A DNA stretch of 51,321 nt from Ruminococcus sp. (GTDB taxonomy: Bacteria > Bacillota > Clostridia > Oscillospirales > Acutalibacteraceae). The notes under the pieces are model-generated. The model made no database searches, was not told where the DNA came from, and was given only the letters and a program-made list of their open reading frames with translations. The stretch spans positions 1-51,321 of the forward strand of contig JAFQPG010000011.1 of the NCBI GenBank assembly GCA_017411835.1, given 5' to 3'. The stretch's first letter is position 1; every line of letters begins with the position of its first letter. The position numbers were made by a program, and so were the translations under genes. Of this stretch, positions 1 to 51,321 are shown in pieces.

Positions 1-150
1 GAACCTTAAGAAGGTCTGTGGCGTTGAAAAATAGTCCGGTGGACTATTTTTAGGCACAGAGGAACGAAAACGGGTACCGAGCACCGCAGGTGCTGGGTCG
101 TTGAGTTCAAAAGATTTTACGAAGTAAAAGCTTTGTCCTGTTACCCGCAT
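1..150. repeat. Multi-hairpin intergenic repeat, copy 1
   Basis: This 150-nt segment recurs at 2526-2675 in the same orientation with about five substitutions. It contains three perfect hairpins, each with a 3-nt loop: arms 27-37/41-51 (loop GGT), AGCACC/GGTGCT (loop GCA) and TTTTAC/GTAAAA (loop GAA). Its right end, GTCCTGTTACCCGCA at 135-149, resembles the 3' end of a tRNA-Leu gene. The copy starts at the first base of the window, so it may extend further left. It does not look like coding sequence. Confidence 0.85.
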
Positions 151-157
151 CATCAAA

Positions 158-175
158 GGGCTACAAAAAAGATAT
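158..175 (+). repeat. 18-bp inverted repeat, left arm of island
   Basis: GGGCTACAAAAAAGATAT here matches exactly, as its reverse complement, bases 2436-2453. The pair encloses the three-gene island just inside the 150-nt direct repeats. It may be a terminal inverted repeat of an inserted element, but no transposase or recombinase gene is present, so that role is inferred. Confidence 0.6.
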
Positions 176-181
176 AGCCAC

Positions 182-218
182 AGAAAAACTCTGATTTTAT
201 CAGGGTTTTTTCTGTTTT
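182..218 (+). terminator. Intrinsic terminator-like hairpin
   Basis: AGAAAAACTCTGA pairs with TCAGGGTTTTTTCT across a short loop and is followed by more T residues. The stem is nearly symmetrical, so it could stop transcription on either strand. It insulates the repeat from the gene that starts at 377. The rest of 151-376 holds an 18-nt sequence (158-175) that returns inverted at 2436-2453, a second A-rich copy of its core near 252-269, and a hairpin near 280-305. Confidence 0.6.
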
Positions 219-327
219 TATAGGCAAAATTTTAGTTGCCGGTTTTTCCGTACAAAAAAGATATTTTTCACAGAACAGACTTGAACTCTCGCAAAAAGTC
301 TATTTTTTTACAGTTTTTTAGTGGTAA

Positions 328-356
328 TTGAAAGATAATAAAGAGTGTGGTAAAAT
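328..356 (+). promoter_or_regulatory. Sigma-A-like promoter of island operon
   Basis: A -35 box TTGAAA (328-333) and a -10 box TAAAAT (351-356) are separated by 17 nt. A purine-rich ribosome binding site (AGGATGG) lies between the -10 box and the ATG at 377. The three island genes downstream are packed tightly enough to share this promoter. Confidence 0.6.
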
Positions 357-376
357 GGAAATAGGATGGTGATAGC

Positions 377-856
377 ATGGATGTTATACTTTCTATTCTT
401 CCAAATTTTTTAATTCATTTTTTAAAACTAGTAATAAACTTATTTAGACCATTTACGGTTAAAGTTAATCTAATTGAATGCCACCTAAATGGACTTAGAC
501 GTTCAGATGGTGAAGGTGGTTTTACAAGTGGTTCTCGTGTGCATTTTAGAATTGAAATTATCAATAAAAAAGATAAAAAGTTTATCATAAATAAAATATG
601 TTGTAGAGCAATGCGTCAAGATAAAATTTTGCAAGATGATATTTGCTGCTACAATAAGGACGCATATAAAAAGATTGCTCTTCGGTCCACTTATGAACCA
701 TTATCGACTATAGATATCTCACCACAAAGCAGTGGACATTATGATGTTATACTTACCCCAGACGGTGATTTGAGTCGATGCGATAAACTTATTCTTTTTT
801 ACAAAAAAGGAATTAAGCGAAGAAAGATCATTATATGGGAAAAGGAACGAAACTAA
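377..856 (+). CDS. Hypothetical protein with N-terminal hydrophobic segment (159 aa)
   Basis: I do not recognise this family. The first 28 or so residues are hydrophobic (runs of I, L, F, V) and could be a membrane anchor. The remainder alternates polar and hydrophobic residues and ends in a basic stretch (KKGIKRRK), which suggests a small beta-rich domain on the cytoplasmic face; that is inference. It is the first gene of a three-gene set: its TAA stop directly precedes the ATG of the nuclease-like gene at 857, so the two are almost certainly co-translated. Codon use is AT-rich compared with the genes to the right, consistent with acquired DNA. A function linked to the neighbouring nuclease is likely but cannot be specified. 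Confidence 0.7.
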   Translation: MDVILSILPNFLIHFLKLVINLFRPFTVKVNLIECHLNGLRRSDGEGGFTSGSRVHFRIEIINKKDKKFIINKICCRAMRQDKILQDDICCYNKDAYKKIALRSTYEPLSTIDISPQSSGHYDVILTPDGDLSRCDKLILFYKKGIKRRKIIIWEKERN

Positions 857-2131
857 ATGCACATTATCTACATAGAGTTTGGAACCTCAAAATCCACTCA
901 ATATAAAAAAGTTTGCAATTTTGCAAAACAACTGCCAAATTATACATATATCGATGGAATAACGAGATGCTTTGTTGATGATATGAAGGATTATGTTCGT
1001 TTGCAGGATGTAATTGTTATGCTAATTGATATAATACATAAGTGGAAAAATTCAAAAGTGCTACTTTATGGCAACGAATATAGATCTTCAATTGATTACT
1101 ATAATTTCATTGAGAAGTTAAGGCAGAATGCAGGTAAGTATAAGATTTTCATACGGCAAAAAAACGAATATGATTCACACAGAGGGATAGTAACATATGA
1201 GGATTTGCCCATGCCCGTTGTTTACTATCCAGGATATTCGGGTGCTTTTTTTGCCTTCTCTGAAGATGTTGGAGGAAAAATTTACTTTTGTGAATGCGAA
1301 AAACATGCAATCGAAAATTATATACGACTGAAAAAACAACGAGTTTCAGATGAAAATGAAAGTGTTACCGAATCACCTCTTGAAGAATATTTGTTTCCAC
1401 CAATAGTTTCTAGCATATCTAAAACATTCAAAAATGAACCCTTAACTCCATTCGCGTTTCAAAAAAATTTATGCTTTCGCTGTAACAAAAAAATCCCGAA
1501 GGAGAAATTTTGCCTACCTATGTATGGCGGAGTGTTTAAGCAACGATATGGTTGGTATATAAGACAAGAAGAAATCAAATTAGGAATTGATCGTCGCCAA
1601 ATACGAAATTTGAATATTTTGCCAGAAGAATGCACGCCCGAATTATACGATTGTGTTTGTCGATTGTCCAAAATTATGAACGAAAGTATATATGGCTCTA
1701 ACAATGGCGATATGCTTATGAAAGTGCGTCGAGAATATGATAATGCAATCGAAAATTGTGTAAGAGAACAAATGGGTTATCCTAAAATTGGAGATGCATG
1801 GGTAAGCGAGACGATGCTGTATCATATCGTAGAAGAAATCTACCCAGACACAGAAATCATCCGCCATCATCGTCCAAGTTGGTTAGAGGGCTTAGAATTA
1901 GATATTTATATCCCAAGCAAAAAACTCGCCTTTGAGTATCAAGGCTTACAACATTTTCAAGCGGTTGAACATTGGGGCGGAAAAGCAAAACTGGAAATAC
2001 AAAAAGAGCATGATAGCAGAAAAAAGAGAATTTGCGAAGAAAAAGGCATACATCTTATTTGCATAAACTACGACGAAGAATTAACGAATGATTACATAAG
2101 TAAAAGAATTATACATGAAGGAGTTGATTAA
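857..2131 (+). CDS. PD-(D/E)XK / Vsr-like nuclease-domain protein (424 aa)
   Basis: The C-terminal third looks like a restriction-endonuclease-fold nuclease. A helix containing E318 is followed by LELDIYIP with D349, then FEYQG with E360 and Q362, then a lysine-rich segment (KKRICEEKGIHLICINYDE). This order of acidic residues and the E-x-Q signature are typical of Vsr-like and DUF559-like PD-(D/E)XK enzymes. The middle carries cysteines (C145-x-C147 and C206-xx-C209 with C219) that could bind zinc. The N-terminal 150 residues are unfamiliar. The start abuts the stop of the upstream gene and the end overlaps the start of the next. A DNA-targeting or defence role is plausible from the fold and island setting, but the substrate is unknown. 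Nuclease fold is moderately sure; biological role is inference. Confidence 0.7.
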   Translation: MHIIYIEFGTSKSTQYKKVCNFAKQLPNYTYIDGITRCFVDDMKDYVRLQDVIVMLIDIIHKWKNSKVLLYGNEYRSSIDYYNFIEKLRQNAGKYKIFIRQKNEYDSHRGIVTYEDLPMPVVYYPGYSGAFFAFSEDVGGKIYFCECEKHAIENYIRLKKQRVSDENESVTESPLEEYLFPPIVSSISKTFKNEPLTPFAFQKNLCFRCNKKIPKEKFCLPMYGGVFKQRYGWYIRQEEIKLGIDRRQIRNLNILPEECTPELYDCVCRLSKIMNESIYGSNNGDMLMKVRREYDNAIENCVREQMGYPKIGDAWVSETMLYHIVEEIYPDTEIIRHHRPSWLEGLELDIYIPSKKLAFEYQGLQHFQAVEHWGGKAKLEIQKEHDSRKKRICEEKGIHLICINYDEELTNDYISKRIIHEGVD

Positions 2132-2366
2132 CACGAGAAATTTTAATGAGTGGTTATATAACCCAAATTACATTAACCCACAAGCATATCATGATCAGCA
2201 GATCCGCATCATGCAAGAATATGAACGGGATCAGCAGAAAGAAATTCTAAACGCACATAAGGCGCTTAACGATTTTCTTGATGCTGTTCAGAAGGTCGAT
2301 AATCACCATCAAGAGCAGTTATTTATGGTCTGCTTTGGAGAGATTGCAAGACGAAATCAGTGGTAA
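2115..2366 (+). CDS. Small hypothetical protein, third gene of island (83 aa)
   Basis: A short, highly polar and probably helical protein rich in N, Q, H and E. It starts with an ATG that overlaps the last 17 bases of the nuclease-like gene, so translation is probably coupled. The ribosome binding site for this ATG is weak, and an AAGGAG motif lies just inside the frame, so the exact start is uncertain. No family is recognised. Its fixed place behind the nuclease-like gene suggests a partner or regulator, which is inference only. Confidence 0.55.
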   Translation: MKELINTRNFNEWLYNPNYINPQAYHDQQIRIMQEYERDQQKEILNAHKALNDFLDAVQKVDNHHQEQLFMVCFGEIARRNQW

Positions 2367-2435
2367 GAATTAACGGTGATTATAAGAATTTTTGCACAAC
2401 GTGAGGGTTCGAATTCTTACGCAAAAACAGCAAAA

Positions 2436-2453
2436 ATATCTTTTTTGTAGCCC
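2436..2453 (-). repeat. 18-bp inverted repeat, right arm of island
   Basis: Exact reverse complement of 158-175. It follows the last island gene by about 70 nt. The stretch 2367-2728 otherwise holds a small hairpin around 2400-2420 (CGTGAG/CTTACG), a strong terminator, and the second multi-hairpin repeat; I see no gene in it. Confidence 0.6.
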
Positions 2454-2459
2454 ATAGAC

Positions 2460-2503
2460 AAAAAATGCCGAATCGGGTCTTTAGACTTGGTTCGGTATTT
2501 TTT
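2460..2503 (+). terminator. Intrinsic terminator after island operon
   Basis: AAAAAATGCCGAA (2460-2472) pairs with TTCGGTATTTTTT (2491-2503), and the inner GGGTC/GACTT bases extend the stem. The T tract lies on the plus strand, and the A tract on the other side would allow use from the minus strand too. Confidence 0.75.
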
Positions 2504-2525
2504 AGTTTGTACAAATACAGGACTT

Positions 2526-2675
2526 GAACCTTAAGAAGGTCTGTGGCGTTAAAAAATAGTCCGGTGGACTGTTTTTAGGCACAGAGGAACGAAAACGGGT
2601 ACCGAGCACCGCAGGTGCTGGGACGTTGAGTTCGAAAGATTTTACGAAGTAAAAGCTTTGTCCTGTCACCCGCAT
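2526..2675. repeat. Multi-hairpin intergenic repeat, copy 2
   Basis: Second direct copy of the 150-nt repeat at 1-150. It has the same three hairpins with 3-nt loops and the same tRNA-Leu-like tail, here GTCCTGTCACCCGCA (2660-2674). The two copies bracket the nuclease island. Confidence 0.9.
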
Positions 2676-2676
2676 T

Positions 2677-2713
2677 AAAAAGAGCAGACACTCAAACGAG
2701 TATCTGCTCTTTG
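2677..2713 (-). terminator. Intrinsic terminator of dockerin protein gene
   Basis: On the minus strand AAGAGCAGATACTCG folds onto TGAGTGTCTGCTCTT and runs into TTTTTAATG. It lies 16 nt after the stop codon of the gene ending at 2729. Confidence 0.8.
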
Positions 2714-2728
2714 TGTTTAATGTAATAA

Positions 2729-4018
2729 TTACAGCTTTGGTATGAGCTGTGCGATGAAGCGTTGAATCAGCGTTGCGTCCATAATTGTAACTTTAGAATC
2801 TTTGTCTATGTCGACGCATTCAAGTCTGTCTTCATCTAATAAATCAAGCTCTGCTATATGGCGCTGAATCAAAGTAGCATCTACAACACCGACTTCACCA
2901 TCACCGTCTGCATCGCCAACTATTTTGTCAACTCTTACCAATGAATCAATAGCGTTTTGAAGCTCTTGTGTTGCTAAGTCAACTTCGGCTTGTGATGCAT
3001 TTTCGTTTCTATATACTTCGTTTGCATCCTCAAGTTTTTGTATCATTACATTCCAAGAAAAATATGTAAATTTATCTAACGACATATAGTAAGACGTAGC
3101 AGTGCTGATTGCTTGTAACAACAAAGTTTTATCACCCGTTACAGACTCATCTTTTAATACCAAATTAAATATTGCATCATTTAGCTTTTGTGTTGCATTA
3201 TCAAACTGGGCTTGTGTGGTTGCGCTTTTGTAAAAATCTAATGCATCTAGGTAAGCATTTTGCAGATTAGCTATAGATTCAGCCGTATATTTGTCTGCTT
3301 CATTAAATAAATATTTTTCAGCTACAAGCATAGTTTTAATCAAGATACGCCTATACATAGTGTCCAGGTTCTTCCACTCAACACTCATGCCATCGGTAGT
3401 ATCACAGTAGCTCAAAACTGCACAGTTATATTGACCCGTGTAACGTGTTTCTTCAGTTTGGTTCAAAACCAAAAACCAGTCAGGTTGTTTTCCACTTCCC
3501 ATACGAGTAAATAAAGCGTATTCGCCAACGCCCAGAAAAACAATTAAACGGCCTGAATCACTTTTAAGCGTCTCTTCCCAGTGGCCGGGGTCTTTATCAG
3601 ACCATACATAAACCCAGAAGCTTTCATCGCCTGTTTTAACAGCACTAACATCAACAACCACATACCTTTTTAAACCGGATTCTCTAATTCTTTCTAATCC
3701 ATCTACAGCATCAAAAAGCTCTTCTGTAGCCAAGTAAACCTCTGCTTGAGTAGCATTTTCGTTTCTATATACTTTATTTGCATCCTCAAGTTTATCTAGC
3801 ATTACACTCCAAGAATAACCTGAAAAATTATCCATGGACATATAGTAAGATGTGGCGGTGCTGATTGCGTATGATAACAAATTTTTATCAACTGCGACAG
3901 ATTCGAGTAACCCATTATCTACATCAGAACCGGTGTCTTTTACAGTTGCACAAACTGAAACAAGTGACATACTAAATAACATAGAAACAGCTAAAAATAA
4001 ACTAACTATTTTCTTCAT
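2729..4018 (-). CDS. Secreted FIVAR-repeat protein with C-terminal dockerin (429 aa)
   Basis: A signal peptide (residues 1-24, ending near VCA) is followed by three FIVAR-like helical repeats at about 45-110, 226-290 and 297-363. Repeats 1 and 3 are near copies (both contain AISTATSYYMS and YRNENA). A non-helical domain lies between repeats 1 and 2 (about 115-220). Residues 367-427 are a type I dockerin with two calcium loops, DADGDGEVGVVDA and DIDKDSKVTIMDA, each followed by TLIQR and an F/H-I-A helix. Dockerins plug into cohesins on scaffoldins, so the protein is likely exported and docked to a multi-protein surface complex. FIVAR modules are found in cell-wall and carbohydrate-associated proteins. 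No catalytic domain is recognised, so it may be an adhesive or structural subunit. Confidence 0.9.
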   Translation of the reverse strand: MKKIVSLFLAVSMLFSMSLVSVCATVKDTGSDVDNGLLESVAVDKNLLSYAISTATSYYMSMDNFSGYSWSVMLDKLEDANKVYRNENATQAEVYLATEELFDAVDGLERIRESGLKRYVVVDVSAVKTGDESFWVYVWSDKDPGHWEETLKSDSGRLIVFLGVGEYALFTRMGSGKQPDWFLVLNQTEETRYTGQYNCAVLSYCDTTDGMSVEWKNLDTMYRRILIKTMLVAEKYLFNEADKYTAESIANLQNAYLDALDFYKSATTQAQFDNATQKLNDAIFNLVLKDESVTGDKTLLLQAISTATSYYMSLDKFTYFSWNVMIQKLEDANEVYRNENASQAEVDLATQELQNAIDSLVRVDKIVGDADGDGEVGVVDATLIQRHIAELDLLDEDRLECVDIDKDSKVTIMDATLIQRFIAQLIPKL

Positions 4019-4130
4019 AAAATCACCTCTTAGAGATTATTATATATTTTTTAAAGCCACACCTATACTAAATCAATTAAAACATCAAACTGCCCATCGC
4101 TAAATAAAAGCACGTAGTATCCCTTTACTT

Positions 4131-4685
4131 TTAAATACTATCGGTTTCTTTGTTGTCTTTTGAAGAAAGGACGAGGTCGCGTAACATTTCAAAGTCGTCC
4201 CAAAGCTTTTCGTTTGTGTACTTTTTCCACTGCTGAAAATCGTTATTTATAAGATGCTGACGCATCACAGATGCAGATATATCAATCGTTTTAGGGACGT
4301 ACAACAGCGCAACGGACAAACCGTTTACACCGTCAAACCAGTCGACTCGGCGTTCCTCTTTGCCCGAAATAAGCAAATCAGGTTTTTCGCCAAAGCGTTC
4401 TATAACATTTTTCAGTACATAGTCGCCCCATTTGGAGTTGTTTCCGACGCCGATATCAGGAAGCGGAAAAACGCTTATGCTGTTAGAAAAAACTTTTTCG
4501 AGCATAGATTTTCTAAGCTCGTAGCTAAACGGATTTTTAGACGTTTTTTCCTCTTGTGACGAGCCGACAAACACGCCGACCTTGTCGCAAATCTGTATCG
4601 CTTTGTTAAAAACATCCTCGTGACCTTTATGAAAATTTTGAAATCTGCCTACTATGATACCAAGTTTAAAAGGTTTTGTGCTCAT
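4131..4685 (-). CDS. Nicotinamide-nucleotide adenylyltransferase-like protein (NadM/NadR type)
   Basis: A 184-residue HIGH-type nucleotidyltransferase. The N-terminus carries GRFQNFHKGH (13-22), the H-x-G-H ATP-binding motif, and the C-terminal half has ISASVMR, matching the IS-x-S/T-xx-R motif that closes on the triphosphate. Such enzymes join ATP to NMN to give NAD. It sits 12 nt downstream of a nicotinamidase-like gene in the same orientation, so the pair looks like an NAD salvage unit. Length fits a stand-alone NadM-like domain without a Nudix or kinase partner. Close relatives use other nucleotides, so the substrate is inferred mainly from context. Confidence 0.8.
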   Translation of the reverse strand: MSTKPFKLGIIVGRFQNFHKGHEDVFNKAIQICDKVGVFVGSSQEEKTSKNPFSYELRKSMLEKVFSNSISVFPLPDIGVGNNSKWGDYVLKNVIERFGEKPDLLISGKEERRVDWFDGVNGLSVALLYVPKTIDISASVMRQHLINNDFQQWKKYTNEKLWDDFEMLRDLVLSSKDNKETDSI

Positions 4686-4697
4686 AATATCACCCCA

Positions 4698-5222
4698 TTA
4701 AACGACGTTAATCTGGCAACACTGCATTGTTTTTAATGCACAGTTGTGGGTTTCTACGCTTACACCCGCACAGCAGGAGGAATCAACAGTAATTTCAGTT
4801 TCCCTAAAGCTTGCTTTTAAAATCAGCGCATTTGACACCACGCATATATCGGTGCAAAGTCCGCAAAGCTCAATCGTAAAATCTTCACCCTGTGCTTTTT
4901 TCTCAATCAGCTTTGGTAATTCAAGACTGCCAAAGGTCAGCTTTTCTACCGATGTAAAGCCTTTTTCGTTTAATGCGTTTTCTACCTTTTTGTTAAGAAG
5001 CCAGCCGTCTGAGCCTTTTATACAATGCTCAACAGGCAGCTTTTTGCCCTCACTTGTTTCAAGATAGTTTTCAAAATGAGTATCAAAGGTTGCAAAAATC
5101 TCGCCGTCAAAATTTTTGATTTTTTCAACCACGTTATCGACAATCGCTACAGCCTCATCAGAGCCGAGCGCACCGTCGACAAAATCATTTTGCATATCAA
5201 CTACGACTAAAAACTTTTTCAT
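4698..5222 (-). CDS. Nicotinamidase / isochorismatase-family cysteine hydrolase (174 aa)
   Basis: The isochorismatase-like fold is indicated by VVVDMQNDF with D9, by K94 in SVEKLTFG, and by GLCTDICV with C127, which form the D-K-C triad. FATFDTH (D47, H49) is at the expected metal-binding position. Nicotinamidases hydrolyse nicotinamide to nicotinate and ammonia, the first step of deamidating NAD salvage. The next gene encodes an NMN adenylyltransferase-like enzyme. The protein is typical in length. A different amide substrate within the superfamily remains possible. A promoter with a TATACT -10 box lies 30 nt upstream of the ATG. Confidence 0.85.
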   Translation of the reverse strand: MKKFLVVVDMQNDFVDGALGSDEAVAIVDNVVEKIKNFDGEIFATFDTHFENYLETSEGKKLPVEHCIKGSDGWLLNKKVENALNEKGFTSVEKLTFGSLELPKLIEKKAQGEDFTIELCGLCTDICVVSNALILKASFRETEITVDSSCCAGVSVETHNCALKTMQCCQINVV

Positions 5223-5251
5223 AAAATCTTCCTTTTCATTTCTCTAAATAC

Positions 5252-5281
5252 AGTATAGCATACTAATTAACAAGTTATCAA
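5252..5281 (-). promoter_or_regulatory. Promoter of NAD salvage pair
   Basis: On the minus strand, -35 TTGATA and -10 TATACT are separated by 18 nt, upstream of the nicotinamidase-like start at 5222. The remaining intergenic bases to 5459 are AT-rich and hold the divergent promoter at 5402-5430. Confidence 0.6.
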
Positions 5282-5401
5282 TAATATTATCAATTATCTG
5301 CTTACTTTCTGTATAATTTTATCGTGTTACGCAACTTTCGTTATGCAAAAAAGAATAAATTTAATATTTGTGCAAAATACAAAAAGACTTATCAATAACT
5401 G

Positions 5402-5430
5402 TAGACTTTTTGTTGAATATATATTATACT
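5402..5430 (+). promoter_or_regulatory. Promoter of transglutaminase-dockerin gene
   Basis: TAGACT (-35) and TATACT (-10) with a 17-nt spacer, followed by a strong GGAGG ribosome binding site 5 nt before the ATG at 5460. Confidence 0.5.
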
Positions 5431-5459
5431 TATAACAGAATAATTAAACGGAGGTTCAT

Positions 5460-7352
5460 ATGGGTAAATTTTGCAGAAAAGTAGTCAGCTTAGTGATTTC
5501 ACTTGTTATGATTTTTTCAGCATTTTGTTTTTCACAGATAACCGCTTTTGCGCAGGATACCAACACCGCTTACACATCATCAGACGAGAGCACCGTGGTT
5601 TTCACTTATGATAGCGATATTTTTGTCGACTCTACCATGACGGTTGACAGCGATGCTATGAAGCTTTCAAAAGATGCGCGCTTTGAATGGTACAAAGATG
5701 ACGTGCTGTATAAAAATGAGCAGAGCATCACATTTACTCAAAATGATATAAACCACGAATTTTACGTTAAGGTTTACGACAATGGCGCTGAATATAAGAG
5801 CCTTACCGCCTATGTTATAGAAAAGCCTTTTTACTACGGCTACAGCAAGCTGGATGAAAAACAACAGCAGATTTATGATGTTTTTTATAAGGGACTTAAA
5901 AACCTTCAGACTGAAATTGCAATAGACCCGTCTTTTGGCGTACTTATCGAAGATTTCAAGATAGTAAACACCATTTTGCGCAATGACCATCCGGAGCTTT
6001 TTTACTACACAGGCGGTTTCTCATATAGATATCAGATAGACGATTATGCTATCATTAGCGTACTTCCGTCATATAAGTTAAATGGGGAAACAGTCGGCGA
6101 AAATGAAATCAAGCAGGCACAAGCGCTTATCAAAAACAAGGTGCTTGCTATCATCTCTTTAATGCACAAGGAAATCACCATTCCTACAGAATATAAAAAC
6201 GCTTTATGGATTCACGATAAAATCGCAGATATGCTTGTTTATCAAGGTTCGTCAAACGACCAGAATATCTACGGCGCGCTTATTGAAGGCAAGGCTGTGT
6301 GCGCGGGATATTCACGACTAAATCAGCTTTTGCTCAGCTACGCGGGTATCGATGCTTTTACCGTTACGGGTGCGAGTATCAATCCGTCTACAAACGAGCC
6401 TATAGCGCACGCGTGGAATATTATGTGGATTGACCATCATTGCTTATATACAGACGTTACTTGGGACGACCAAAAGCACCACGTTTTCCATCTTTACTTC
6501 GCCCGTACTATTGACAATATGTCAATCAACCACTTTATGGACGAGCTGTCTAACAGTTTAAAGCCGACAGGCGACGAACACTGCTGTGAATACAACTACT
6601 TTGCGTACTACCACGAGGACCACGCATTAGAGGCAGACGAAAACGGTAACTACGACGTAAAATACATCGCAAACCTTAAAGATGTAAAAATAGAAGACAA
6701 GGCTTGGGGCATTGTTGTATATGACCCAAACAGCGACGATTTTATGAACTGGCTTACAAGCGATTTAAGTAAGAATCTTAACGATATTCTTAAAAATATG
6801 AATCTAAGTCCGGGCAGCTACAGCATCTCTTACTTTAAAATGGGCGGTAGCACACTCGGTACTGAGGTGCACATATACTTCGAAAAGGTTGAAAACGATA
6901 ACCCTACGACCTACACAATAAGCGGTAACATAACAAGCTATCTAAATGATGAGGACGTAGTCACCGTTTTGCTTTACAAAGAAGGTGAAACAGAGCCGTC
7001 GCAAAAAAGAATGCTTACAGGAAAGAATGTAGAATATTCATTTAACGTTACACAAACTGGCAATTACACGGTAGAAGTCAAAAAAGATAACCACCTCACA
7101 AGCTCACAGCAAATAAGCGTTGAAGCTGACACAACGCTGAATTTTAAAATGTACCTGTATGGTGACTGCGATTTTGATAATACCGTCACAGTAATTGATG
7201 CGACAATAATTCAAAAGTACTTGGCAGGACTACTGGACTTAAACGAACAGCAAAAATCTGTGGCTGATGTCAGCGTCGACGAAGATGTTAACATTATTGA
7301 CGCAACAAAAATTCAGCTTTATGTTGCAGGTATTGTAAACTCACTAGGTTAA
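5460..7352 (+). CDS. Secreted transglutaminase-like protein with C-terminal dockerin (630 aa)
   Basis: A signal peptide (1-31, ending AFA) leads into a divergent N-terminal region. A transglutaminase/protease-like core follows, with C281 in GKAVCAGYS, H317 in AHAWN and D332 in TDVTWDD, the expected Cys-His-Asp order. A beta-sandwich module resembling CnaB or carboxypeptidase-regulatory domains spans about 490-565. The C-terminus (about 570-628) is a type I dockerin with loops starting GDCDFDN and ADVSVDED, each followed by IDAT-x-IQ. The protein is probably exported and attached to a cohesin-bearing scaffold, where the core could cleave or cross-link peptides. Catalytic residues are intact, but the activity is inferred. 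The gene is monocistronic, ending at a shared terminator. Confidence 0.9.
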   Translation: MGKFCRKVVSLVISLVMIFSAFCFSQITAFAQDTNTAYTSSDESTVVFTYDSDIFVDSTMTVDSDAMKLSKDARFEWYKDDVLYKNEQSITFTQNDINHEFYVKVYDNGAEYKSLTAYVIEKPFYYGYSKLDEKQQQIYDVFYKGLKNLQTEIAIDPSFGVLIEDFKIVNTILRNDHPELFYYTGGFSYRYQIDDYAIISVLPSYKLNGETVGENEIKQAQALIKNKVLAIISLMHKEITIPTEYKNALWIHDKIADMLVYQGSSNDQNIYGALIEGKAVCAGYSRLNQLLLSYAGIDAFTVTGASINPSTNEPIAHAWNIMWIDHHCLYTDVTWDDQKHHVFHLYFARTIDNMSINHFMDELSNSLKPTGDEHCCEYNYFAYYHEDHALEADENGNYDVKYIANLKDVKIEDKAWGIVVYDPNSDDFMNWLTSDLSKNLNDILKNMNLSPGSYSISYFKMGGSTLGTEVHIYFEKVENDNPTTYTISGNITSYLNDEDVVTVLLYKEGETEPSQKRMLTGKNVEYSFNVTQTGNYTVEVKKDNHLTSSQQISVEADTTLNFKMYLYGDCDFDNTVTVIDATIIQKYLAGLLDLNEQQKSVADVSVDEDVNIIDATKIQLYVAGIVNSLG

Positions 7353-7365
7353 AAAAGCTATAAAA

Positions 7366-7400
7366 ATCAAGGGCACATCAAAAGATGTGCCCTCTTTTTT
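7366..7400. terminator. Bidirectional terminator
   Basis: GGGCACATC (7371-7379) pairs perfectly with GATGTGCCC (7384-7392) over an AAAA loop. The stem has A residues on its left and T residues on its right, so it can serve both converging genes. Confidence 0.9.
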
Positions 7401-8065
7401 TAAAATATAAACGGAATCAATCGGTATTTAACTTTTTCTTTATACTCTCTATACCCGCTAAGCTCATTTGTCAAAAGCTCTTCTTCGTTATAAATTCGTA
7501 CGACAATTACCGCAGGATAAACAAGCATAATAAGAAAAGCGTAAAGAGAACCGAGCACAAGCGGCATCGACAAAAACATAATCACAGTCGCCAAATACAT
7601 CGGATGCCGAACAAAAGAATAAAGTCCAGTATCAATTACTTTCTGGTTTTGTTGCACATTGACATTACGGCTCAAATACTCATTTTCACGCATAACCTCA
7701 GCGTAAAGCGCATACGAAAATAAAAACAGCACCGATGCGATAATAACAACGAAATCAGGAATCTCTGACCAGCCGAAACGAAAATCAAAGCCTGCTACCA
7801 AAAAAGATGCAACAAATGCAAGTCCCGAAAACGCGACAACACCTTTTTGCGTGTTGTCTTTTTCTTTTGAATCAAGCCGTTTTTCTAAAAGCGAAGGGAA
7901 TTTAAAAAACAAAACAATGCCTAAAATAAGCATAGGCACAAAAAGCAAACAGCAAAGTAAAATTCCATTGTAAAAAGCTAAAGTGCCCGCAGGCAAAAAC
8001 AGCAATAATGATATAAGTACAATGCCAACAATGAATTTCACAAGCGCGTTTACAAGCAGTTTCAT
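7400..8065 (-). CDS. Isoprenylcysteine carboxyl methyltransferase (ICMT)-family membrane protein
   Basis: About 221 residues with several hydrophobic helices and the C-terminal signature RHPMYLAT (in GLYSFVRHPMYLA) followed by NEEELLTNE and YREYKEKVKYRLIPFIF. This is the conserved S-adenosylmethionine-binding region of ICMT/PEMT-like membrane methyltransferases. Bacterial members methylate unknown small molecules or lipids. The start is set at 8065, where an ATG follows a GGGGAGTGGG ribosome binding site; an upstream in-frame start would bury that site. A stem-loop lies between it and the hemolysin III gene upstream, so it may have its own transcript. Confidence 0.85.
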   Translation of the reverse strand: MKLLVNALVKFIVGIVLISLLLFLPAGTLAFYNGILLCCLLFVPMLILGIVLFFKFPSLLEKRLDSKEKDNTQKGVVAFSGLAFVASFLVAGFDFRFGWSEIPDFVVIIASVLFLFSYALYAEVMRENEYLSRNVNVQQNQKVIDTGLYSFVRHPMYLATVIMFLSMPLVLGSLYAFLIMLVYPAVIVVRIYNEEELLTNELSGYREYKEKVKYRLIPFIF

Positions 8066-8102
8066 TTTCCCACTCCCCTTTTGCATTTATATTAACACAA
8101 AA

Positions 8103-8136
8103 GCAGACGGCTGTAAAACAAATTTTCACAGCCGCC
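8103..8136 (-). terminator. Stem-loop between hemolysin III and ICMT-like genes
   Basis: On the minus strand GGCGGCTGTG pairs with CAGCCGTC across an AT-rich loop, followed by TGCTTTTGTG. The T run is short, so it may attenuate and not fully stop transcription. Confidence 0.5.
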
Positions 8137-8153
8137 TTAAAAAAGTTTTTCTT

Positions 8154-8831
8154 TTAGAGAATTATAATGTATTTATAAATTGATATATACTGCAAAACAG
8201 ACCCGATAATCACAAATATATGAAAAACGCTGTGCATATAGTGAACCTTTTTGCCGACTGCATAAAGCACCGCACCGATTGTATATGCTACACCGCCTAA
8301 AAGCAACCACATAAAGCCCTCAAAGCTAAGACACTCGATAGTCGGCTTTAATACCGCAACAATGCACCAACCCATACCGATGTAGCAGGTCATAGAAAGC
8401 TTAGAGAACTTCTTTAAATCAATCGCGTTTAAGGTAGCCGCTAAAAATGCAAGTCCCCATTCAACCGCGAAAATCGTCCACGCCATCGGCGCGTTGTACT
8501 CTCTGATTGAGCACAGCAAGATCGGGGTATATGTACCTGCAATCAAAAAGTAAATATCACAATGGTCGATAATCTGCATAACCTTTTTCGAGGTAGTTGT
8601 TTTCAGACCATGGTAAACGCTAGACACAACATACATAAGAACCAAGGATGTGCAGTAAATCGAAACTGACACAATTTTGTATGCATCTTTAGTCAGCGCT
8701 GACATAACAACACCGATTACAAGAGCGAGCAGTCCGAACGCTCCCCCGACTATATGCGTCACCATATTTAAAATTTCTTCTGCTCTGGTGTAATTTGGTA
8801 ACGCTCTGTGAGCTAAAGCCGTGCGTGTCAT
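8154..8831 (-). CDS. Hemolysin III / PAQR-family membrane protein (225 aa)
   Basis: Seven hydrophobic segments fill the protein after an N-terminal amphipathic stretch (YTRAEEILNMVTHIVGG). Conserved residues include the histidine in NMVTHIVGG, SSVYHG, and the C-terminal HYMHSVFHIFVIIGS, which supply metal-ligand histidines of the PAQR/Hly-III superfamily. The biochemical role of bacterial members is unsettled. The ATG overlaps the TGA of the DegV gene by one base, so the two are translationally coupled. Confidence 0.9.
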   Translation of the reverse strand: MTRTALAHRALPNYTRAEEILNMVTHIVGGAFGLLALVIGVVMSALTKDAYKIVSVSIYCTSLVLMYVVSSVYHGLKTTTSKKVMQIIDHCDIYFLIAGTYTPILLCSIREYNAPMAWTIFAVEWGLAFLAATLNAIDLKKFSKLSMTCYIGMGWCIVAVLKPTIECLSFEGFMWLLLGGVAYTIGAVLYAVGKKVHYMHSVFHIFVIIGSVLQYISIYKYIIIL

Positions 8832-9715
8832 CAGTCTACCCTCTCATCGCCCCAGAAAAACAGCGCAACTGTACCCGGACCTGAATGGCTTCCGATTACT
8901 GTGCCGATATCGTTTATAAGCACATCACCGTCGATTTTCTTAAACTGCTTTTCAACTAAAGCTTTAACCTCATTTGCGTCGTCGATGCAATCAGATTGGC
9001 ACATATAAACCTTTTTGTCATAATCTTTGCCGTTTTGTGCGTGCTCAAGCATACGGTTGACTGTTTCAACGATAACCTTTTTCTTTGTTCTAATTTTTGC
9101 GCGTGGGATAAGCTTGCCGATGTTGCTTACATTCATAAGCGGACAAATCTCAAACACACCGCCAATCATACCGCTGATTTTAGAAACACGACCGCCCTTT
9201 ACAAAGAAAGTCAGGTCTGACGAGAAAAACCAGTGGTGGAGTTTAAGCTTGTTATCTTCAACCCAGAGTTTAAGCTCATCGATACTCATACCCTCATCGC
9301 GTTTTTGGCAAACTGTATCTATAAGTAAACCGTAGCCTGATGATGCGGCAAGCGAGTCAATAACATAGATTTTTTGGTTTGGGAACTTTTCTTTAACTAA
9401 GTCAGCAGCAGTCAACGCAGAGCGGTAAGAACCCGAAACGCCCGATGACAGAGAAATATGAAGTACGTCTTTACCGCTTTCTAAAAGCTTTGTGAAATAC
9501 TCCTCGTACTCGCCAACACTAATCATAGATGTTTTTGAGTCAGCACCGTTTCTTAATTTGTTGTAAAACTCTTTAAACGAAATTGTCTGACCTAAATCGT
9601 CAGCGTACTCTTTGCCGTCTAAAAAATAATGAAAGCAAATATAAGATACGTTTAACTTTTCTAAATGTTCTTTTTTCAAATCAACTGTTGAACAACAGCT
9701 TACAATATAGCTCAT
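8831..9715 (-). CDS. DegV family fatty-acid-binding protein (294 aa)
   Basis: The sequence begins MSYIVSCCSTVDLKKEHLE and has the DegV core: TSMISVGEYEEYF, the SLSSGVSGSYRSA segment that holds a lipid carboxylate, and C-terminal HSGPGTVALFFWG. DegV proteins bind fatty acids, and some present them to fatty acid kinase (FakB). The start is placed at the ATG at 9715 because GGAGG lies 5 nt upstream; a TTG 12 nt further up would include that site inside the gene. A promoter sits 35-60 nt upstream, and the gene forms an operon with the hemolysin III gene. Confidence 0.9.
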   Translation of the reverse strand: MSYIVSCCSTVDLKKEHLEKLNVSYICFHYFLDGKEYADDLGQTISFKEFYNKLRNGADSKTSMISVGEYEEYFTKLLESGKDVLHISLSSGVSGSYRSALTAADLVKEKFPNQKIYVIDSLAASSGYGLLIDTVCQKRDEGMSIDELKLWVEDNKLKLHHWFFSSDLTFFVKGGRVSKISGMIGGVFEICPLMNVSNIGKLIPRAKIRTKKKVIVETVNRMLEHAQNGKDYDKKVYMCQSDCIDDANEVKALVEKQFKKIDGDVLINDIGTVIGSHSGPGTVALFFWGDERVD

Positions 9716-9748
9716 AATGGCCTCCAAAATAAAAAATTTACAAGAGTG

Positions 9749-9777
9749 ATTATATCGCTGTGCAATACATTTTACAA
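9749..9777 (-). promoter_or_regulatory. Promoter of degV-hemolysin III operon
   Basis: Minus strand -35 TTGTAA and a consensus -10 TATAAT with a 17-nt spacer. Confidence 0.65.
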
Positions 9778-9848
9778 TCTATTATGAGCCTTTTGAAATC
9801 TACTTAAAATTTACTGGTAGTAGAACCGACAAAATGCGACTCTACAAA

Positions 9849-9885
9849 GAAAAAAGCCAACTCCACTATCAGTAGAATTGGCTTA
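9849..9885 (-). terminator. Intrinsic terminator of XRE regulator gene
   Basis: AGCCAATTCTACTG folds onto TAGTGGAGTTGGCT with TTTTTTC following on the minus strand, just after the stop at 9891. Confidence 0.8.
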
Positions 9886-9890
9886 AATAC

Positions 9891-10472
9891 TCACTTTTTC
9901 TTATTCTTTTTTATATAAAAGCTTAAAATGATAATCAGCTGTGCAGGTACGCCGATAAGGAAAAGTTGCCACCAGTTTGCGGTATAAAACGTAAGATACA
10001 CGCAGGTGATAATACCCCACACGATGCCCGAGATAATGAACATATTAAGCTTGCCTATCCCCCATATCGAGTTGAGCACCAAAAGCACAACAAGCGACAC
10101 AGGAACTGCGTAAATAAAAATCAACCACGTCGGCATCGAGCAAAGCCACGTAATAACAAAAGCAAACAGCGCTAAAGTCCACACGCCGATAAAAGCGATA
10201 GTAGAAATAACAGAGCGGCTGTAGCGTCTTGGCATTACAAGCTCGACCTTTTCGTCATCAGAATGTTCAGACAAAATGTAGTCAACGCTGACGTTAAAAA
10301 GCAAAGCCATCTGCTTTAGCACAAAAGCGTCGGGAATAGACTCGGCTCTCTCCCATTTCGAGATTGATTTGTCGGAATAGTTGAGCTTTTCACCGAGCTG
10401 AGCCTGAGTAAGCGAATGCGCAGTTCTAAGGCGTATTATATTTTCAGCAACAATTTTCTTGAAGTTATCCAT
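9891..10472 (-). CDS. XRE-family helix-turn-helix regulator with membrane domain (193 aa)
   Basis: Residues 5-60 are a Cro/CI-type helix-turn-helix (LTQAQLGEKLNYSDKSISKW is the recognition unit). A short linker ends near residue 85. The rest is hydrophobic with three or four membrane helices and a basic tail (KKNKKK). The fusion of an XRE domain to a membrane module is common in Firmicutes and often senses envelope conditions; the signal here is unknown. An AGGAAC ribosome binding site precedes the ATG. It is monocistronic with its own terminator. Confidence 0.88.
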   Translation of the reverse strand: MDNFKKIVAENIIRLRTAHSLTQAQLGEKLNYSDKSISKWERAESIPDAFVLKQMALLFNVSVDYILSEHSDDEKVELVMPRRYSRSVISTIAFIGVWTLALFAFVITWLCSMPTWLIFIYAVPVSLVVLLVLNSIWGIGKLNMFIISGIVWGIITCVYLTFYTANWWQLFLIGVPAQLIIILSFYIKKNKKK

Positions 10473-10569
10473 TGTGGTTCCTCGCGATTTTTTCTAGGTA
10501 AGTTATTATACCACACAGACGATGTAATTTCAACATCTTACGATTTAAAATCAGATGCGAAAAGTAAAA

Positions 10570-11532
10570 TTATTCTACAGTGATTTTTATATCTCCTGTG
10601 CTTGTGTTTATCTCGCATATACCGCCTGCTACAGTTTTAGGAACATCAACGTCACCCGTATTGGTATTTGTTACAAAGACCTTGTCACTTAGCAAACTGC
10701 CTTTAACATCTCCTGTATCTGTTTTAATTAAAAGCTTTTGGGCGTCGCAGTTTTCAAAGCTTATATCGCCCGTAGACCTTTCGATATTAAATTTTTCTAA
10801 AGCTTCTACATTACTAAGCGAAATTTCGCCTGTTCTACCGCTTGAGGTAATATTTTTGCACTTGATGTCAGTAAGCTTTGTCTTGCCTGTAGAAACTTTG
10901 ATGAAGATATCTGTAGCGCATTCTACATCAGACGCTATAATTTCGCCTGTTGAAACGCAAAGGTCGAGCGAGCCGACATTTACATTTTCGACTTTGATAT
11001 CACCCGTACTTGTTTTTATTTTAAGCAATTCTAAAACCGATGCGTAAAATTCAACATCGCCTGTGCTAAGCTCAACGTCTGCGCTGTCAAATTTAAAATC
11101 TTTTGGTATTAAAATATCCCCTGTGCTGTTTTCAATCACAAGCGATTTGTACTCGCTTTTTGGCAGGTAAACAGTAAGCTTAGGTGAATAAAAATCAAAG
11201 CCGATATAATTAAACCATTTTCGCTCATCAACCACATTTATGGTAAGTGTGCTATCTTTAACCTCTACCAAGTGCTTAATGTTTTTTTCTTCAAAGCTTT
11301 CTACCTTGCAAATGTCGTCATCAGACAAAGCAAAGGTGATGTCTGCGGTATTTGTGTTTATCAAAATATTGCTGAATTTATCGGTTATCGTATATGTATT
11401 TGTTTCATATTTACTTGTTGATAACTTCCTAAAATCAAAGTTCAACATAGTCATTACTCCTGCAAAAATTATACATCCAATTAATATGAGGGAAGCACCC
11501 ATAATAAGCCATAGCTTAGTTTTTCTATTCAT
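10570..11532 (-). CDS. DUF4097 family protein with STGDI repeats (320 aa)
   Basis: One N-terminal membrane helix (about 8-30) precedes an extracytoplasmic beta-solenoid-like region in which the short motif STGD(I/V) or a variant recurs about ten times at roughly 20-residue spacing (for example ENSTGDI, LSTGDV, TSTGDI, VSTGEI). This is the pattern of DUF4097/adhesin-like proteins. It is the third gene of a PadR-DUF1700-DUF4097 operon and its start overlaps the end of the DUF1700 gene. Such operons are thought to act in envelope homeostasis, but the role is not established. The repeats leave a long open frame on the opposite strand that is not a gene. Confidence 0.9.
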   Translation of the reverse strand: MNRKTKLWLIMGASLILIGCIIFAGVMTMLNFDFRKLSTSKYETNTYTITDKFSNILINTNTADITFALSDDDICKVESFEEKNIKHLVEVKDSTLTINVVDERKWFNYIGFDFYSPKLTVYLPKSEYKSLVIENSTGDILIPKDFKFDSADVELSTGDVEFYASVLELLKIKTSTGDIKVENVNVGSLDLCVSTGEIIASDVECATDIFIKVSTGKTKLTDIKCKNITSSGRTGEISLSNVEALEKFNIERSTGDISFENCDAQKLLIKTDTGDVKGSLLSDKVFVTNTNTGDVDVPKTVAGGICEINTSTGDIKITVE

Positions 11533-12140
11533 TATGCTACCTCCTTTTTGACAAAGCAGCTTTTAATCCACAAAGCAAACTTTTTTGTGAGCATCAATAT
11601 GCCTTTTGTTGCAAGCTTGCAAAAGTAGAACATAAAAATCGAGAGTCCTGCGCACACGATGCCTGCACCAATTAAAGCGATACCCGAGTAAACATTTGAG
11701 TAAATAGCTAAAGTAACCCCCGCTACTAAACCCACAAAAGCACAAGCAACAAGAGAAACAAAAACAGCCCAAAGGGAAATTATCACCGACCAAAGACAAA
11801 CATAAACAGAGAAAATAACCGCAACTGCGCAAATGCTTAGAGAAAGCCAAATCGGAGAACCTAGCACTATAAGCACAATTTGAAAGGCGTTTAATCGTCT
11901 TTTCGGCATGAGTCGGTTTTTAGCGATTTTTGCAAGCGGAATGTCCGCTATAATTTGCTTTGCGATTTCTTCAGGAACGCCAACAGCCGCAACCGCCTCT
12001 TCCTCTAAAAGTCCGTCTTCTATATAGTCGTCGATCATCTCGCTGTAATAATCAAGCGATTTTTCTATATCATCATTCGGGGCTCCGTACAACTTTTCGT
12101 TTAATTCTAAAATAAATTCCACTTTATTCACTTTGCTCAT
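11532..12140 (-). CDS. DUF1700 (HAAS-domain) membrane protein (202 aa)
   Basis: The N-terminal 65 residues form the HAAS signalling domain (FILELNEKLYGAPNDDIEKS, then YYSEMIDDYIEDGLLEEEAV and GVPEEIAKQII), found in proteins encoded next to PadR regulators. About four membrane helices follow from residue 85, and the C-terminus is basic. It overlaps padR by 17 nt upstream and touches the DUF4097 gene downstream, so all three are one operon. HAAS domains are proposed to link membrane sensing to PadR control. Confidence 0.9.
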   Translation of the reverse strand: MSKVNKVEFILELNEKLYGAPNDDIEKSLDYYSEMIDDYIEDGLLEEEAVAAVGVPEEIAKQIIADIPLAKIAKNRLMPKRRLNAFQIVLIVLGSPIWLSLSICAVAVIFSVYVCLWSVIISLWAVFVSLVACAFVGLVAGVTLAIYSNVYSGIALIGAGIVCAGLSIFMFYFCKLATKGILMLTKKFALWIKSCFVKKEVA

Positions 12141-12444
12141 CCTCCTTAGTCACAAACTGGTATATAGACATAATTTCTTTCCACTCGTCTTTAAAATCTT
12201 CAATTCGTTTAAGTCCGATTTCGGTAATGTGGTAGTACTTTCTGAGTCTGCCGTTATGCTCAGCCGTTTTGACCGTCAGCATATTTGCAGTTTCCAAACG
12301 CTTTAAAATCGTGTATAAGGTCGACTCGGAAAGCGATATATACGGCTTTAGATCTTTTATGATTTTATAGCCGTAGGAGTCTTTGCTTTTTATCGACGCT
12401 AATACGCATACATCTAAAAGTCCTCGTTTTAGCTGAATGTCCAT
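12124..12444 (-). CDS. PadR-family transcriptional regulator (106 aa)
   Basis: A compact winged-helix protein of the short PadR-s2 class: LKRGLLDVCVLASIKSKDSYGYKI is followed by SLSESTLYTILKRLE (recognition helix) and GRLRKYYHITEIG (wing). PadR proteins repress their own operons and respond to small molecules or membrane signals. It is the first gene of the operon with DUF1700 and DUF4097 genes. An imperfect 21-bp palindrome covers its -10 box, as expected for autorepression. AGGAGGAG precedes the ATG. Confidence 0.93.
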   Translation of the reverse strand: MDIQLKRGLLDVCVLASIKSKDSYGYKIIKDLKPYISLSESTLYTILKRLETANMLTVKTAEHNGRLRKYYHITEIGLKRIEDFKDEWKEIMSIYQFVTKEDEQSE

Positions 12445-12463
12445 ATATACTCCTCCTTACGTA

Positions 12464-12496
12464 ATACATCGTATCACGAAGTATGCGTATTGTCAA
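12464..12496 (-). promoter_or_regulatory. padR promoter with overlapping palindromic operator
   Basis: A consensus -35 TTGACA (12491-12496) and a -10 TACGAT (12468-12473) are 17 nt apart. Bases 12464-12484 form an imperfect palindrome with outer arms ATAC and GTAT. The site covers the -10 box and part of the spacer, a good candidate for PadR autoregulation. Confidence 0.7.
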
Positions 12497-12570
12497 TATA
12501 CAAATTAAAAAAGCTTTGGAAAACGGCGCACTAAAGAAAGATATCACGCCTTAATGTCGACGCACAAAAT

Positions 12571-12600
12571 AAAAAGAGAGAGAAGTACATCTTCTCTCCC
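12571..12600 (-). terminator. Intrinsic terminator of first ABC transporter operon
   Basis: GAGAGAAG pairs with CTTCTCTC over a short loop, followed on the minus strand by TCTTTTTATTTTG. It lies just downstream of the ATPase gene ending at 12609. Confidence 0.85.
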
Positions 12601-12608
12601 TTAATAAT

Positions 12609-13355
12609 TCATATAAGCACTTTTGCTAAGAAATCTTTGAGTCGATCTGACTGCGGGTTGTTGAAAATCTGTTCAGGTGTGCCCTGCTCTAAGATTTTAC
12701 CCTCGTCCATAAATACAACTCGTGTTGCAACCTCTTTTGCAAAGCCCATTTCGTGGGTTACAACCGCCATAGTCATACCTTGATGAGCCAGCTCCTTCAT
12801 AACGTCGAGTACCTCGCCAACCATCTCAGGGTCAAGCGCAGAGGTAGGCTCGTCAAAGAGCATAACCTGAGGCTCCATACAAAGTGCACGCACGATAGCA
12901 ATACGCTGTTTCTGTCCACCGGAAAGCTGGCTTGGATAAGCATTTGCTCTATCCGCAAGGCCTACACGCTCTAAAAGCTCAAGCGCTTTTGCCTGCGCAT
13001 CCTCTTTTTTCATACCGAGCAGTTTTATCGGTGCGATTGTAAGGTTTTTCATAATCGTCATATGTGGGAAAAGATTAAAGTGTTGGAACACCATTCCCAT
13101 TTTCTGACGATGGATGTTGATATTGATTTTAGGGTCAGTAATCTCTGTACCATCAAATACGATACTGCCCTTTGTCGGAAATTCAAGCAAGTTTAGTGAA
13201 CGCAAAAGCGTTGACTTACCCGAGCCTGACGGTCCGATAATAACGACTACTTCGCCCTTTTCTATATCGATAGAAACACCGTCGAGCGCTTTAATCTGCT
13301 CACCCTTGTAGTACTTACAAAGGTCATTTACTTTAATTAACGCATTATCGCTCAT
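12609..13355 (-). CDS. Polar amino acid ABC transporter, ATP-binding protein (248 aa)
   Basis: A complete nucleotide-binding domain: Walker [11 protein letters not shown]-loop region [13 protein letters not shown], signature LSGGQKQR, Walker [15 protein letters not shown], and the switch histidine in VVTHEMGFA. The MVFQ-x-FNLFPH and THEMGFA sequences are characteristic of GlnQ/HisP-type importers. It is the last gene of a binding protein-permease-ATPase operon and overlaps the permease gene by 11 nt. It would energise uptake of a polar amino acid such as glutamine, arginine or cystine; the substrate is not readable. Confidence 0.95.
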
Positions 13356-14124
13356 TTTGTCTTAGCCTCCTCTCTAAAATACCGAGAAGCTTTGTCATAA
13401 TAATAACTATGACAAGATAAATAACAGCTAAGCTGATGTATGGAACATAAGCCTGATATGTTAAAGACACAATGTTTTGTGCCTGCTTTGTAACATCACG
13501 CAAAGCGATAACAGAAACAAGAGAAGTATCCTTTAAAAGGGTAATCATCTCGTTGCCTAAAGCCGGCAGAATGTTTTTAAACGCCTGCGGAATAATGACG
13601 TACCACATAGTCTGCACGTAATTAAAACCGACAGAACGGCCTGCTTCCATCTGGCCTGCATCAATAGACATAATACCGGAACGAGCAATCTCGGCAACGT
13701 AAGCACCAGAGTTTATACCCAAGGTGACAATACCGCAGATTACGCACTGCGTTTCAGTTTCAGGTACCATAACAACAAAGCCCATAATAAGAAGCTGTAC
13801 CATCATAGGTGTACCACGAATAATGGTAAGATACCAGATGCAAATGCGGTTGAATATACGCAGGATGATGTTCGGCTTTTTGCCGACAACGGCATCGTGC
13901 GAAACTCTGATAATCGCGATAAACAGACCGATAATAACGCCTAAGATAAGCGCGCCGATTGTAACAATAAATGTGATTTTAAGACCGTTAACAAAGAACA
14001 TATAACGGTCAGCGTAAATAAATGTCTGATAAAACTGGAATGCAAAATTCTGTATCCACTCAGGCCAGTTCTGAAACCAAGCGGGAGCTTGTGCAAGCCA
14101 ATCAGAAAATGATACAAAGGTCAT
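13345..14124 (-). CDS. Polar amino acid ABC transporter, permease (259 aa)
   Basis: A HisM/GlnP-type permease: an N-terminal extracytoplasmic or amphipathic stretch of about 35 residues, then five membrane helices. The conserved region [13 protein letters not shown] and the EAA-like loop [21 protein letters not shown] are intact. The latter contacts the ATPase. The gene lies 73 nt downstream of the binding-protein gene, with a strong stem-loop in the gap that may lower permease expression relative to the binding protein. Confidence 0.95.
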
Positions 14125-14148
14125 AAAAATTCCTCTTTATACACAAAT

Positions 14149-14177
14149 GATAGGGACGGTTTTGCACCGCCCCTATC
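14149..14177 (-). promoter_or_regulatory. Intercistronic stem-loop after binding-protein gene
   Basis: GATAGGGGCGGT pairs with ACCGTCCCTATC over a GCAAA loop and has no T run. Such hairpins behind a binding-protein gene commonly stabilise its mRNA or limit read-through; that function is inferred. Confidence 0.65.
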
Positions 14178-14197
14178 GCAGTTAGTTTAACTTTATA

Positions 14198-14959
14198 TTA
14201 TTCAGCCTTGATATACTTAGCAAGGATATCGTCGATTGTGCCGTCAGCCTTAAGCTCTTCCATAGCAGCGTTTACTTTTTCTGTAAGCTCTGCGTTGTCC
14301 TTAGAAATAGCAGCAGCGTAATCTTCAACAGCGTACTCAGTCTCTAAAATCTTGAGACCTTCGTTTGCAGCAACGAAAGCTTTTGCAGGCTCGTTGTCGA
14401 TAACAACGCAGTCAACCTGATCGTTTTCTAAAGCAGCAACTGCTAAAGCACCGTTTGTGTACTGCTTAACATTTTCCTGACCGAACTCGTCTGTACAGTA
14501 GATGTCGCCTGTTGTACCAGCCTGAACGCCGATTGTCTTACCAGCTAAATCGTCAACTGATGCGATTTCAGAACCATCTTTAACGATGATAACCTGAATA
14601 CCTGTAGCGTATGTAATAGAGAAATCAACAGACTCTTTACGCTCGTCAGTAACAGTAAGGCCGGCAAAAACGATGTCAACAGCGCCTGACTGAACAGCAG
14701 TTAAGAGAGAGTCAAATTCCATATCTTTGATAGTGAGTGACATACCGAGCTTATCAGCAACAGCCTTTGCGATTTCAGCGTCGATACCGATAATTGTTTC
14801 GCCGTCCTCGTCATAGTACTCGTATGGAGGGAAAGCAGCGTTTGTACCCATAATGAGCTCGCCGTTAGCAGCATCATTATCAGCAGGCACGTCAGCGCCA
14901 CAAGCTGCAAGGGAAACAACCATTAATACAGCAAGTAAAAGTGCAAAAATCTTTTTCAT
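14198..14959 (-). CDS. Polar amino acid ABC transporter, substrate-binding lipoprotein (253 aa)
   Basis: A lipoprotein signal ends in LAAC (C20). The mature part is a family 3 periplasmic-binding fold: GTNAAFPPYEYYDEDG, IGIDAEIAKAVADKLG, and SGAVDIVFAGLTVTDERKES are the usual ligand-site segments. VQAGTTGD begins the second lobe. In a Firmicute it would be lipid-anchored outside the membrane. It is the first gene of the operon, behind a good promoter, and an intercistronic hairpin follows. Confidence 0.95.
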   Translation of the reverse strand: MKKIFALLLAVLMVVSLAACGADVPADNDAANGELIMGTNAAFPPYEYYDEDGETIIGIDAEIAKAVADKLGMSLTIKDMEFDSLLTAVQSGAVDIVFAGLTVTDERKESVDFSITYATGIQVIIVKDGSEIASVDDLAGKTIGVQAGTTGDIYCTDEFGQENVKQYTNGALAVAALENDQVDCVVIDNEPAKAFVAANEGLKILETEYAVEDYAAAISKDNAELTEKVNAAMEELKADGTIDDILAKYIKAE

Positions 14960-15006
14960 AATAAACCTCTCCTTAAAGGATAATTTTTAGTTTTTCAACT
15001 TGTATT

Positions 15007-15035
15007 ACTATACACCAATTAAATATATTATGCAA
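15007..15035 (-). promoter_or_regulatory. Promoter of first ABC transporter operon
   Basis: Minus strand -35 TTGCAT and -10 TATAGT with a 17-nt spacer, about 50 nt upstream of the binding-protein ATG. Further upstream TGCATATATGCA (15084-15095) is a perfect palindrome and a related half-site lies near 15113; either could bind a regulator. Confidence 0.65.
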
Positions 15036-15157
15036 GCGTTTTTCGCATATTCGTGCGGTTTTGTAACCTTTTAGACCTGATTTGTGCATATATGCAAAAA
15101 TCTAAGTGAAAATATGCATAATCTCTTTATTTTAAGCGAAAGAAAAATAATGAACAT

Positions 15158-15191
15158 AAAAAAGAGGACCGCAAACGCAGTCCTCAAAAAA
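15158..15191 (-). terminator. Intrinsic terminator of second ABC transporter operon
   Basis: GAGGACTGC pairs with GCGGTCCTC over GTTT and is followed on the minus strand by TTTTTT. Confidence 0.88.
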
Positions 15192-15204
15192 TTACATATA
15201 AATT

Positions 15205-15984
15205 TTACTGGTTAAAAGCAGTAAGAAAAGCTTTCAGTCGCTCGGTCTGTGGGTTTTCAAGCATCATTGGTGTTCCCTGCTCTGCGATAACGCCCTCATC
15301 CATAAAGATGATTTTGTCCGAAACTTCCTTAGCAAAGTTCATTTCGTGGGTGACGATAACCATGGTGGTGTCGCCGTCTTTTAAAGAACGGATAACCTTG
15401 AGCACTTCACCCGTCAGCTCAGGGTCAAGCGCAGAGGTAGGCTCGTCAAAGCACAAGATTTTCGGGTCCATCGCGAGCGCACGCGCAATCGCAACACGCT
15501 GTTGCTGACCGCCGCTAAGCTGACAAGGATACATATTAATACGCGATGTCATACCAACACGCTCGATAAGCTTTTTTGCGTTCTCTTCAATTTCTTCGAT
15601 GATAGCTTTTTTATTATGCTTATAATCATCTCTATCCTTTGCGAGCAGCTTTGGTGCAAGGCAAACGTTTTCAAACACCGTGTACTGCGGGAACAGATTG
15701 AAGTTTTGGAAAACAAGTCCGAAATTAAGCTGACGCTTACGTATTTCATTTGAGCTGATTTTTTTATCCTTTATAGCGTCAAAAATACAGTTGCCGTCAA
15801 CAAACATCTGACCTTCTTCAGGAGCTTCAAGAAAGTTTAAACATCTAAGCAAGGTTGTTTTACCACTACCCGATGAGCCGATAATCGAAAGCGCTTCGCC
15901 TTTTTCAAGCGTAAAGTCGATGCCCTTTAATACGTCGATTTTGCCAAAGCTTTTTTTGAAATTTTTAACTTCTAATACTGACAT
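15205..15984 (-). CDS. Polar amino acid ABC transporter, ATP-binding protein (259 aa)
   Basis: Second complete GlnQ/HisP-type ATPase of the window: Walker [11 protein letters not shown]-loop [13 protein letters not shown], signature LSGGQQQR, Walker [15 protein letters not shown], switch VTHEMNFA. Compared with the ATPase at 12609-13355 it carries an extra charged insertion (around [21 protein letters not shown]) in the helical subdomain, which may tune its fit to the cognate permease. It is last in its operon, 12 nt behind the permease gene. Confidence 0.95.
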
Positions 15985-15996
15985 ATCGGCACCTCC

Positions 15997-16677
15997 TTAG
16001 CTTTTATAGTAGTCGAGCTTCTTTTCAAGATAGCCAAATAACAAGGTGAGCAAGCCACAGAAAATAAGGTAAAACGCACCCGAATAGAACAACGGCCATA
16101 TAAGAGCATTTACGCTTACATATTCAAACGATTTGCCTAAAATCTCCTTGTACTGTGAGCCCATAAACATAAGCGCACCAACAATACGCACAAGGGAGGT
16201 ATCCTTTACAAGGGTGATAATCTCGTTGCCCATAGGCGGGATAATGTGCTTTACAACCTGCAAAAGCACAACCTTAAAGAACACCTGTGATTTTGTCATA
16301 CCGAGCACGTGACCTGCTTCATACTGACCACGTGAGATAGACTCGATACCACCGCGGTAAATCTCTGAAAAATAGCAAGCATAGTTGATAATAAACGCAA
16401 TCATAACGCCCACAGAGTTTTCGTAAAACGCGTGACCAAACACAAGACCCGGTCCGTAAACCAGCACAAGTATCTGGAGCAAAAGCGGTGTACCTCTTAT
16501 AATCCACACAAAGCATCTCACAACAACCGATATAGGCTTAATCTTGCTTGCAGAACCAAAGGTGATAATCAATCCAAGCGGAATCGCAACAACAAGCGTA
16601 ATAGCAAATATCAAAAAGGTTGTGTAAAAACCATGCAGCAGATTTAATGTGACTGATAAAAATGATGCTGAGCCCAT
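15997..16677 (-). CDS. Polar amino acid ABC transporter, permease (226 aa)
   Basis: A five-helix HisM/GlnP-type permease with IIRGTPLLLQILV and the EAA-type loop EAGHVLGMTKSQVFFKVVLLQ. It is shorter at the N-terminus than the other permease of this window. A strong hairpin separates it from the upstream binding-protein gene, mirroring the layout of the first operon, so the two transporters look like ancient paralogues. Confidence 0.94.
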   Translation of the reverse strand: MGSASFLSVTLNLLHGFYTTFLIFAITLVVAIPLGLIITFGSASKIKPISVVVRCFVWIIRGTPLLLQILVLVYGPGLVFGHAFYENSVGVMIAFIINYACYFSEIYRGGIESISRGQYEAGHVLGMTKSQVFFKVVLLQVVKHIIPPMGNEIITLVKDTSLVRIVGALMFMGSQYKEILGKSFEYVSVNALIWPLFYSGAFYLIFCGLLTLLFGYLEKKLDYYKS

Positions 16678-16714
16678 AAAATTTGCCTCTCTTAATCTTT
16701 AATAACGACCCAAA

Positions 16715-16744
16715 AGGCAGGCATGCAAAATCACATGTCTGCCT
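16715..16744 (-). promoter_or_regulatory. Intercistronic stem-loop after second binding-protein gene
   Basis: AGGCAGACATG pairs with CATGCCTGCCT and is followed by TTTTGG on the minus strand. It may act as a partial terminator or mRNA stabiliser between the binding protein and permease genes. Confidence 0.65.
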
Positions 16745-16770
16745 CTTGAAAATTAAAATGCTTATTTATC

Positions 16771-17571
16771 TTATTTAATGAGGTTATCCTTAAGACCGTA
16801 TTTGTCAGCAAGTACCTCGAGTGTACCGTCAGCGATAAGCTCAGCAGTTGCCTCGTTAACCTTAACAACAATGTCAGAACCTGTTCTGAAACCGATACCG
16901 TATTCTTCAACAGCTAAATCTAAGCCCTCGATTACCATAAGGTCTTTGTAGTCGCCCTTGCCTGCCATAGCGTATGCTACAGTGTAGTCAACAACGCAAG
17001 CATCAGCAGTAGAAGCTTTTACTGACATCAAAGCTGATGTCTGAACGTCTGACTCAACGTAAGCAGCATTCTTTAAGTTTTCGTCATCAGCGATTGCAGA
17101 TTCGCCTGCAGAAGCTTTTTCTGCTGTGAGTGTAACATCTGCTAAAGAAGCTGTGTCTGTGTACTTGTCAGCGTCAGCCTTGCGGATAACAACAACCTGC
17201 TTGTTTAAAATGTAAGGTGTTGTAAAGTCAAGCTGTTCTTCACGTTCTTCAGTAATAGTAAAGCCGTTCCAGATGCAGTCGATATCCTTAGCGTTTAAGT
17301 CAACCTCTTTTGTATCCCAGTTGATTTCGATAAACTCAGGCTCAACGCCGAGCTTTTCGCAAACGAGCTTAGCATACTCGGTATCAAAACCAACAAAGTT
17401 GCCGTCTTCGTCTGTGTAGTTCATTGGGTCATAAACTGTGTAACCGATTTTAAGTGTACCTTTATCCATAACATACTCAAGGTCTGTCATATCTGTAGCA
17501 GAACCGCCACAACCGGTAAACAAAGCACCCATCATTAAAATAGCTAAAACTAATGCAATAATTCTTTTCAT
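16771..17571 (-). CDS. Polar amino acid ABC transporter, substrate-binding lipoprotein (266 aa)
   Basis: The lipobox is FTGC, giving a lipid-anchored binding protein. The family 3 fold shows in GTLKIGYTVYDPMNYTDEDG, VGFDTEYAKLVCEKLG and DIDCIWNGFTITEEREEQ. The start is taken as the ATG at 17571 because GGAGGG lies 7 nt before it; an in-frame TTG five codons upstream overlaps that site. The operon has a near-consensus promoter overlapped by a 7-bp-arm palindrome. Confidence 0.94.
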   Translation of the reverse strand: MKRIIALVLAILMMGALFTGCGGSATDMTDLEYVMDKGTLKIGYTVYDPMNYTDEDGNFVGFDTEYAKLVCEKLGVEPEFIEINWDTKEVDLNAKDIDCIWNGFTITEEREEQLDFTTPYILNKQVVVIRKADADKYTDTASLADVTLTAEKASAGESAIADDENLKNAAYVESDVQTSALMSVKASTADACVVDYTVAYAMAGKGDYKDLMVIEGLDLAVEEYGIGFRTGSDIVVKVNEATAELIADGTLEVLADKYGLKDNLIK

Positions 17572-17601
17572 TTTTTTGCCCTCCAAAAATAATGTATTAT
17601 C

Positions 17602-17630
17602 ATTTTAGCGTATTAGCACGCTAAAGTCAA
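17602..17630 (-). promoter_or_regulatory. Promoter of second ABC transporter operon
   Basis: Minus strand -35 TTGACT and -10 TAAAAT separated by exactly 17 nt. Confidence 0.75.
17605..17624. promoter_or_regulatory. Palindromic operator inside the promoter
   Basis: TTAGCGT and ACGCTAA form perfect 7-bp arms around a 6-nt centre. The site fills the spacer and touches the -10 box, so a bound protein would block RNA polymerase. No cognate regulator gene adjoins it. Confidence 0.65.
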
Positions 17631-17687
17631 CCTATATTTCCAACAATAAAGCTGATAATGCAAAATATAATTTGTGCATAACTAACT

Positions 17688-17752
17688 AAAAAAGCACCGC
17701 AAGGAGCAAAAAATGCAGATTACATCTGCACGCTGCTACCCTTTTGCGGTGT
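17688..17752 (-). terminator. Branched terminator-like structure after palindrome array
   Basis: On the minus strand CACCGCAA pairs with TTGCGGTG and is followed by CTTTTTT. The loop of about 41 nt contains a second perfect hairpin (TGCAGAT/ATCTGCA, 17714-17730). It would end the transcript of the phosphopantetheinyl transferase gene after a 3' UTR of about 190 nt. Confidence 0.65.
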
Positions 17753-17758
17753 TTATTT

Positions 17759-17945
17759 TTCTTATATAGAATATTGTTTTGTAAATCAAGCAGTTTTTGC
17801 GGTTTTTATTTCTTATATAGAATAATATACTTGTTAAACGCTATGCTTATTTCTAATACGGAATAATAACTCAACATCAATCAGCTTTTATTTCTAATTT
17901 AGAATTTAAAATTCAAATCAATTTCATTTTAGCTCTAATTAGGAA
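17759..17945. repeat. Phased array of five short palindromes (TTCTNNNNNAGAA type)
   Basis: Five 13-bp sites occur at 17759-17771, 17810-17822, 17851-17863, 17892-17904 and 17933-17945. The sequences are TTCTTATATAGAA (twice), TTCTAATACGGAA, TTCTAATTTAGAA and CTCTAATTAGGAA. Start-to-start distances are 51, 41, 41 and 41 nt, whole numbers of helical turns. The intervening bases are AT-rich and not similar to each other beyond the flanks. The last site overlaps the stop codon of the gene ending at 17939. No cas genes are nearby. Confidence 0.75.
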
Positions 17946-18517
17946 TTATAGCAAAGGCTTAACGCGTATTCTTCCCCGCCTACTGAAATCACATCAGTAT
18001 AAAGCTTTATATCCGACCTTAGCTTTTGAGAGTCAAACTTAAGCGCGTCCTTCATACCGATGCTCGTAAACTTTGAAAAGCTTTCCTTTTTAGTCCAGAT
18101 AGTGCAAAAGCCTTTTACGTACTCATAATCTGAATTTGTATTTAAAAGCAGTTTTTGCTCGCTTTCAAAAAACTTTGCCTTGGCAATATTTTTTAAACGC
18201 TCAATCTTTTTATCAGCAATGCTTTCGATATCCACTCCGATTGATTTTACATCTGCATCTGTATCAATCATTAAAACATCTGCAAAATCAAAATCGACAT
18301 CCATTATATCTTTATCAGATAAAACTGCAATCGCGATTGCGTTTTTGCTATGCGATATAGAAAAAACCGCCGAGTCAACATACGGCTTGCCGCTACTTTC
18401 TCTTTTTAGCTTTTTTTGAGCGTCAGCTATCAAGCAGGCTTTGTATAAAACCTGCTCTAAAAATATATGCGATATCGTTTTTGGATTTTCGTCGTATTTT
18501 GTAAAAATATAGAGCAT
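17939..18517 (-). CDS. 4'-phosphopantetheinyl transferase, Sfp type (192 aa)
   Basis: The three superfamily motifs are present: SGKPYV with FSISHS (about 42-57), the magnesium-binding IGVDIE (93-98), and IWTKKESFSK (140-149). The enzyme moves phosphopantetheine from CoA to a serine of a carrier protein. The start is placed at the ATG at 18517; its ribosome binding site GGAG lies inside the end of the upstream gene, so translation is coupled. Odd: about 22 acidic residues (70-91, DIMDVDFDFADVLMIDTD) are inserted between the SHS and GVD motifs, where relatives are shorter. No polyketide or peptide synthase is in the window, so the carrier protein is unknown. Confidence 0.85.
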   Translation of the reverse strand: MLYIFTKYDENPKTISHIFLEQVLYKACLIADAQKKLKRESSGKPYVDSAVFSISHSKNAIAIAVLSDKDIMDVDFDFADVLMIDTDADVKSIGVDIESIADKKIERLKNIAKAKFFESEQKLLLNTNSDYEYVKGFCTIWTKKESFSKFTSIGMKDALKFDSQKLRSDIKLYTDVISVGGEEYALSLCYNS

Positions 18518-18524
18518 AGCATCA

Positions 18525-19634
18525 CTACTCCAAAATATTATCAAAAAGGGAGATTGCACGCTTTTTCAGTATTCCTTTAAGCCTGCCGATAACTTCCATT
18601 AAAAATTGCTTTTTCTCTTTGTCTGTGCTTGAGTAAGCTTTTAGCATGGCAAGCATCTTTTGTGCGCCCTCAGGTCCTCGAAGCTGTGTCAATGTTTTTG
18701 CGTTTGATGAGCTCATAATTTCAAAGAGAATCTGCGTAATCTGTTTACGCTCGTCAAGCGTCATCGTGCTTATCCAGTCATCTATGATAACATCGGTAGC
18801 TTTTGCGACAGCAGAGCGTTTTTCAAGCGTGTAAAAGCTTTTGCCCACCACTACCCACGACATCGGATAGTGCTGCATAATCGTGCCGAGCTCACAGCTT
18901 GCAACTATTTTTTCTTCGGTTTTATTGCTTAAAAACATACCGACAACCGATGCATCAACAACATACGAGGTAGTACGCTCTAAAATACGGTTGTAGCCTG
19001 CACAAGAGGTGAAATCACCGCAAAAGCCCGGACCGTCAAAATTATACACCTTTAAAAGACGAGTAAAGTTTTCGTCAGATAAATTTGATGCTGACCAGAT
19101 AGCAAGGTTACCGCCCTTTGAGTGTCCGCAGATATAGTACGGAATATCGCCGATAGCTACAGCGACATTATTTGCGTAATTTTGCGCATAGCTTTGCGCA
19201 GGGATAATAGAAAACGACATATTCAGGTCTTCCTGCCAGCCAACCAGCGTGTCGTCGGTGCCTCTGAAAGTAATAACAGTTTCAAGCCCTGTATAAAAGG
19301 AAACACCCGCAAACTGAGTTCTTAACTCTTCGTTTATATTAGACTCGTACGCAAACACGATAACATCTTTAAAACGCTCGCTGTTTGCACATTTTTCGAG
19401 CAGCTGCATAAACTTTTTATCGTCGCGTCTTTTATGCTTTATTGACTGATACACCTGCTTGATGGTAGGCGCTAAATTATAATCGAAAGCATTTACAAAA
19501 GCAGTCGTAGAAAAATCAATATACGCAAGGGTTGAAAACACAAGGCAGTCAACCTCGTTTAACGCATCTGTAACAAATGACAAATCGCCACGCCAATCAA
19601 GATAATCAAGCAAAGTTGTTTTTGGAGTTTTCAT
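18525..19634 (-). CDS. DUF2974 / Mbeg1-like alpha/beta-hydrolase (369 aa)
   Basis: A lipase-like core shows in VITFRGTDDTLVGWQEDLNM, which resembles class 3 lipases, and in the nucleophile elbow CGHSKGGNLA with S172. YNFDGPGF is another family hallmark. No signal peptide is evident, so it is probably cytoplasmic. The start is set at the ATG at 19634, 8 nt after AGGCGG. A near-consensus promoter (TATAAT) precedes it and a phosphopantetheinyl transferase follows with coupled translation. The substrate is not known. Confidence 0.85.
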   Translation of the reverse strand: MKTPKTTLLDYLDWRGDLSFVTDALNEVDCLVFSTLAYIDFSTTAFVNAFDYNLAPTIKQVYQSIKHKRRDDKKFMQLLEKCANSERFKDVIVFAYESNINEELRTQFAGVSFYTGLETVITFRGTDDTLVGWQEDLNMSFSIIPAQSYAQNYANNVAVAIGDIPYYICGHSKGGNLAIWSASNLSDENFTRLLKVYNFDGPGFCGDFTSCAGYNRILERTTSYVVDASVVGMFLSNKTEEKIVASCELGTIMQHYPMSWVVVGKSFYTLEKRSAVAKATDVIIDDWISTMTLDERKQITQILFEIMSSSNAKTLTQLRGPEGAQKMLAMLKAYSSTDKEKKQFLMEVIGRLKGILKKRAISLFDNILE

Positions 19635-19656
19635 ACCACTCACCGCCTTTTACTAA

Positions 19657-19685
19657 ATTATATCACAAGTAAATAAACTTAACAA
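19657..19685 (-). promoter_or_regulatory. Promoter of hydrolase-PPTase operon
   Basis: Minus strand -35 TTGTTA and -10 TATAAT with a 17-nt spacer, close to the start at 19634. Confidence 0.7.
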
Positions 19686-19686
19686 C

Positions 19687-19718
19687 ACAAAAAAGGGACG
19701 GTATTTCCCGCCCCTTTC
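19687..19718 (-). terminator. Intrinsic terminator of phage-derived cassette
   Basis: AAAGGGGCGG pairs with CCGTCCCTTT around GAAATA and is followed by TTTTGTG on the minus strand, just after the endolysin stop at 19736. Confidence 0.8.
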
Positions 19719-19735
19719 GTGTTTATATTAAATTG

Positions 19736-20509
19736 TTATTTTTTATATTCGCTCAAAAGCTTTGCCCATTTTGCTCGCTCGCAAACTCCGTTTACTCCGC
19801 TTTTGTTAAGACCCGTATCCTTTTCGTATTTTTTCAAAGCATACTCTGTATTGGTGCCGAATACGCCGTCAAGCTCAAGCTCTTTTTCGTCTGCTCCCTT
19901 GTAGCCTTTTGCGTACAGCAAGCATTGTAATGCAAGCACCTGTCCTGCTTTATTGGTGGCGGCATCTTTCCAGATTTTGCTCATTTTTATGTTGTAGGTA
20001 TTAAATTTAACAGTTGACTTTTCCGCCTTATAGGCAGGTCTGCCTGCACAGGAAATCTGACTTGCGTATCGAGTGCGACGCATAACCTCGCCGTTTGAGC
20101 TGTCGCCTGTGTTCCCCTCGATAGTAGTATATGTACCGTCAAAGTTTACTTTTTCGATAATACCGACGTGGTCAAGAGAATAAACCCCACTTACCCAGTT
20201 TGATTTTTCGTTGTCCCAATGGAAGAAAACGATGTCTCCTGCTTGGTAGTTCTTCTTTACGAGTTTTCCTTTTTTAGAAAAAGCAAGCCCCTGCTGACCG
20301 CAGTTTGCAGTCTTAGTATAAAGCATATCTGATGCGCCTAGTTTATAAAACAACCATTGGATAAACACCTCACACCAATCGTAGTTTGAACCACTTACAT
20401 CAACGCCGTAATACCATTTATTGTATTTATTGCGTTTGATGTTTGTCGCCTTTATACCAATCTGGTCACGTGCTAAATCAAGCACCTGCTTAGCTGTTGT
20501 GTTCGCCAT
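19736..20509 (-). CDS. Phage-type endolysin: CHAP amidase with C-terminal binding domain (257 aa)
   Basis: The N-terminal 160 residues form a CHAP (NlpC/P60-like) domain with C46 in YDWCEVF, H114 in LDHVGIIE and the downstream TIEGNTGD. Residues from about 180 include VLALQCLLYAKGYKG and LDGVFGTNTEYALKKYEKD, a peptidoglycan-binding (PG_binding_1-like) repeat. There is no signal peptide, as expected when a holin lets the enzyme out. The gene lies 4 nt behind the holin gene in a cassette with an XhlA-like protein and a tail-fibre protein. Function: cleavage of cell-wall peptide bonds at lysis. Confidence 0.92.
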   Translation of the reverse strand: MANTTAKQVLDLARDQIGIKATNIKRNKYNKWYYGVDVSGSNYDWCEVFIQWLFYKLGASDMLYTKTANCGQQGLAFSKKGKLVKKNYQAGDIVFFHWDNEKSNWVSGVYSLDHVGIIEKVNFDGTYTTIEGNTGDSSNGEVMRRTRYASQISCAGRPAYKAEKSTVKFNTYNIKMSKIWKDAATNKAGQVLALQCLLYAKGYKGADEKELELDGVFGTNTEYALKKYEKDTGLNKSGVNGVCERAKWAKLLSEYKK

Positions 20510-20513
20510 AATA

Positions 20514-20714
20514 TCACTCCTTGACTTCCGGCAGTCCTGCGATTGAAGTCAAAACAGACAAGATACCGGACAACAATACTGTAGAACCAAGTGCAATCCA
20601 ATTAACTTCTGACATTACTGTTGCTACGCCTATTGTAGCGACAGCTACCTGCGCCATAGTTTTCACTGCACGAATAAGAGCTGCTTTAAGCCATACAATA
20701 AATTTTTTGTTCAT
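20514..20714 (-). CDS. Phage holin, r1t-like (66 aa)
   Basis: A small protein with two hydrophobic helices (about 18-34 and 40-58), a basic N-terminus ([18 protein letters not shown]) and an acidic C-terminus (LPEVKE). This size and layout fit r1t-type phage holins. It is placed between XhlA-like and endolysin genes, the normal order of a lysis module. It would form membrane lesions that release the endolysin. Confidence 0.85.
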
Positions 20715-20721
20715 AAAACAA

Positions 20722-21054
20722 TCATCCTTTCATTGTCAAATATATTAGACACGCAATACCAAGCACCAGAGCACTTCCAACAGAAGCTCCGATGGCATTG
20801 ATAACACTTTTTTTAAAGGTGCTTGTGCTACGTCTTGGTTCATCTTCAATATGCTCAAGTCGCTCGCCCTGACTTTTAATTTCAGAAAGCATATTTTCCA
20901 TATTGACCGCCATTTTGCCGACTGCCGTGACAAGGGCGTTGAGCTGATTTGTTGCCTTGTCGTGGTCTGACAAGCGCTTATTTATTCGAATATGCTCGTC
21001 TTCCATTCGCTTTACAAACTCCTCGTGCTCGCCACGTGTTATGTAACTGTCCAT
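20722..21054 (-). CDS. XhlA-like phage membrane protein (110 aa)
   Basis: A long predicted coiled coil (about 10-80, with [20 protein letters not shown] at the start) is followed by a single C-terminal membrane helix (about 86-107). This tail-anchored arrangement matches hemolysin XhlA-type proteins that accompany holins in Bacillus phage and defective prophage lysis cassettes. The assignment leans on architecture and gene order, as there is no clear motif. Confidence 0.7.
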
Positions 21055-21068
21055 TTATTCACCTCATT

Positions 21069-23357
21069 TTATGTCGGCATAATGCTCTCAAACAGTGAGA
21101 TGAGCTGAGGCACATAAAAACGCTTGTAGCCCTCTTCGTTTGGGTGGCATCCGTCAGGAGTACCATCTGTATTTGAAGTAAGAAAAGCATTGTTCTGTAC
21201 CGTGTTGAAACCATTTAGACCGCTCTTTGAAAACGCATCGTAATATGGAATAGAATATTTTTCGCAGATACCAACCATAGCATTTCTGTAATCTTCAAAG
21301 GTGTCGCCGTTTGTGTTTTCTGTATAGGCTGTGTTTTGTATTTTGTGCGTAATAATAAAAACAATAGGCTTTCCAACAAAATTATTAAGCGCATATCTGA
21401 AAATAGCTTCAAGTGCACCGCAAATTGTGTTTGTATCAAGTGCGCCTGTAAAATCAGTTTTGCTGAATGTTCCTAACTGCTTTGGAGTCCAGTAGTCATT
21501 TATACCGCCCTCAAAGCAGTACAAGTCACCGTCTGTCGGGAGATTTTCAAGGTTGTCAACTACTGAATAGTAAGTTTTATCAGACGGTTTGTGTGTTAAT
21601 CTTGCTCCACTTTTTGCAAAGTTTTCATATTTGCCACCAACCTTATCAGCAATAAGCTTTGCAAAACCTCCACCGTTGTTTGCACTAGTTGATGTTCTAC
21701 TTTCGCAAATGCTGTCGCCGTCATATATGATTTTTTTGCCTGTTAAAGGGGACGCCACCTTGCTTTTTGGCACATAGTCGCCGATATACTCTGAATAAAA
21801 ATGCGGTACATAATTAAAGGTATCTCCTTCACCGCTCCACATATCCGCCCTGTTTTCGTAGTAGAACAGGTTTATCTGCACTGCACTTAAATCTTCGACA
21901 GTAGAGTAAACAGTAAATCGCACATACCTTGTATTTTCATTAAGAGTCACACCATTGTTTGTCCACTTGTTTGACTCGCACTGCTGCTGAGCACGCTCAA
22001 CTATACATTCTTTGTTAGCGTTATACTGTACTAAACTTATATATCTGCTATTAGCCGCAGGATTTCTGTTCCAACAGAGCACCCTACCGCCCTCAACAGG
22101 TATATAATTTTTAGTTCTGAATGATACCGTAATAGGTGATAACGTATCCTGATTATTACCCGTACTGTCTAAATATCCATATTCGTAAATATTATCATTT
22201 AAATTATTTGTGACCGCATTATACGAAAATTCATTTATGAGCCCTGTTTCATCAATCAGCATGTCGACAACTTCTTCTTTGTCTGCATTTGTGAAATAGT
22301 CAACGCCTTTTACGGGGGTGTAGCCGTCTGCACCGTTTTCACCTTTTTCGCCTTGAACACCTTGTATTCCTTGCTCACCCTGTTCACCCTTGTCGCCTTT
22401 GAGGTCAACAGAGTTAGTACCACTCGCTGAGGTTACAGTCAATACAGTATCATTCCACGAATGAGTAACAGAAACGCCGTCTTTGCCATCTGCGCCATCT
22501 TTACCGTCTAAGCCGTCTTTGCCATCTTTGCCGACAACCACGCCGAGATTTACAAAAGAGCCATCTTTAAATGTAAATACAAGCTCGCCGATGTCGTTAA
22601 TAAGGGCAGATTTCAAGCCTTCCTCTACACCTGCTTTTTGCCAGGTATATATGTTTTTTCCTGTTTCATCGTCAAATGATACATTTCTGCAAAAATAAAG
22701 CGGGGCAATATCTTTTAAAAATGCAGTAGTGACAATAAGCATCTGTCCGATTTCACCTGCAGTCGAGATTGTCGGGGCATCGGTTGTAAGGATAATCGGA
22801 TATGTTTTAAGCGCCTTTTGCATATCGGCTCTTGTAAGATCAGCCGACAAATCAAGTCCCGATATGGTACGAGATTTAGTAACGTAATCGTTGCTGATTT
22901 TTTCGACATCTGAGCAAATTAATGCAAGCTTTTCTTCAAATTCTTTTGAGTTGTTATTTTCTGCAAAAGAATTATCTGACCAGTTATTTTCTAAATCAGA
23001 ATTATCCTCCAAGATATTTTCGCAGTCCGGCGAAACTAAAAAGTAGTCGTGGGTAGTGGAAAACAAGGTGCCGTCGCTAAGGCTCGCTTTTATTTTTGCG
23101 ATTACCACACCATCAGATAAAAGATGCTCACTTTTTATCTTCCAGTAAAGCTTTGTCGAGCCTGATACGATTTCTTTGTCGAGCGCAATCGTGATTTCCT
23201 TTTTGCCATAAAAGTTTAAGTACAATTCATAGCTAGCATCTTTGTCGTCAATATTGAAAACCTCAAACTGCTTTGTCGCACTTAGGTTGTCGCCTTTAAC
23301 ACCGAGATGCCTTTCATTTTCAGGAATAGTTAAAACTCCTGATTTTATTTCAATCAT
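21069..23357 (-). CDS. Phage tail-fibre / baseplate upper protein with SGNH hydrolase domain (762 aa)
   Basis: Residues 1-115 resemble the BppU N-terminal domain of baseplate upper proteins. Residues 277-347 contain two collagen-like Gly-x-y stretches (GKDGKDGLDGKDG and GDKGEQGEQG), expected to trimerise the fibre. A beta-rich segment (about 380-505) follows. The C-terminus (540-760) is an SGNH/GDSL hydrolase with S549 in YDGDSIC, N620 in EGGIND and D735/H738 in DGCHPN, so it could deacylate a surface glycan. The parts typical of a receptor-binding tail fibre are intact. The gene heads the lysis cassette and its start overlaps a possible 14-codon leader frame (23350-23394) within a leader block shared with the locus at 39 kb. 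Confidence 0.88.
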   Translation of the reverse strand: MIEIKSGVLTIPENERHLGVKGDNLSATKQFEVFNIDDKDASYELYLNFYGKKEITIALDKEIVSGSTKLYWKIKSEHLLSDGVVIAKIKASLSDGTLFSTTHDYFLVSPDCENILEDNSDLENNWSDNSFAENNNSKEFEEKLALICSDVEKISNDYVTKSRTISGLDLSADLTRADMQKALKTYPIILTTDAPTISTAGEIGQMLIVTTAFLKDIAPLYFCRNVSFDDETGKNIYTWQKAGVEEGLKSALINDIGELVFTFKDGSFVNLGVVVGKDGKDGLDGKDGADGKDGVSVTHSWNDTVLTVTSASGTNSVDLKGDKGEQGEQGIQGVQGEKGENGADGYTPVKGVDYFTNADKEEVVDMLIDETGLINEFSYNAVTNNLNDNIYEYGYLDSTGNNQDTLSPITVSFRTKNYIPVEGGRVLCWNRNPAANSRYISLVQYNANKECIVERAQQQCESNKWTNNGVTLNENTRYVRFTVYSTVEDLSAVQINLFYYENRADMWSGEGDTFNYVPHFYSEYIGDYVPKSKVASPLTGKKIIYDGDSICESRTSTSANNGGGFAKLIADKVGGKYENFAKSGARLTHKPSDKTYYSVVDNLENLPTDGDLYCFEGGINDYWTPKQLGTFSKTDFTGALDTNTICGALEAIFRYALNNFVGKPIVFIITHKIQNTAYTENTNGDTFEDYRNAMVGICEKYSIPYYDAFSKSGLNGFNTVQNNAFLTSNTDGTPDGCHPNEEGYKRFYVPQLISLFESIMPT

Positions 23358-23379
23358 ATTTGCCTCCTTGACCGCCTTT

Positions 23380-23451
23380 AAAAAACCCTTTCACTTAACC
23401 CCTAAAAAACAAAAAAAGTTGCATAAAAATATGCAACTTCTTTCAAAATTT
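23380..23451 (-). promoter_or_regulatory. Shared phage-gene leader block, copy 1
   Basis: Reading on the minus strand: a TTTATAAA-like AT stretch, a perfect hairpin AAGTTGCAT/ATGCAACTT (23416-23439), a T-rich run, then GGGGTTAAGTGAAAGGG and TTTTT. Nearly the same order and sequence occurs at 39039-39111 upstream of another phage-derived gene. Here the hairpin could also end the uvrA transcript. The GGGG is spaced correctly to act as a ribosome binding site for a GTG at 23394. Confidence 0.75.
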
Positions 23452-23467
23452 ATAAAATATTTTATTT

Positions 23468-26293
23468 TTACTTATCTAAAAGCGGTTTTAAATACTGGCC
23501 TGTGTAGGACTTGCTCACCGTAGAAACTTTTTCAGGAGTGCCGCTTGCTACGACCAAACCGCCCTCGTCACCGCCCTCAGGACCTAAGTCGATAATATGG
23601 TCGGCAGTTTTGATTAAGTCGAGGTTGTGCTCGATAACAATAACGGTGTTGCCTGTATCAACAAGCTTTTGCAAAACCTCGGTTAATTTGTGCACGTCGG
23701 CGATATGCAAGCCTGTGGTCGGCTCGTCAAGGATATAGACCGTTTTGCCTGTTGCACGCTTTGAAAGCTCGGTAGAAAGCTTAACGCGCTGTGCTTCACC
23801 GCCGGAAAGCGTAGTCGCAGGCTGGCCGATTTTGATATAGCCTAAGCCCACATCGTAGAGCGTCTGAAGCTTTCTGGCGATTTTCGGCATATTTTTGAAA
23901 AACTCCAGGCCCTCTTCAACCGTCATTTCAAGCACGTCGTAAATGGTTTTGCCCTTGTATTTTACCTCTAAGGTTTCGCGGTTGTATCGCTTGCCCTTAC
24001 ACACCTCGCAAGGCACATAAATATCAGGCAGAAAATGCATCTCGATTTTCAAGATGCCGTCGCCTTGACAAGCTTCGCATCGTCCGCCCTTTACGTTAAA
24101 GGAGAAACGACCTGCGTTATAGCCACGCATTTTCGAGTCTGCAGTAGACGCAAAAAGCTCGCGAATATCAGTGAACACGCCCGTATAGGTCGCAGGGTTT
24201 GAACGCGGTGTACGACCAATCGGGCTTTGGTCAATCGCAATAACTTTGTCTAAATGCTCAAGACCCAAGATTTCTTTAAAATCTCCCGGAGTAGTTTTCG
24301 CTCTGTTTAAATTTGCCGCCAAGTATTTGTATAAAATCTCGTTTATTAAAGACGATTTACCCGAGCCCGAAACACCGGTTATGCATACAAACTTTGAAAG
24401 CGGAATTTTTACATTAATATTTTTCAGATTGTTCTGGGTAGCACCCTTAATCTCGATAAACTTGCCGTTGCCCTTTCGCCTTTTTGAAGGTACAGGGATA
24501 GAGCGCTCACCGCTTAGGTACTGACCTGTGATAGACTTTTTGCATTTGATGATTTCCTCTGCACAGCCTGTTGCGACAATCTCACCGCCATGCACACCGG
24601 CGCCCGGACCGATGTCGATAATGTAGTCTGCATTGCGCATCGTGTCCTCGTCGTGCTCAACAACGATAACGGTGTTGCCGATGTCCCTGAGCTTTTTCAA
24701 GGTTTCAAGCAGTTTCGAATTGTCACGCTGATGCAAGCCGATGCTCGGCTCATCAAGGATATACAAAACGCCCATCAAGGACGAACCAATCTGGGTTGCA
24801 AGTCTGATACGCTGACTTTCACCACCCGATAAAGTGCCCGCACTTCTAGAAAGCGTAAGGTAGCCTAAACCGACGCTGTTTAAAAAGCTGAGTCGTGATT
24901 TTATCTCGGTTAAAATCGGCTGAGCAATCATCATATCACGCTCAGACAGCCTTAAATTTTCAACAAACTTTATGATATTTACAACCGACATTTCGCATAA
25001 ATCGGAAATGTTTATATCGCCTACCGTAACAGACAGGCTGATTTTAGAAAGCCTTTTGCCCGAGCACGCATCACAAGGAATTTCGGTCATATAGCTTTGA
25101 ATTTCCTCTTTTATCCACGCGCTTGAGGTTTCTTTAAATCGGCGCTCGAGGTTTGGGATAATGCCCTCAAAGTCTTTGTAAAACTCTCCCGCTTTCCACA
25201 TACCTTTTCGAACAAGTTTAAGCTGTTCGCCGTTTGTGCCGTAGAGCAGTTTGTCTAAGACATCTTTTGACAAATCTTTAATCGGGGTATCAAGCGAGAA
25301 GTTGTATTTTTCCGCCATACCTTCAAGGTACATCAGAGCAATCGAGTTGCCCTCTAATGCCCAGCCCGAGCCTTTTAAACCGCCTTCGGCGATGCTTTTA
25401 TTCTTATCAGGAATTATACGCTTAGGGTCAACACGTAAAAATACGCCCAGACCCGTACATTTTTCGCACGCACCAAACGGATTGTTAAAAGAAAACATAC
25501 GAGGCGAAAGCTCTTCGATGCTGATGCCGTGCTCATCACACGCATAGTTTTGCGAAAAGGTGAGGTCTTCTTTATCGAGCACATTGACGACAACAATGCC
25601 GTTTGCAAGCTTGGAGGCAACCTCGATGCTGTCGGTAAGACGCGAAACGATGCTCTCGTTTACAACAAGGCGGTCAACGATAATCTCGATAGTATGTTTT
25701 TTATTCTTTTCGAGAATTATATCCTCAAATAAATCGTAGATAATCCCGTCAACACGCACACGAGCGTAACCGCTTTTTCTCGCGTTTTCAAATTCTTTTT
25801 TATGCTCGCCTTTTTTGCCTCTTATAACAGGGGCTAAAATCTGAATTTTTGTACCCTGCTCCAACTCCATTATCTTGTCGGCAATCTGGTCTACCGTCTG
25901 CTGTTTAATCTCTTTACCGCAGACAGGACAATGAGGCACACCGACGCGTGCGTAAAGCAAACGCAGGTAGTCGTAAATTTCTGTTACCGTGCCGACGGTT
26001 GAACGAGGGTTTTTGGAGGTGGTTTTCTGGTCGATTGATATTGCAGGAGAAAGCCCGTCGATTGAATCAACAGACGGCTTTTCCATCTGACCTAAAAACA
26101 TACGCGCATACGACGAAAGGCTTTCGACATATCTTCGCTGACCTTCAGCGTAAATGGTATCGAAAGCGAGCGACGACTTGCCCGAACCCGACAGACCCGT
26201 CATAACAACAAGCTTGTCCCTAGGTATTTCAACGTCGATGTTTTTTAAATTGTGTTCGCGTGCACCCTTGACAACGATTTTGTCAGACGACAT
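23468..26293 (-). CDS. uvrA: Excinuclease ABC subunit A
   Basis: A full-length (941 aa) UvrA with two ATP-binding halves. Walker A motifs are GLSGSGKSS (near residue 34) and GVSGSGKSS in the second half. Signatures are LSGGESQR and LSGGEAQR, with Walker [14 protein letters not shown] and [13 protein letters not shown]. Zinc-binding cysteines occur in [18 protein letters not shown] and CEACQGDG. UvrA dimers find bulky DNA lesions and load UvrB for nucleotide excision repair. uvrB is not adjacent. It follows ftsH in the housekeeping run and probably has its own or read-through expression. Confidence 0.98.
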
Positions 26294-26364
26294 AGCGCAC
26301 CTCCCGTAAGTTAAAATTAGTCCAAAACGGAGCGAACCTCAGTCCGCCCCGATTTGTGTAGTTA

Positions 26365-28287
26365 TTATTCTTCTGTAGAATTATCTTGTGTTAAAATCTC
26401 TTTAGCTTCAGCGTTTTCTTCAACAGCTTCTTCTAAAACTTCCTCAACATAAGTGCCCTGCATAACCTGCTCGAACACCTCGCCACTCATCTTCTCGTGC
26501 TTCATAAGGAAGCCTGCTACCTCGTGGAGCTTGTCCATATGAGCATTTAGGATGCTTTCAGCTTTTTTGTAAGCGGTTGTGATTATATCGTGAACTTCCT
26601 GATCAATCTTGTTAGCAGTTTCGTTTGAATAGTCCTTTACCTGTCCCATATCGCGACCGATAAATACTTCGGTAGAGCCTGAGCCGAAATTAATCGGGCC
26701 TAATTTTTCGCTCATACCGTACTTGATTACCATACTGCGTGCAGTTTTAGTAAGCTTTTCGATATCGTTTGATGCACCCGTAGAGATATCGTTTAAGATG
26801 AGCGCCTCTGCAACACGTCCGCCAAGACAAACGACGATGTCCTCTTCCATCTCTTTTTTGGACATATATGACCTGTCCTCGGTTGGAAGATACATTGTGT
26901 AACCGCCTGCCATACCGCGCGGGATAATAGAAATCTGATGCACAGGGTCTTGTGTTTCACAATCATAAGCAGTGATGGCGTGGCCTGCCTCGTGGTAAGC
27001 GGTAAGCTTTTTCTCGTGGTCAGACATAACTCTGCTCTTCTTTTCTGTGCCGACTACAACCTTGATGGTTGCTTCTTCAATTTCAGCCATAGTGATGGCT
27101 TTTTTGTCTTTTCTTGCAGAAAGCAACGCCGCTTCGTTTAAGAGGTTTGCCAAATCTGCGCCCGTAAAGCCTGCTGTTGATTTCGCAATAGTCTTTAAAT
27201 CTACATCAGGTGAGAGCGGTTTTGTGCGAGCATGCACTTTCAAAATCGCTTCTCGACCGTTTATATCAGGATAGCCGACCATAACCTGTCTGTCAAAACG
27301 ACCCGGACGTAAAAGCGCAGGGTCTAAGATGTCAGGGCGGTTGGTAGCCGCAATCATAATAACGCCTTCATTTGCACCAAAGCCGTCCATCTCAACAAGC
27401 AACTGGTTTAAGGTCTGCTCACGCTCGTCGTGGCCACCGCCTAAACCGGTACCACGCTGACGACCAACAGCGTCAATTTCGTCGATAAATACAATACAAG
27501 GTGAATTTTTCTTTGCGGTTTCGAAAAGGTCACGAACACGCGACGCACCGACACCGACAAACATCTCAACAAAGTCAGAACCTGAAATCGAGAAGAACGG
27601 AACGCCTGCTTCACCGGCAACCGCCTTTGCAAGCAGGGTTTTACCTGTACCCGGAGGGCCTACGAGCAGTACGCCCTTTGGAATACGCGCGCCGAGTGCG
27701 TCGTACTTTTTAGGTCCTTTTAAGAACTCAACAATTTCTTCAAGCTCTTCTTTTTCTTCGTCAGCACCAGCGACATCGTCAAAGGTGGTTTTCTTCTTTT
27801 CGTCAGCGCTGTTTTTAAACTTAGCTTTGCCGAAATTCATTTCCTTGGAGCCCATTCCTCCACCGCCCATACGGCGCATAAGGAATATCCAGAAGAAAAT
27901 AAACGCGCCGACAAGCAGAACTGTCGGGATAAGCTCAACCCACATTGAGCTGTTTGCAGGGATGAGGTCAACCTTCATCGGTGCCTTTGGATGAGCCTTG
28001 TCGTACTCGTCGATATCATCCCACACATCTTCTTTAAATGTTTCGTAATCCATCAGCTTGTGTTCAAGCTTGGTACCGTCTTCTAAAGTAAGTGTCAAAA
28101 GCGCTGAATTGCCGTTGACTGTAAATTCTGTTACCTGCTGGTTTTCAAAGTAGGCGACAATTTCAGAGTAGGTTGGCTTTTCGACACCGTTTGTCGAGAA
28201 AAACCAGCCTGCAAGCAAGATAACCAAAATCGGAATACCTAAGTAAACAAGCAGATTTCTAAATTTATTTGGACTTTTATTTTCCAA
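26365..28287 (-). CDS. ftsH: ATP-dependent zinc metalloprotease FtsH
   Basis: Two membrane helices (about 11-30 and 117-137) frame a small extracytoplasmic domain. The AAA+ module has Walker A GPPGTGKT (210-217), Walker B VFIDEIDA (266-273), the SRH around [17 protein letters not shown], and the pore motif FVGVGA. The protease zinc site is HEAGH (432-436). FtsH degrades membrane and regulatory proteins. Length is 640, typical. Its place after tilS and hpt matches the order conserved across Firmicutes. The C-terminus is unusually acidic. Confidence 0.98.
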
Positions 28288-28330
28288 TACTATTCCACTC
28301 CTTATATTAGTATTGATAATTTATCAAAAA

Positions 28331-28867
28331 TTATGAATAAACGCTACGGTCTAAAACGCCTACGTATGGCAGGTTTCTGTAGTGCTCATTATAGTCAAGG
28401 CCGTATCCGATAACGAACTCGTCAGGGATATCAAAGCCTATGTATTCAACATCTATATCAACGACTCTGCGTGATGGTTTATTAAGCAGAGTGCAGATTC
28501 TAACCGAGTTTGCATTTTTAGCGGCAAAGTAAGCCTTGATGAAAGACAGGGTGTTTCCCGAGTCGATAATGTCTTCAACAATAACAATATCCTTGCCGTC
28601 AATCGGAACAGACAGGTCTTTTACGATATTTACTCTGCCTGAACTTTGTGTACCCGAGCCGTAGCTTGATACAGCCATAAAGTCGATAGTGCAGGTTTTT
28701 GAGTACTCTTTTATAAGGTCAGCCATAAACGCAATACTGCCCTTTAACAATCCGACAAACATAATTTCTCTGCCTTCGTAGTCTTTTTCGAGCTCTCTTG
28801 CAATACGCTGCACAGCTTCTTTAATTTCTTCTTCTGATACGAGTACTCTTTCTACGTCCTTAATCAT
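28331..28867 (-). CDS. hpt: Hypoxanthine phosphoribosyltransferase
   Basis: A 178-residue purine salvage enzyme. The PRPP-binding loop is VIVEDIIDSGNTL (95-107), the early flexible-loop region includes AVSSYGSGTQSSG, and the purine-contacting C-terminal part has FDIPDEFVIGYGLDYNEHYR. It joins hypoxanthine or guanine to PRPP. It overlaps tilS by 8 nt; the tilS-hpt-ftsH order is widely conserved in Firmicutes. Confidence 0.97.
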   Translation of the reverse strand: MIKDVERVLVSEEEIKEAVQRIARELEKDYEGREIMFVGLLKGSIAFMADLIKEYSKTCTIDFMAVSSYGSGTQSSGRVNIVKDLSVPIDGKDIVIVEDIIDSGNTLSFIKAYFAAKNANSVRICTLLNKPSRRVVDIDVEYIGFDIPDEFVIGYGLDYNEHYRNLPYVGVLDRSVYS

Positions 28868-30182
28868 AGTTTACCCCCATAATTTTATACGCACCGCTAT
28901 GGTCATTTTTTACCATACCGTGCTTCGACACCCCAACGCCTTGTAGCCACAAAACGGTGCTACCGTTTGCAACAAGCAAAACAGACGAACGTTTTTCAGC
29001 AGGAATTTTCAGCTCATTAAAAAGCTTTTTCAGCGATTTTGTAACCGCCCTGTCAGAAAACGTGAAGGTGTCGCCCGCTTTTTTTGTTCGAACCACCGTA
29101 TCGTCTGTGATTATATCACAGTCAATACAGTTAATTAATAATTTTTTGTTAATATTTTTTAATTCTTCTTTGGAAATATATTCAGCCTTATCCCAATTTT
29201 TAAAAGGGATTTGCTCAAAAATATCGGTCTTTGATTTTTCGGCGCAATCGGTAATTCGCAACACGCCTTGCTTACACACCGCGCGCTTGCCGTTTTTTAA
29301 ATCGACGCACCCGCCCGATTTCAACGCATCGCGCACAAGCTCAATGTGACAGTTTGTAACATCTTCGCAGTGCTCTGAAAGCAGGATATACAGCGCATTA
29401 TTCAAAACTGCGCTACTAAGTTTTAAAAGCTTTTCACACGAGTATCCGTGCTCGACTTGAGCTTCTTTTAATGCTTTTAAGGAATAATTATCAACAAACT
29501 CCTTAACTTCATACACACCCTTGCACATACGCGAAAGAGCATCACACAAATCAGGATTTATCCCCTTTAAAACAGGTACTGCATTGTGGCGAATGTTGTT
29601 TCGAGTGTAGTCGTCAGTTAGGTTTGTGCTGTCTGTAACAAAGTCTAAAGCGTTATCAAGGCAGTATTTTTCGACGTCCTCGCGACTTGAATAAATCAGC
29701 GGACGGATAATATAATCACGCACAGGCTTAATACCGCACAAGCCGTTTAGCGATGTACCGCGAGCGATATTATACAGCACAGTTTCGACGTTATCCGACG
29801 CGGTATGAGCGGTCGCAATTTTAGCATTATGCTCTTTATTAAGCTCTCTAAAAAACTCGTAGCGCGCGCGTCTTCCGCAAAGCTCAAGACTTTCCTTTTG
29901 CTCTTTTGCCATTTTTACAACATCAACGCGTTTTAAAAACAGCTCAACGTTCAATTTTTTGCACAAGTCTTTTACAAACTGCTCGTCAAAGTCCGCCTCT
30001 TCTCCCCTAATCTGGTGATTAAGGTGGCAAGCTTTTACGGTCAGGTTGTATTCTTCTTTTAAAGAAATAAGAGCATGGAGCAAAGCAACCGAATCAGCCC
30101 CGCCCGACAAAGCGACAACGACGGTATCGCCCGTAAACAGCATCGAAAAATCGTTTAATGCTTTGAGCATTTTATGGTTCAC
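28860..30182 (-). CDS. tilS: tRNA(Ile)-lysidine synthase
   Basis: The PP-loop ATP pyrophosphatase motif is SGGADS (26-31), followed by CHLNHQIRGEEADFD, GRRARYEFF and TAHTASDNVETVLYN, all family hallmarks. The C-terminal third (substrate-recognition domains) ends in TKSLKKLFNELKIPAEKRS. TilS converts cytidine-34 of tRNA-Ile(CAU) to lysidine, so AUA codons are read. A GTG start at 30182 is chosen because GGAGG lies 6 nt upstream. The start overlaps the end of dnaB by 11 nt. Confidence 0.96.
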   Translation of the reverse strand: MNHKMLKALNDFSMLFTGDTVVVALSGGADSVALLHALISLKEEYNLTVKACHLNHQIRGEEADFDEQFVKDLCKKLNVELFLKRVDVVKMAKEQKESLELCGRRARYEFFRELNKEHNAKIATAHTASDNVETVLYNIARGTSLNGLCGIKPVRDYIIRPLIYSSREDVEKYCLDNALDFVTDSTNLTDDYTRNNIRHNAVPVLKGINPDLCDALSRMCKGVYEVKEFVDNYSLKALKEAQVEHGYSCEKLLKLSSAVLNNALYILLSEHCEDVTNCHIELVRDALKSGGCVDLKNGKRAVCKQGVLRITDCAEKSKTDIFEQIPFKNWDKAEYISKEELKNINKKLLINCIDCDIITDDTVVRTKKAGDTFTFSDRAVTKSLKKLFNELKIPAEKRSSVLLVANGSTVLWLQGVGVSKHGMVKNDHSGAYKIMGVNYD

Positions 30183-31545
30183 GACGAGCCTCCAAAGATG
30201 TAAATCGCATAAACTCGCCTTGCCAATGCAGTTTTACAGACGAGGTTTCGCCATGACGGTTTTTAGCAACAAGACATTCACCGCTATTCTGGTCAACAGC
30301 AGAAACCGCGTTTTCGCCCTTGTCCTTGTCGTAGTAGCCCTCGCGGTAAAGGAAAAGCACGATATCGGCATCCTGCTCGATAGAACCCGAATCTCTAAGG
30401 TCGCTTAGCTGTGGTCTGTGGTCAGGACGCTGCTCGCTTGCACGAGAAAGCTGAGAAAGACAAAGCACAGGAATGTTAAGCTCTTTAGCGAGAATTTTCA
30501 GATTACGGGTGATTTCGGAAATTTCCTGCACACGGTTATCTGTGCGTCTGCCACCCGACGACATAAGCTGTAAGTAGTCGATAACGACTAAATCGATATT
30601 TCTAAGTCGTCTAAGCTTTGCTTTCATTTCAGGTACGGTGATACCCGGTGTGCCGTCAAGGTAAAGATCTGCTTTATTAAGCACGTCCCCCGCCGCAATA
30701 AGTCGTTGCCATTCTTCTTCAGAAAGCTTGCCTGTTCTAAGCTTTGTACCGCCAACTAAGGCTTCAGACGAAAGCAAACGGGAAGCAAGCTGTTCTTTAC
30801 TCATTTCAAGCGAGAAAAACGCTACCGTCTTTTTAGAAACGCAGGCAACGTGCTTTGCAATATTAAGCGCAAAGCTTGTCTTTCCCATACCAGGACGAGC
30901 CGCAAGCAAAATAAGGTCGGAGCGGTTAAGACCGGTGATAACGCGGTCGAGGTCGCCGATACCGGTAGAAACAGGCTTTACGGAGTCGTCGTTGCGGTTT
31001 AACAAATCGAGTCGGTCAAAGGTCTCGACCAGCACCTCGTCAACACGCTGAAGTCCCTGCACGTCTTTTCCTCTGCGGATGTCAAAAATTCTTTGCTCTG
31101 CAGAATCTAAAAGCATAGTCGGGTCGATTTCGCCGTCGCTTGCTTCTTCGATGATGTCGCGTGAGGTAGAAATCAGCATACGCATATCGTACTTGTCGCG
31201 GATGTACTGAGCGTAAACCTCGATATTTGAAATCGACGGACAGCTTTGAGCAAGCTGCATCAAATACTGCTTGCCTGTAGCGTCGTCAAAGGCTTTTTCT
31301 GCTTTTAAGGTTTCAAGCACCGTGACAAAGTCCACCGTCTTGCCCATAGTAAACATCGTAAGCATTGCAGAGTAAATCACCTTGTGGTTTGTCACGTAGA
31401 AATACTCAGAGCTGTTGAGAATTTCAGCAACTCGTGCGATACATTCAGGCTCCATCAAAATAGCGCCGAGCACCGCCTGCTCTGCTTCAGGGCTGTACGG
31501 AAGCTTTAAGCCATCGTAGCCGGAAGTGATTTTTTTATCAGCCAA
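30172..31545 (-). CDS. dnaB: Replicative DNA helicase DnaB
   Basis: 457 residues with the N-terminal helical domain (PYSPEAEQAVLGAILMEPEC) and a RecA-type motor domain: Walker A ARPGMGKTS (216-224), Walker B LVVIDYLQLM, and LSQLSRASEQRPDHRPQLSD. It unwinds DNA ahead of the replication fork. It sits directly downstream of rplI, the order usual in Firmicutes. A second, phage-type replication initiation-like protein is encoded at 38440-39015. Confidence 0.98.
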   Translation of the reverse strand: MADKKITSGYDGLKLPYSPEAEQAVLGAILMEPECIARVAEILNSSEYFYVTNHKVIYSAMLTMFTMGKTVDFVTVLETLKAEKAFDDATGKQYLMQLAQSCPSISNIEVYAQYIRDKYDMRMLISTSRDIIEEASDGEIDPTMLLDSAEQRIFDIRRGKDVQGLQRVDEVLVETFDRLDLLNRNDDSVKPVSTGIGDLDRVITGLNRSDLILLAARPGMGKTSFALNIAKHVACVSKKTVAFFSLEMSKEQLASRLLSSEALVGGTKLRTGKLSEEEWQRLIAAGDVLNKADLYLDGTPGITVPEMKAKLRRLRNIDLVVIDYLQLMSSGGRRTDNRVQEISEITRNLKILAKELNIPVLCLSQLSRASEQRPDHRPQLSDLRDSGSIEQDADIVLFLYREGYYDKDKGENAVSAVDQNSGECLVAKNRHGETSSVKLHWQGEFMRFTSLEARREP

Positions 31546-31601
31546 AATTTACACCTTCTTACTTTAGTGTGAGTCAAGTATAGTGTCAGTAGTTTTTACG
31601 C

Positions 31602-32051
31602 TTAACCGATTGGTTTTACCTCTACCTGCACCTTTGCAATGATAGAAGTGTAAAGCTTGATTTCAACATCGTAAACACCGCAGGTTTTGATGTCAGATTT
31701 AAGAGTAATCTTTCTTTTATCAACCTCGATGCCCTTTTGCTTTTTGATTTCAGCGCTGATTTCCTTTGCGGTGATGCTACCAAAAAGCTTGCCGTTTGCG
31801 CCTGCTTTTGCGCTCATAACAAATGTAGAGCCCTCAAGCTTTGCTTTAGCGTCGTTAGCGTTTGCAATCTGAGTATCAGTCTTGAATTTCTTAGACTGCT
31901 CAGCGTTTTTAAGTTCGTTCATCGCCTGAGCGTTTGCTTCCTTAGCGATGTTTTTTGGAAAAAGGAAGTTGCGAGCATAGCCGTCAGAAACGGTAACTAA
32001 TTCGCCCTTTTTTCCAAGTGACTTTACATCCTGTAAAAGTACAACCTTCAT
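31602..32051 (-). CDS. rplI: Large ribosomal subunit protein bL9
   Basis: A 149-residue L9: the N-terminal RNA-binding domain starts [19 protein letters not shown] and contains [11 protein letters not shown] long connecting helix follows, then the C-terminal domain with [12 protein letters not shown]. It binds 23S rRNA near the L1 stalk. Located between gdpP and dnaB, as in many Firmicutes. Confidence 0.98.
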
Positions 32052-32078
32052 AATGATACCTCCGAATTTATTTAAAAG

Positions 32079-34013
32079 TTATGATAGTCTGATTATAGAA
32101 ACAAGCTTTTCTCTAGCTTGCTCAACGCTTATATCGGTAAGCTGAACCGCCGCCATATTCTGATGACCGCCGCCGCCGAGCTTTTCCATAAGCAGTTGCA
32201 CGTTTATTTTTCCGTATGAGCGTGCAGAGATATTGACAGTTTTTTGGTCAAGCTGTGAAATAACAAAGGAAGCGTAAACATCCTTTATTGTCAGCAGCTC
32301 GTCTGCTGTCTGCGCCGATAAAAGACGGGAGTTTTTAACAACCGAGTCGATAACGCATATAGCGCAGTTGTTAATAATCTGAGCTTGGGATACAAGCTTG
32401 TATCGGTCTTTGTAGGTGTCGATTGAGCTTGAGAACATATTGCGGACCAAAACGGTATCCGCGCCCTTTTTTCTAAGACGAGCCGCAGCCTCAAACGTAC
32501 GCACACCCGTATTGATAACAAAGTTTTTGGTGTCGAGCATAATACCCGAGAGCAATGCTTCTGCTTCGATTTTTGACAGCCCGTCGTCGCCCAAATAGCT
32601 GATAAGCTCGGTTACCATTTCCGAGGTTGACGACGCAGAAGGCTCGTGGAAGAACACGTCGGTGTTGCTGATAAAATTAACCATCTTTCTGTGGTGGTCA
32701 ACAACAATCACCTTAGGGCACATCGAGTAGACCTTAGGGCTTTCGATAAAGTCAGGCGAATGTGTATCAACGATAATAAGCAAGGTTTTATCGCTTACAA
32801 TCGACTGTGCTCTGTCAACATTAATGAACATATCTTTGTTCTGCTTTTGGAGCTGTTCAATCAAAGTTTTAGCCATCGACTTTTCCACATCGCACACAAC
32901 ATACGCGCGCTTAGAAAAAGTCTTTGTGACAGTAGAATATATACCTGAGGCAGAGCCGATGCAATCAAGGTCAGAGAACTTATGTCCCATAATCAGCACC
33001 TTGTCGCATTGCTCAATAGCGTTTCTTATAGCCTGTGAGATAACACGCACACGCACCTTGCTGGTTTTTTCAACGCCCTTTGACACACCGCCGAAAAACT
33101 CGTACTCGCCTAAATTAAGCAGAGCCACCTGATCACCACCGCGACCAAGCGCCATATCAAGCGCCTTTTTAGCGTTAGCGTGGCTTTCCTTCAGGGTTTT
33201 GCAGTTTCTGCCGATACCGATAGAAACTGTTGCAAAACGCTCACCGACTTTAATCTGTCTGATTTTATCCAAGATGCGGAACTTTTTGTCAATCTGGGTG
33301 GTGAGCACCTTTTCATCAAAGATGATAAGATACTTGCCGTCGCTTAATTTGCGGTACAGGCAGTCGTGCTTATTTGACCAACGTGAAAGAAGATTTTCAA
33401 GCGTAATCATCGCTTGTGTGCCCTCTTCCTCTGAATCGGACATAAAGTCGTCGATGTTGTCAAAAACCGCAAGTGCTACCGATTTCTGCGTATTGTAAAA
33501 CTCTTTTTCGATGTTCTTGTAGTATGTATTGTCGACAACGATAAGCATATAGCCGTTATCGACCTTTCTTGCAAAAACGGTCAACTTTTTGTCAGCAAAG
33601 CTGCATTCGACGCCCGTTTCGCTTATGCACATTGACTCGATGCTTTCGTCCTTTATATACGAGCTTATATTCTCGTTTACTGCATCAGCGTGCTTGAAGA
33701 AAAGCTCTTTAAACAAAGCGTTGTATAAAAGGATTTCGCCGTACTCGCCAAGCAAAGCACAAGGCATCTTAATAGACTCTAAATACTGCTGCGATACATT
33801 CTCGACGCTAGTAATCGCATCGGTGACAACATTTTTCACATAATGACGAAATTTAAGCGTCAAAAGCAAAACCACAGCGAGCGCAATCATAGTCAACGCG
33901 ATTTCGACAAAAAATAATATTAAATTATGCTCGAGTGATGCAAACGCCATTATAAGCATCACCAAGACAAAAATCAGGTAAACGGGCATTACTGTCCAGA
34001 CGCGTTTTTTCAA
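32079..34013 (-). CDS. gdpP: Cyclic-di-AMP phosphodiesterase GdpP (GGDEF-DHH-DHHA1)
   Basis: Two N-terminal membrane helices (8-27, 31-53) are followed by a PAS-like domain (about 75-165), a degenerate GGDEF domain (about 175-300) and a DHH-DHHA1 module. Metal ligands are visible as H344 and D348/D350 in GHKFSDLD, D416 in VDTHSPDF and H440 in VVDHHRK. GGGGHQNMAA is the DHHA1 signature. It hydrolyses the second messenger c-di-AMP. The GGDEF motif itself is lost, as is usual for GdpP. It lies upstream of rplI and dnaB. Confidence 0.95.
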   Translation of the reverse strand: MKKRVWTVMPVYLIFVLVMLIMAFASLEHNLILFFVEIALTMIALAVVLLLTLKFRHYVKNVVTDAITSVENVSQQYLESIKMPCALLGEYGEILLYNALFKELFFKHADAVNENISSYIKDESIESMCISETGVECSFADKKLTVFARKVDNGYMLIVVDNTYYKNIEKEFYNTQKSVALAVFDNIDDFMSDSEEEGTQAMITLENLLSRWSNKHDCLYRKLSDGKYLIIFDEKVLTTQIDKKFRILDKIRQIKVGERFATVSIGIGRNCKTLKESHANAKKALDMALGRGGDQVALLNLGEYEFFGGVSKGVEKTSKVRVRVISQAIRNAIEQCDKVLIMGHKFSDLDCIGSASGIYSTVTKTFSKRAYVVCDVEKSMAKTLIEQLQKQNKDMFINVDRAQSIVSDKTLLIIVDTHSPDFIESPKVYSMCPKVIVVDHHRKMVNFISNTDVFFHEPSASSTSEMVTELISYLGDDGLSKIEAEALLSGIMLDTKNFVINTGVRTFEAAARLRKKGADTVLVRNMFSSSIDTYKDRYKLVSQAQIINNCAICVIDSVVKNSRLLSAQTADELLTIKDVYASFVISQLDQKTVNISARSYGKINVQLLMEKLGGGGHQNMAAVQLTDISVEQAREKLVSIIRLS

Positions 34014-34047
34014 TTTCTAAACCAACCTTAAATTTAATGCAAAAATT

Positions 34048-35886
34048 TTATACTTCCATAAGTATAGGTAAAATCATCGGACTTCTGCGGGTGCGCTGTA
34101 AAATAAGCTTTGCGACCTCGTCCTTGATTTTGTTTTTGATTGCACCCCATTCGTGAATATTGCGGTGTGCACAATCTTCGAGTATATCAAGAGAAAGCTG
34201 TTTAACCTCGTCGAGCAAGCCCTCGCTTTCTCTGACATATACAAAGCCACGAGATACAATATCAGGACCGCTGATAACGTGACCGTCGTAAACATCAAGC
34301 GATGCAACGATAATGATAAGTCCGTCCTGACTTAAATGCTTTCTGTCTCTTAAAACGATAGAGCCGACATCGCCAACGCCCAAGCCGTCAACAAACACCT
34401 TGCCCGCAGGCACAGATGCAACCTCTTTCATTTCGTTTTCTGAAAGCTCAACAACCTTACCGATATCGCCGATAAAGATATCAGAGCGTTTCATACCCAA
34501 AGAAAGAGCTAAATCCATATGCTTTCTAAGATGCTTTTGCTCGCCATGAACCGGAATAAAATACTTAGGCTTTACAAGTGAATGTAAAATCTTTAACTCT
34601 TCTTGACAAGCGTGACCTGAAACGTGCACCTCATACATAGACTCGTGCACAACCTCACAGCCTCGCTTTAAAAGCTCGTCGACGACATTGCCGACAGTAC
34701 GCTCGTTACCCGGAATAGGGTTTGCGGAAATGATGATGAAATCGCCCGCACCTACGCTGACTTTTCTGTGGTCAGAATAAGCCATTCGCGAGAGTGCACT
34801 CATCGGCTCACCCTGAGAGCCTGTGGTGACTAAAACGATTTTTTCCATCGGGTAATCTTTAAGCGCATCGATATCGATAATTATATTTTCAGGAACGTCG
34901 ATATAGCCGAGCTCCTTTGCAACGTTCATATAGTTGACCATACTTCTGCCCGAAAAAGCAACCTTGCGGTCAAACTTCTTGGCGCAGTTGATAATCTGCT
35001 GAACACGACTGATGTTAGACGCAAAGGTAGCGATGATAATACGGCTGTGTCTTGCGCGTCTGAAAAGGGTATCAAAGCTGTCTGCGACAGTCTGCTCAGT
35101 AGCAGTAAATCCCGGACGTGAAGCGTTTGTGCTGTCTGCTAAAAGCGCAAGCACCGAGCTGTCGCCAAGCTGTGCAAAGCGGGAAAGATTAATCATACCG
35201 CCTGACATCGGGGTGCAGTCAATTTTAAAGTCGCCTGTGTGAACAATAGTGCCTGCAGGCGAATGAATAGCAACGCCTACAGAATCAGGTATAGAGTGGT
35301 TAACGTGGATAAGCTCAACGTCAAAGCAACCAAGCTTTACGCTTTTGCCCGCATCAACCGCGTGCAAGGAAACTTTGTCCAAGCTGTGCTCTTTTAATTT
35401 ATTTTCAATCAAACCGACTGTAAGGCGTGTGCCGTAAATCGGAACATTAACCTTTGCTAAAAGGTAAGGCAAGCCGCCGATGTGGTCCTCGTGGCCATGA
35501 GTAATGACGATACCCTTTACCCTGTCTTTGTTCTGCTCAATGTAAGAAAAGTCAGGGATAACAAGGTCAACGCCGAGCATATCGCCGTCAGGAAAAGCCA
35601 TACCACAGTCTAAAATAATGATATCGTTTTCACATTCAAAAACTGTCAGGTTTTTACCAATTTCGTTAAGACCGCCTAAAAACGCGATTTTAATCGGTGG
35701 CTTTTTAATTTCAGGCTTAGTAGCCTTAGCAGGTTTTTTAGTATATTTTTTCGAAGCGCTTTTGTTTACGCTTTTAGTATCGTTTGTTTTCTTGCGATAG
35801 GTCTTTGCACCATTTGAGCTAGCCTTTTTCGCTTTAGAGCTTTGTGTCACTTTTTTGACATTTTTCTTTTTGTTTTCAGTACTCAA
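34048..35886 (-). CDS. rnj: Ribonuclease J with lysine-rich N-terminal extension
   Basis: The metallo-beta-lactamase core begins near residue 65 (IKIAFLGGLNEIGKN) and has the zinc motif HGHEDH (130-135), followed by HTGDFKID and beta-CASP segments (ADSTNASRPGFT; SGHACQEELK). RNase J is the endo/5'-3' exonuclease of Firmicute mRNA decay and rRNA maturation. Odd: the first 62 residues hold about 21 lysines and many S, T and N, a disordered basic tail that many RNase J proteins lack. It may help RNA or ribosome binding. The gene is first in the minus-strand housekeeping run. Confidence 0.96.
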   Translation of the reverse strand: MSTENKKKNVKKVTQSSKAKKASSNGAKTYRKKTNDTKSVNKSASKKYTKKPAKATKPEIKKPPIKIAFLGGLNEIGKNLTVFECENDIIILDCGMAFPDGDMLGVDLVIPDFSYIEQNKDRVKGIVITHGHEDHIGGLPYLLAKVNVPIYGTRLTVGLIENKLKEHSLDKVSLHAVDAGKSVKLGCFDVELIHVNHSIPDSVGVAIHSPAGTIVHTGDFKIDCTPMSGGMINLSRFAQLGDSSVLALLADSTNASRPGFTATEQTVADSFDTLFRRARHSRIIIATFASNISRVQQIINCAKKFDRKVAFSGRSMVNYMNVAKELGYIDVPENIIIDIDALKDYPMEKIVLVTTGSQGEPMSALSRMAYSDHRKVSVGAGDFIIISANPIPGNERTVGNVVDELLKRGCEVVHESMYEVHVSGHACQEELKILHSLVKPKYFIPVHGEQKHLRKHMDLALSLGMKRSDIFIGDIGKVVELSENEMKEVASVPAGKVFVDGLGVGDVGSIVLRDRKHLSQDGLIIIVASLDVYDGHVISGPDIVSRGFVYVRESEGLLDEVKQLSLDILEDCAHRNIHEWGAIKNKIKDEVAKLILQRTRRSPMILPILMEV

Positions 35887-36000
35887 ATAATATTCCTCCT
35901 ATAAAATTTTTTAAGTTATGTAAATCTGCAACCATACCGTTCACTGCAGACTAAAGTTTCAAAATCGCACTATTACCCGATATTACATATATGTAGTTAT

Positions 36001-36029
36001 ATTTTACTCTAAATATGTAAATAGGTCAA
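36001..36029 (-). promoter_or_regulatory. Promoter of rnj
   Basis: Minus strand -35 TTGACC and -10 TAAAAT with a 17-nt spacer, giving a leader of about 110 nt before the ATG. The 35887-36223 gap holds this and the divergent rnhA promoter; I see nothing else in it. Confidence 0.7.
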
Positions 36030-36157
36030 GTGTATTGCTACATCACTTTTGACGATTATTTACTGCATTTGTAAGCATTTTTTATAGATATTTGCATCAT
36101 TTGATTTACACAGTTATATTATAGGCGTAAAAGCAAAGAATAATCACCGAAAAAGTG

Positions 36158-36185
36158 TTGCAATCTAAAACTTATATGCTATAAT
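36158..36185 (+). promoter_or_regulatory. Promoter of rnhA and downstream genes
   Basis: TTGCAA (-35) and consensus TATAAT (-10) with a 16-nt spacer, followed by TAGGAG upstream of the TTG start at 36224. Confidence 0.7.
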
Positions 36186-36223
36186 ATAGTGTGGTAAAAT
36201 AATAGGTAAGTAGGAGATTTTCA

Positions 36224-36667
36224 TTGAAAAAAGTTGAGATTTTTACCGATGGCGCTTGCTCGGGTAATCCGGGTCCCGGCGGCTGGGGCGCTATCCTTCG
36301 ATACAAAGAAACTGAAAAAGAAATCTCTGGAGGAGAAGCACTGACCACCAACAACCGTATGGAGCTTATGGCGGTTATCAGTGCACTAAAGCTTTTAAAG
36401 GAGCCTTGCGAGGTCACGCTGTATTCGGACTCGCAGTATGTCTGCAACGCTTTAAAGCTCGGCTGGGCTAAAAAGTGGCAGGAAAACGGCTGGATGCGCA
36501 ACAAAAAGGAACGCGCTTTAAATCCTGAGCTTTGGGAACAACTGCTCAAACTTTACGATTACCACGACGTGACTGTTGTATGGGTTAAAGGCCACGCTGG
36601 ACACAGCGAAAACGAGCGCTGTGATAAGCTCGCTACTACACAGGCACAAAAATACGCACAATCATAA
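36224..36667 (+). CDS. rnhA: Ribonuclease HI
   Basis: 147 residues with the RNase H fold: [19 protein letters not shown] (first catalytic Asp), NNRMELMAV (Glu), LYSDSQYV (Asp), and [15 protein letters not shown] (His and last Asp). It removes RNA from RNA-DNA hybrids. The start codon is TTG, supported by the TAGGAG site 8 nt upstream. It is followed closely by the cysteine desulfurase gene. Confidence 0.96.
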
Positions 36668-36695
36668 ATTTATGGAATTTCAAGGTGAACATATA

Positions 36696-37883
36696 ATGAG
36701 AAAAGTTTATGCTGACAACGCCGCTACTACCGCGCTTGATAAAAGAGTGCTAGATGATATGATGCCGTATCTTACCGAAATTTACGGCAACCCGTCAAGC
36801 CTTTATCAGACAGGCGCGATAGCAAAAGAAGCGGTCGAAAATGCAAGAGAAAAAATCGCTAAGCTAATCGGCGCGAGCTCCCCTTTAGAGATTTACTTTA
36901 CATCGGGCGGTAGCGAAGCTGACAACTGGGCGATAAAGGGTATTTGCTCTGCTTTAAAAGCAAAGGGCAAAAACCACATCATTACATCTAAATTTGAGCA
37001 TCACGCTGTGCTCCATACCTGCCAAGCGCTTGAAAAAGATGGCTTTGAGGTAACATATCTTGATGTTTACGAAAACGGTATTGTTAAGGTTGAAGACGTT
37101 AAAAACGCTATCAAAGACACCACCGCTTTAGTGACCATTATGTACGCTAACAATGAAATCGGTACAATCCAGCCAATTGAAGAAATCGGCAGAGTTTGTC
37201 GCGAAAATAAGGTCATTTTCCACACCGATGCCGTGCAGGCGGTCGGCAACGTCGAGATTAACGTAGCAGAGCAGAACATCGATATGCTAAGCTTAACAGG
37301 TCATAAGTTCCACGGACCAAAGGGCTGTGGCGCGCTGTATGTAAGACGCGGTGTAAGACCAGACAGACTTATTGACGGTGGCGGTCAGGAGCGTACACGA
37401 CGCGCAGGTACTGAAAACGTTGCGGGTATCGTAGGCCTTGCAAGCGCTTTAGAGCTTGCGATTTCTACGATGGACGAGCGAAATGCTCGCCTTACCAAAA
37501 TGCGTGACCGACTGATTGACGGCTTACTTAAAATTGAACGTTCAAGAATAAACGGCGACCGAGTAAAAAGACTGCCGGGTAATGTAAATATGTGCTTTGA
37601 GGGCATCGAGGGCGAAAGCCTGCTTTTAAAGCTTGATATGGCGGGTATATCCGCTTCATCGGGTTCTGCGTGTACCTCGGGCGATTTAGACCCAAGCCAC
37701 GTACTGCTGTCTATCGGACTGCCTCACGAAATCGCACACGGAAGTATGAGACTGTCTTTTTCTGACGATAATACCGAAGAAGACATCGACTATATTTTAG
37801 AGCAGGTTCCACCTATCGTTGACTATCTTAGAATGATGTCACCGTTGTGGGAAAAAATCAAAAACGACGAAAGGAACAACTAA
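36696..37883 (+). CDS. nifS: Cysteine desulfurase, NifS/IscS type (395 aa)
   Basis: A class V aminotransferase: [12 protein letters not shown] at the start, [12 protein letters not shown], the PLP-binding lysine in [12 protein letters not shown], and the active cysteine in [17 protein letters not shown]. It takes sulfur from cysteine for Fe-S clusters and tRNA thiolation. The start is the ATG at 36696 with AAGGTG upstream; an earlier in-frame ATG would overlap rnhA heavily. The scaffold gene follows by 2 nt, so this is a minimal nifS-nifU cluster-assembly pair. Confidence 0.96.
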
Positions 37884-37885
37884 CT

Positions 37886-38326
37886 ATGGCATATACAGAG
37901 AAGGTTATGGACCATTTCGCTAATCCGAGAAACGTTGGCGAAATTAAAGATGCATCAGGTGTCGGCGAGGTTGGCAACTCCAAATGCGGCGATATCATGA
38001 AGATGTATATCAAGGTTGAGGGCAATGTTATCGTTGACTGCAAGTTCAAGACATTTGGATGTGGCGCGGCGATTGCGACAAGCTCAATGGCAACCGAGCT
38101 TATCAAAGGCAAGACTATCGACGAAGCGCTAAAGCTTACAAACAAAGCAGTTATGGAGGCGCTCGATGGTTTGCCACCAGTGAAGGTGCATTGTTCAGTT
38201 CTTGCAGAGCAGGCTATCAAAGCGGCTCTTGCTGACTACTACACCCGTCAGGGCATCGACCCTACCCCTATTGTTGGCGAAATTAAAGAATGCGACCACG
38301 ACCACGGTTGCAGCTGTGAAATTTAA
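37886..38326 (+). CDS. nifU: NifU/IscU-type iron-sulfur cluster scaffold (146 aa)
   Basis: The three scaffold cysteines appear in NSKCGDIM, FGCGAAIA and KVHCSVLA. The sequence starts MAYTEKVMDHFANPRNVGEI, typical of IscU-like NifU proteins. It lacks the C-terminal Nfu domain but ends in a short Cys/His-rich tail (ECDHDHGCSCEI) that could hold a metal. The ATG at 37886 is preferred because it follows AAAGGA; a longer frame would overlap nifS. It accepts sulfur from the desulfurase encoded just upstream. Confidence 0.94.
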   Translation: MAYTEKVMDHFANPRNVGEIKDASGVGEVGNSKCGDIMKMYIKVEGNVIVDCKFKTFGCGAAIATSSMATELIKGKTIDEALKLTNKAVMEALDGLPPVKVHCSVLAEQAIKAALADYYTRQGIDPTPIVGEIKECDHDHGCSCEI

Positions 38327-38403
38327 GCGCCGATCACCGTAGCTCACAATACAATAGAGAATAAATAACAATTAATAGAGAACAAATATAAAACTATTAA
38401 CAC

Positions 38404-38437
38404 AAGCCGATGGACAGCAGTCTGTCGGCTTTTTGTT
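38404..38437 (+). terminator. Terminator after nifS-nifU
   Basis: AAGCCGA pairs with TCGGCTT around a loop, followed by TTTTGTTTG on the plus strand, about 80 nt after the nifU stop. Confidence 0.7.
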
Positions 38438-38439
38438 TG

Positions 38440-39015
38440 CTAATCGTTAAACAGCGAGTGATTTTCAAAATCTTCAAGCGTATAGCTTGCGTGTCTGTGC
38501 TTCAAATAATATTCTTTAGAATTCAAATAATCTAAATATCTATTAAAATAATAGTAATTATTGTTTTCACAATTTTTATTATTCTTATTGTTCTTATTAT
38601 TCTTTTCTTTATTATTATTCTTATATTGTGGTTGATTGTTGGTTAGCTGTTGGTTAGTTGTTGGTTGATTGCTGGTTGCTTGACTTACCAAAGCGTTGGT
38701 TGCATCTTGGAAATAATCGTAGTTATTTATAGTAATCAACGAGTATTTTTTACTGCTTTTGATGGTTATCTCCTTGGTTGATATTAAGTGATTCAACGCT
38801 GTGCGCACCTCTTGCTCGCTCAACCCCGTATCCTCGCTGAGCTTTTTTCTGCCCGTAATCAGCTGACCTCGCTTTACGACTTGATTTTCAAATTCAGCGT
38901 CCGAGTAATTTGCAATAATCAGCAGATGCATAAAAAGCTTTAGAGTATTTGCATTTTTATACCAACGCCAGTTTAATATATTTCTGTCGAGCTTTATAAA
39001 ACCTTTTGAGTACAT
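38440..39015 (-). CDS. Phage replisome organizer-like (DnaD-type) protein (191 aa)
   Basis: The N-terminal domain reads MYSKGFIKLDRNILNWRWYK, NTLKLFMHLL, GQLITGRKKLSEDTGLSEQE and VRTALNHLISTKEITI, the winged-helix pattern of phage replisome organizers that load helicase at phage origins. A low-complexity N/K linker (about 125-150) leads to a short C-terminal region (YFNRYLDYLN, YTLEDFENHSLFND). The usual DnaD C-terminal domain is reduced. The ATG at 39015 follows AGGAGG. No other phage genes adjoin it. The block upstream is shared with the tail-fibre gene at 21-23 kb. Confidence 0.8.
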   Translation of the reverse strand: MYSKGFIKLDRNILNWRWYKNANTLKLFMHLLIIANYSDAEFENQVVKRGQLITGRKKLSEDTGLSEQEVRTALNHLISTKEITIKSSKKYSLITINNYDYFQDATNALVSQATSNQPTTNQQLTNNQPQYKNNNKEKNNKNNKNNKNCENNNYYYFNRYLDYLNSKEYYLKHRHASYTLEDFENHSLFND

Positions 39016-39038
39016 TTTATCCTCCTTACTTAAAACTT

Positions 39039-39111
39039 TTAAAAACCCTTTCACTTAACCCCCATAAAACAAAGAAAGTTGCATATTTTTATGCAACTTT
39101 ACTTGAAAACT
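39039..39111 (-). promoter_or_regulatory. Shared phage-gene leader block, copy 2
   Basis: On the minus strand: TTTATAAA, hairpin AAAGTTGCAT/ATGCAACTTT (39075-39100), CTTTGTTTTATG, then GGGGGTTAAGTGAAAGGG and TTTTTAAAAG. This matches the block at 23380-23451. nrdR has its own terminator upstream of it, so the hairpin here is not needed to end nrdR. A GTG at 39054 follows GGGGG and is in frame with the organizer gene. Confidence 0.78.
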
Positions 39112-39164
39112 TTTTATAAATTTCTATTTTAAAACGGTTAAGTCTTATAGAAAAGCTTTAAATA

Positions 39165-39200
39165 AAAGCAAAACAGCACCCGACTTTTGGGTGCTGTTTT
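39165..39200 (-). terminator. Intrinsic terminator of nrdR
   Basis: On the minus strand AAAACAGCACCC pairs with GGGTGCTGTTTT and is followed by GCTTTT. Confidence 0.88.
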
Positions 39201-39241
39201 AAGAAACTTTGCAATGTAAAATATTTTAAGAAAGGATACGA

Positions 39242-39697
39242 TTATTTTTCGTTTAAAAGCTTGTTTAATTCTTCCATAAAGGTGTTGATGTCCTTAAACT
39301 GTCTGTAAACAGACGCAAAACGAACATAAGCAACCTCGTCAACACTCTTGAGCTGTTCCATAGTAAGCTCACCGATATGGTGTGATGTAACCTCGCGGTC
39401 AAGACTGGACTGCAGCGCAGCTTCAATATTATCGACAATCTTTTCAATCTGGTCGATAGACACAGGACGCTTTTCGCAAGCACGCAGAATACCCGCTGTG
39501 AGCTTATTTCTGTCGAAAACTTCTCTTGATTTATCGCGTTTAACAACGATAATCGGAACAGTTTCGATAACCTCGTGTGTTGTAAAACGCTTTGCACAGC
39601 TTAAGCACTCTCTTCTACGGCGGATACGCTCGCCCTCGTCAGCAGGACGGGAGTCGATAACCTTGCTTTCTTCATAACCGCAATATGGACATTTCAT
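39242..39697 (-). CDS. nrdR: Transcriptional repressor NrdR (151 aa)
   Basis: A zinc ribbon ([20 protein letters not shown], then [12 protein letters not shown]) is joined to an ATP-cone domain ([20 protein letters not shown]). NrdR senses ATP/dATP and represses ribonucleotide reductase genes. The ATG at 39697 gives the standard N-terminus MKCPYCG; a longer frame adds MWGVP without support. Its promoter has a perfect -10 box. Confidence 0.97.
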
Positions 39698-39737
39698 AGG
39701 TACACCCCACATTTAGATTTTATATTTCTCTGTTGAA

Positions 39738-39765
39738 ATTATAACACAAGATATAGATAAAACAA
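39738..39765 (-). promoter_or_regulatory. Promoter of nrdR
   Basis: Minus strand -35 TTGTTT and -10 TATAAT with a 16-nt spacer. The spacer contains TATCTATATCTTGTGT, which loosely resembles an NrdR box. Confidence 0.65.
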
Positions 39766-39775
39766 GTTATATTTT

Positions 39776-39792
39776 TGTAACATATAGTTACA
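39776..39792. promoter_or_regulatory. Perfect palindrome in nrdR-symporter intergenic region
   Basis: TGTAAC and GTTACA flank ATATA (17 nt in all). It lies just upstream of the nrdR -35 box, between the divergent promoters, and is a plausible operator. Confidence 0.5.
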
Positions 39793-39859
39793 TCTTGTAT
39801 ATAAATAGAATTTTAAAGCAAACTCTTGTGTTTTTAAAAAGAAAACATAGCAAAATGTG

Positions 39860-39889
39860 TTGAAATATTGCTATTTGATGTGGTATAAT
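39860..39889 (+). promoter_or_regulatory. Promoter of sodium symporter gene
   Basis: TTGAAA (-35) and TATAAT (-10) with an 18-nt spacer; AAAGAAAGGGG precedes the ATG at 39936. Confidence 0.7.
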
Positions 39890-39935
39890 AACCTTGTTTA
39901 TATTTAATTTTCTTTTTTAAAGAAAGGGGTTTTTT

Positions 39936-41309
39936 ATGAGTCACGCAAAAAGAAGTAGCTTTTCCGGTAAGATTGGCTTTGTACTTGCTGCTGCCGGTTC
40001 TGCTGTCGGACTTGGAAACATCTGGCGTTTCCCTTACCTTGCTGCTAAATACGGCGGCGGTATTTTCCTGCTTGTTTATCTTATTTTAGCGGTTACATTT
40101 GGCTTTGCTTTAATGTGCGGTGAAATCGCTCTTGGTAGAAAAACCGGCAAAAGTGCGATTGAGGCTTTCGGTGCACTTAACAAGAAATATGCTTTTGTTG
40201 GTGTTTTAGCGTCTGTCGTGCCTATGCTGATTTTGCCTTACTACTCCGTTATCGGCGGTTGGGTTGCCAAATACCTGTTTGTTTTTTCGACAGGTGCAAT
40301 TAAGCAATCAGCTCAGGACACTTTCTTTACAGACTTTATCACAAAACCGTTTGAGCCTGTTGGTTGGTTCTTGCTGTTTATCGCTGTAACAGCTATTATT
40401 GTACTATTTGGCGTTGAAAAAGGTATTGAAAAAGTATCTAAAATTATGATGCCTATTCTGATAGTACTCACCATCGGTATTGCGATTTATGTTCTGTTTT
40501 TACCGGGTGCTATTGATGGTCTTATTTACTACGTAAAGCCTGATTTTTCAAAATTCTCGGCTACCACCGTGCTTGCTGCTATGGGTCAGTTGTTCTATTC
40601 AATGAGCCTTGCGATGGGTATTATGATCACCTACGGTTCATATATGAAAAAAGAAGTTAGCATCAACTCATCTGTTAAGCAGATTGAATTTTTCGACACA
40701 GGTATTGCGTTTTTAGCAGGTCTTATGATTATTCCTGCTGTGTTCTCTTTCTCGGGCGGTGACGAAGCAGCGCTCGGCAAAGGTCCTAGCCTGATGTTCA
40801 TCACTTTACCAAAGGTGTTTAATTCAATTAACGGTGTCGGCGGCACAATAGTCGGTATCGCGTTCTTTGTGCTTGTGCTTTTTGCGGCTCTCACCTCTTC
40901 TATCTCTCTTATGGAAACTGTTGTTTCTATCTTCAGAGATAAGTTCGGTTGGGGCAGAAAGTTCACCTGCATCGTTGTTGCACTCGGCTCAATCGCACTT
41001 GGTCTTCCGTCTTCACTTGGCTTTGGCGTTTGGAGTAATTTCAGCCTTCAGGGCGGCAACATCACTATCCTTGATATGTTTGATATCTTCTCTAACAACA
41101 TTCTTATGCCTATTGTTGCTTTCCTCACTTGTATCTTCATCGGCTATGTTATCAAGCCTCAAACACTTGTTGACGAAATCGAGTCAGACGGCAAGGCGTT
41201 CAAGCGCAAGGGTCTGTTCACAGTTATGATTAAATATATCGCGCCTATCTGCATCGTGCTGATTCTTGTATCTTCAGTACTCGATGTACTCGGTATCGCT
41301 AAAATCTAA
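39936..41309 (+). CDS. Neurotransmitter:sodium symporter (NSS/SNF) family transporter (457 aa)
   Basis: The first helices read GFVLAAAGSAVGLGNIWRFP and YGGGIFLLVYLI, the NSS signature with the unwound, sodium-binding GSAVGLGN segment. About eleven or twelve membrane helices fill the protein. Bacterial NSS proteins import amino acids such as tryptophan, tyrosine or leucine with sodium. The length is at the short end of the family, like MhsT/TnaT. It is monocistronic, with its own promoter and terminator. Confidence 0.95.
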   Translation: MSHAKRSSFSGKIGFVLAAAGSAVGLGNIWRFPYLAAKYGGGIFLLVYLILAVTFGFALMCGEIALGRKTGKSAIEAFGALNKKYAFVGVLASVVPMLILPYYSVIGGWVAKYLFVFSTGAIKQSAQDTFFTDFITKPFEPVGWFLLFIAVTAIIVLFGVEKGIEKVSKIMMPILIVLTIGIAIYVLFLPGAIDGLIYYVKPDFSKFSATTVLAAMGQLFYSMSLAMGIMITYGSYMKKEVSINSSVKQIEFFDTGIAFLAGLMIIPAVFSFSGGDEAALGKGPSLMFITLPKVFNSINGVGGTIVGIAFFVLVLFAALTSSISLMETVVSIFRDKFGWGRKFTCIVVALGSIALGLPSSLGFGVWSNFSLQGGNITILDMFDIFSNNILMPIVAFLTCIFIGYVIKPQTLVDEIESDGKAFKRKGLFTVMIKYIAPICIVLILVSSVLDVLGIAKI

Positions 41310-41321
41310 TCACAAAATATT

Positions 41322-41355
41322 AAAGGCACTCTCGTTTTGAGAGTGCCTTTTTAAT
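41322..41355 (+). terminator. Intrinsic terminator of symporter gene
   Basis: AAAGGCACTCTC pairs perfectly with GAGAGTGCCTTT over GTTTT, followed by TT on the plus strand. The rest of the gap to 41518 contains a degenerate intergenic repeat and no gene. Confidence 0.9.
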
Positions 41356-41518
41356 TTTGTATTAGTTTGCTGTGCTTAGCTCTTATATCACGCCTTAACA
41401 CCTGCGCTTCTCCTCAAAAGTCCACAGTCTCGCATTGATTTTTTCGTTGACTATGTCAACTACAAAAATGCAGACTCGCCTTCGACTTTGTGAGGGCTAC
41501 GGTGAACGGCGCACACAA

Positions 41519-41854
41519 TTAAAATACTAGTTGAACTAACATCATATAGCTTAGCGTACCTGCGATGATAGAAAGCAGGGTGTTTCGTTTCCATATATGC
41601 AAAAGCACGACCACAGCGCCCGCGATGATATACGGCAGGAAGTTTGAAACCGACGCAAAGCTGATATCCTTTACGCAGTAAATGACGAGCATACCGATAA
41701 TCGCATACGGCAAAACCTTTCCGAGATACGTGACAAATTTCGGCGTTTCTTTTTTGCCCGAAAAAACAATAAACGGAAATGCACGCAGTAAAAACGATAC
41801 AAGCGCCATCACAAGTACCAGCAAAACAGAATGGATAATTTCGCTATGTGTCAT
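41519..41854 (-). CDS. azlD: AzlD-type branched-chain amino acid exporter subunit (111 aa)
   Basis: Four hydrophobic helices in a 111-residue protein, with [11 protein letters not shown] near the start and [18 protein letters not shown] in the middle, typical of AzlD. It pairs with AzlC to export branched-chain amino acids or analogues. The gene overlaps azlC by 11 nt. Confidence 0.92.
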
Positions 41855-42539
41855 ACTTATCCCTCCTTACAAAACGCAAAACAGTCAGCGCCACTAAAAT
41901 AATCAGCATAGTCGGAATAAGCATATTTTCTTTGAAAATCAAGGTGCACAAAACCGCACTGCACACGCCGATTACAGCAGGTGTGCGGTCGCTGTTTGAC
42001 ATCCATTGCTCTACAAAAATCGTCAAAAACAGTGCAGTAAGAACAAAGTCAATGCCCTCGCTATTAAAGCTTACATTACTACCAAAAACTGCGCCGAGAG
42101 TACAGCCTAAAATCCAGTAGCAATGGTCAAAAAACGAAACAAGAAAATAGTAAAGATGTTTGTTTTTTACGCCTACAGCGAGCTGGTCTGCACACACAAG
42201 CGAGTAGGTCTCGTCGGTTAAGGTATGGATAAGATATATTTTTTTAAATCCTGTGCCCTTGTACTTTTCTATAAGCGAAATGCCGTAAAAAAGATGGCGA
42301 GCGTTTATAATCAGCGTTGTTATCGCCGCCGATAAAAGCGAAACCGAGTCTGCGAGAATGTCAACAGCCGCATACTGCATCGACCCGCCAAACATCGTAA
42401 CGCTCATAAACAGCGCCCATATCGCGCCATAACCTTGAGTACTTAAAAGCACGCCAAAGCCAAACCCGAGCGCAATATACCCCGCAAATACAGGCAACGA
42501 CGAAACAAACGCTCGTCGTATCTCGTGTTTATACTTCAT
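41844..42539 (-). CDS. azlC: AzlC-type branched-chain amino acid exporter subunit (231 aa)
   Basis: A multi-helix membrane protein: [33 protein letters not shown] and [11 protein letters not shown] are AzlC hallmarks. With AzlD it forms an amino acid efflux system. The operon promoter (42572-42600) is near consensus, and a terminator from the upstream lipoprotein gene isolates it. Confidence 0.94.
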
Positions 42540-42571
42540 AATAACTCCAAAAATTTAAAATACCAAGGGAT

Positions 42572-42600
42572 ATTATAGTCCTTTGTTTTCTGTTTTTCAA
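42572..42600 (-). promoter_or_regulatory. Promoter of azlCD
   Basis: Minus strand -35 TTGAAA and -10 TATAAT with a 17-nt spacer. Confidence 0.7.
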
Positions 42601-42616
42601 CATTAAAACACAAAAA

Positions 42617-42646
42617 AATCAGCACGATAATTAAACCGTGCTGAAT
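42617..42646 (-). terminator. Intrinsic terminator of lipoprotein gene
   Basis: CAGCACGG pairs with CGTGCTG around an AT loop and runs into ATTTTTTTG on the minus strand. The same stem (CAGCACG..CGTGCTG) follows the paralogous gene at 47340. Confidence 0.85.
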
Positions 42647-42650
42647 GTTT

Positions 42651-43187
42651 TTATTCAAATGCATCGACGAACTCGTCGCCCTGTATAACCATCTCGTCCT
42701 CAACATCTGTGTCTGAAATAGTTTCGCTGTCCTTTTTATCCTCCACCTTATCAGGAGTGATAACAACAATGACCTTGTCGCCCTTTTGCTCAACGATGAC
42801 TTTGTTCTCCGTTTCATCGCCGGAGAAATTCGGGTCAGCGTAGGTCTTAAGGTTTGCAACAAACATATTCTGGTCAACCGAGTCAGACATCTCAAAAATA
42901 TAGCTGATAAAAGGAATCGAATGGTCAGCAGACGAAATCATCACGCCGTTTTCAAAGCCGTTAATCGGCATATTAGAAAAGCCTTCAAGCAAGCCTTCAT
43001 CAACAGGCGCAGTAAGTAAAGAAAGGTCAGAATTTTCAACTACTGCATCGGCAATATCCTCCACAGATTCATCGGCGTTATCACGAAACTCCATCACTAC
43101 AGGACCGCCAATCTCGCCGTACTTGCCACAAGATGCAAGCGTAAACGCTAAAACCATGCAAAGAAGCAGAGCAATTATTTTTTTCAT
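42651..43187 (-). CDS. Uncharacterised lipoprotein, paralogue of 47340-47861 (178 aa)
   Basis: A lipoprotein signal ends in LASC; the mature protein is acidic. Recognisable segments are EFRDNADESVEDIADAVVEN, PVDEGLLEGFSNMPINGFEN and KVIVEQKGDKVIVVITPD, ending GDEFVDAFE. All of these have counterparts in the protein at 47340-47861, so the two are paralogues. I do not recognise the family. It would be anchored on the outer face of the membrane. The ATG at 43187 follows AAAGGAG; an upstream in-frame start is less likely. The gene comes about 30 nt after the DUF74 gene. Confidence 0.85.
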   Translation of the reverse strand: MKKIIALLLCMVLAFTLASCGKYGEIGGPVVMEFRDNADESVEDIADAVVENSDLSLLTAPVDEGLLEGFSNMPINGFENGVMISSADHSIPFISYIFEMSDSVDQNMFVANLKTYADPNFSGDETENKVIVEQKGDKVIVVITPDKVEDKKDSETISDTDVEDEMVIQGDEFVDAFE

Positions 43188-43217
43188 ATTAAACTCCTTT
43201 AACAAACGTTTATTTCT

Positions 43218-43529
43218 TTAAACGAATTTTACCGCAGTACCATAAGCGATAACCTCCGCAGCACCCTGCATAACTGCAGCAGATGCGTAGCGAATGTTCA
43301 CAACCGCGTCAGCGCCTAAAGCTTCAGCCTCTTGCACCATACGCTTTGTTGCAAGTGCACGCGCCTCGTTCATCATCTCGTTGTAAGCTTTCAGCTCGCC
43401 ACCGACTAAGGTTTTAAAGCTCTGGGCAATGTCCTTGCCTAAATGCTTGCTCTGAATTGTGCTACCGCGAACAAGACCGAGCATCTCGAAATTTTTTCCT
43501 GTGATATAATCAGTATTTACTAAGATCAT
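43218..43529 (-). CDS. YbjQ/UPF0145 (DUF74) family protein (103 aa)
   Basis: The protein reads MILVNTDYITGKNFEMLGLV, then GLVRGSTIQSKHLGKDI, EARALATKRMVQEAEALGAD and AVVNIRYASAAVMQGAAEVI. This is the DUF74 heavy-metal-binding-like domain, which forms pentamers; its function is unknown. Two ATGs compete: 43538 is only 2 nt from AAGGAG, while 43529 is 11 nt away and matches the usual family start MILV. I prefer 43529. It overlaps the small membrane protein gene upstream. Confidence 0.9.
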   Translation of the reverse strand: MILVNTDYITGKNFEMLGLVRGSTIQSKHLGKDIAQSFKTLVGGELKAYNEMMNEARALATKRMVQEAEALGADAVVNIRYASAAVMQGAAEVIAYGTAVKFV

Positions 43530-43725
43530 CTTCTTCATTACTCCTTATTTCTTTAATTCTTTCGATTAAAACATAAATCATAACCGCAGTAAACGCAAGC
43601 GGTATGACGCCAAGTATAATCTTAAGCGCAAGGTTATCTAATAAAAACAGAATAAAACCAAAATAAAATACTACATACAGCACCACAAAAGCGGTGACTA
43701 TAATCGGCGCAATCAGTTTTTTCAT
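43510..43725 (-). CDS. Small two-helix membrane protein (71 aa)
   Basis: Two hydrophobic helices (about 5-28 and 33-53) and a charged C-terminus (ERIKEIRSNEEDDLSKY). Its end overlaps the start of the DUF74 gene, and a good ribosome binding site (GGGGGGAGAG) precedes its ATG, so it is likely real and the first gene of this small operon. Small membrane proteins beside DUF74 genes are common, but the function is unknown. Confidence 0.75.
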   Translation of the reverse strand: MKKLIAPIIVTAFVVLYVVFYFGFILFLLDNLALKIILGVIPLAFTAVMIYVLIERIKEIRSNEEDDLSKY

Positions 43726-43753
43726 TTTCTCTCCCCCCGCACTTAGTAAATAT

Positions 43754-43782
43754 ATGTTACCATAGTTTTATCTTGATAGCAA
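43754..43782 (-). promoter_or_regulatory. Promoter of DUF74 operon
   Basis: Minus strand -35 TTGCTA and -10 TAACAT with a 17-nt spacer. Confidence 0.5.
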
Positions 43783-43790
43783 GAATAACA

Positions 43791-45491
43791 TCATTGTACT
43801 AAGCTACACGAAACAATCTTTGAATCAGAGCACGTAAGCTCAACCGTATCCCCCTCGTTTAGCAAGAGCATTTCTTCGTGAGTGGAAGCTTGAGCTTTGT
43901 AAATATTATCGTCTGTATCAATCAGGTAAATAAATGTATTGCCATTTATGTCAATATATTTTATTGAGCTGATAGTTATAGTAACCGTTTGGGTTTGAGT
44001 TGATGGCAGGTCGCTATCGGATATGCCGATAAGCGATTTATATTTAGCGATACACTCAGCCTGAGTAGAAGCAGTAGTAACAATATTGTACTGTTCTACG
44101 TTGACAGTAGCATAAAGCTTTACAAGTCCGCCCGAATCTTTTAGTACCATAATATATGTAGGACAACCATCAATATTGATAAGTGACGGGAAAGATGCCT
44201 GATAGCCCTTTTCCTGTACTTCACCCTCTGCAGCAGCCATAGCAGACTTTTCGTCAGCGCCGGCGATTGCGTAATAACGGCTCTCGCCTGTACGCTCATT
44301 AGCGAGGACAAAGCCGATGTTAGAGCTGTCACCATTTACAGAGGTCACGCCTGTATAAATCCATATATCGCCGTCTTTAGAAATGTAACCGTAATCTGAT
44401 ACAGGGGTTGCATCGTCGCTTTCGTCGCTTGAAGAGTATGTTGTTATCTGTTTACAGCCTTTTTTTGCAAACAAGCTGTTAAAAAAGCCGTTTTGGTACA
44501 TACCATACCAATCGTACTGCTCACATATAAGGTCACCGTTAAATACTACATCAACCCAGCGTGGAATGTCCTTTAGTTCGTACTTTTGCGTTTCACCCGT
44601 CACAGGGTCAAGTATGACACATCCGCTGACAGTAGTACCGCTAAATAACGAAATAGATTTTTTCTCGATTGATGCAACATAGTACGGGTTGCCCTTTTCG
44701 TCAATCTCAAAGTGAAGATTATTCAGCATCAAAGTAGGGTATTTCATCCACATATATCTGCGTGCATCTTCAAGCAAAAATGCAGACGGAACATATTTCA
44801 TACCATCGCATTTTTCAAACGAGGCTGACATAGATACGGGGTCAACGGTTACATAACCTTTAACGCCGTTATGCTTATTGTTAAGCCATTTGAAAAAGTC
44901 AGCGTATTCGAGCGCAGATACTTTAATCGGTTTTCCGTTGAAATCTATCTGTGTATAATCGTACGACACATTAAACTGGCTGACAACGTCAGACAACGAG
45001 CCGATTTCCCTGTCGCCGAGCATTCTCGCAGACGCGGTGTCCATCAGCGCTATCGAGTCTGTGCCAACAGTTTCTGATAAATCGGTAGAAAAATCGGAAT
45101 CGGTGACCGTAAGTATTTTTGAGTAAGCTTTCGAATTAAGCAAGGTGCTACCGCTGAAAACGATAACCACAATGATAACAAGCAGGATTGCAGGCAGGAA
45201 GTAATTTTTGAAAGTAAAGCCTTTGTTTATCTGCTTTTTATTTTCTTTCTTTTTCTTATTACTTTTAAAGTCCTTTAGTATATATGCGCCTGTATCCTTT
45301 AAGTCGTCGTAACCTTGAATTTTGCGTGACACAAAAACAAAAACGAAAAGACCAAGTGCAACAAGCAACCAAAGCACAATGTTATGCACATTAATCGCTA
45401 TACTAAAAATAAATAGTGCAAGCGCTACAAATATCAAAGCAACAACAGCGCCCCAGATATACGAACCTATCCTGAATTTTTTCATACTCAT
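43791..45491 (-). CDS. Uncharacterised membrane-anchored protein (566 aa)
   Basis: Three membrane helices lie near residues 4-25, 30-47 and 97-116, with a lysine-rich loop between the second and third. About 450 residues follow outside the membrane, beta-rich, with repeated segments of the type FEIDEKGNPYYVASIEKK and GCVILDPVTGETQKYEL, which read like PepSY-type or propeller-like modules. I do not recognise a named family. The ATG at 45491 follows AAGGAG by 3 nt and a promoter lies just upstream. It is monocistronic. A surface sensor or regulator of a protease is one possibility, not supported by motifs. Confidence 0.85.
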   Translation of the reverse strand: MSMKKFRIGSYIWGAVVALIFVALALFIFSIAINVHNIVLWLLVALGLFVFVFVSRKIQGYDDLKDTGAYILKDFKSNKKKKENKKQINKGFTFKNYFLPAILLVIIVVIVFSGSTLLNSKAYSKILTVTDSDFSTDLSETVGTDSIALMDTASARMLGDREIGSLSDVVSQFNVSYDYTQIDFNGKPIKVSALEYADFFKWLNNKHNGVKGYVTVDPVSMSASFEKCDGMKYVPSAFLLEDARRYMWMKYPTLMLNNLHFEIDEKGNPYYVASIEKKSISLFSGTTVSGCVILDPVTGETQKYELKDIPRWVDVVFNGDLICEQYDWYGMYQNGFFNSLFAKKGCKQITTYSSSDESDDATPVSDYGYISKDGDIWIYTGVTSVNGDSSNIGFVLANERTGESRYYAIAGADEKSAMAAAEGEVQEKGYQASFPSLINIDGCPTYIMVLKDSGGLVKLYATVNVEQYNIVTTASTQAECIAKYKSLIGISDSDLPSTQTQTVTITISSIKYIDINGNTFIYLIDTDDNIYKAQASTHEEMLLLNEGDTVELTCSDSKIVSCSLVQ

Positions 45492-45511
45492 TATCTCCTT
45501 ATTTTTTAATG

Positions 45512-45540
45512 ATAATATCATATAAACTCTCGTTTTTCAA
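45512..45540 (-). promoter_or_regulatory. Promoter of membrane-anchored protein gene
   Basis: Minus strand -35 TTGAAA and -10 TATTAT with a 17-nt spacer. Confidence 0.6.
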
Positions 45541-45556
45541 CAATCGTTACGCAGAT

Positions 45557-46363
45557 TTACTTGCGCTTTTTATATACATACAGCACAAACTCGACATCGG
45601 TTTTCAAGCGGTCTAACTTTTCAAGCTTTTGCTTACCGTCAGACGGTGTGTGGTAGTAGTAAGGTGTCATCTGAAACAATGCGCTTATTTCTTCTTTAGA
45701 ATTAAGAACGATAGTATCTTTAACTTTTATTTTCTCTACGAGAATTAAATCGCCTGCATCGGGTGGGTTTTCATCGTTTTTGTACGGGGTGTCGTACAAC
45801 ACCTCTTTTAGCGAGTACAGGTGGTTTTCGCCTGCTACGGCGGTGACGATATACGCGTCGTTTTTCAGCACGCGTGAAAATTCGCTTGCGTGAAACGGTG
45901 CAAAAAGGTGGAACGCAAAGTCAACCGCATTATTCTTTAAAGGAATATTAGCGATATTTGCGACGAAAAAGGTAGCGTCGCTTTTTCTTTTTGACGCAAG
46001 TCGCACCATATTTTTTGACAAATCAAAGCCGTAGAATCTGCGGTTTAAAGCTTTAGTCAAAAAGTGCAGGTAGTATCCCTCGCCACAGCAGATATCAAGC
46101 ACGTTGTCGCCGTCTTTACTGTACTTATTCGCACAAGATAAAACCGCATTTGCAAGTACATTAAAATAGCCTTTGTTTAAAAAATCTCGTCGAGCAACAG
46201 CCATCTCTTTGTTATCGCCCGTGCTGTCCCCCGATTTGTTTTTCGAGTTTAAATTCACGTAGCCTTCTTTTGCGATATCAAAACAGTGGTTGTTTGCGCA
46301 TTTATATATTCTGTTTTCTCTTTTTAATTCCTGCTTGCATACAGGACAGCTTAAAATTCCCAT
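45557..46363 (-). CDS. rlmA: 23S rRNA (guanine) methyltransferase, RlmA family (268 aa)
   Basis: The N-terminal zinc site is CPVCKQELKRENRIYKCANN with the following HCFDIAKEGYVNL, a fingerprint of RlmA. The methyltransferase domain has VLDICCGEGYYL (SAM site), YGFDLSKNMVRLA and HLFAPFHASEFSRVLK. RlmA enzymes methylate N1 of G745 or G748 in helix 35 of 23S rRNA; the Gram-positive type (RlmA-II) can affect tylosin-class macrolide susceptibility. Which base is modified cannot be told from the sequence. Confidence 0.92.
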   Translation of the reverse strand: MGILSCPVCKQELKRENRIYKCANNHCFDIAKEGYVNLNSKNKSGDSTGDNKEMAVARRDFLNKGYFNVLANAVLSCANKYSKDGDNVLDICCGEGYYLHFLTKALNRRFYGFDLSKNMVRLASKRKSDATFFVANIANIPLKNNAVDFAFHLFAPFHASEFSRVLKNDAYIVTAVAGENHLYSLKEVLYDTPYKNDENPPDAGDLILVEKIKVKDTIVLNSKEEISALFQMTPYYYHTPSDGKQKLEKLDRLKTDVEFVLYVYKKRK

Positions 46364-46383
46364 AGCATTTCCTTTTACTTATC

Positions 46384-47280
46384 TCATTTCATAGAAAGCG
46401 AGTTATTTATCAGCGCGGTTGAGTACATAAAGAGCACGTCCGAGTTGCTGTAGTCAACGTATTCAGGCACGACATCGCTTAGTATATACCGCAAGTCAAC
46501 AAGCACAACCTCGCTGTAATCAAATGTCAGCAACGGTGCGATATTGCTTGCAAAAGAGTCCCTGAAAATTATGAGGCGTTTATCGCTTTGAGCGTTATCG
46601 TTTTTAATCGTAACGATGCTCTGATTACCCGATAGGAAAAACTCGTAGAGCTTGTTTGTTTTTAGCATTTCAAAGTCGTAAATCGGTATATTTTCCTTTG
46701 TGTAGAGCTTATCTATCTGCTTGTTTGTAAGGTAAAAAAGCTCTTCAGCATCTACTTTTTTGGCATACTTTTGAGCGTAGTCGCCCAAGAAATTTTCGCT
46801 TGCCAAGCTCTTTTTAAAGTCAGAATAAAAGCTGTTACCCATCGACTCGTTTATCCTTTTTGCAACATCTGTTATACACTCTTGTCTTAAATGCATATCG
46901 GTGTAAAAATAGTCGTCTGCACAAAGCAAATCGTACACATCAATCGGCTTAAACCTCGAAAGCGAATTGCACATATAATCGTAGGTTTTGTCGTAGCTTT
47001 CTTTGCTGTCGCTTAAATAAATATACTTATCAGGAATGAGTACAAAGTAGCAGTCCAAATCACTCAACTGCTCGTCATATATGCGATTAAAAAGCGAAAC
47101 GGCATAATCGCATTGCTGTTCATTTACGCTTGCATTTTGCTCAGTCAGGTGATTTTGCACCATAACGATATCGTCGTTTTTTTCAGGCGACACAGCTTTC
47201 ACATTGTCGCTAAAGCACAAAAAAACGCACGACAGAAAAAGACATAAAAGCATCGAAAAAATCAAAGCAAAACGTTTCAT
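46384..47280 (-). CDS. DHHW-like secreted protein, degenerate motif (298 aa)
   Basis: A signal peptide or anchor (about 1-26) is followed by a SGNH/AlgX-like domain. CYFVLIPDKYIYL, FYTDMHLRQECITDVAKRI and LIIFRDSFASNIAPLL line up with DHHW-family proteins, which are linked to polysaccharide acetylation or export. The characteristic DHHW tetrad is DMHL here and the GDSF-like block is RDSF, so catalysis may be altered or lost. The ATG at 47280 follows AAGGAGG. It lies downstream of a lipoprotein gene, separated by a terminator. Confidence 0.8.
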   Translation of the reverse strand: MKRFALIFSMLLCLFLSCVFLCFSDNVKAVSPEKNDDIVMVQNHLTEQNASVNEQQCDYAVSLFNRIYDEQLSDLDCYFVLIPDKYIYLSDSKESYDKTYDYMCNSLSRFKPIDVYDLLCADDYFYTDMHLRQECITDVAKRINESMGNSFYSDFKKSLASENFLGDYAQKYAKKVDAEELFYLTNKQIDKLYTKENIPIYDFEMLKTNKLYEFFLSGNQSIVTIKNDNAQSDKRLIIFRDSFASNIAPLLTFDYSEVVLVDLRYILSDVVPEYVDYSNSDVLFMYSTALINNSLSMK

Positions 47281-47307
47281 ACTCAACCTCCTTTTTAAGT
47301 ATAGAAA

Positions 47308-47336
47308 AATCAGCACGATAAAAACCGTGCTGAAAT
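47308..47336 (-). terminator. Intrinsic terminator of second lipoprotein gene
   Basis: TTCAGCACGG pairs with CGTGCTGA on the minus strand, followed by TTTTTC. The stem is the same as that after the paralogous gene at 42651. Confidence 0.82.
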
Positions 47337-47339
47337 ATA

Positions 47340-47861
47340 TTATTCAAATGTGTCTACAAACTCGTCGCCGTAAACAGGCACTTCGTCTTCAACATCAGAT
47401 TCTGCATCTTCAAAGCTCTCAGGTGACATAATGACTACGACCTTATCGCCTTTGCTCTCAACCACGAGCTCGTCAGCCTCTGTGCAGATGTTCCATCTAA
47501 GGTCAGCGTTGTCATTAAGTGTCTTAACAAAAGCGTCTGCATCTGTGCCGCTTGAGAGTGTAAATACATAGCCGATGAACGGAATCGTACCGATAGCAGG
47601 GCCGAACATAACGCCCTCGGAAAAGCCGGTAATTTCTTCATTTCCAAAGCCGTTTAAAAGTCCTTCTTCAACCGGCATAGTCATACCCATAAAAGGGATA
47701 GACTCGTCGTTAATCATCAAATCAGCAATCTCCTGCGCAGATTTATCGGCGTTTTTTTCAAACACGTCCAAAAGCCCGCTCGCCACAGTAGAGCTACCGC
47801 CACAAGACGCAAGCGCCATGACAAGAACCACGCAGATTAATAAAGTAATTAATCTTTTCAT
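47340..47861 (-). CDS. Uncharacterised lipoprotein, paralogue of 42651-43187 (173 aa)
   Basis: A lipobox LASC precedes an acidic mature protein: DVFEKNADKSAQEIADLMIN, VEEGLLNGFGNEEITGFSEG, ELVVESKGDKVVVIMSPE and the end GDEFVDTFE. Each segment has a match in the lipoprotein at 42651-43187, and the downstream terminators also match, so the copies arose by duplication of gene plus terminator. The function is unknown. Confidence 0.85.
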   Translation of the reverse strand: MKRLITLLICVVLVMALASCGGSSTVASGLLDVFEKNADKSAQEIADLMINDESIPFMGMTMPVEEGLLNGFGNEEITGFSEGVMFGPAIGTIPFIGYVFTLSSGTDADAFVKTLNDNADLRWNICTEADELVVESKGDKVVVIMSPESFEDAESDVEDEVPVYGDEFVDTFE

Positions 47862-47933
47862 ATCATTACCTCCTTCATACCATTTTATTATACTTGTTTA
47901 TACGCTCAATTACAATAGCATAATAAACCAAAT

Positions 47934-48011
47934 AAAAAATAAAAGCCCCGCAGAAATGCGGAGCTGTGGCGCGCTTGAAGGAATTCGAATCCCCGACCTT
48001 TCGCTTAGGAG
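47934..48011 (-). repeat. 78-bp direct repeat 1: tRNA-Arg(CCU) 3' half plus terminator (att-like)
   Basis: On the minus strand this reads as the 3' half of a tRNA: anticodon loop CTCCTAA, 3' anticodon stem GCGAA, T-arm GGGGA-TTCGAAT-TCCTT, acceptor strand CAAGCGC, discriminator G and an encoded CCA (tRNA part 47967-48011). A terminator follows (CTCCGCA/TGCGGGG then CTTTT, 47941-47965). The 5' half of the tRNA is absent. The same 78 bases occur at 50861-50938 without a mismatch. The terminator may also end the cassette transcript coming from 48204. Confidence 0.9.
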
Positions 48012-48097
48012 ATACCGAGGGAAATAGCTTTCTTATCACTTATAATGCCTAATAATTCCCTGCTGTCAGGGGATTTTTAAGGTTAAGGTGTTATCTT

Positions 48098-48152
48098 GTG
48101 TTACGTCGTTACTGCTGATTTGATGCTGTTTTAACTTATTTGATTAGCAAGG
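48098..48152. other. Conserved arm motifs beside att-like repeat 1
   Basis: GTGTTACG (48098-48105), TTACTGCTGAT (48109-48119) and ATTAGCAAGG (48143-48152) recur beside repeat 2. The distance from the end of the tRNA fragment to GTGTTACG is 87 nt in both copies. These look like arm-type recombinase sites; 48012-48203 holds nothing else I can identify. Confidence 0.6.
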
Positions 48153-48203
48153 ACGATTGAGTTGGGGTAGAGGTGATATGTTTAATACATACCTTTAAGT
48201 GAC

Positions 48204-49907
48204 TTATAATCTTATCAAGTCATTTGTATCACTTTCCATTTGTGCTACATTGAGTTTTCCAGATGGTGCAACAGGGAGTGCCGTATCATAAAGTTTAATA
48301 AGTGTCGGCACGTGATTAGCAGGAAGCTTGCTTTCGCAATGTTCTTTTATAGCATTTAATGTTGCATTCTTATCTGCGTCATCAATGAGCACAATATGGG
48401 CAACATGAGTCTTTTTATTATCATTTTTAGACATAACTACCTTGCATTGTCTGACCTGTTCAACAGCCAAGATAGCACGCTCAATATCAAAGAGATAGAT
48501 TGTTTCGTTAGCCTCGTTTTTATAGGACGAACTGATGCGACCATCTACATACACATTACCATCCTCAGCGACATAACCCATATCTCCCGTGCAAGCCCAA
48601 ACATTTCTGTTCTTATCGGTGAAGAAAAAGTCATTGGTTGCTTGTTTGTTTTTATAATATCCTAACATTTTGCACGGAGAACAAACACGAATCTCGCCAC
48701 GTTCCCCATAACGCAACTCCTCGTTTGTTTCTGCATTAAATGCAGAAACTACAACATGCGGCGTGGGGATGCCCGCCGAGCCGATAGTATTGTATCGCAC
48801 ACTGGCAGCAGTCACAATGCTACCCAGTTCACACATTCCATATCCTTTTTGCAAAGGGATGTTATTACCGTTGTCAGCCAACCATTTGTTGAACCTTTTT
48901 TCTGCCTGCGGTGTTACATATTCACCGCCGATTGCCAAACACTTAAAGTGCTTATATGACGGATGATTATATTGTTGATAATATAAATAATCAACAAGAC
49001 CCGTAGCAGTAATCATATAGTTAGGTTTAAATTTAGCAATATGTTTACTAAATAAGGACAAGTCGTACAAAGGTTCCAAAATAGCAACTAAACCATAGTA
49101 AAGCGATGTTAGCAGTGTTGCTACCAAGCCGGTGGAAAACCATAACGGAATCTGCACAAAGTATCTGTCTTGGCGTTTCATTTCCACAAACACGCTTTTG
49201 GCATCTACAAGTAATGTTAAAACACCATCATTTGTCAACTGGATGCCTTTTGATTGACCGGTTGTACCCGACGAATAAACCATCAAGGCGGGCTTGTTGG
49301 GTTCATTAGAAGGAACTTTAACTCCTACGCAGTTGTTGTTTTTAATAAAATTATCCCAAGTAATTGTACCTTCTATAGTCTTAACTTTTTTAATAGTCTT
49401 GACTACTGCACCTAACGAGTTGACCGCAGAACAAGAAATGATTGTTTCAATTTTTGTTTTTGGCAGAATATTTTTAATTCTCCCATAAAGTTCATTCGCA
49501 ACAAACAGTAGTTTAGCTTCAGTTTCGTTAATACGGTTTAACAATTGTTGCTCGTCAAACAAAGGGTTAAGCAATACAGCGTTTGCACCAATTTTGTTAA
49601 GCGCTAAGATCGCATATACCGTTTCAGGCAAAGCAGGCATACAAATTGCAACATTATCGCCGTTTACAACGCCATAAGAAGCCAGAGCTATTGCAGTACG
49701 ATCAATTTGAGAAAACAGTTTTTTGTATGTAATTTTCTTGCCAAAAAACAATAATGCAGTTTGATTCGTAAAATGCAAATTGTTCTCATAAATCTTTTGA
49801 TAGATACTGCACTTTGGGGTTTCCGCATTGATTTCTTCCTCGGTGTAATATTTCAACCAAGGCTTATCGATTGACGGATAACCCGTTAGTTTCTTTTCTG
49901 TAGGCAT
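48204..49907 (-). CDS. AMP-dependent acyl-CoA synthetase/ligase family protein (567 aa)
   Basis: A full adenylate-forming enzyme: the phosphate loop YSSGTTGQSKGIQLT (about 211-225), YGMCELGSIV, WACTGDMGYVAEDGNVYVDGR and the C-terminal lysine in VAPSGKLNVAQ. It activates a carboxylate with ATP and probably loads CoA or a carrier protein. Its start overlaps the preceding membrane-protein gene by 22 nt and follows GGAGGA, so the two form one operon. The pair is enclosed by the tRNA-Arg repeats. The sequence after the phosphate loop is closest in style to class I adenylate-forming enzymes of gut Clostridia; the acyl substrate is not known. Confidence 0.9.
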   Translation of the reverse strand: MPTEKKLTGYPSIDKPWLKYYTEEEINAETPKCSIYQKIYENNLHFTNQTALLFFGKKITYKKLFSQIDRTAIALASYGVVNGDNVAICMPALPETVYAILALNKIGANAVLLNPLFDEQQLLNRINETEAKLLFVANELYGRIKNILPKTKIETIISCSAVNSLGAVVKTIKKVKTIEGTITWDNFIKNNNCVGVKVPSNEPNKPALMVYSSGTTGQSKGIQLTNDGVLTLLVDAKSVFVEMKRQDRYFVQIPLWFSTGLVATLLTSLYYGLVAILEPLYDLSLFSKHIAKFKPNYMITATGLVDYLYYQQYNHPSYKHFKCLAIGGEYVTPQAEKRFNKWLADNGNNIPLQKGYGMCELGSIVTAASVRYNTIGSAGIPTPHVVVSAFNAETNEELRYGERGEIRVCSPCKMLGYYKNKQATNDFFFTDKNRNVWACTGDMGYVAEDGNVYVDGRISSSYKNEANETIYLFDIERAILAVEQVRQCKVVMSKNDNKKTHVAHIVLIDDADKNATLNAIKEHCESKLPANHVPTLIKLYDTALPVAPSGKLNVAQMESDTNDLIRL

Positions 49908-50575
49908 TGTTTTTTGTCCTCCAATTTTTTAATAAGATTATTGCTGTCTTTATCATACATAGGTGGTTTCACATTTTCCTTAATTTCCATATGATTGACC
50001 CATTTCTGGTAAATCTGTATACATCCTTTATAAAAGTCGGGATATTCCAGAAGTTCTATTTCTTGAACTACAGGATTGTTCATAGCAATAAAATAACGAT
50101 ATGACATTAGGTCGTCGATCATGTCGATGTGCAAAACTTTGTTTTTTACTAATGCAGCGACCCCCTCCAAATGCACAAGGTAATTTACAAGGTGTTGCCG
50201 ATTGCGGTTTTCAAGATCATACTTTTCACGGAACGCCTTAAGGTATTCCTCAGTAACCTCACCTTTACGATATTTGTTGTAGAACTTCTCAAGTTCCCAC
50301 TCAATTTCTGACATTTTATCGTTGCAAACAAATTGCTCATTTAGATCGGTGATAAACTGTGCCTCGTTAAGTAACTTGTTTTCGTTGTACTCTAACCAAA
50401 AAGCAACAGCGGTAATAATGGCAATAGTTGTTGCGAAAACTTCCGTGAGCCATTCCCAATCACAAAAGTTTTGACCGCATAAATAGATAATAGCAAGTAG
50501 TACCATTATGAATATGTACCAAAACTTACGAACACCGTTTCGTTCTCTTCTTTGAACATTTCTCTTTTTAGACAT
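49886..50575 (-). CDS. Two-helix membrane protein, cargo of tRNA-bounded segment (229 aa)
   Basis: A basic N-terminus (MSKKRNVQRRERNGVRKF) is followed by two membrane helices (about 18-35 and 43-60) and a long charged, mostly helical cytoplasmic part with many E, K, Y and N. This is the layout of DUF4760-like proteins, but I cannot confirm the family. The ATG at 50575 is preferred over one 12 nt upstream because GGGGG lies just before it. A terminator-like hairpin ends about 10 nt upstream of the ribosome binding site. It is co-transcribed with the AMP-ligase and probably works with it. Confidence 0.75.
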   Translation of the reverse strand: MSKKRNVQRRERNGVRKFWYIFIMVLLAIIYLCGQNFCDWEWLTEVFATTIAIITAVAFWLEYNENKLLNEAQFITDLNEQFVCNDKMSEIEWELEKFYNKYRKGEVTEEYLKAFREKYDLENRNRQHLVNYLVHLEGVAALVKNKVLHIDMIDDLMSYRYFIAMNNPVVQEIELLEYPDFYKGCIQIYQKWVNHMEIKENVKPPMYDKDSNNLIKKLEDKKQCLQKRN

Positions 50576-50588
50576 ATTTGCCCCCATA

Positions 50589-50626
50589 AAATAAAAAGTG
50601 CGGCTACCGAAGTAACCGCACAAAAA
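50589..50626 (-). terminator. Terminator-like hairpin in leader of membrane-protein gene
   Basis: On the minus strand GTGCGGTTAC and GTAGCCGCAC pair over a TTCG loop and run into TTTTTATTTTATGGGGG, so the terminator stops just before the ribosome binding site of the gene at 50575. Upstream (50627-50860) I see no convincing gene. It is either an attenuator or the terminator of something now lost. Confidence 0.7.
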
Positions 50627-50860
50627 ACGCAAACTCCGATAGTCGCCAAACTAACTCAATGTGAAATGGGGCGTAAACGCACACATACCTACATATCGTT
50701 GGAATCTGCATTTTTATCAAATTCAGAACGATACATAGGATGCACAAAAAGAGCATAATTATTCCACAAAAGAAAAATACACCCAATTTCACACGTATTC
50801 AGTTAGTTTGGCAATATCAGTTTAACACACTTTTTGTAGTAATACAATAAAATAAGGCTA

Positions 50861-50938
50861 AAAAAATAAAAGCCCCGCAGAAATGCGGAGCTGTGGCGCG
50901 CTTGAAGGAATTCGAATCCCCGACCTTTCGCTTAGGAG
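50861..50938 (-). repeat. 78-bp direct repeat 2: tRNA-Arg(CCU) 3' half plus terminator (att-like)
   Basis: Identical to 47934-48011, at a distance of 2927 bp. The tRNA part is 50894-50938. Again the bases beyond the anticodon do not form the 5' half of a tRNA, so this is a fragment and not a gene. The intact tRNA-Arg would be expected to the right of the window. Confidence 0.9.
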
Positions 50939-51024
50939 TGACCTCGAAACTCGGTTGTAGAGTCACTTCCTGTACCCGATAATCCCGTATTTTCAAGGCT
51001 TTTTCGCACTTTGAGTGTTAAGCT

Positions 51025-51090
51025 GTGTTACGGAATTACTGCTAATTTTACCCCGTTTTCTACCGTTTCATTAGATGGGAATTAGCAAGG
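51025..51090. other. Conserved arm motifs beside att-like repeat 2
   Basis: GTGTTACG (51025-51032), TTACTGCTAAT (51036-51046) and ATTAGCAAGG (51081-51090) match those beside repeat 1. The first two have identical spacing from the tRNA fragment; the third is shifted by 11 nt, one helical turn. The surrounding bases 50939-51202 differ from copy 1 and contain no gene. Confidence 0.6.
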
Positions 51091-51202
51091 GGTTCGGATT
51101 TAGGGAAACGGTTATATTCCCACAAGATACCTTTATTTAATCGCTTGTACCTCGGTCTGTTACCGAGTTTTATTTATTTTACTCACTTCGCTAAATAAGA
51201 AT

Positions 51203-51321
51203 TTACTTTGTCAGCATTTCGATTGCTTCTTCCTTGGTGGAAACAAAAAATACACTCTTGCCTTTATTGCTCTCATAGATAAAATCCTTGAGAGGTTTGC
51301 TGGTATAACGAGAGTAATCGC
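51203..51321 (-). CDS. C-terminal end of a DUF4180-like protein (partial)
   Basis: The last 39 codons of a gene that enters from the right. The visible peptide includes DYSRYTSKPLKDFIYESNKG and VFFVSTKEEAIEMLTK. The order YTSK, LKDFIYESN and FFV...EEA matches what I recall of the C-terminus of DUF4180 proteins, small proteins of unknown function common in Firmicutes. It begins the segment beyond the second att-like repeat. The start lies outside the window. Confidence 0.6.
   Translation of the reverse strand, partial: DYSRYTSKPLKDFIYESNKGKSVFFVSTKEEAIEMLTK

Follow-up and report, generated by a model that had tools for sequence, protein, structure and literature searches.

Two integrase-less cassettes probably inserted in succession into one tRNA-Arg(CCU) gene of Ruminococcus sp., with apparently related cassettes in gut clostridia

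The DNA analyzed here (the window, 51,321 nucleotides) is the whole of contig C6 of a Ruminococcus sp. assembly, and it ends 383 bp past the second of two exact 78-bp direct repeats. These repeats, described in a first-pass annotation of the same DNA, were confirmed at 47934-48011 and 50861-50938, both on the minus strand and 2,927 bp apart from start to start. Each is the 3' half of a tRNA-Arg(CCU), running from CTCCTAAG of the anticodon loop to the CCA and followed by a terminator hairpin, and 47 of its 78 nucleotides are identical to the intact tRNA-Arg(CCT) of a genome of the same genus (G014). The 5' tRNA half is absent from both copies, as had been stated, and ARAGORN called no complete tRNA in the window. 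The features of the region are:

47340..47861, minus strand: nearest chromosomal gene outside the array, judged lipoprotein-like by eye
47934..48011, minus strand: tRNA-Arg(CCU) 3' half and terminator, copy 1 (core CTCCTAAG at 48004-48011; CCA end at 47967)
48012..48203, minus strand: subtype A arm (CGTAACACAAGATAACAC ... GGTATCTCCTAAG) at the right end of cassette 1, with an approximate outer limit
48204..49907, minus strand: cassette 1 cargo, AMP-forming acyl-CoA-type ligase of 567 aa (Pfam PF00501, 1.3e-59)
49886..50572, minus strand: cassette 1 cargo, 228-aa protein (DUF4760, 1e-6; weak SLATT_1, 4.6e-4, under the cut-off)
50586..50842, minus strand: structured leader RNA preceding the first gene of the cargo, with a terminator hairpin at its end
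50861..50938, minus strand: tRNA-Arg(CCU) 3' half and terminator, copy 2 (core at 50931-50938)
50939..51190, minus strand: subtype B arm (CGTAACACAGCTTAACAC ... GGTCACTCCTAAG) at the right end of cassette 2, with an approximate outer limit
51203..51321, minus strand: cassette 2 cargo, last 38 codons of a DUF4180 protein, truncated where the contig stops (PF13788, 9.4e-10)

The gene content also agreed with the first reading, with an AMP-binding ligase and a DUF4760 protein between the repeats and a DUF4180 protein beyond the second. The top NCBIfam matches of the ligase were long-chain-fatty-acid--CoA ligases, those shown all being under their curated cut-offs, and the NCBIfam scan of the DUF4760 protein gave no match. 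The leader RNA is common to six ligase-bearing cassettes; no Rfam family exceeded its gathering score, and an L20 leader identity was rejected (18-23 bits, where the gathering score is 58.7; in the two alignments shown, the fit was good at the terminator end only). What had been overlooked is that approximately 200 bp directly upstream (in the tRNA sense) of each repeat are alike in both copies. We regard copy 1 as the 3' half that the host tRNA had originally, which now lies at the far end of the array, and copy 2 is both the left end of cassette 1 and the right boundary of cassette 2. Since the window is the entire contig, the remark that no integrase was in view could not be settled from it alone.

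The other side of the array appears to lie on contig C13 of the same assembly, and we infer that a single island extends between the ends of C13 and C6. Positions 400-439 of C13 are the native tRNA 5' half, ending at the core in the anticodon loop, and next to it, at 259-335, is a complete, different tRNA-Arg(CCT). Upstream of the single native tRNA-Arg(CCU) gene is what we take to be an oxaloacetate decarboxylase/pyruvate carboxylase-type subunit gene. Searching the assembly with a pattern gave three CTCCTAA-type 3' halves, one of them within a complete tRNA; this tRNA, inside the island on C13, was the sole complete tRNA-Arg(CCU) from that search, and another candidate for the intact gene (C17:100547) was rejected because it is a tRNA-Arg(TCT). 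An intact tRNA-Arg(CCU) at the far end had been anticipated, and a complete tRNA is indeed present there, but it is not the regenerated native gene. Judged from sequence, the native tRNA gene is interrupted, and its place has been taken by a complete foreign tRNA-Arg(CCU).

When the 5' flank on C13 and the 3' flank on C6 were joined, the result was the same sequence as the intact tRNA of G014. ARAGORN called a tRNA-Arg(CCT) on the joined flanks of 11 of 12 islands (11 mapped islands, with the window counted once and G177 left out, plus G011). In a control with 132 joins mismatched on purpose, it also called a tRNA in 37; thus, the call alone is weak, and identity to the G014 tRNA counts for more. 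A relative with an empty site, a comparison proposed in the first-pass annotation, was found (L033); there, the tRNA-Arg(CCU) is intact. Downstream of it is a homolog (60% identity) of the gene at 47340..47861, with one other small gene (178 aa) in between.

We then have the distribution of the arms. An arm-derived pattern had 31 exact matches in GTDB genome contigs, from gut Clostridia. Although the core letters were absent from this pattern, CTYCTAAG was found at a fixed distance in 30 of the 31 matches. The joint set, from which five of the 31 GTDB loci (L123, L137, L142, L146 and L147) were left out as duplicates of same-genus genomes, comprised 34 arms in 33 genomes, two of them the arms of the window; the arm of G010 was found with a model that included the core letters. 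The core lay at 93-96 nt in 33 of these arms, and the right end of G177 was without it. Over 94 nt, the 17 subtype B arms had an identity of 0.91 among themselves and the 16 subtype A arms one of 0.74 (ungapped), and the arm of cassette 2 is by eye the same sequence as that of G066 over the part present on the G066 contig. Many different tRNA-Arg 3' halves follow the core: 31 of 33 post-core 37-mers differ, with a mean identity of 0.50. Genus-wide searches gave clear arm matches (E<=1e-14) in 7 of 161 genomes, and weaker ones look like chance. That these ends belong to phages or plasmids was not supported, as the arm pattern had no exact match in IMG/VR viral contigs and the arm of cassette 2 had none in phage or plasmid collections. 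Sequence comparison points to related cassettes with similar ends and other cargo in many gut clostridia.

Twelve cassettes could be mapped, with sizes of 1,376-3,175 bp and one to three cargo genes each, including acyl-CoA-type ligases, a transporter, acetyltransferases and a CatA-like gene; CatA-like and ANT(6)-type genes are present in two of the loci. No intact integrase was found in their ORF lists; Pfam or NCBIfam scans covered most of the distinct cargo proteins, and the rest were judged by eye or by near-identity. The core CTYCTAAG is at both ends of 11 of the 12, G177 having no right core. The full-form left end (~390 bp) comprises a short leader with a hairpin, a whole tRNA-Arg(CCU) plus terminator, and a cluster of GCTAAT motifs. 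This cluster is absent from the first 420 bp of cassette 1, G168 and G176 and lies only at 545-756 in G162, so some cassettes may be fixed or use the right arm only. A whole other tRNA replaces the native one in G180, G185, G171 and G183 and at the C13 end. G176 and G011 fit a pattern in which the disrupted tRNA is restored and the displaced fragment is left behind, and the same probably holds for cassette 1.

Cargo was compared for 26 of the 34 arms, the other eight having less than 150 bp upstream, and none of the 12 cargo-sharing pairs had a downstream flank match at E<=1e-15. The G165 and G185 cassettes are 90% identical over 2,481 bp, with no flank match in up to 2.5 kb on either side. 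G168 and G172 are 99.7% identical over 2,577 bp and also share 96 bp upstream of the tRNA, all that the G172 contig has there, so only the downstream flanks are shown to differ in this pair. G176 and G177 share cargo at 99.7% against 85% for the upstream flank. The earlier proposal of successive insertions into one tRNA, with a small integrase-less cassette resulting from each, is supported by the mapped cassettes, the empty site and the cargo shared across unmatched downstream flanks, except that the far-end tRNA is foreign. A long array was not borne out: there are only two cassettes here and one tandem junction in Neglectibacter sp. X58.

In larger elements of G178, G161 and G164, a subtype B arm is immediately preceded by a tyrosine integrase; no integrase was found next to a subtype A arm, the type that cassette 1 has. 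Among eight genome loci with homologs of at least 61% identity to this integrase, seven have CTCCTAAG and a tRNA-Arg 3' half downstream, five within 1.5 kb and two more on longer stretches; the remaining one, G257, had no such core in the 11 kb read. None of 15 more distant homologs (L203-L217, 41-59% identity) had the core in up to 1.5 kb downstream. A close integrase, a truncated piece or a remnant is present in 5 of the 33 arm-bearing genomes, and some cassettes may thus be no more than reduced forms of elements with an integrase. Integrase loss by deletion, which the first-pass annotation had set against its own proposal, is a likely origin of some cassettes: the G183 cassette has a remnant (a 70% identical piece with a stop) and the larger G184 element a truncated copy (97%, N-terminus missing). 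The other 28 genomes had no close homolog, an absence that is uncertain because nearly all genomes are incomplete MAGs. The assembly of the window likewise had no close homolog (none at E<=1e-20), and the tyrosine recombinases of this genome were set aside as the cassette recombinase on this ground; two of their loci are near tRNA-Pro genes. Four phage-collection records contain relatives of the integrase (71, 67, 52 and 47% identity). Both records examined, unannotated human-fecal scaffolds labelled Bacteriophage sp., have CTCCTAAG and a tRNA-Arg 3' half, 702 and 803 bp after the integrase, and for this reason a phage-like helper may still be considered.

Based on these observations, two integrase-less cassettes were quite probably inserted successively into one native tRNA-Arg(CCU), most likely moved in trans by the integrases of larger elements that have the same arms. 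A tyrosine recombinase would join the 8-bp core in the anticodon loop of the host tRNA gene to that of the cassette end, and each cassette has a right arm of ~200 bp stopping exactly at the core and, in the full form, the ~390-bp left end. Cassette 1 would have entered first; with a left end whose 3' half is identical to that of the host, the tRNA would have stayed whole. Cassette 2 (subtype B, DUF4180 cargo) would have followed into the same core, and because its left end on C13 is of the full form, the native tRNA would stay split and be replaced by the foreign one. We infer the order of events, the identity of the recombinase, its action in trans and the route between cells.

The alternative that each cassette is an independently decayed ICE, IME or phage (a strict CIME), whose integrase and transfer genes were deleted and whose leftovers are stationary, appears unlikely. 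The integrase remnants, the missing GCTAAT clusters of cassette 1, G168 and G176 and the coreless right end of G177 would agree with it, and tandem CIMEs at tRNA genes are documented (PMC5704250). However, stationary leftovers would not be shared in the way seen for G165/G185, G168/G172 and G176/G177, where the same minimal cassettes recur at high identity with different tRNA 3' halves (none in G177) and unmatched downstream flanks, and the right ends reach the core at nearly equal distance in all arms but one. Spread of the shared ends through conserved tRNA and arm sequences by homologous recombination or natural transformation, without a recombinase once the first insertion had occurred, would have to deal with host 3' halves averaging 50% identity beyond the core and with tRNAs of quite different sequence split at one exact position; we regard it as improbable, although tRNA halves and arms offer some homology at both sides and G176 and G177 share their upstream locus as well as nearly identical cargo. 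An assembly or binning artefact, in which the 3' halves or the C13 tRNA came from another organism or from repeat collapse, could be suspected in a 20-contig assembly with two contigs ending inside the island, but both repeats are on one contig with unique sequence between them, the joined halves give the exact tRNA of a same-genus genome with the neighboring genes of that genome on either side, and the same architecture occurs within single contigs of other assemblies. We give it almost no weight.

Successive insertion of cassettes mobilized in trans shares features with several known systems, as described in the sources cited here. CIMEs (PMC5704250) are likewise integrase-less, att-bounded segments in tandem with related elements, formed by site-specific recombination at a gene end. 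The mapped cassettes have no integration or transfer genes, 11 of 12 retain attL and attR, and tandem junctions in G184 and the window would fit mobilization by accretion with a related element. In contrast with the decayed ICEs or IMEs described there, the present cassettes are 1.4-3.2 kb with similar ends and one to three cargo genes in many genomes, and several carry a whole replacement tRNA. As to derivation by decay, an integrase remnant was seen in the G183 cassette and a truncated integrase in the larger G184 element, and none in the other mapped cassettes. Dehalococcoides ssrA islands (PMC3146451) are also in tandem and delimited by 3'-end repeats of a tRNA-like gene, and 15 of them without an integration module were suggested to be perhaps cis-mobilizable; there, the site is a 20-bp tmRNA 3' end used by a CcrB-like serine recombinase, whereas here we find a tRNA-Arg(YCU) anticodon loop, a tyrosine integrase, ~200 bp arms and whole-tRNA replacement. 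Integron cassettes and CALINs (PMC11389934) are similarly recombinase-less and may be moved in trans by a tyrosine recombinase. Instead of attC and IntI, the present site is a core in a tRNA gene with arms on each cassette, no array longer than two was seen, and the linked integrase scored 37.7 bits against the integron-integrase model (cut-off 265). Tycheposons (PMC10872708) are tRNA-associated integrative elements with metabolic cargo and a tyrosine recombinase of their own, and at 4-200 kb differ from the mapped cassettes in both size and recombinase. The fGI-2 additive islands of Methylophilaceae have repeated tRNA-end fragments ahead of variable genes; their repeats are 20 bp, and conserved arms or tRNA replacement are not mentioned in that portion of the text (PMC10872708). 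Finally, compared with tRNA-targeted islands of the Islander type, the mapped cassettes have no tyrosine integrase of their own, unlike the G178, G161 and G164 elements, and a restored tRNA fits G176, G011 and presumably cassette 1 but not G180, G185, G171, G183 or the C13 end. Among the open-access matches listed, judged by title and start of abstract, no paper dealt with these cassettes or with whole-tRNA replacement in gut Clostridia.

A broader proposal, to which we give even chances, is an integron-like platform in gut Clostridia, in which the tRNA-Arg(CCU) gene would serve as both attachment site and replaceable part. Acting in trans, the tyrosine integrases of larger elements would insert and excise minimal cassettes that have dedicated ends, one of which holds a whole replacement tRNA, thereby spreading metabolic, transport and resistance genes across genera and exchanging the only AGG-decoding tRNA gene of the host. 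If confirmed, this would be a widespread gene-moving route among uncultured gut and rumen Clostridia, overlooked by integrase-based island finders such as Islander, which filters for an integrase gene (PMC4383910). It would also explain how single genes, including CatA-like and ANT(6)-type genes, travel between genera, and would provide a clear case of a mobile element that exchanges an entire tRNA gene of its host rather than repairing it.

The first-pass annotation had described two 78-bp 3' halves of tRNA-Arg(CCU) lying 2,927 bp apart in the same orientation, and both their coordinates and their identity were reproduced here. Read on the minus strand, each repeat starts at the anticodon-loop sequence CTCCTAAG, reaches the CCA end and also contains a terminator hairpin, and its tRNA 3' half is present letter for letter in the intact tRNA-Arg(CCT) of G014, a genome of the same genus. 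No complete tRNA was found in the window, which is all of contig C6 in an assembly of 20 contigs. The gene that lies upstream of this tRNA in relatives was found on another contig, C13, which ends 508 bp past that gene; there, the native tRNA is split and a foreign one stands in replacement.

Features of the split tRNA on contigs C6 and C13
47934-48011, minus: tRNA-Arg(CCU) 3' half, copy 1, 78 bp, identical to copy 2
50861-50938, minus: tRNA-Arg(CCU) 3' half, copy 2, 78 bp, same orientation as copy 1
C13:400-439: native tRNA 5' half, stopping after CTCCTAAG
C13, after the native 5' half: leader with hairpin, 64 nt
C13:259-335: complete, different tRNA-Arg(CCT)
C13, from the complete tRNA to the end of the contig: terminator, several GCTAAT motifs

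A pattern search of the assembly for CTCCTAA-type 3' halves gave three matches, namely the two window halves and the complete C13 tRNA, whose sequence is the same as that of the tRNA in G183. Thus, the island holds the sole complete tRNA-Arg(CCU) gene that turned up in the assembly; of the additional copies and intact gene envisaged in the first-pass annotation, the complete tRNA exists but is foreign, and no 3' half besides these three was matched. An empty site was found in G014, where the upstream gene and the intact tRNA-Arg(CCT) are followed, with no insertion, by a 178-aa gene and by genes resembling those beside the array in the window (the first 60% identical to its window counterpart). 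Joining the host 5' and 3' flanks of the window gave exactly the G014 tRNA sequence. The C13 and C6 ends would bound one island, in which the distal cassette would have been inserted first. A pair of diverged lipoprotein-like genes whose flanks are similar (42603-43190 and 47294-47863; blocks 71-85% identical) also lies beside the tRNA locus and is apparently an old duplication, and a minus-strand gene at 45557-46363 encodes an RlmA-like protein (Zn_ribbon_RlmA, 5.5e-16, plus a methyltransferase domain), of a family that includes rRNA methyltransferases.

The approximately 200 bp directly upstream (in tRNA sense) of each half, here called the right arm or simply the arm, are similar in both copies, and the shared blocks include CGTAACACA...TAACAC and TTGCTAAT; cassette 1, between the two halves, ends in arm subtype A and cassette 2, the next segment, in subtype B. 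Similarity thus continues past the tRNA, as would be expected for the attachment-site arms of a tyrosine recombinase. When GTDB genome contigs were searched with a 29-nt arm pattern that includes neither core nor tRNA letters, 31 stretches matched, many of them of ruminant origin; every record title names Clostridia, Oscillospiraceae, Ruminococcaceae, Ruminococcus or Neglectibacter. The pattern had no match in IMG/VR. The core, CTYCTAAG, stood at the expected distance in 30 of the 31. Based on a joint set of 34 arms in 33 genomes (GTDB stretches, the window and same-genus genomes, minus five duplicates), CTCCTAAG or CTTCTAAG was located 93-96 nt past the arm motif in 33 arms. A tRNA 3' half followed the core in 31 of these 33 by script expression and in one more by inspection (L125, no encoded CCA), and in the remaining arm, from Neglectibacter X58, the core was followed by the leader and complete tRNA of the next element. 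Of the 33 stretches of 37 nt that follow the core, 31 differ, with pairwise identity averaging 0.50, whereas mean identity over the 94 nt of arm before it was 0.91 for subtype B and 0.74 (ungapped) for subtype A. Therefore, many distinct tRNA-Arg genes carry similar ends attached at a single position. Four contigs (L126, L139, L143 and L146) stop within or right beside the arm, as expected if it is repeated within the sampled communities.

Both ends could be mapped for 12 cassettes, which measure 1,376-3,175 bp from core to core (the right core is missing in G177, whose cassette end was placed by the arm). The full-form cassettes have a common left part of ~390 bp and cassettes a common right part of ~150-275 bp, and the cargo between differs. 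These data show insertion at one anticodon-loop position by elements with conserved ends and differing cargo. All 12 lack an intact integrase, and G183 retains a remnant.

Cargo of cassettes in the window and the compared genomes
AMP-forming acyl-CoA-type ligases: window, G176, G177, G180 (family search); G011, G041, G074 (by eye)
EamA transporter and LysR-type regulator: G165, and G185 at 90% identity
GNAT: G170
Hexapeptide acetyltransferase: G183
Chloramphenicol acetyltransferase family: G171 (PF00302, 5.5e-64; NCBIfam CatA, 256.8 bits, just below the cut-off of 270)
23S_rRNA_IVP protein: G162, G176, G177
Sigma-70-like protein: G162
DUF2971 and HTH_3 proteins, plus a 92-aa protein without an assigned family: G168, and G172 at 99.7% identity

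How the tRNA is kept differs among islands. In G185, G180, G171 and G183, the host tRNA is interrupted at the core, after which come the leader and a complete tRNA-Arg(CCU) that differs in sequence; G165 has the same arrangement with an eroded host 5' half, and the C13 end of the window genome is also of this whole-tRNA replacement kind. On the other hand, cassette 1, G011 and G176 appear to show the classical arrangement, in which the element supplies a 3' half to the host 5' half. Between left and right copies there is no difference over 78 bp in the window or 81 bp in G011, terminator included; in G176, the thirteenth base differs. A complete tRNA lies at the left end in G162, G168, G170, G172 and G177 (by ARAGORN or reading), where the arrangement is less clear. 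When host 5' and 3' flanks were joined, ARAGORN called tRNA-Arg(CCT) in 11 of 12 islands (the exception being G165), but it also called a tRNA in 37 of 132 mismatched control joins and is thus permissive here.

In six ligase-bearing cassettes, a conserved leader RNA stands before either the ligase gene or the first of the cargo genes.

Copies of the leader RNA
Window 50586-50842, minus
L030:9940-10152
L135:1900-2115
L136:2993-3210
L140:2235-2436
L032:1-135

Its outer helix has compensatory changes in three of 39 predicted pairs (five sequences), a terminator hairpin is also present, and the window genome contains one copy of the leader's core motif. None of the three copies (of six) searched against Rfam scored above the gathering threshold. 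It is a candidate attenuator or riboswitch-like element.

Signs of movement were sought in the 26 of 34 arms with enough upstream sequence. Twelve pairs had cargo in common over at least 200 bp, and none of the twelve had a downstream match at E<=1e-15. In six of the pairs, both members come from the group formed by G161, G164 and G178, which bear the integrase, and G183, which bears the remnant. G165 and G185 are 90% identical across the whole cassette, with no match on either side in up to 2.5 kb of flank examined; in G168 and G172, which are 99.7% identical, the downstream sequence differs and 96 bp upstream are shared. Cargo identity for G176/G177 was 99.7%, versus 85% upstream, and the values were 88% over 316 bp for G011/G180 and 90% over 282 bp for G111/G166. 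Cassette 1 of the window and G074 were only 70% identical over 340 bp, a level that homology of the ligase genes alone may explain.

The first-pass annotation had raised the possibility, should the array continue, of a recombinase acting in trans. A tyrosine integrase lies directly upstream of the subtype B arm in G178 (PF00589; preceded by HTH_17 and PemK/MazF-type genes), G161 and G164, and homologs at E<=1e-40 occur in 19 of 296 genomes searched. CTCCTAAG and a tRNA-Arg 3' half were found downstream in seven of the eight integrase loci at >=61% identity (five within 1.5 kb, two beyond or near 1.5 kb), in none of 15 more distant loci within up to 1.5 kb, and in both human-fecal records examined. 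Close homologs are absent from 28 of the 33 arm-bearing genomes, two of which have a distant one (G172, 48%; G166, 26%); the others are G178, G161 and G164 (contig-cut), G184 with a truncated copy and G183 with the remnant. Solved structures included only distant relatives (best E 4.5e-10), and next to subtype A arms no integrase was detected. The G178-type integrase is the likely recombinase of the cassettes and would act on them in trans. One subtype B element of ~22 kb, in Neglectibacter sp. X58 (NZ_QWEO01000012.1; L177/L218/L219), has a tRNA-Arg(CCT) and a ParA-like gene at one end and the arm at the other, and contains an N-terminally truncated integrase and an EF-G-type GTPase (PF00009 plus EFG domains), presumably a ribosomal-protection (resistance) protein. 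At its end lies a gene of the ANT(6) family, which scored above the NCBIfam cut-off, and the right end of the element adjoins the leader and tRNA of the next one. Tyrosine recombinases near tRNA-Pro(TGG) and tRNA-Pro(CGG) genes on two other contigs of the window genome (C8:5341-7945 and C9:2-1462; L081, L082) suggest other tRNA-targeted elements there.

Integrase-less elements bounded by attachment sites are already known, as in CIMEs (PMC5704250) and ssrA islands (PMC3146451). The general rule, as stated in the Islander paper, is that the disrupted gene is restored by island sequences (PMC4383910), whereas several cassettes here replace the host tRNA by a whole foreign one. Among the matches listed in the open-access literature searched, we found neither such whole-tRNA replacement nor a family of minimal cassettes that spans genera and has standard ends. 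The cassettes would also pass from cell to cell. Since the split halves stand at the island's outer ends, precise loss of the island would restore the native tRNA.
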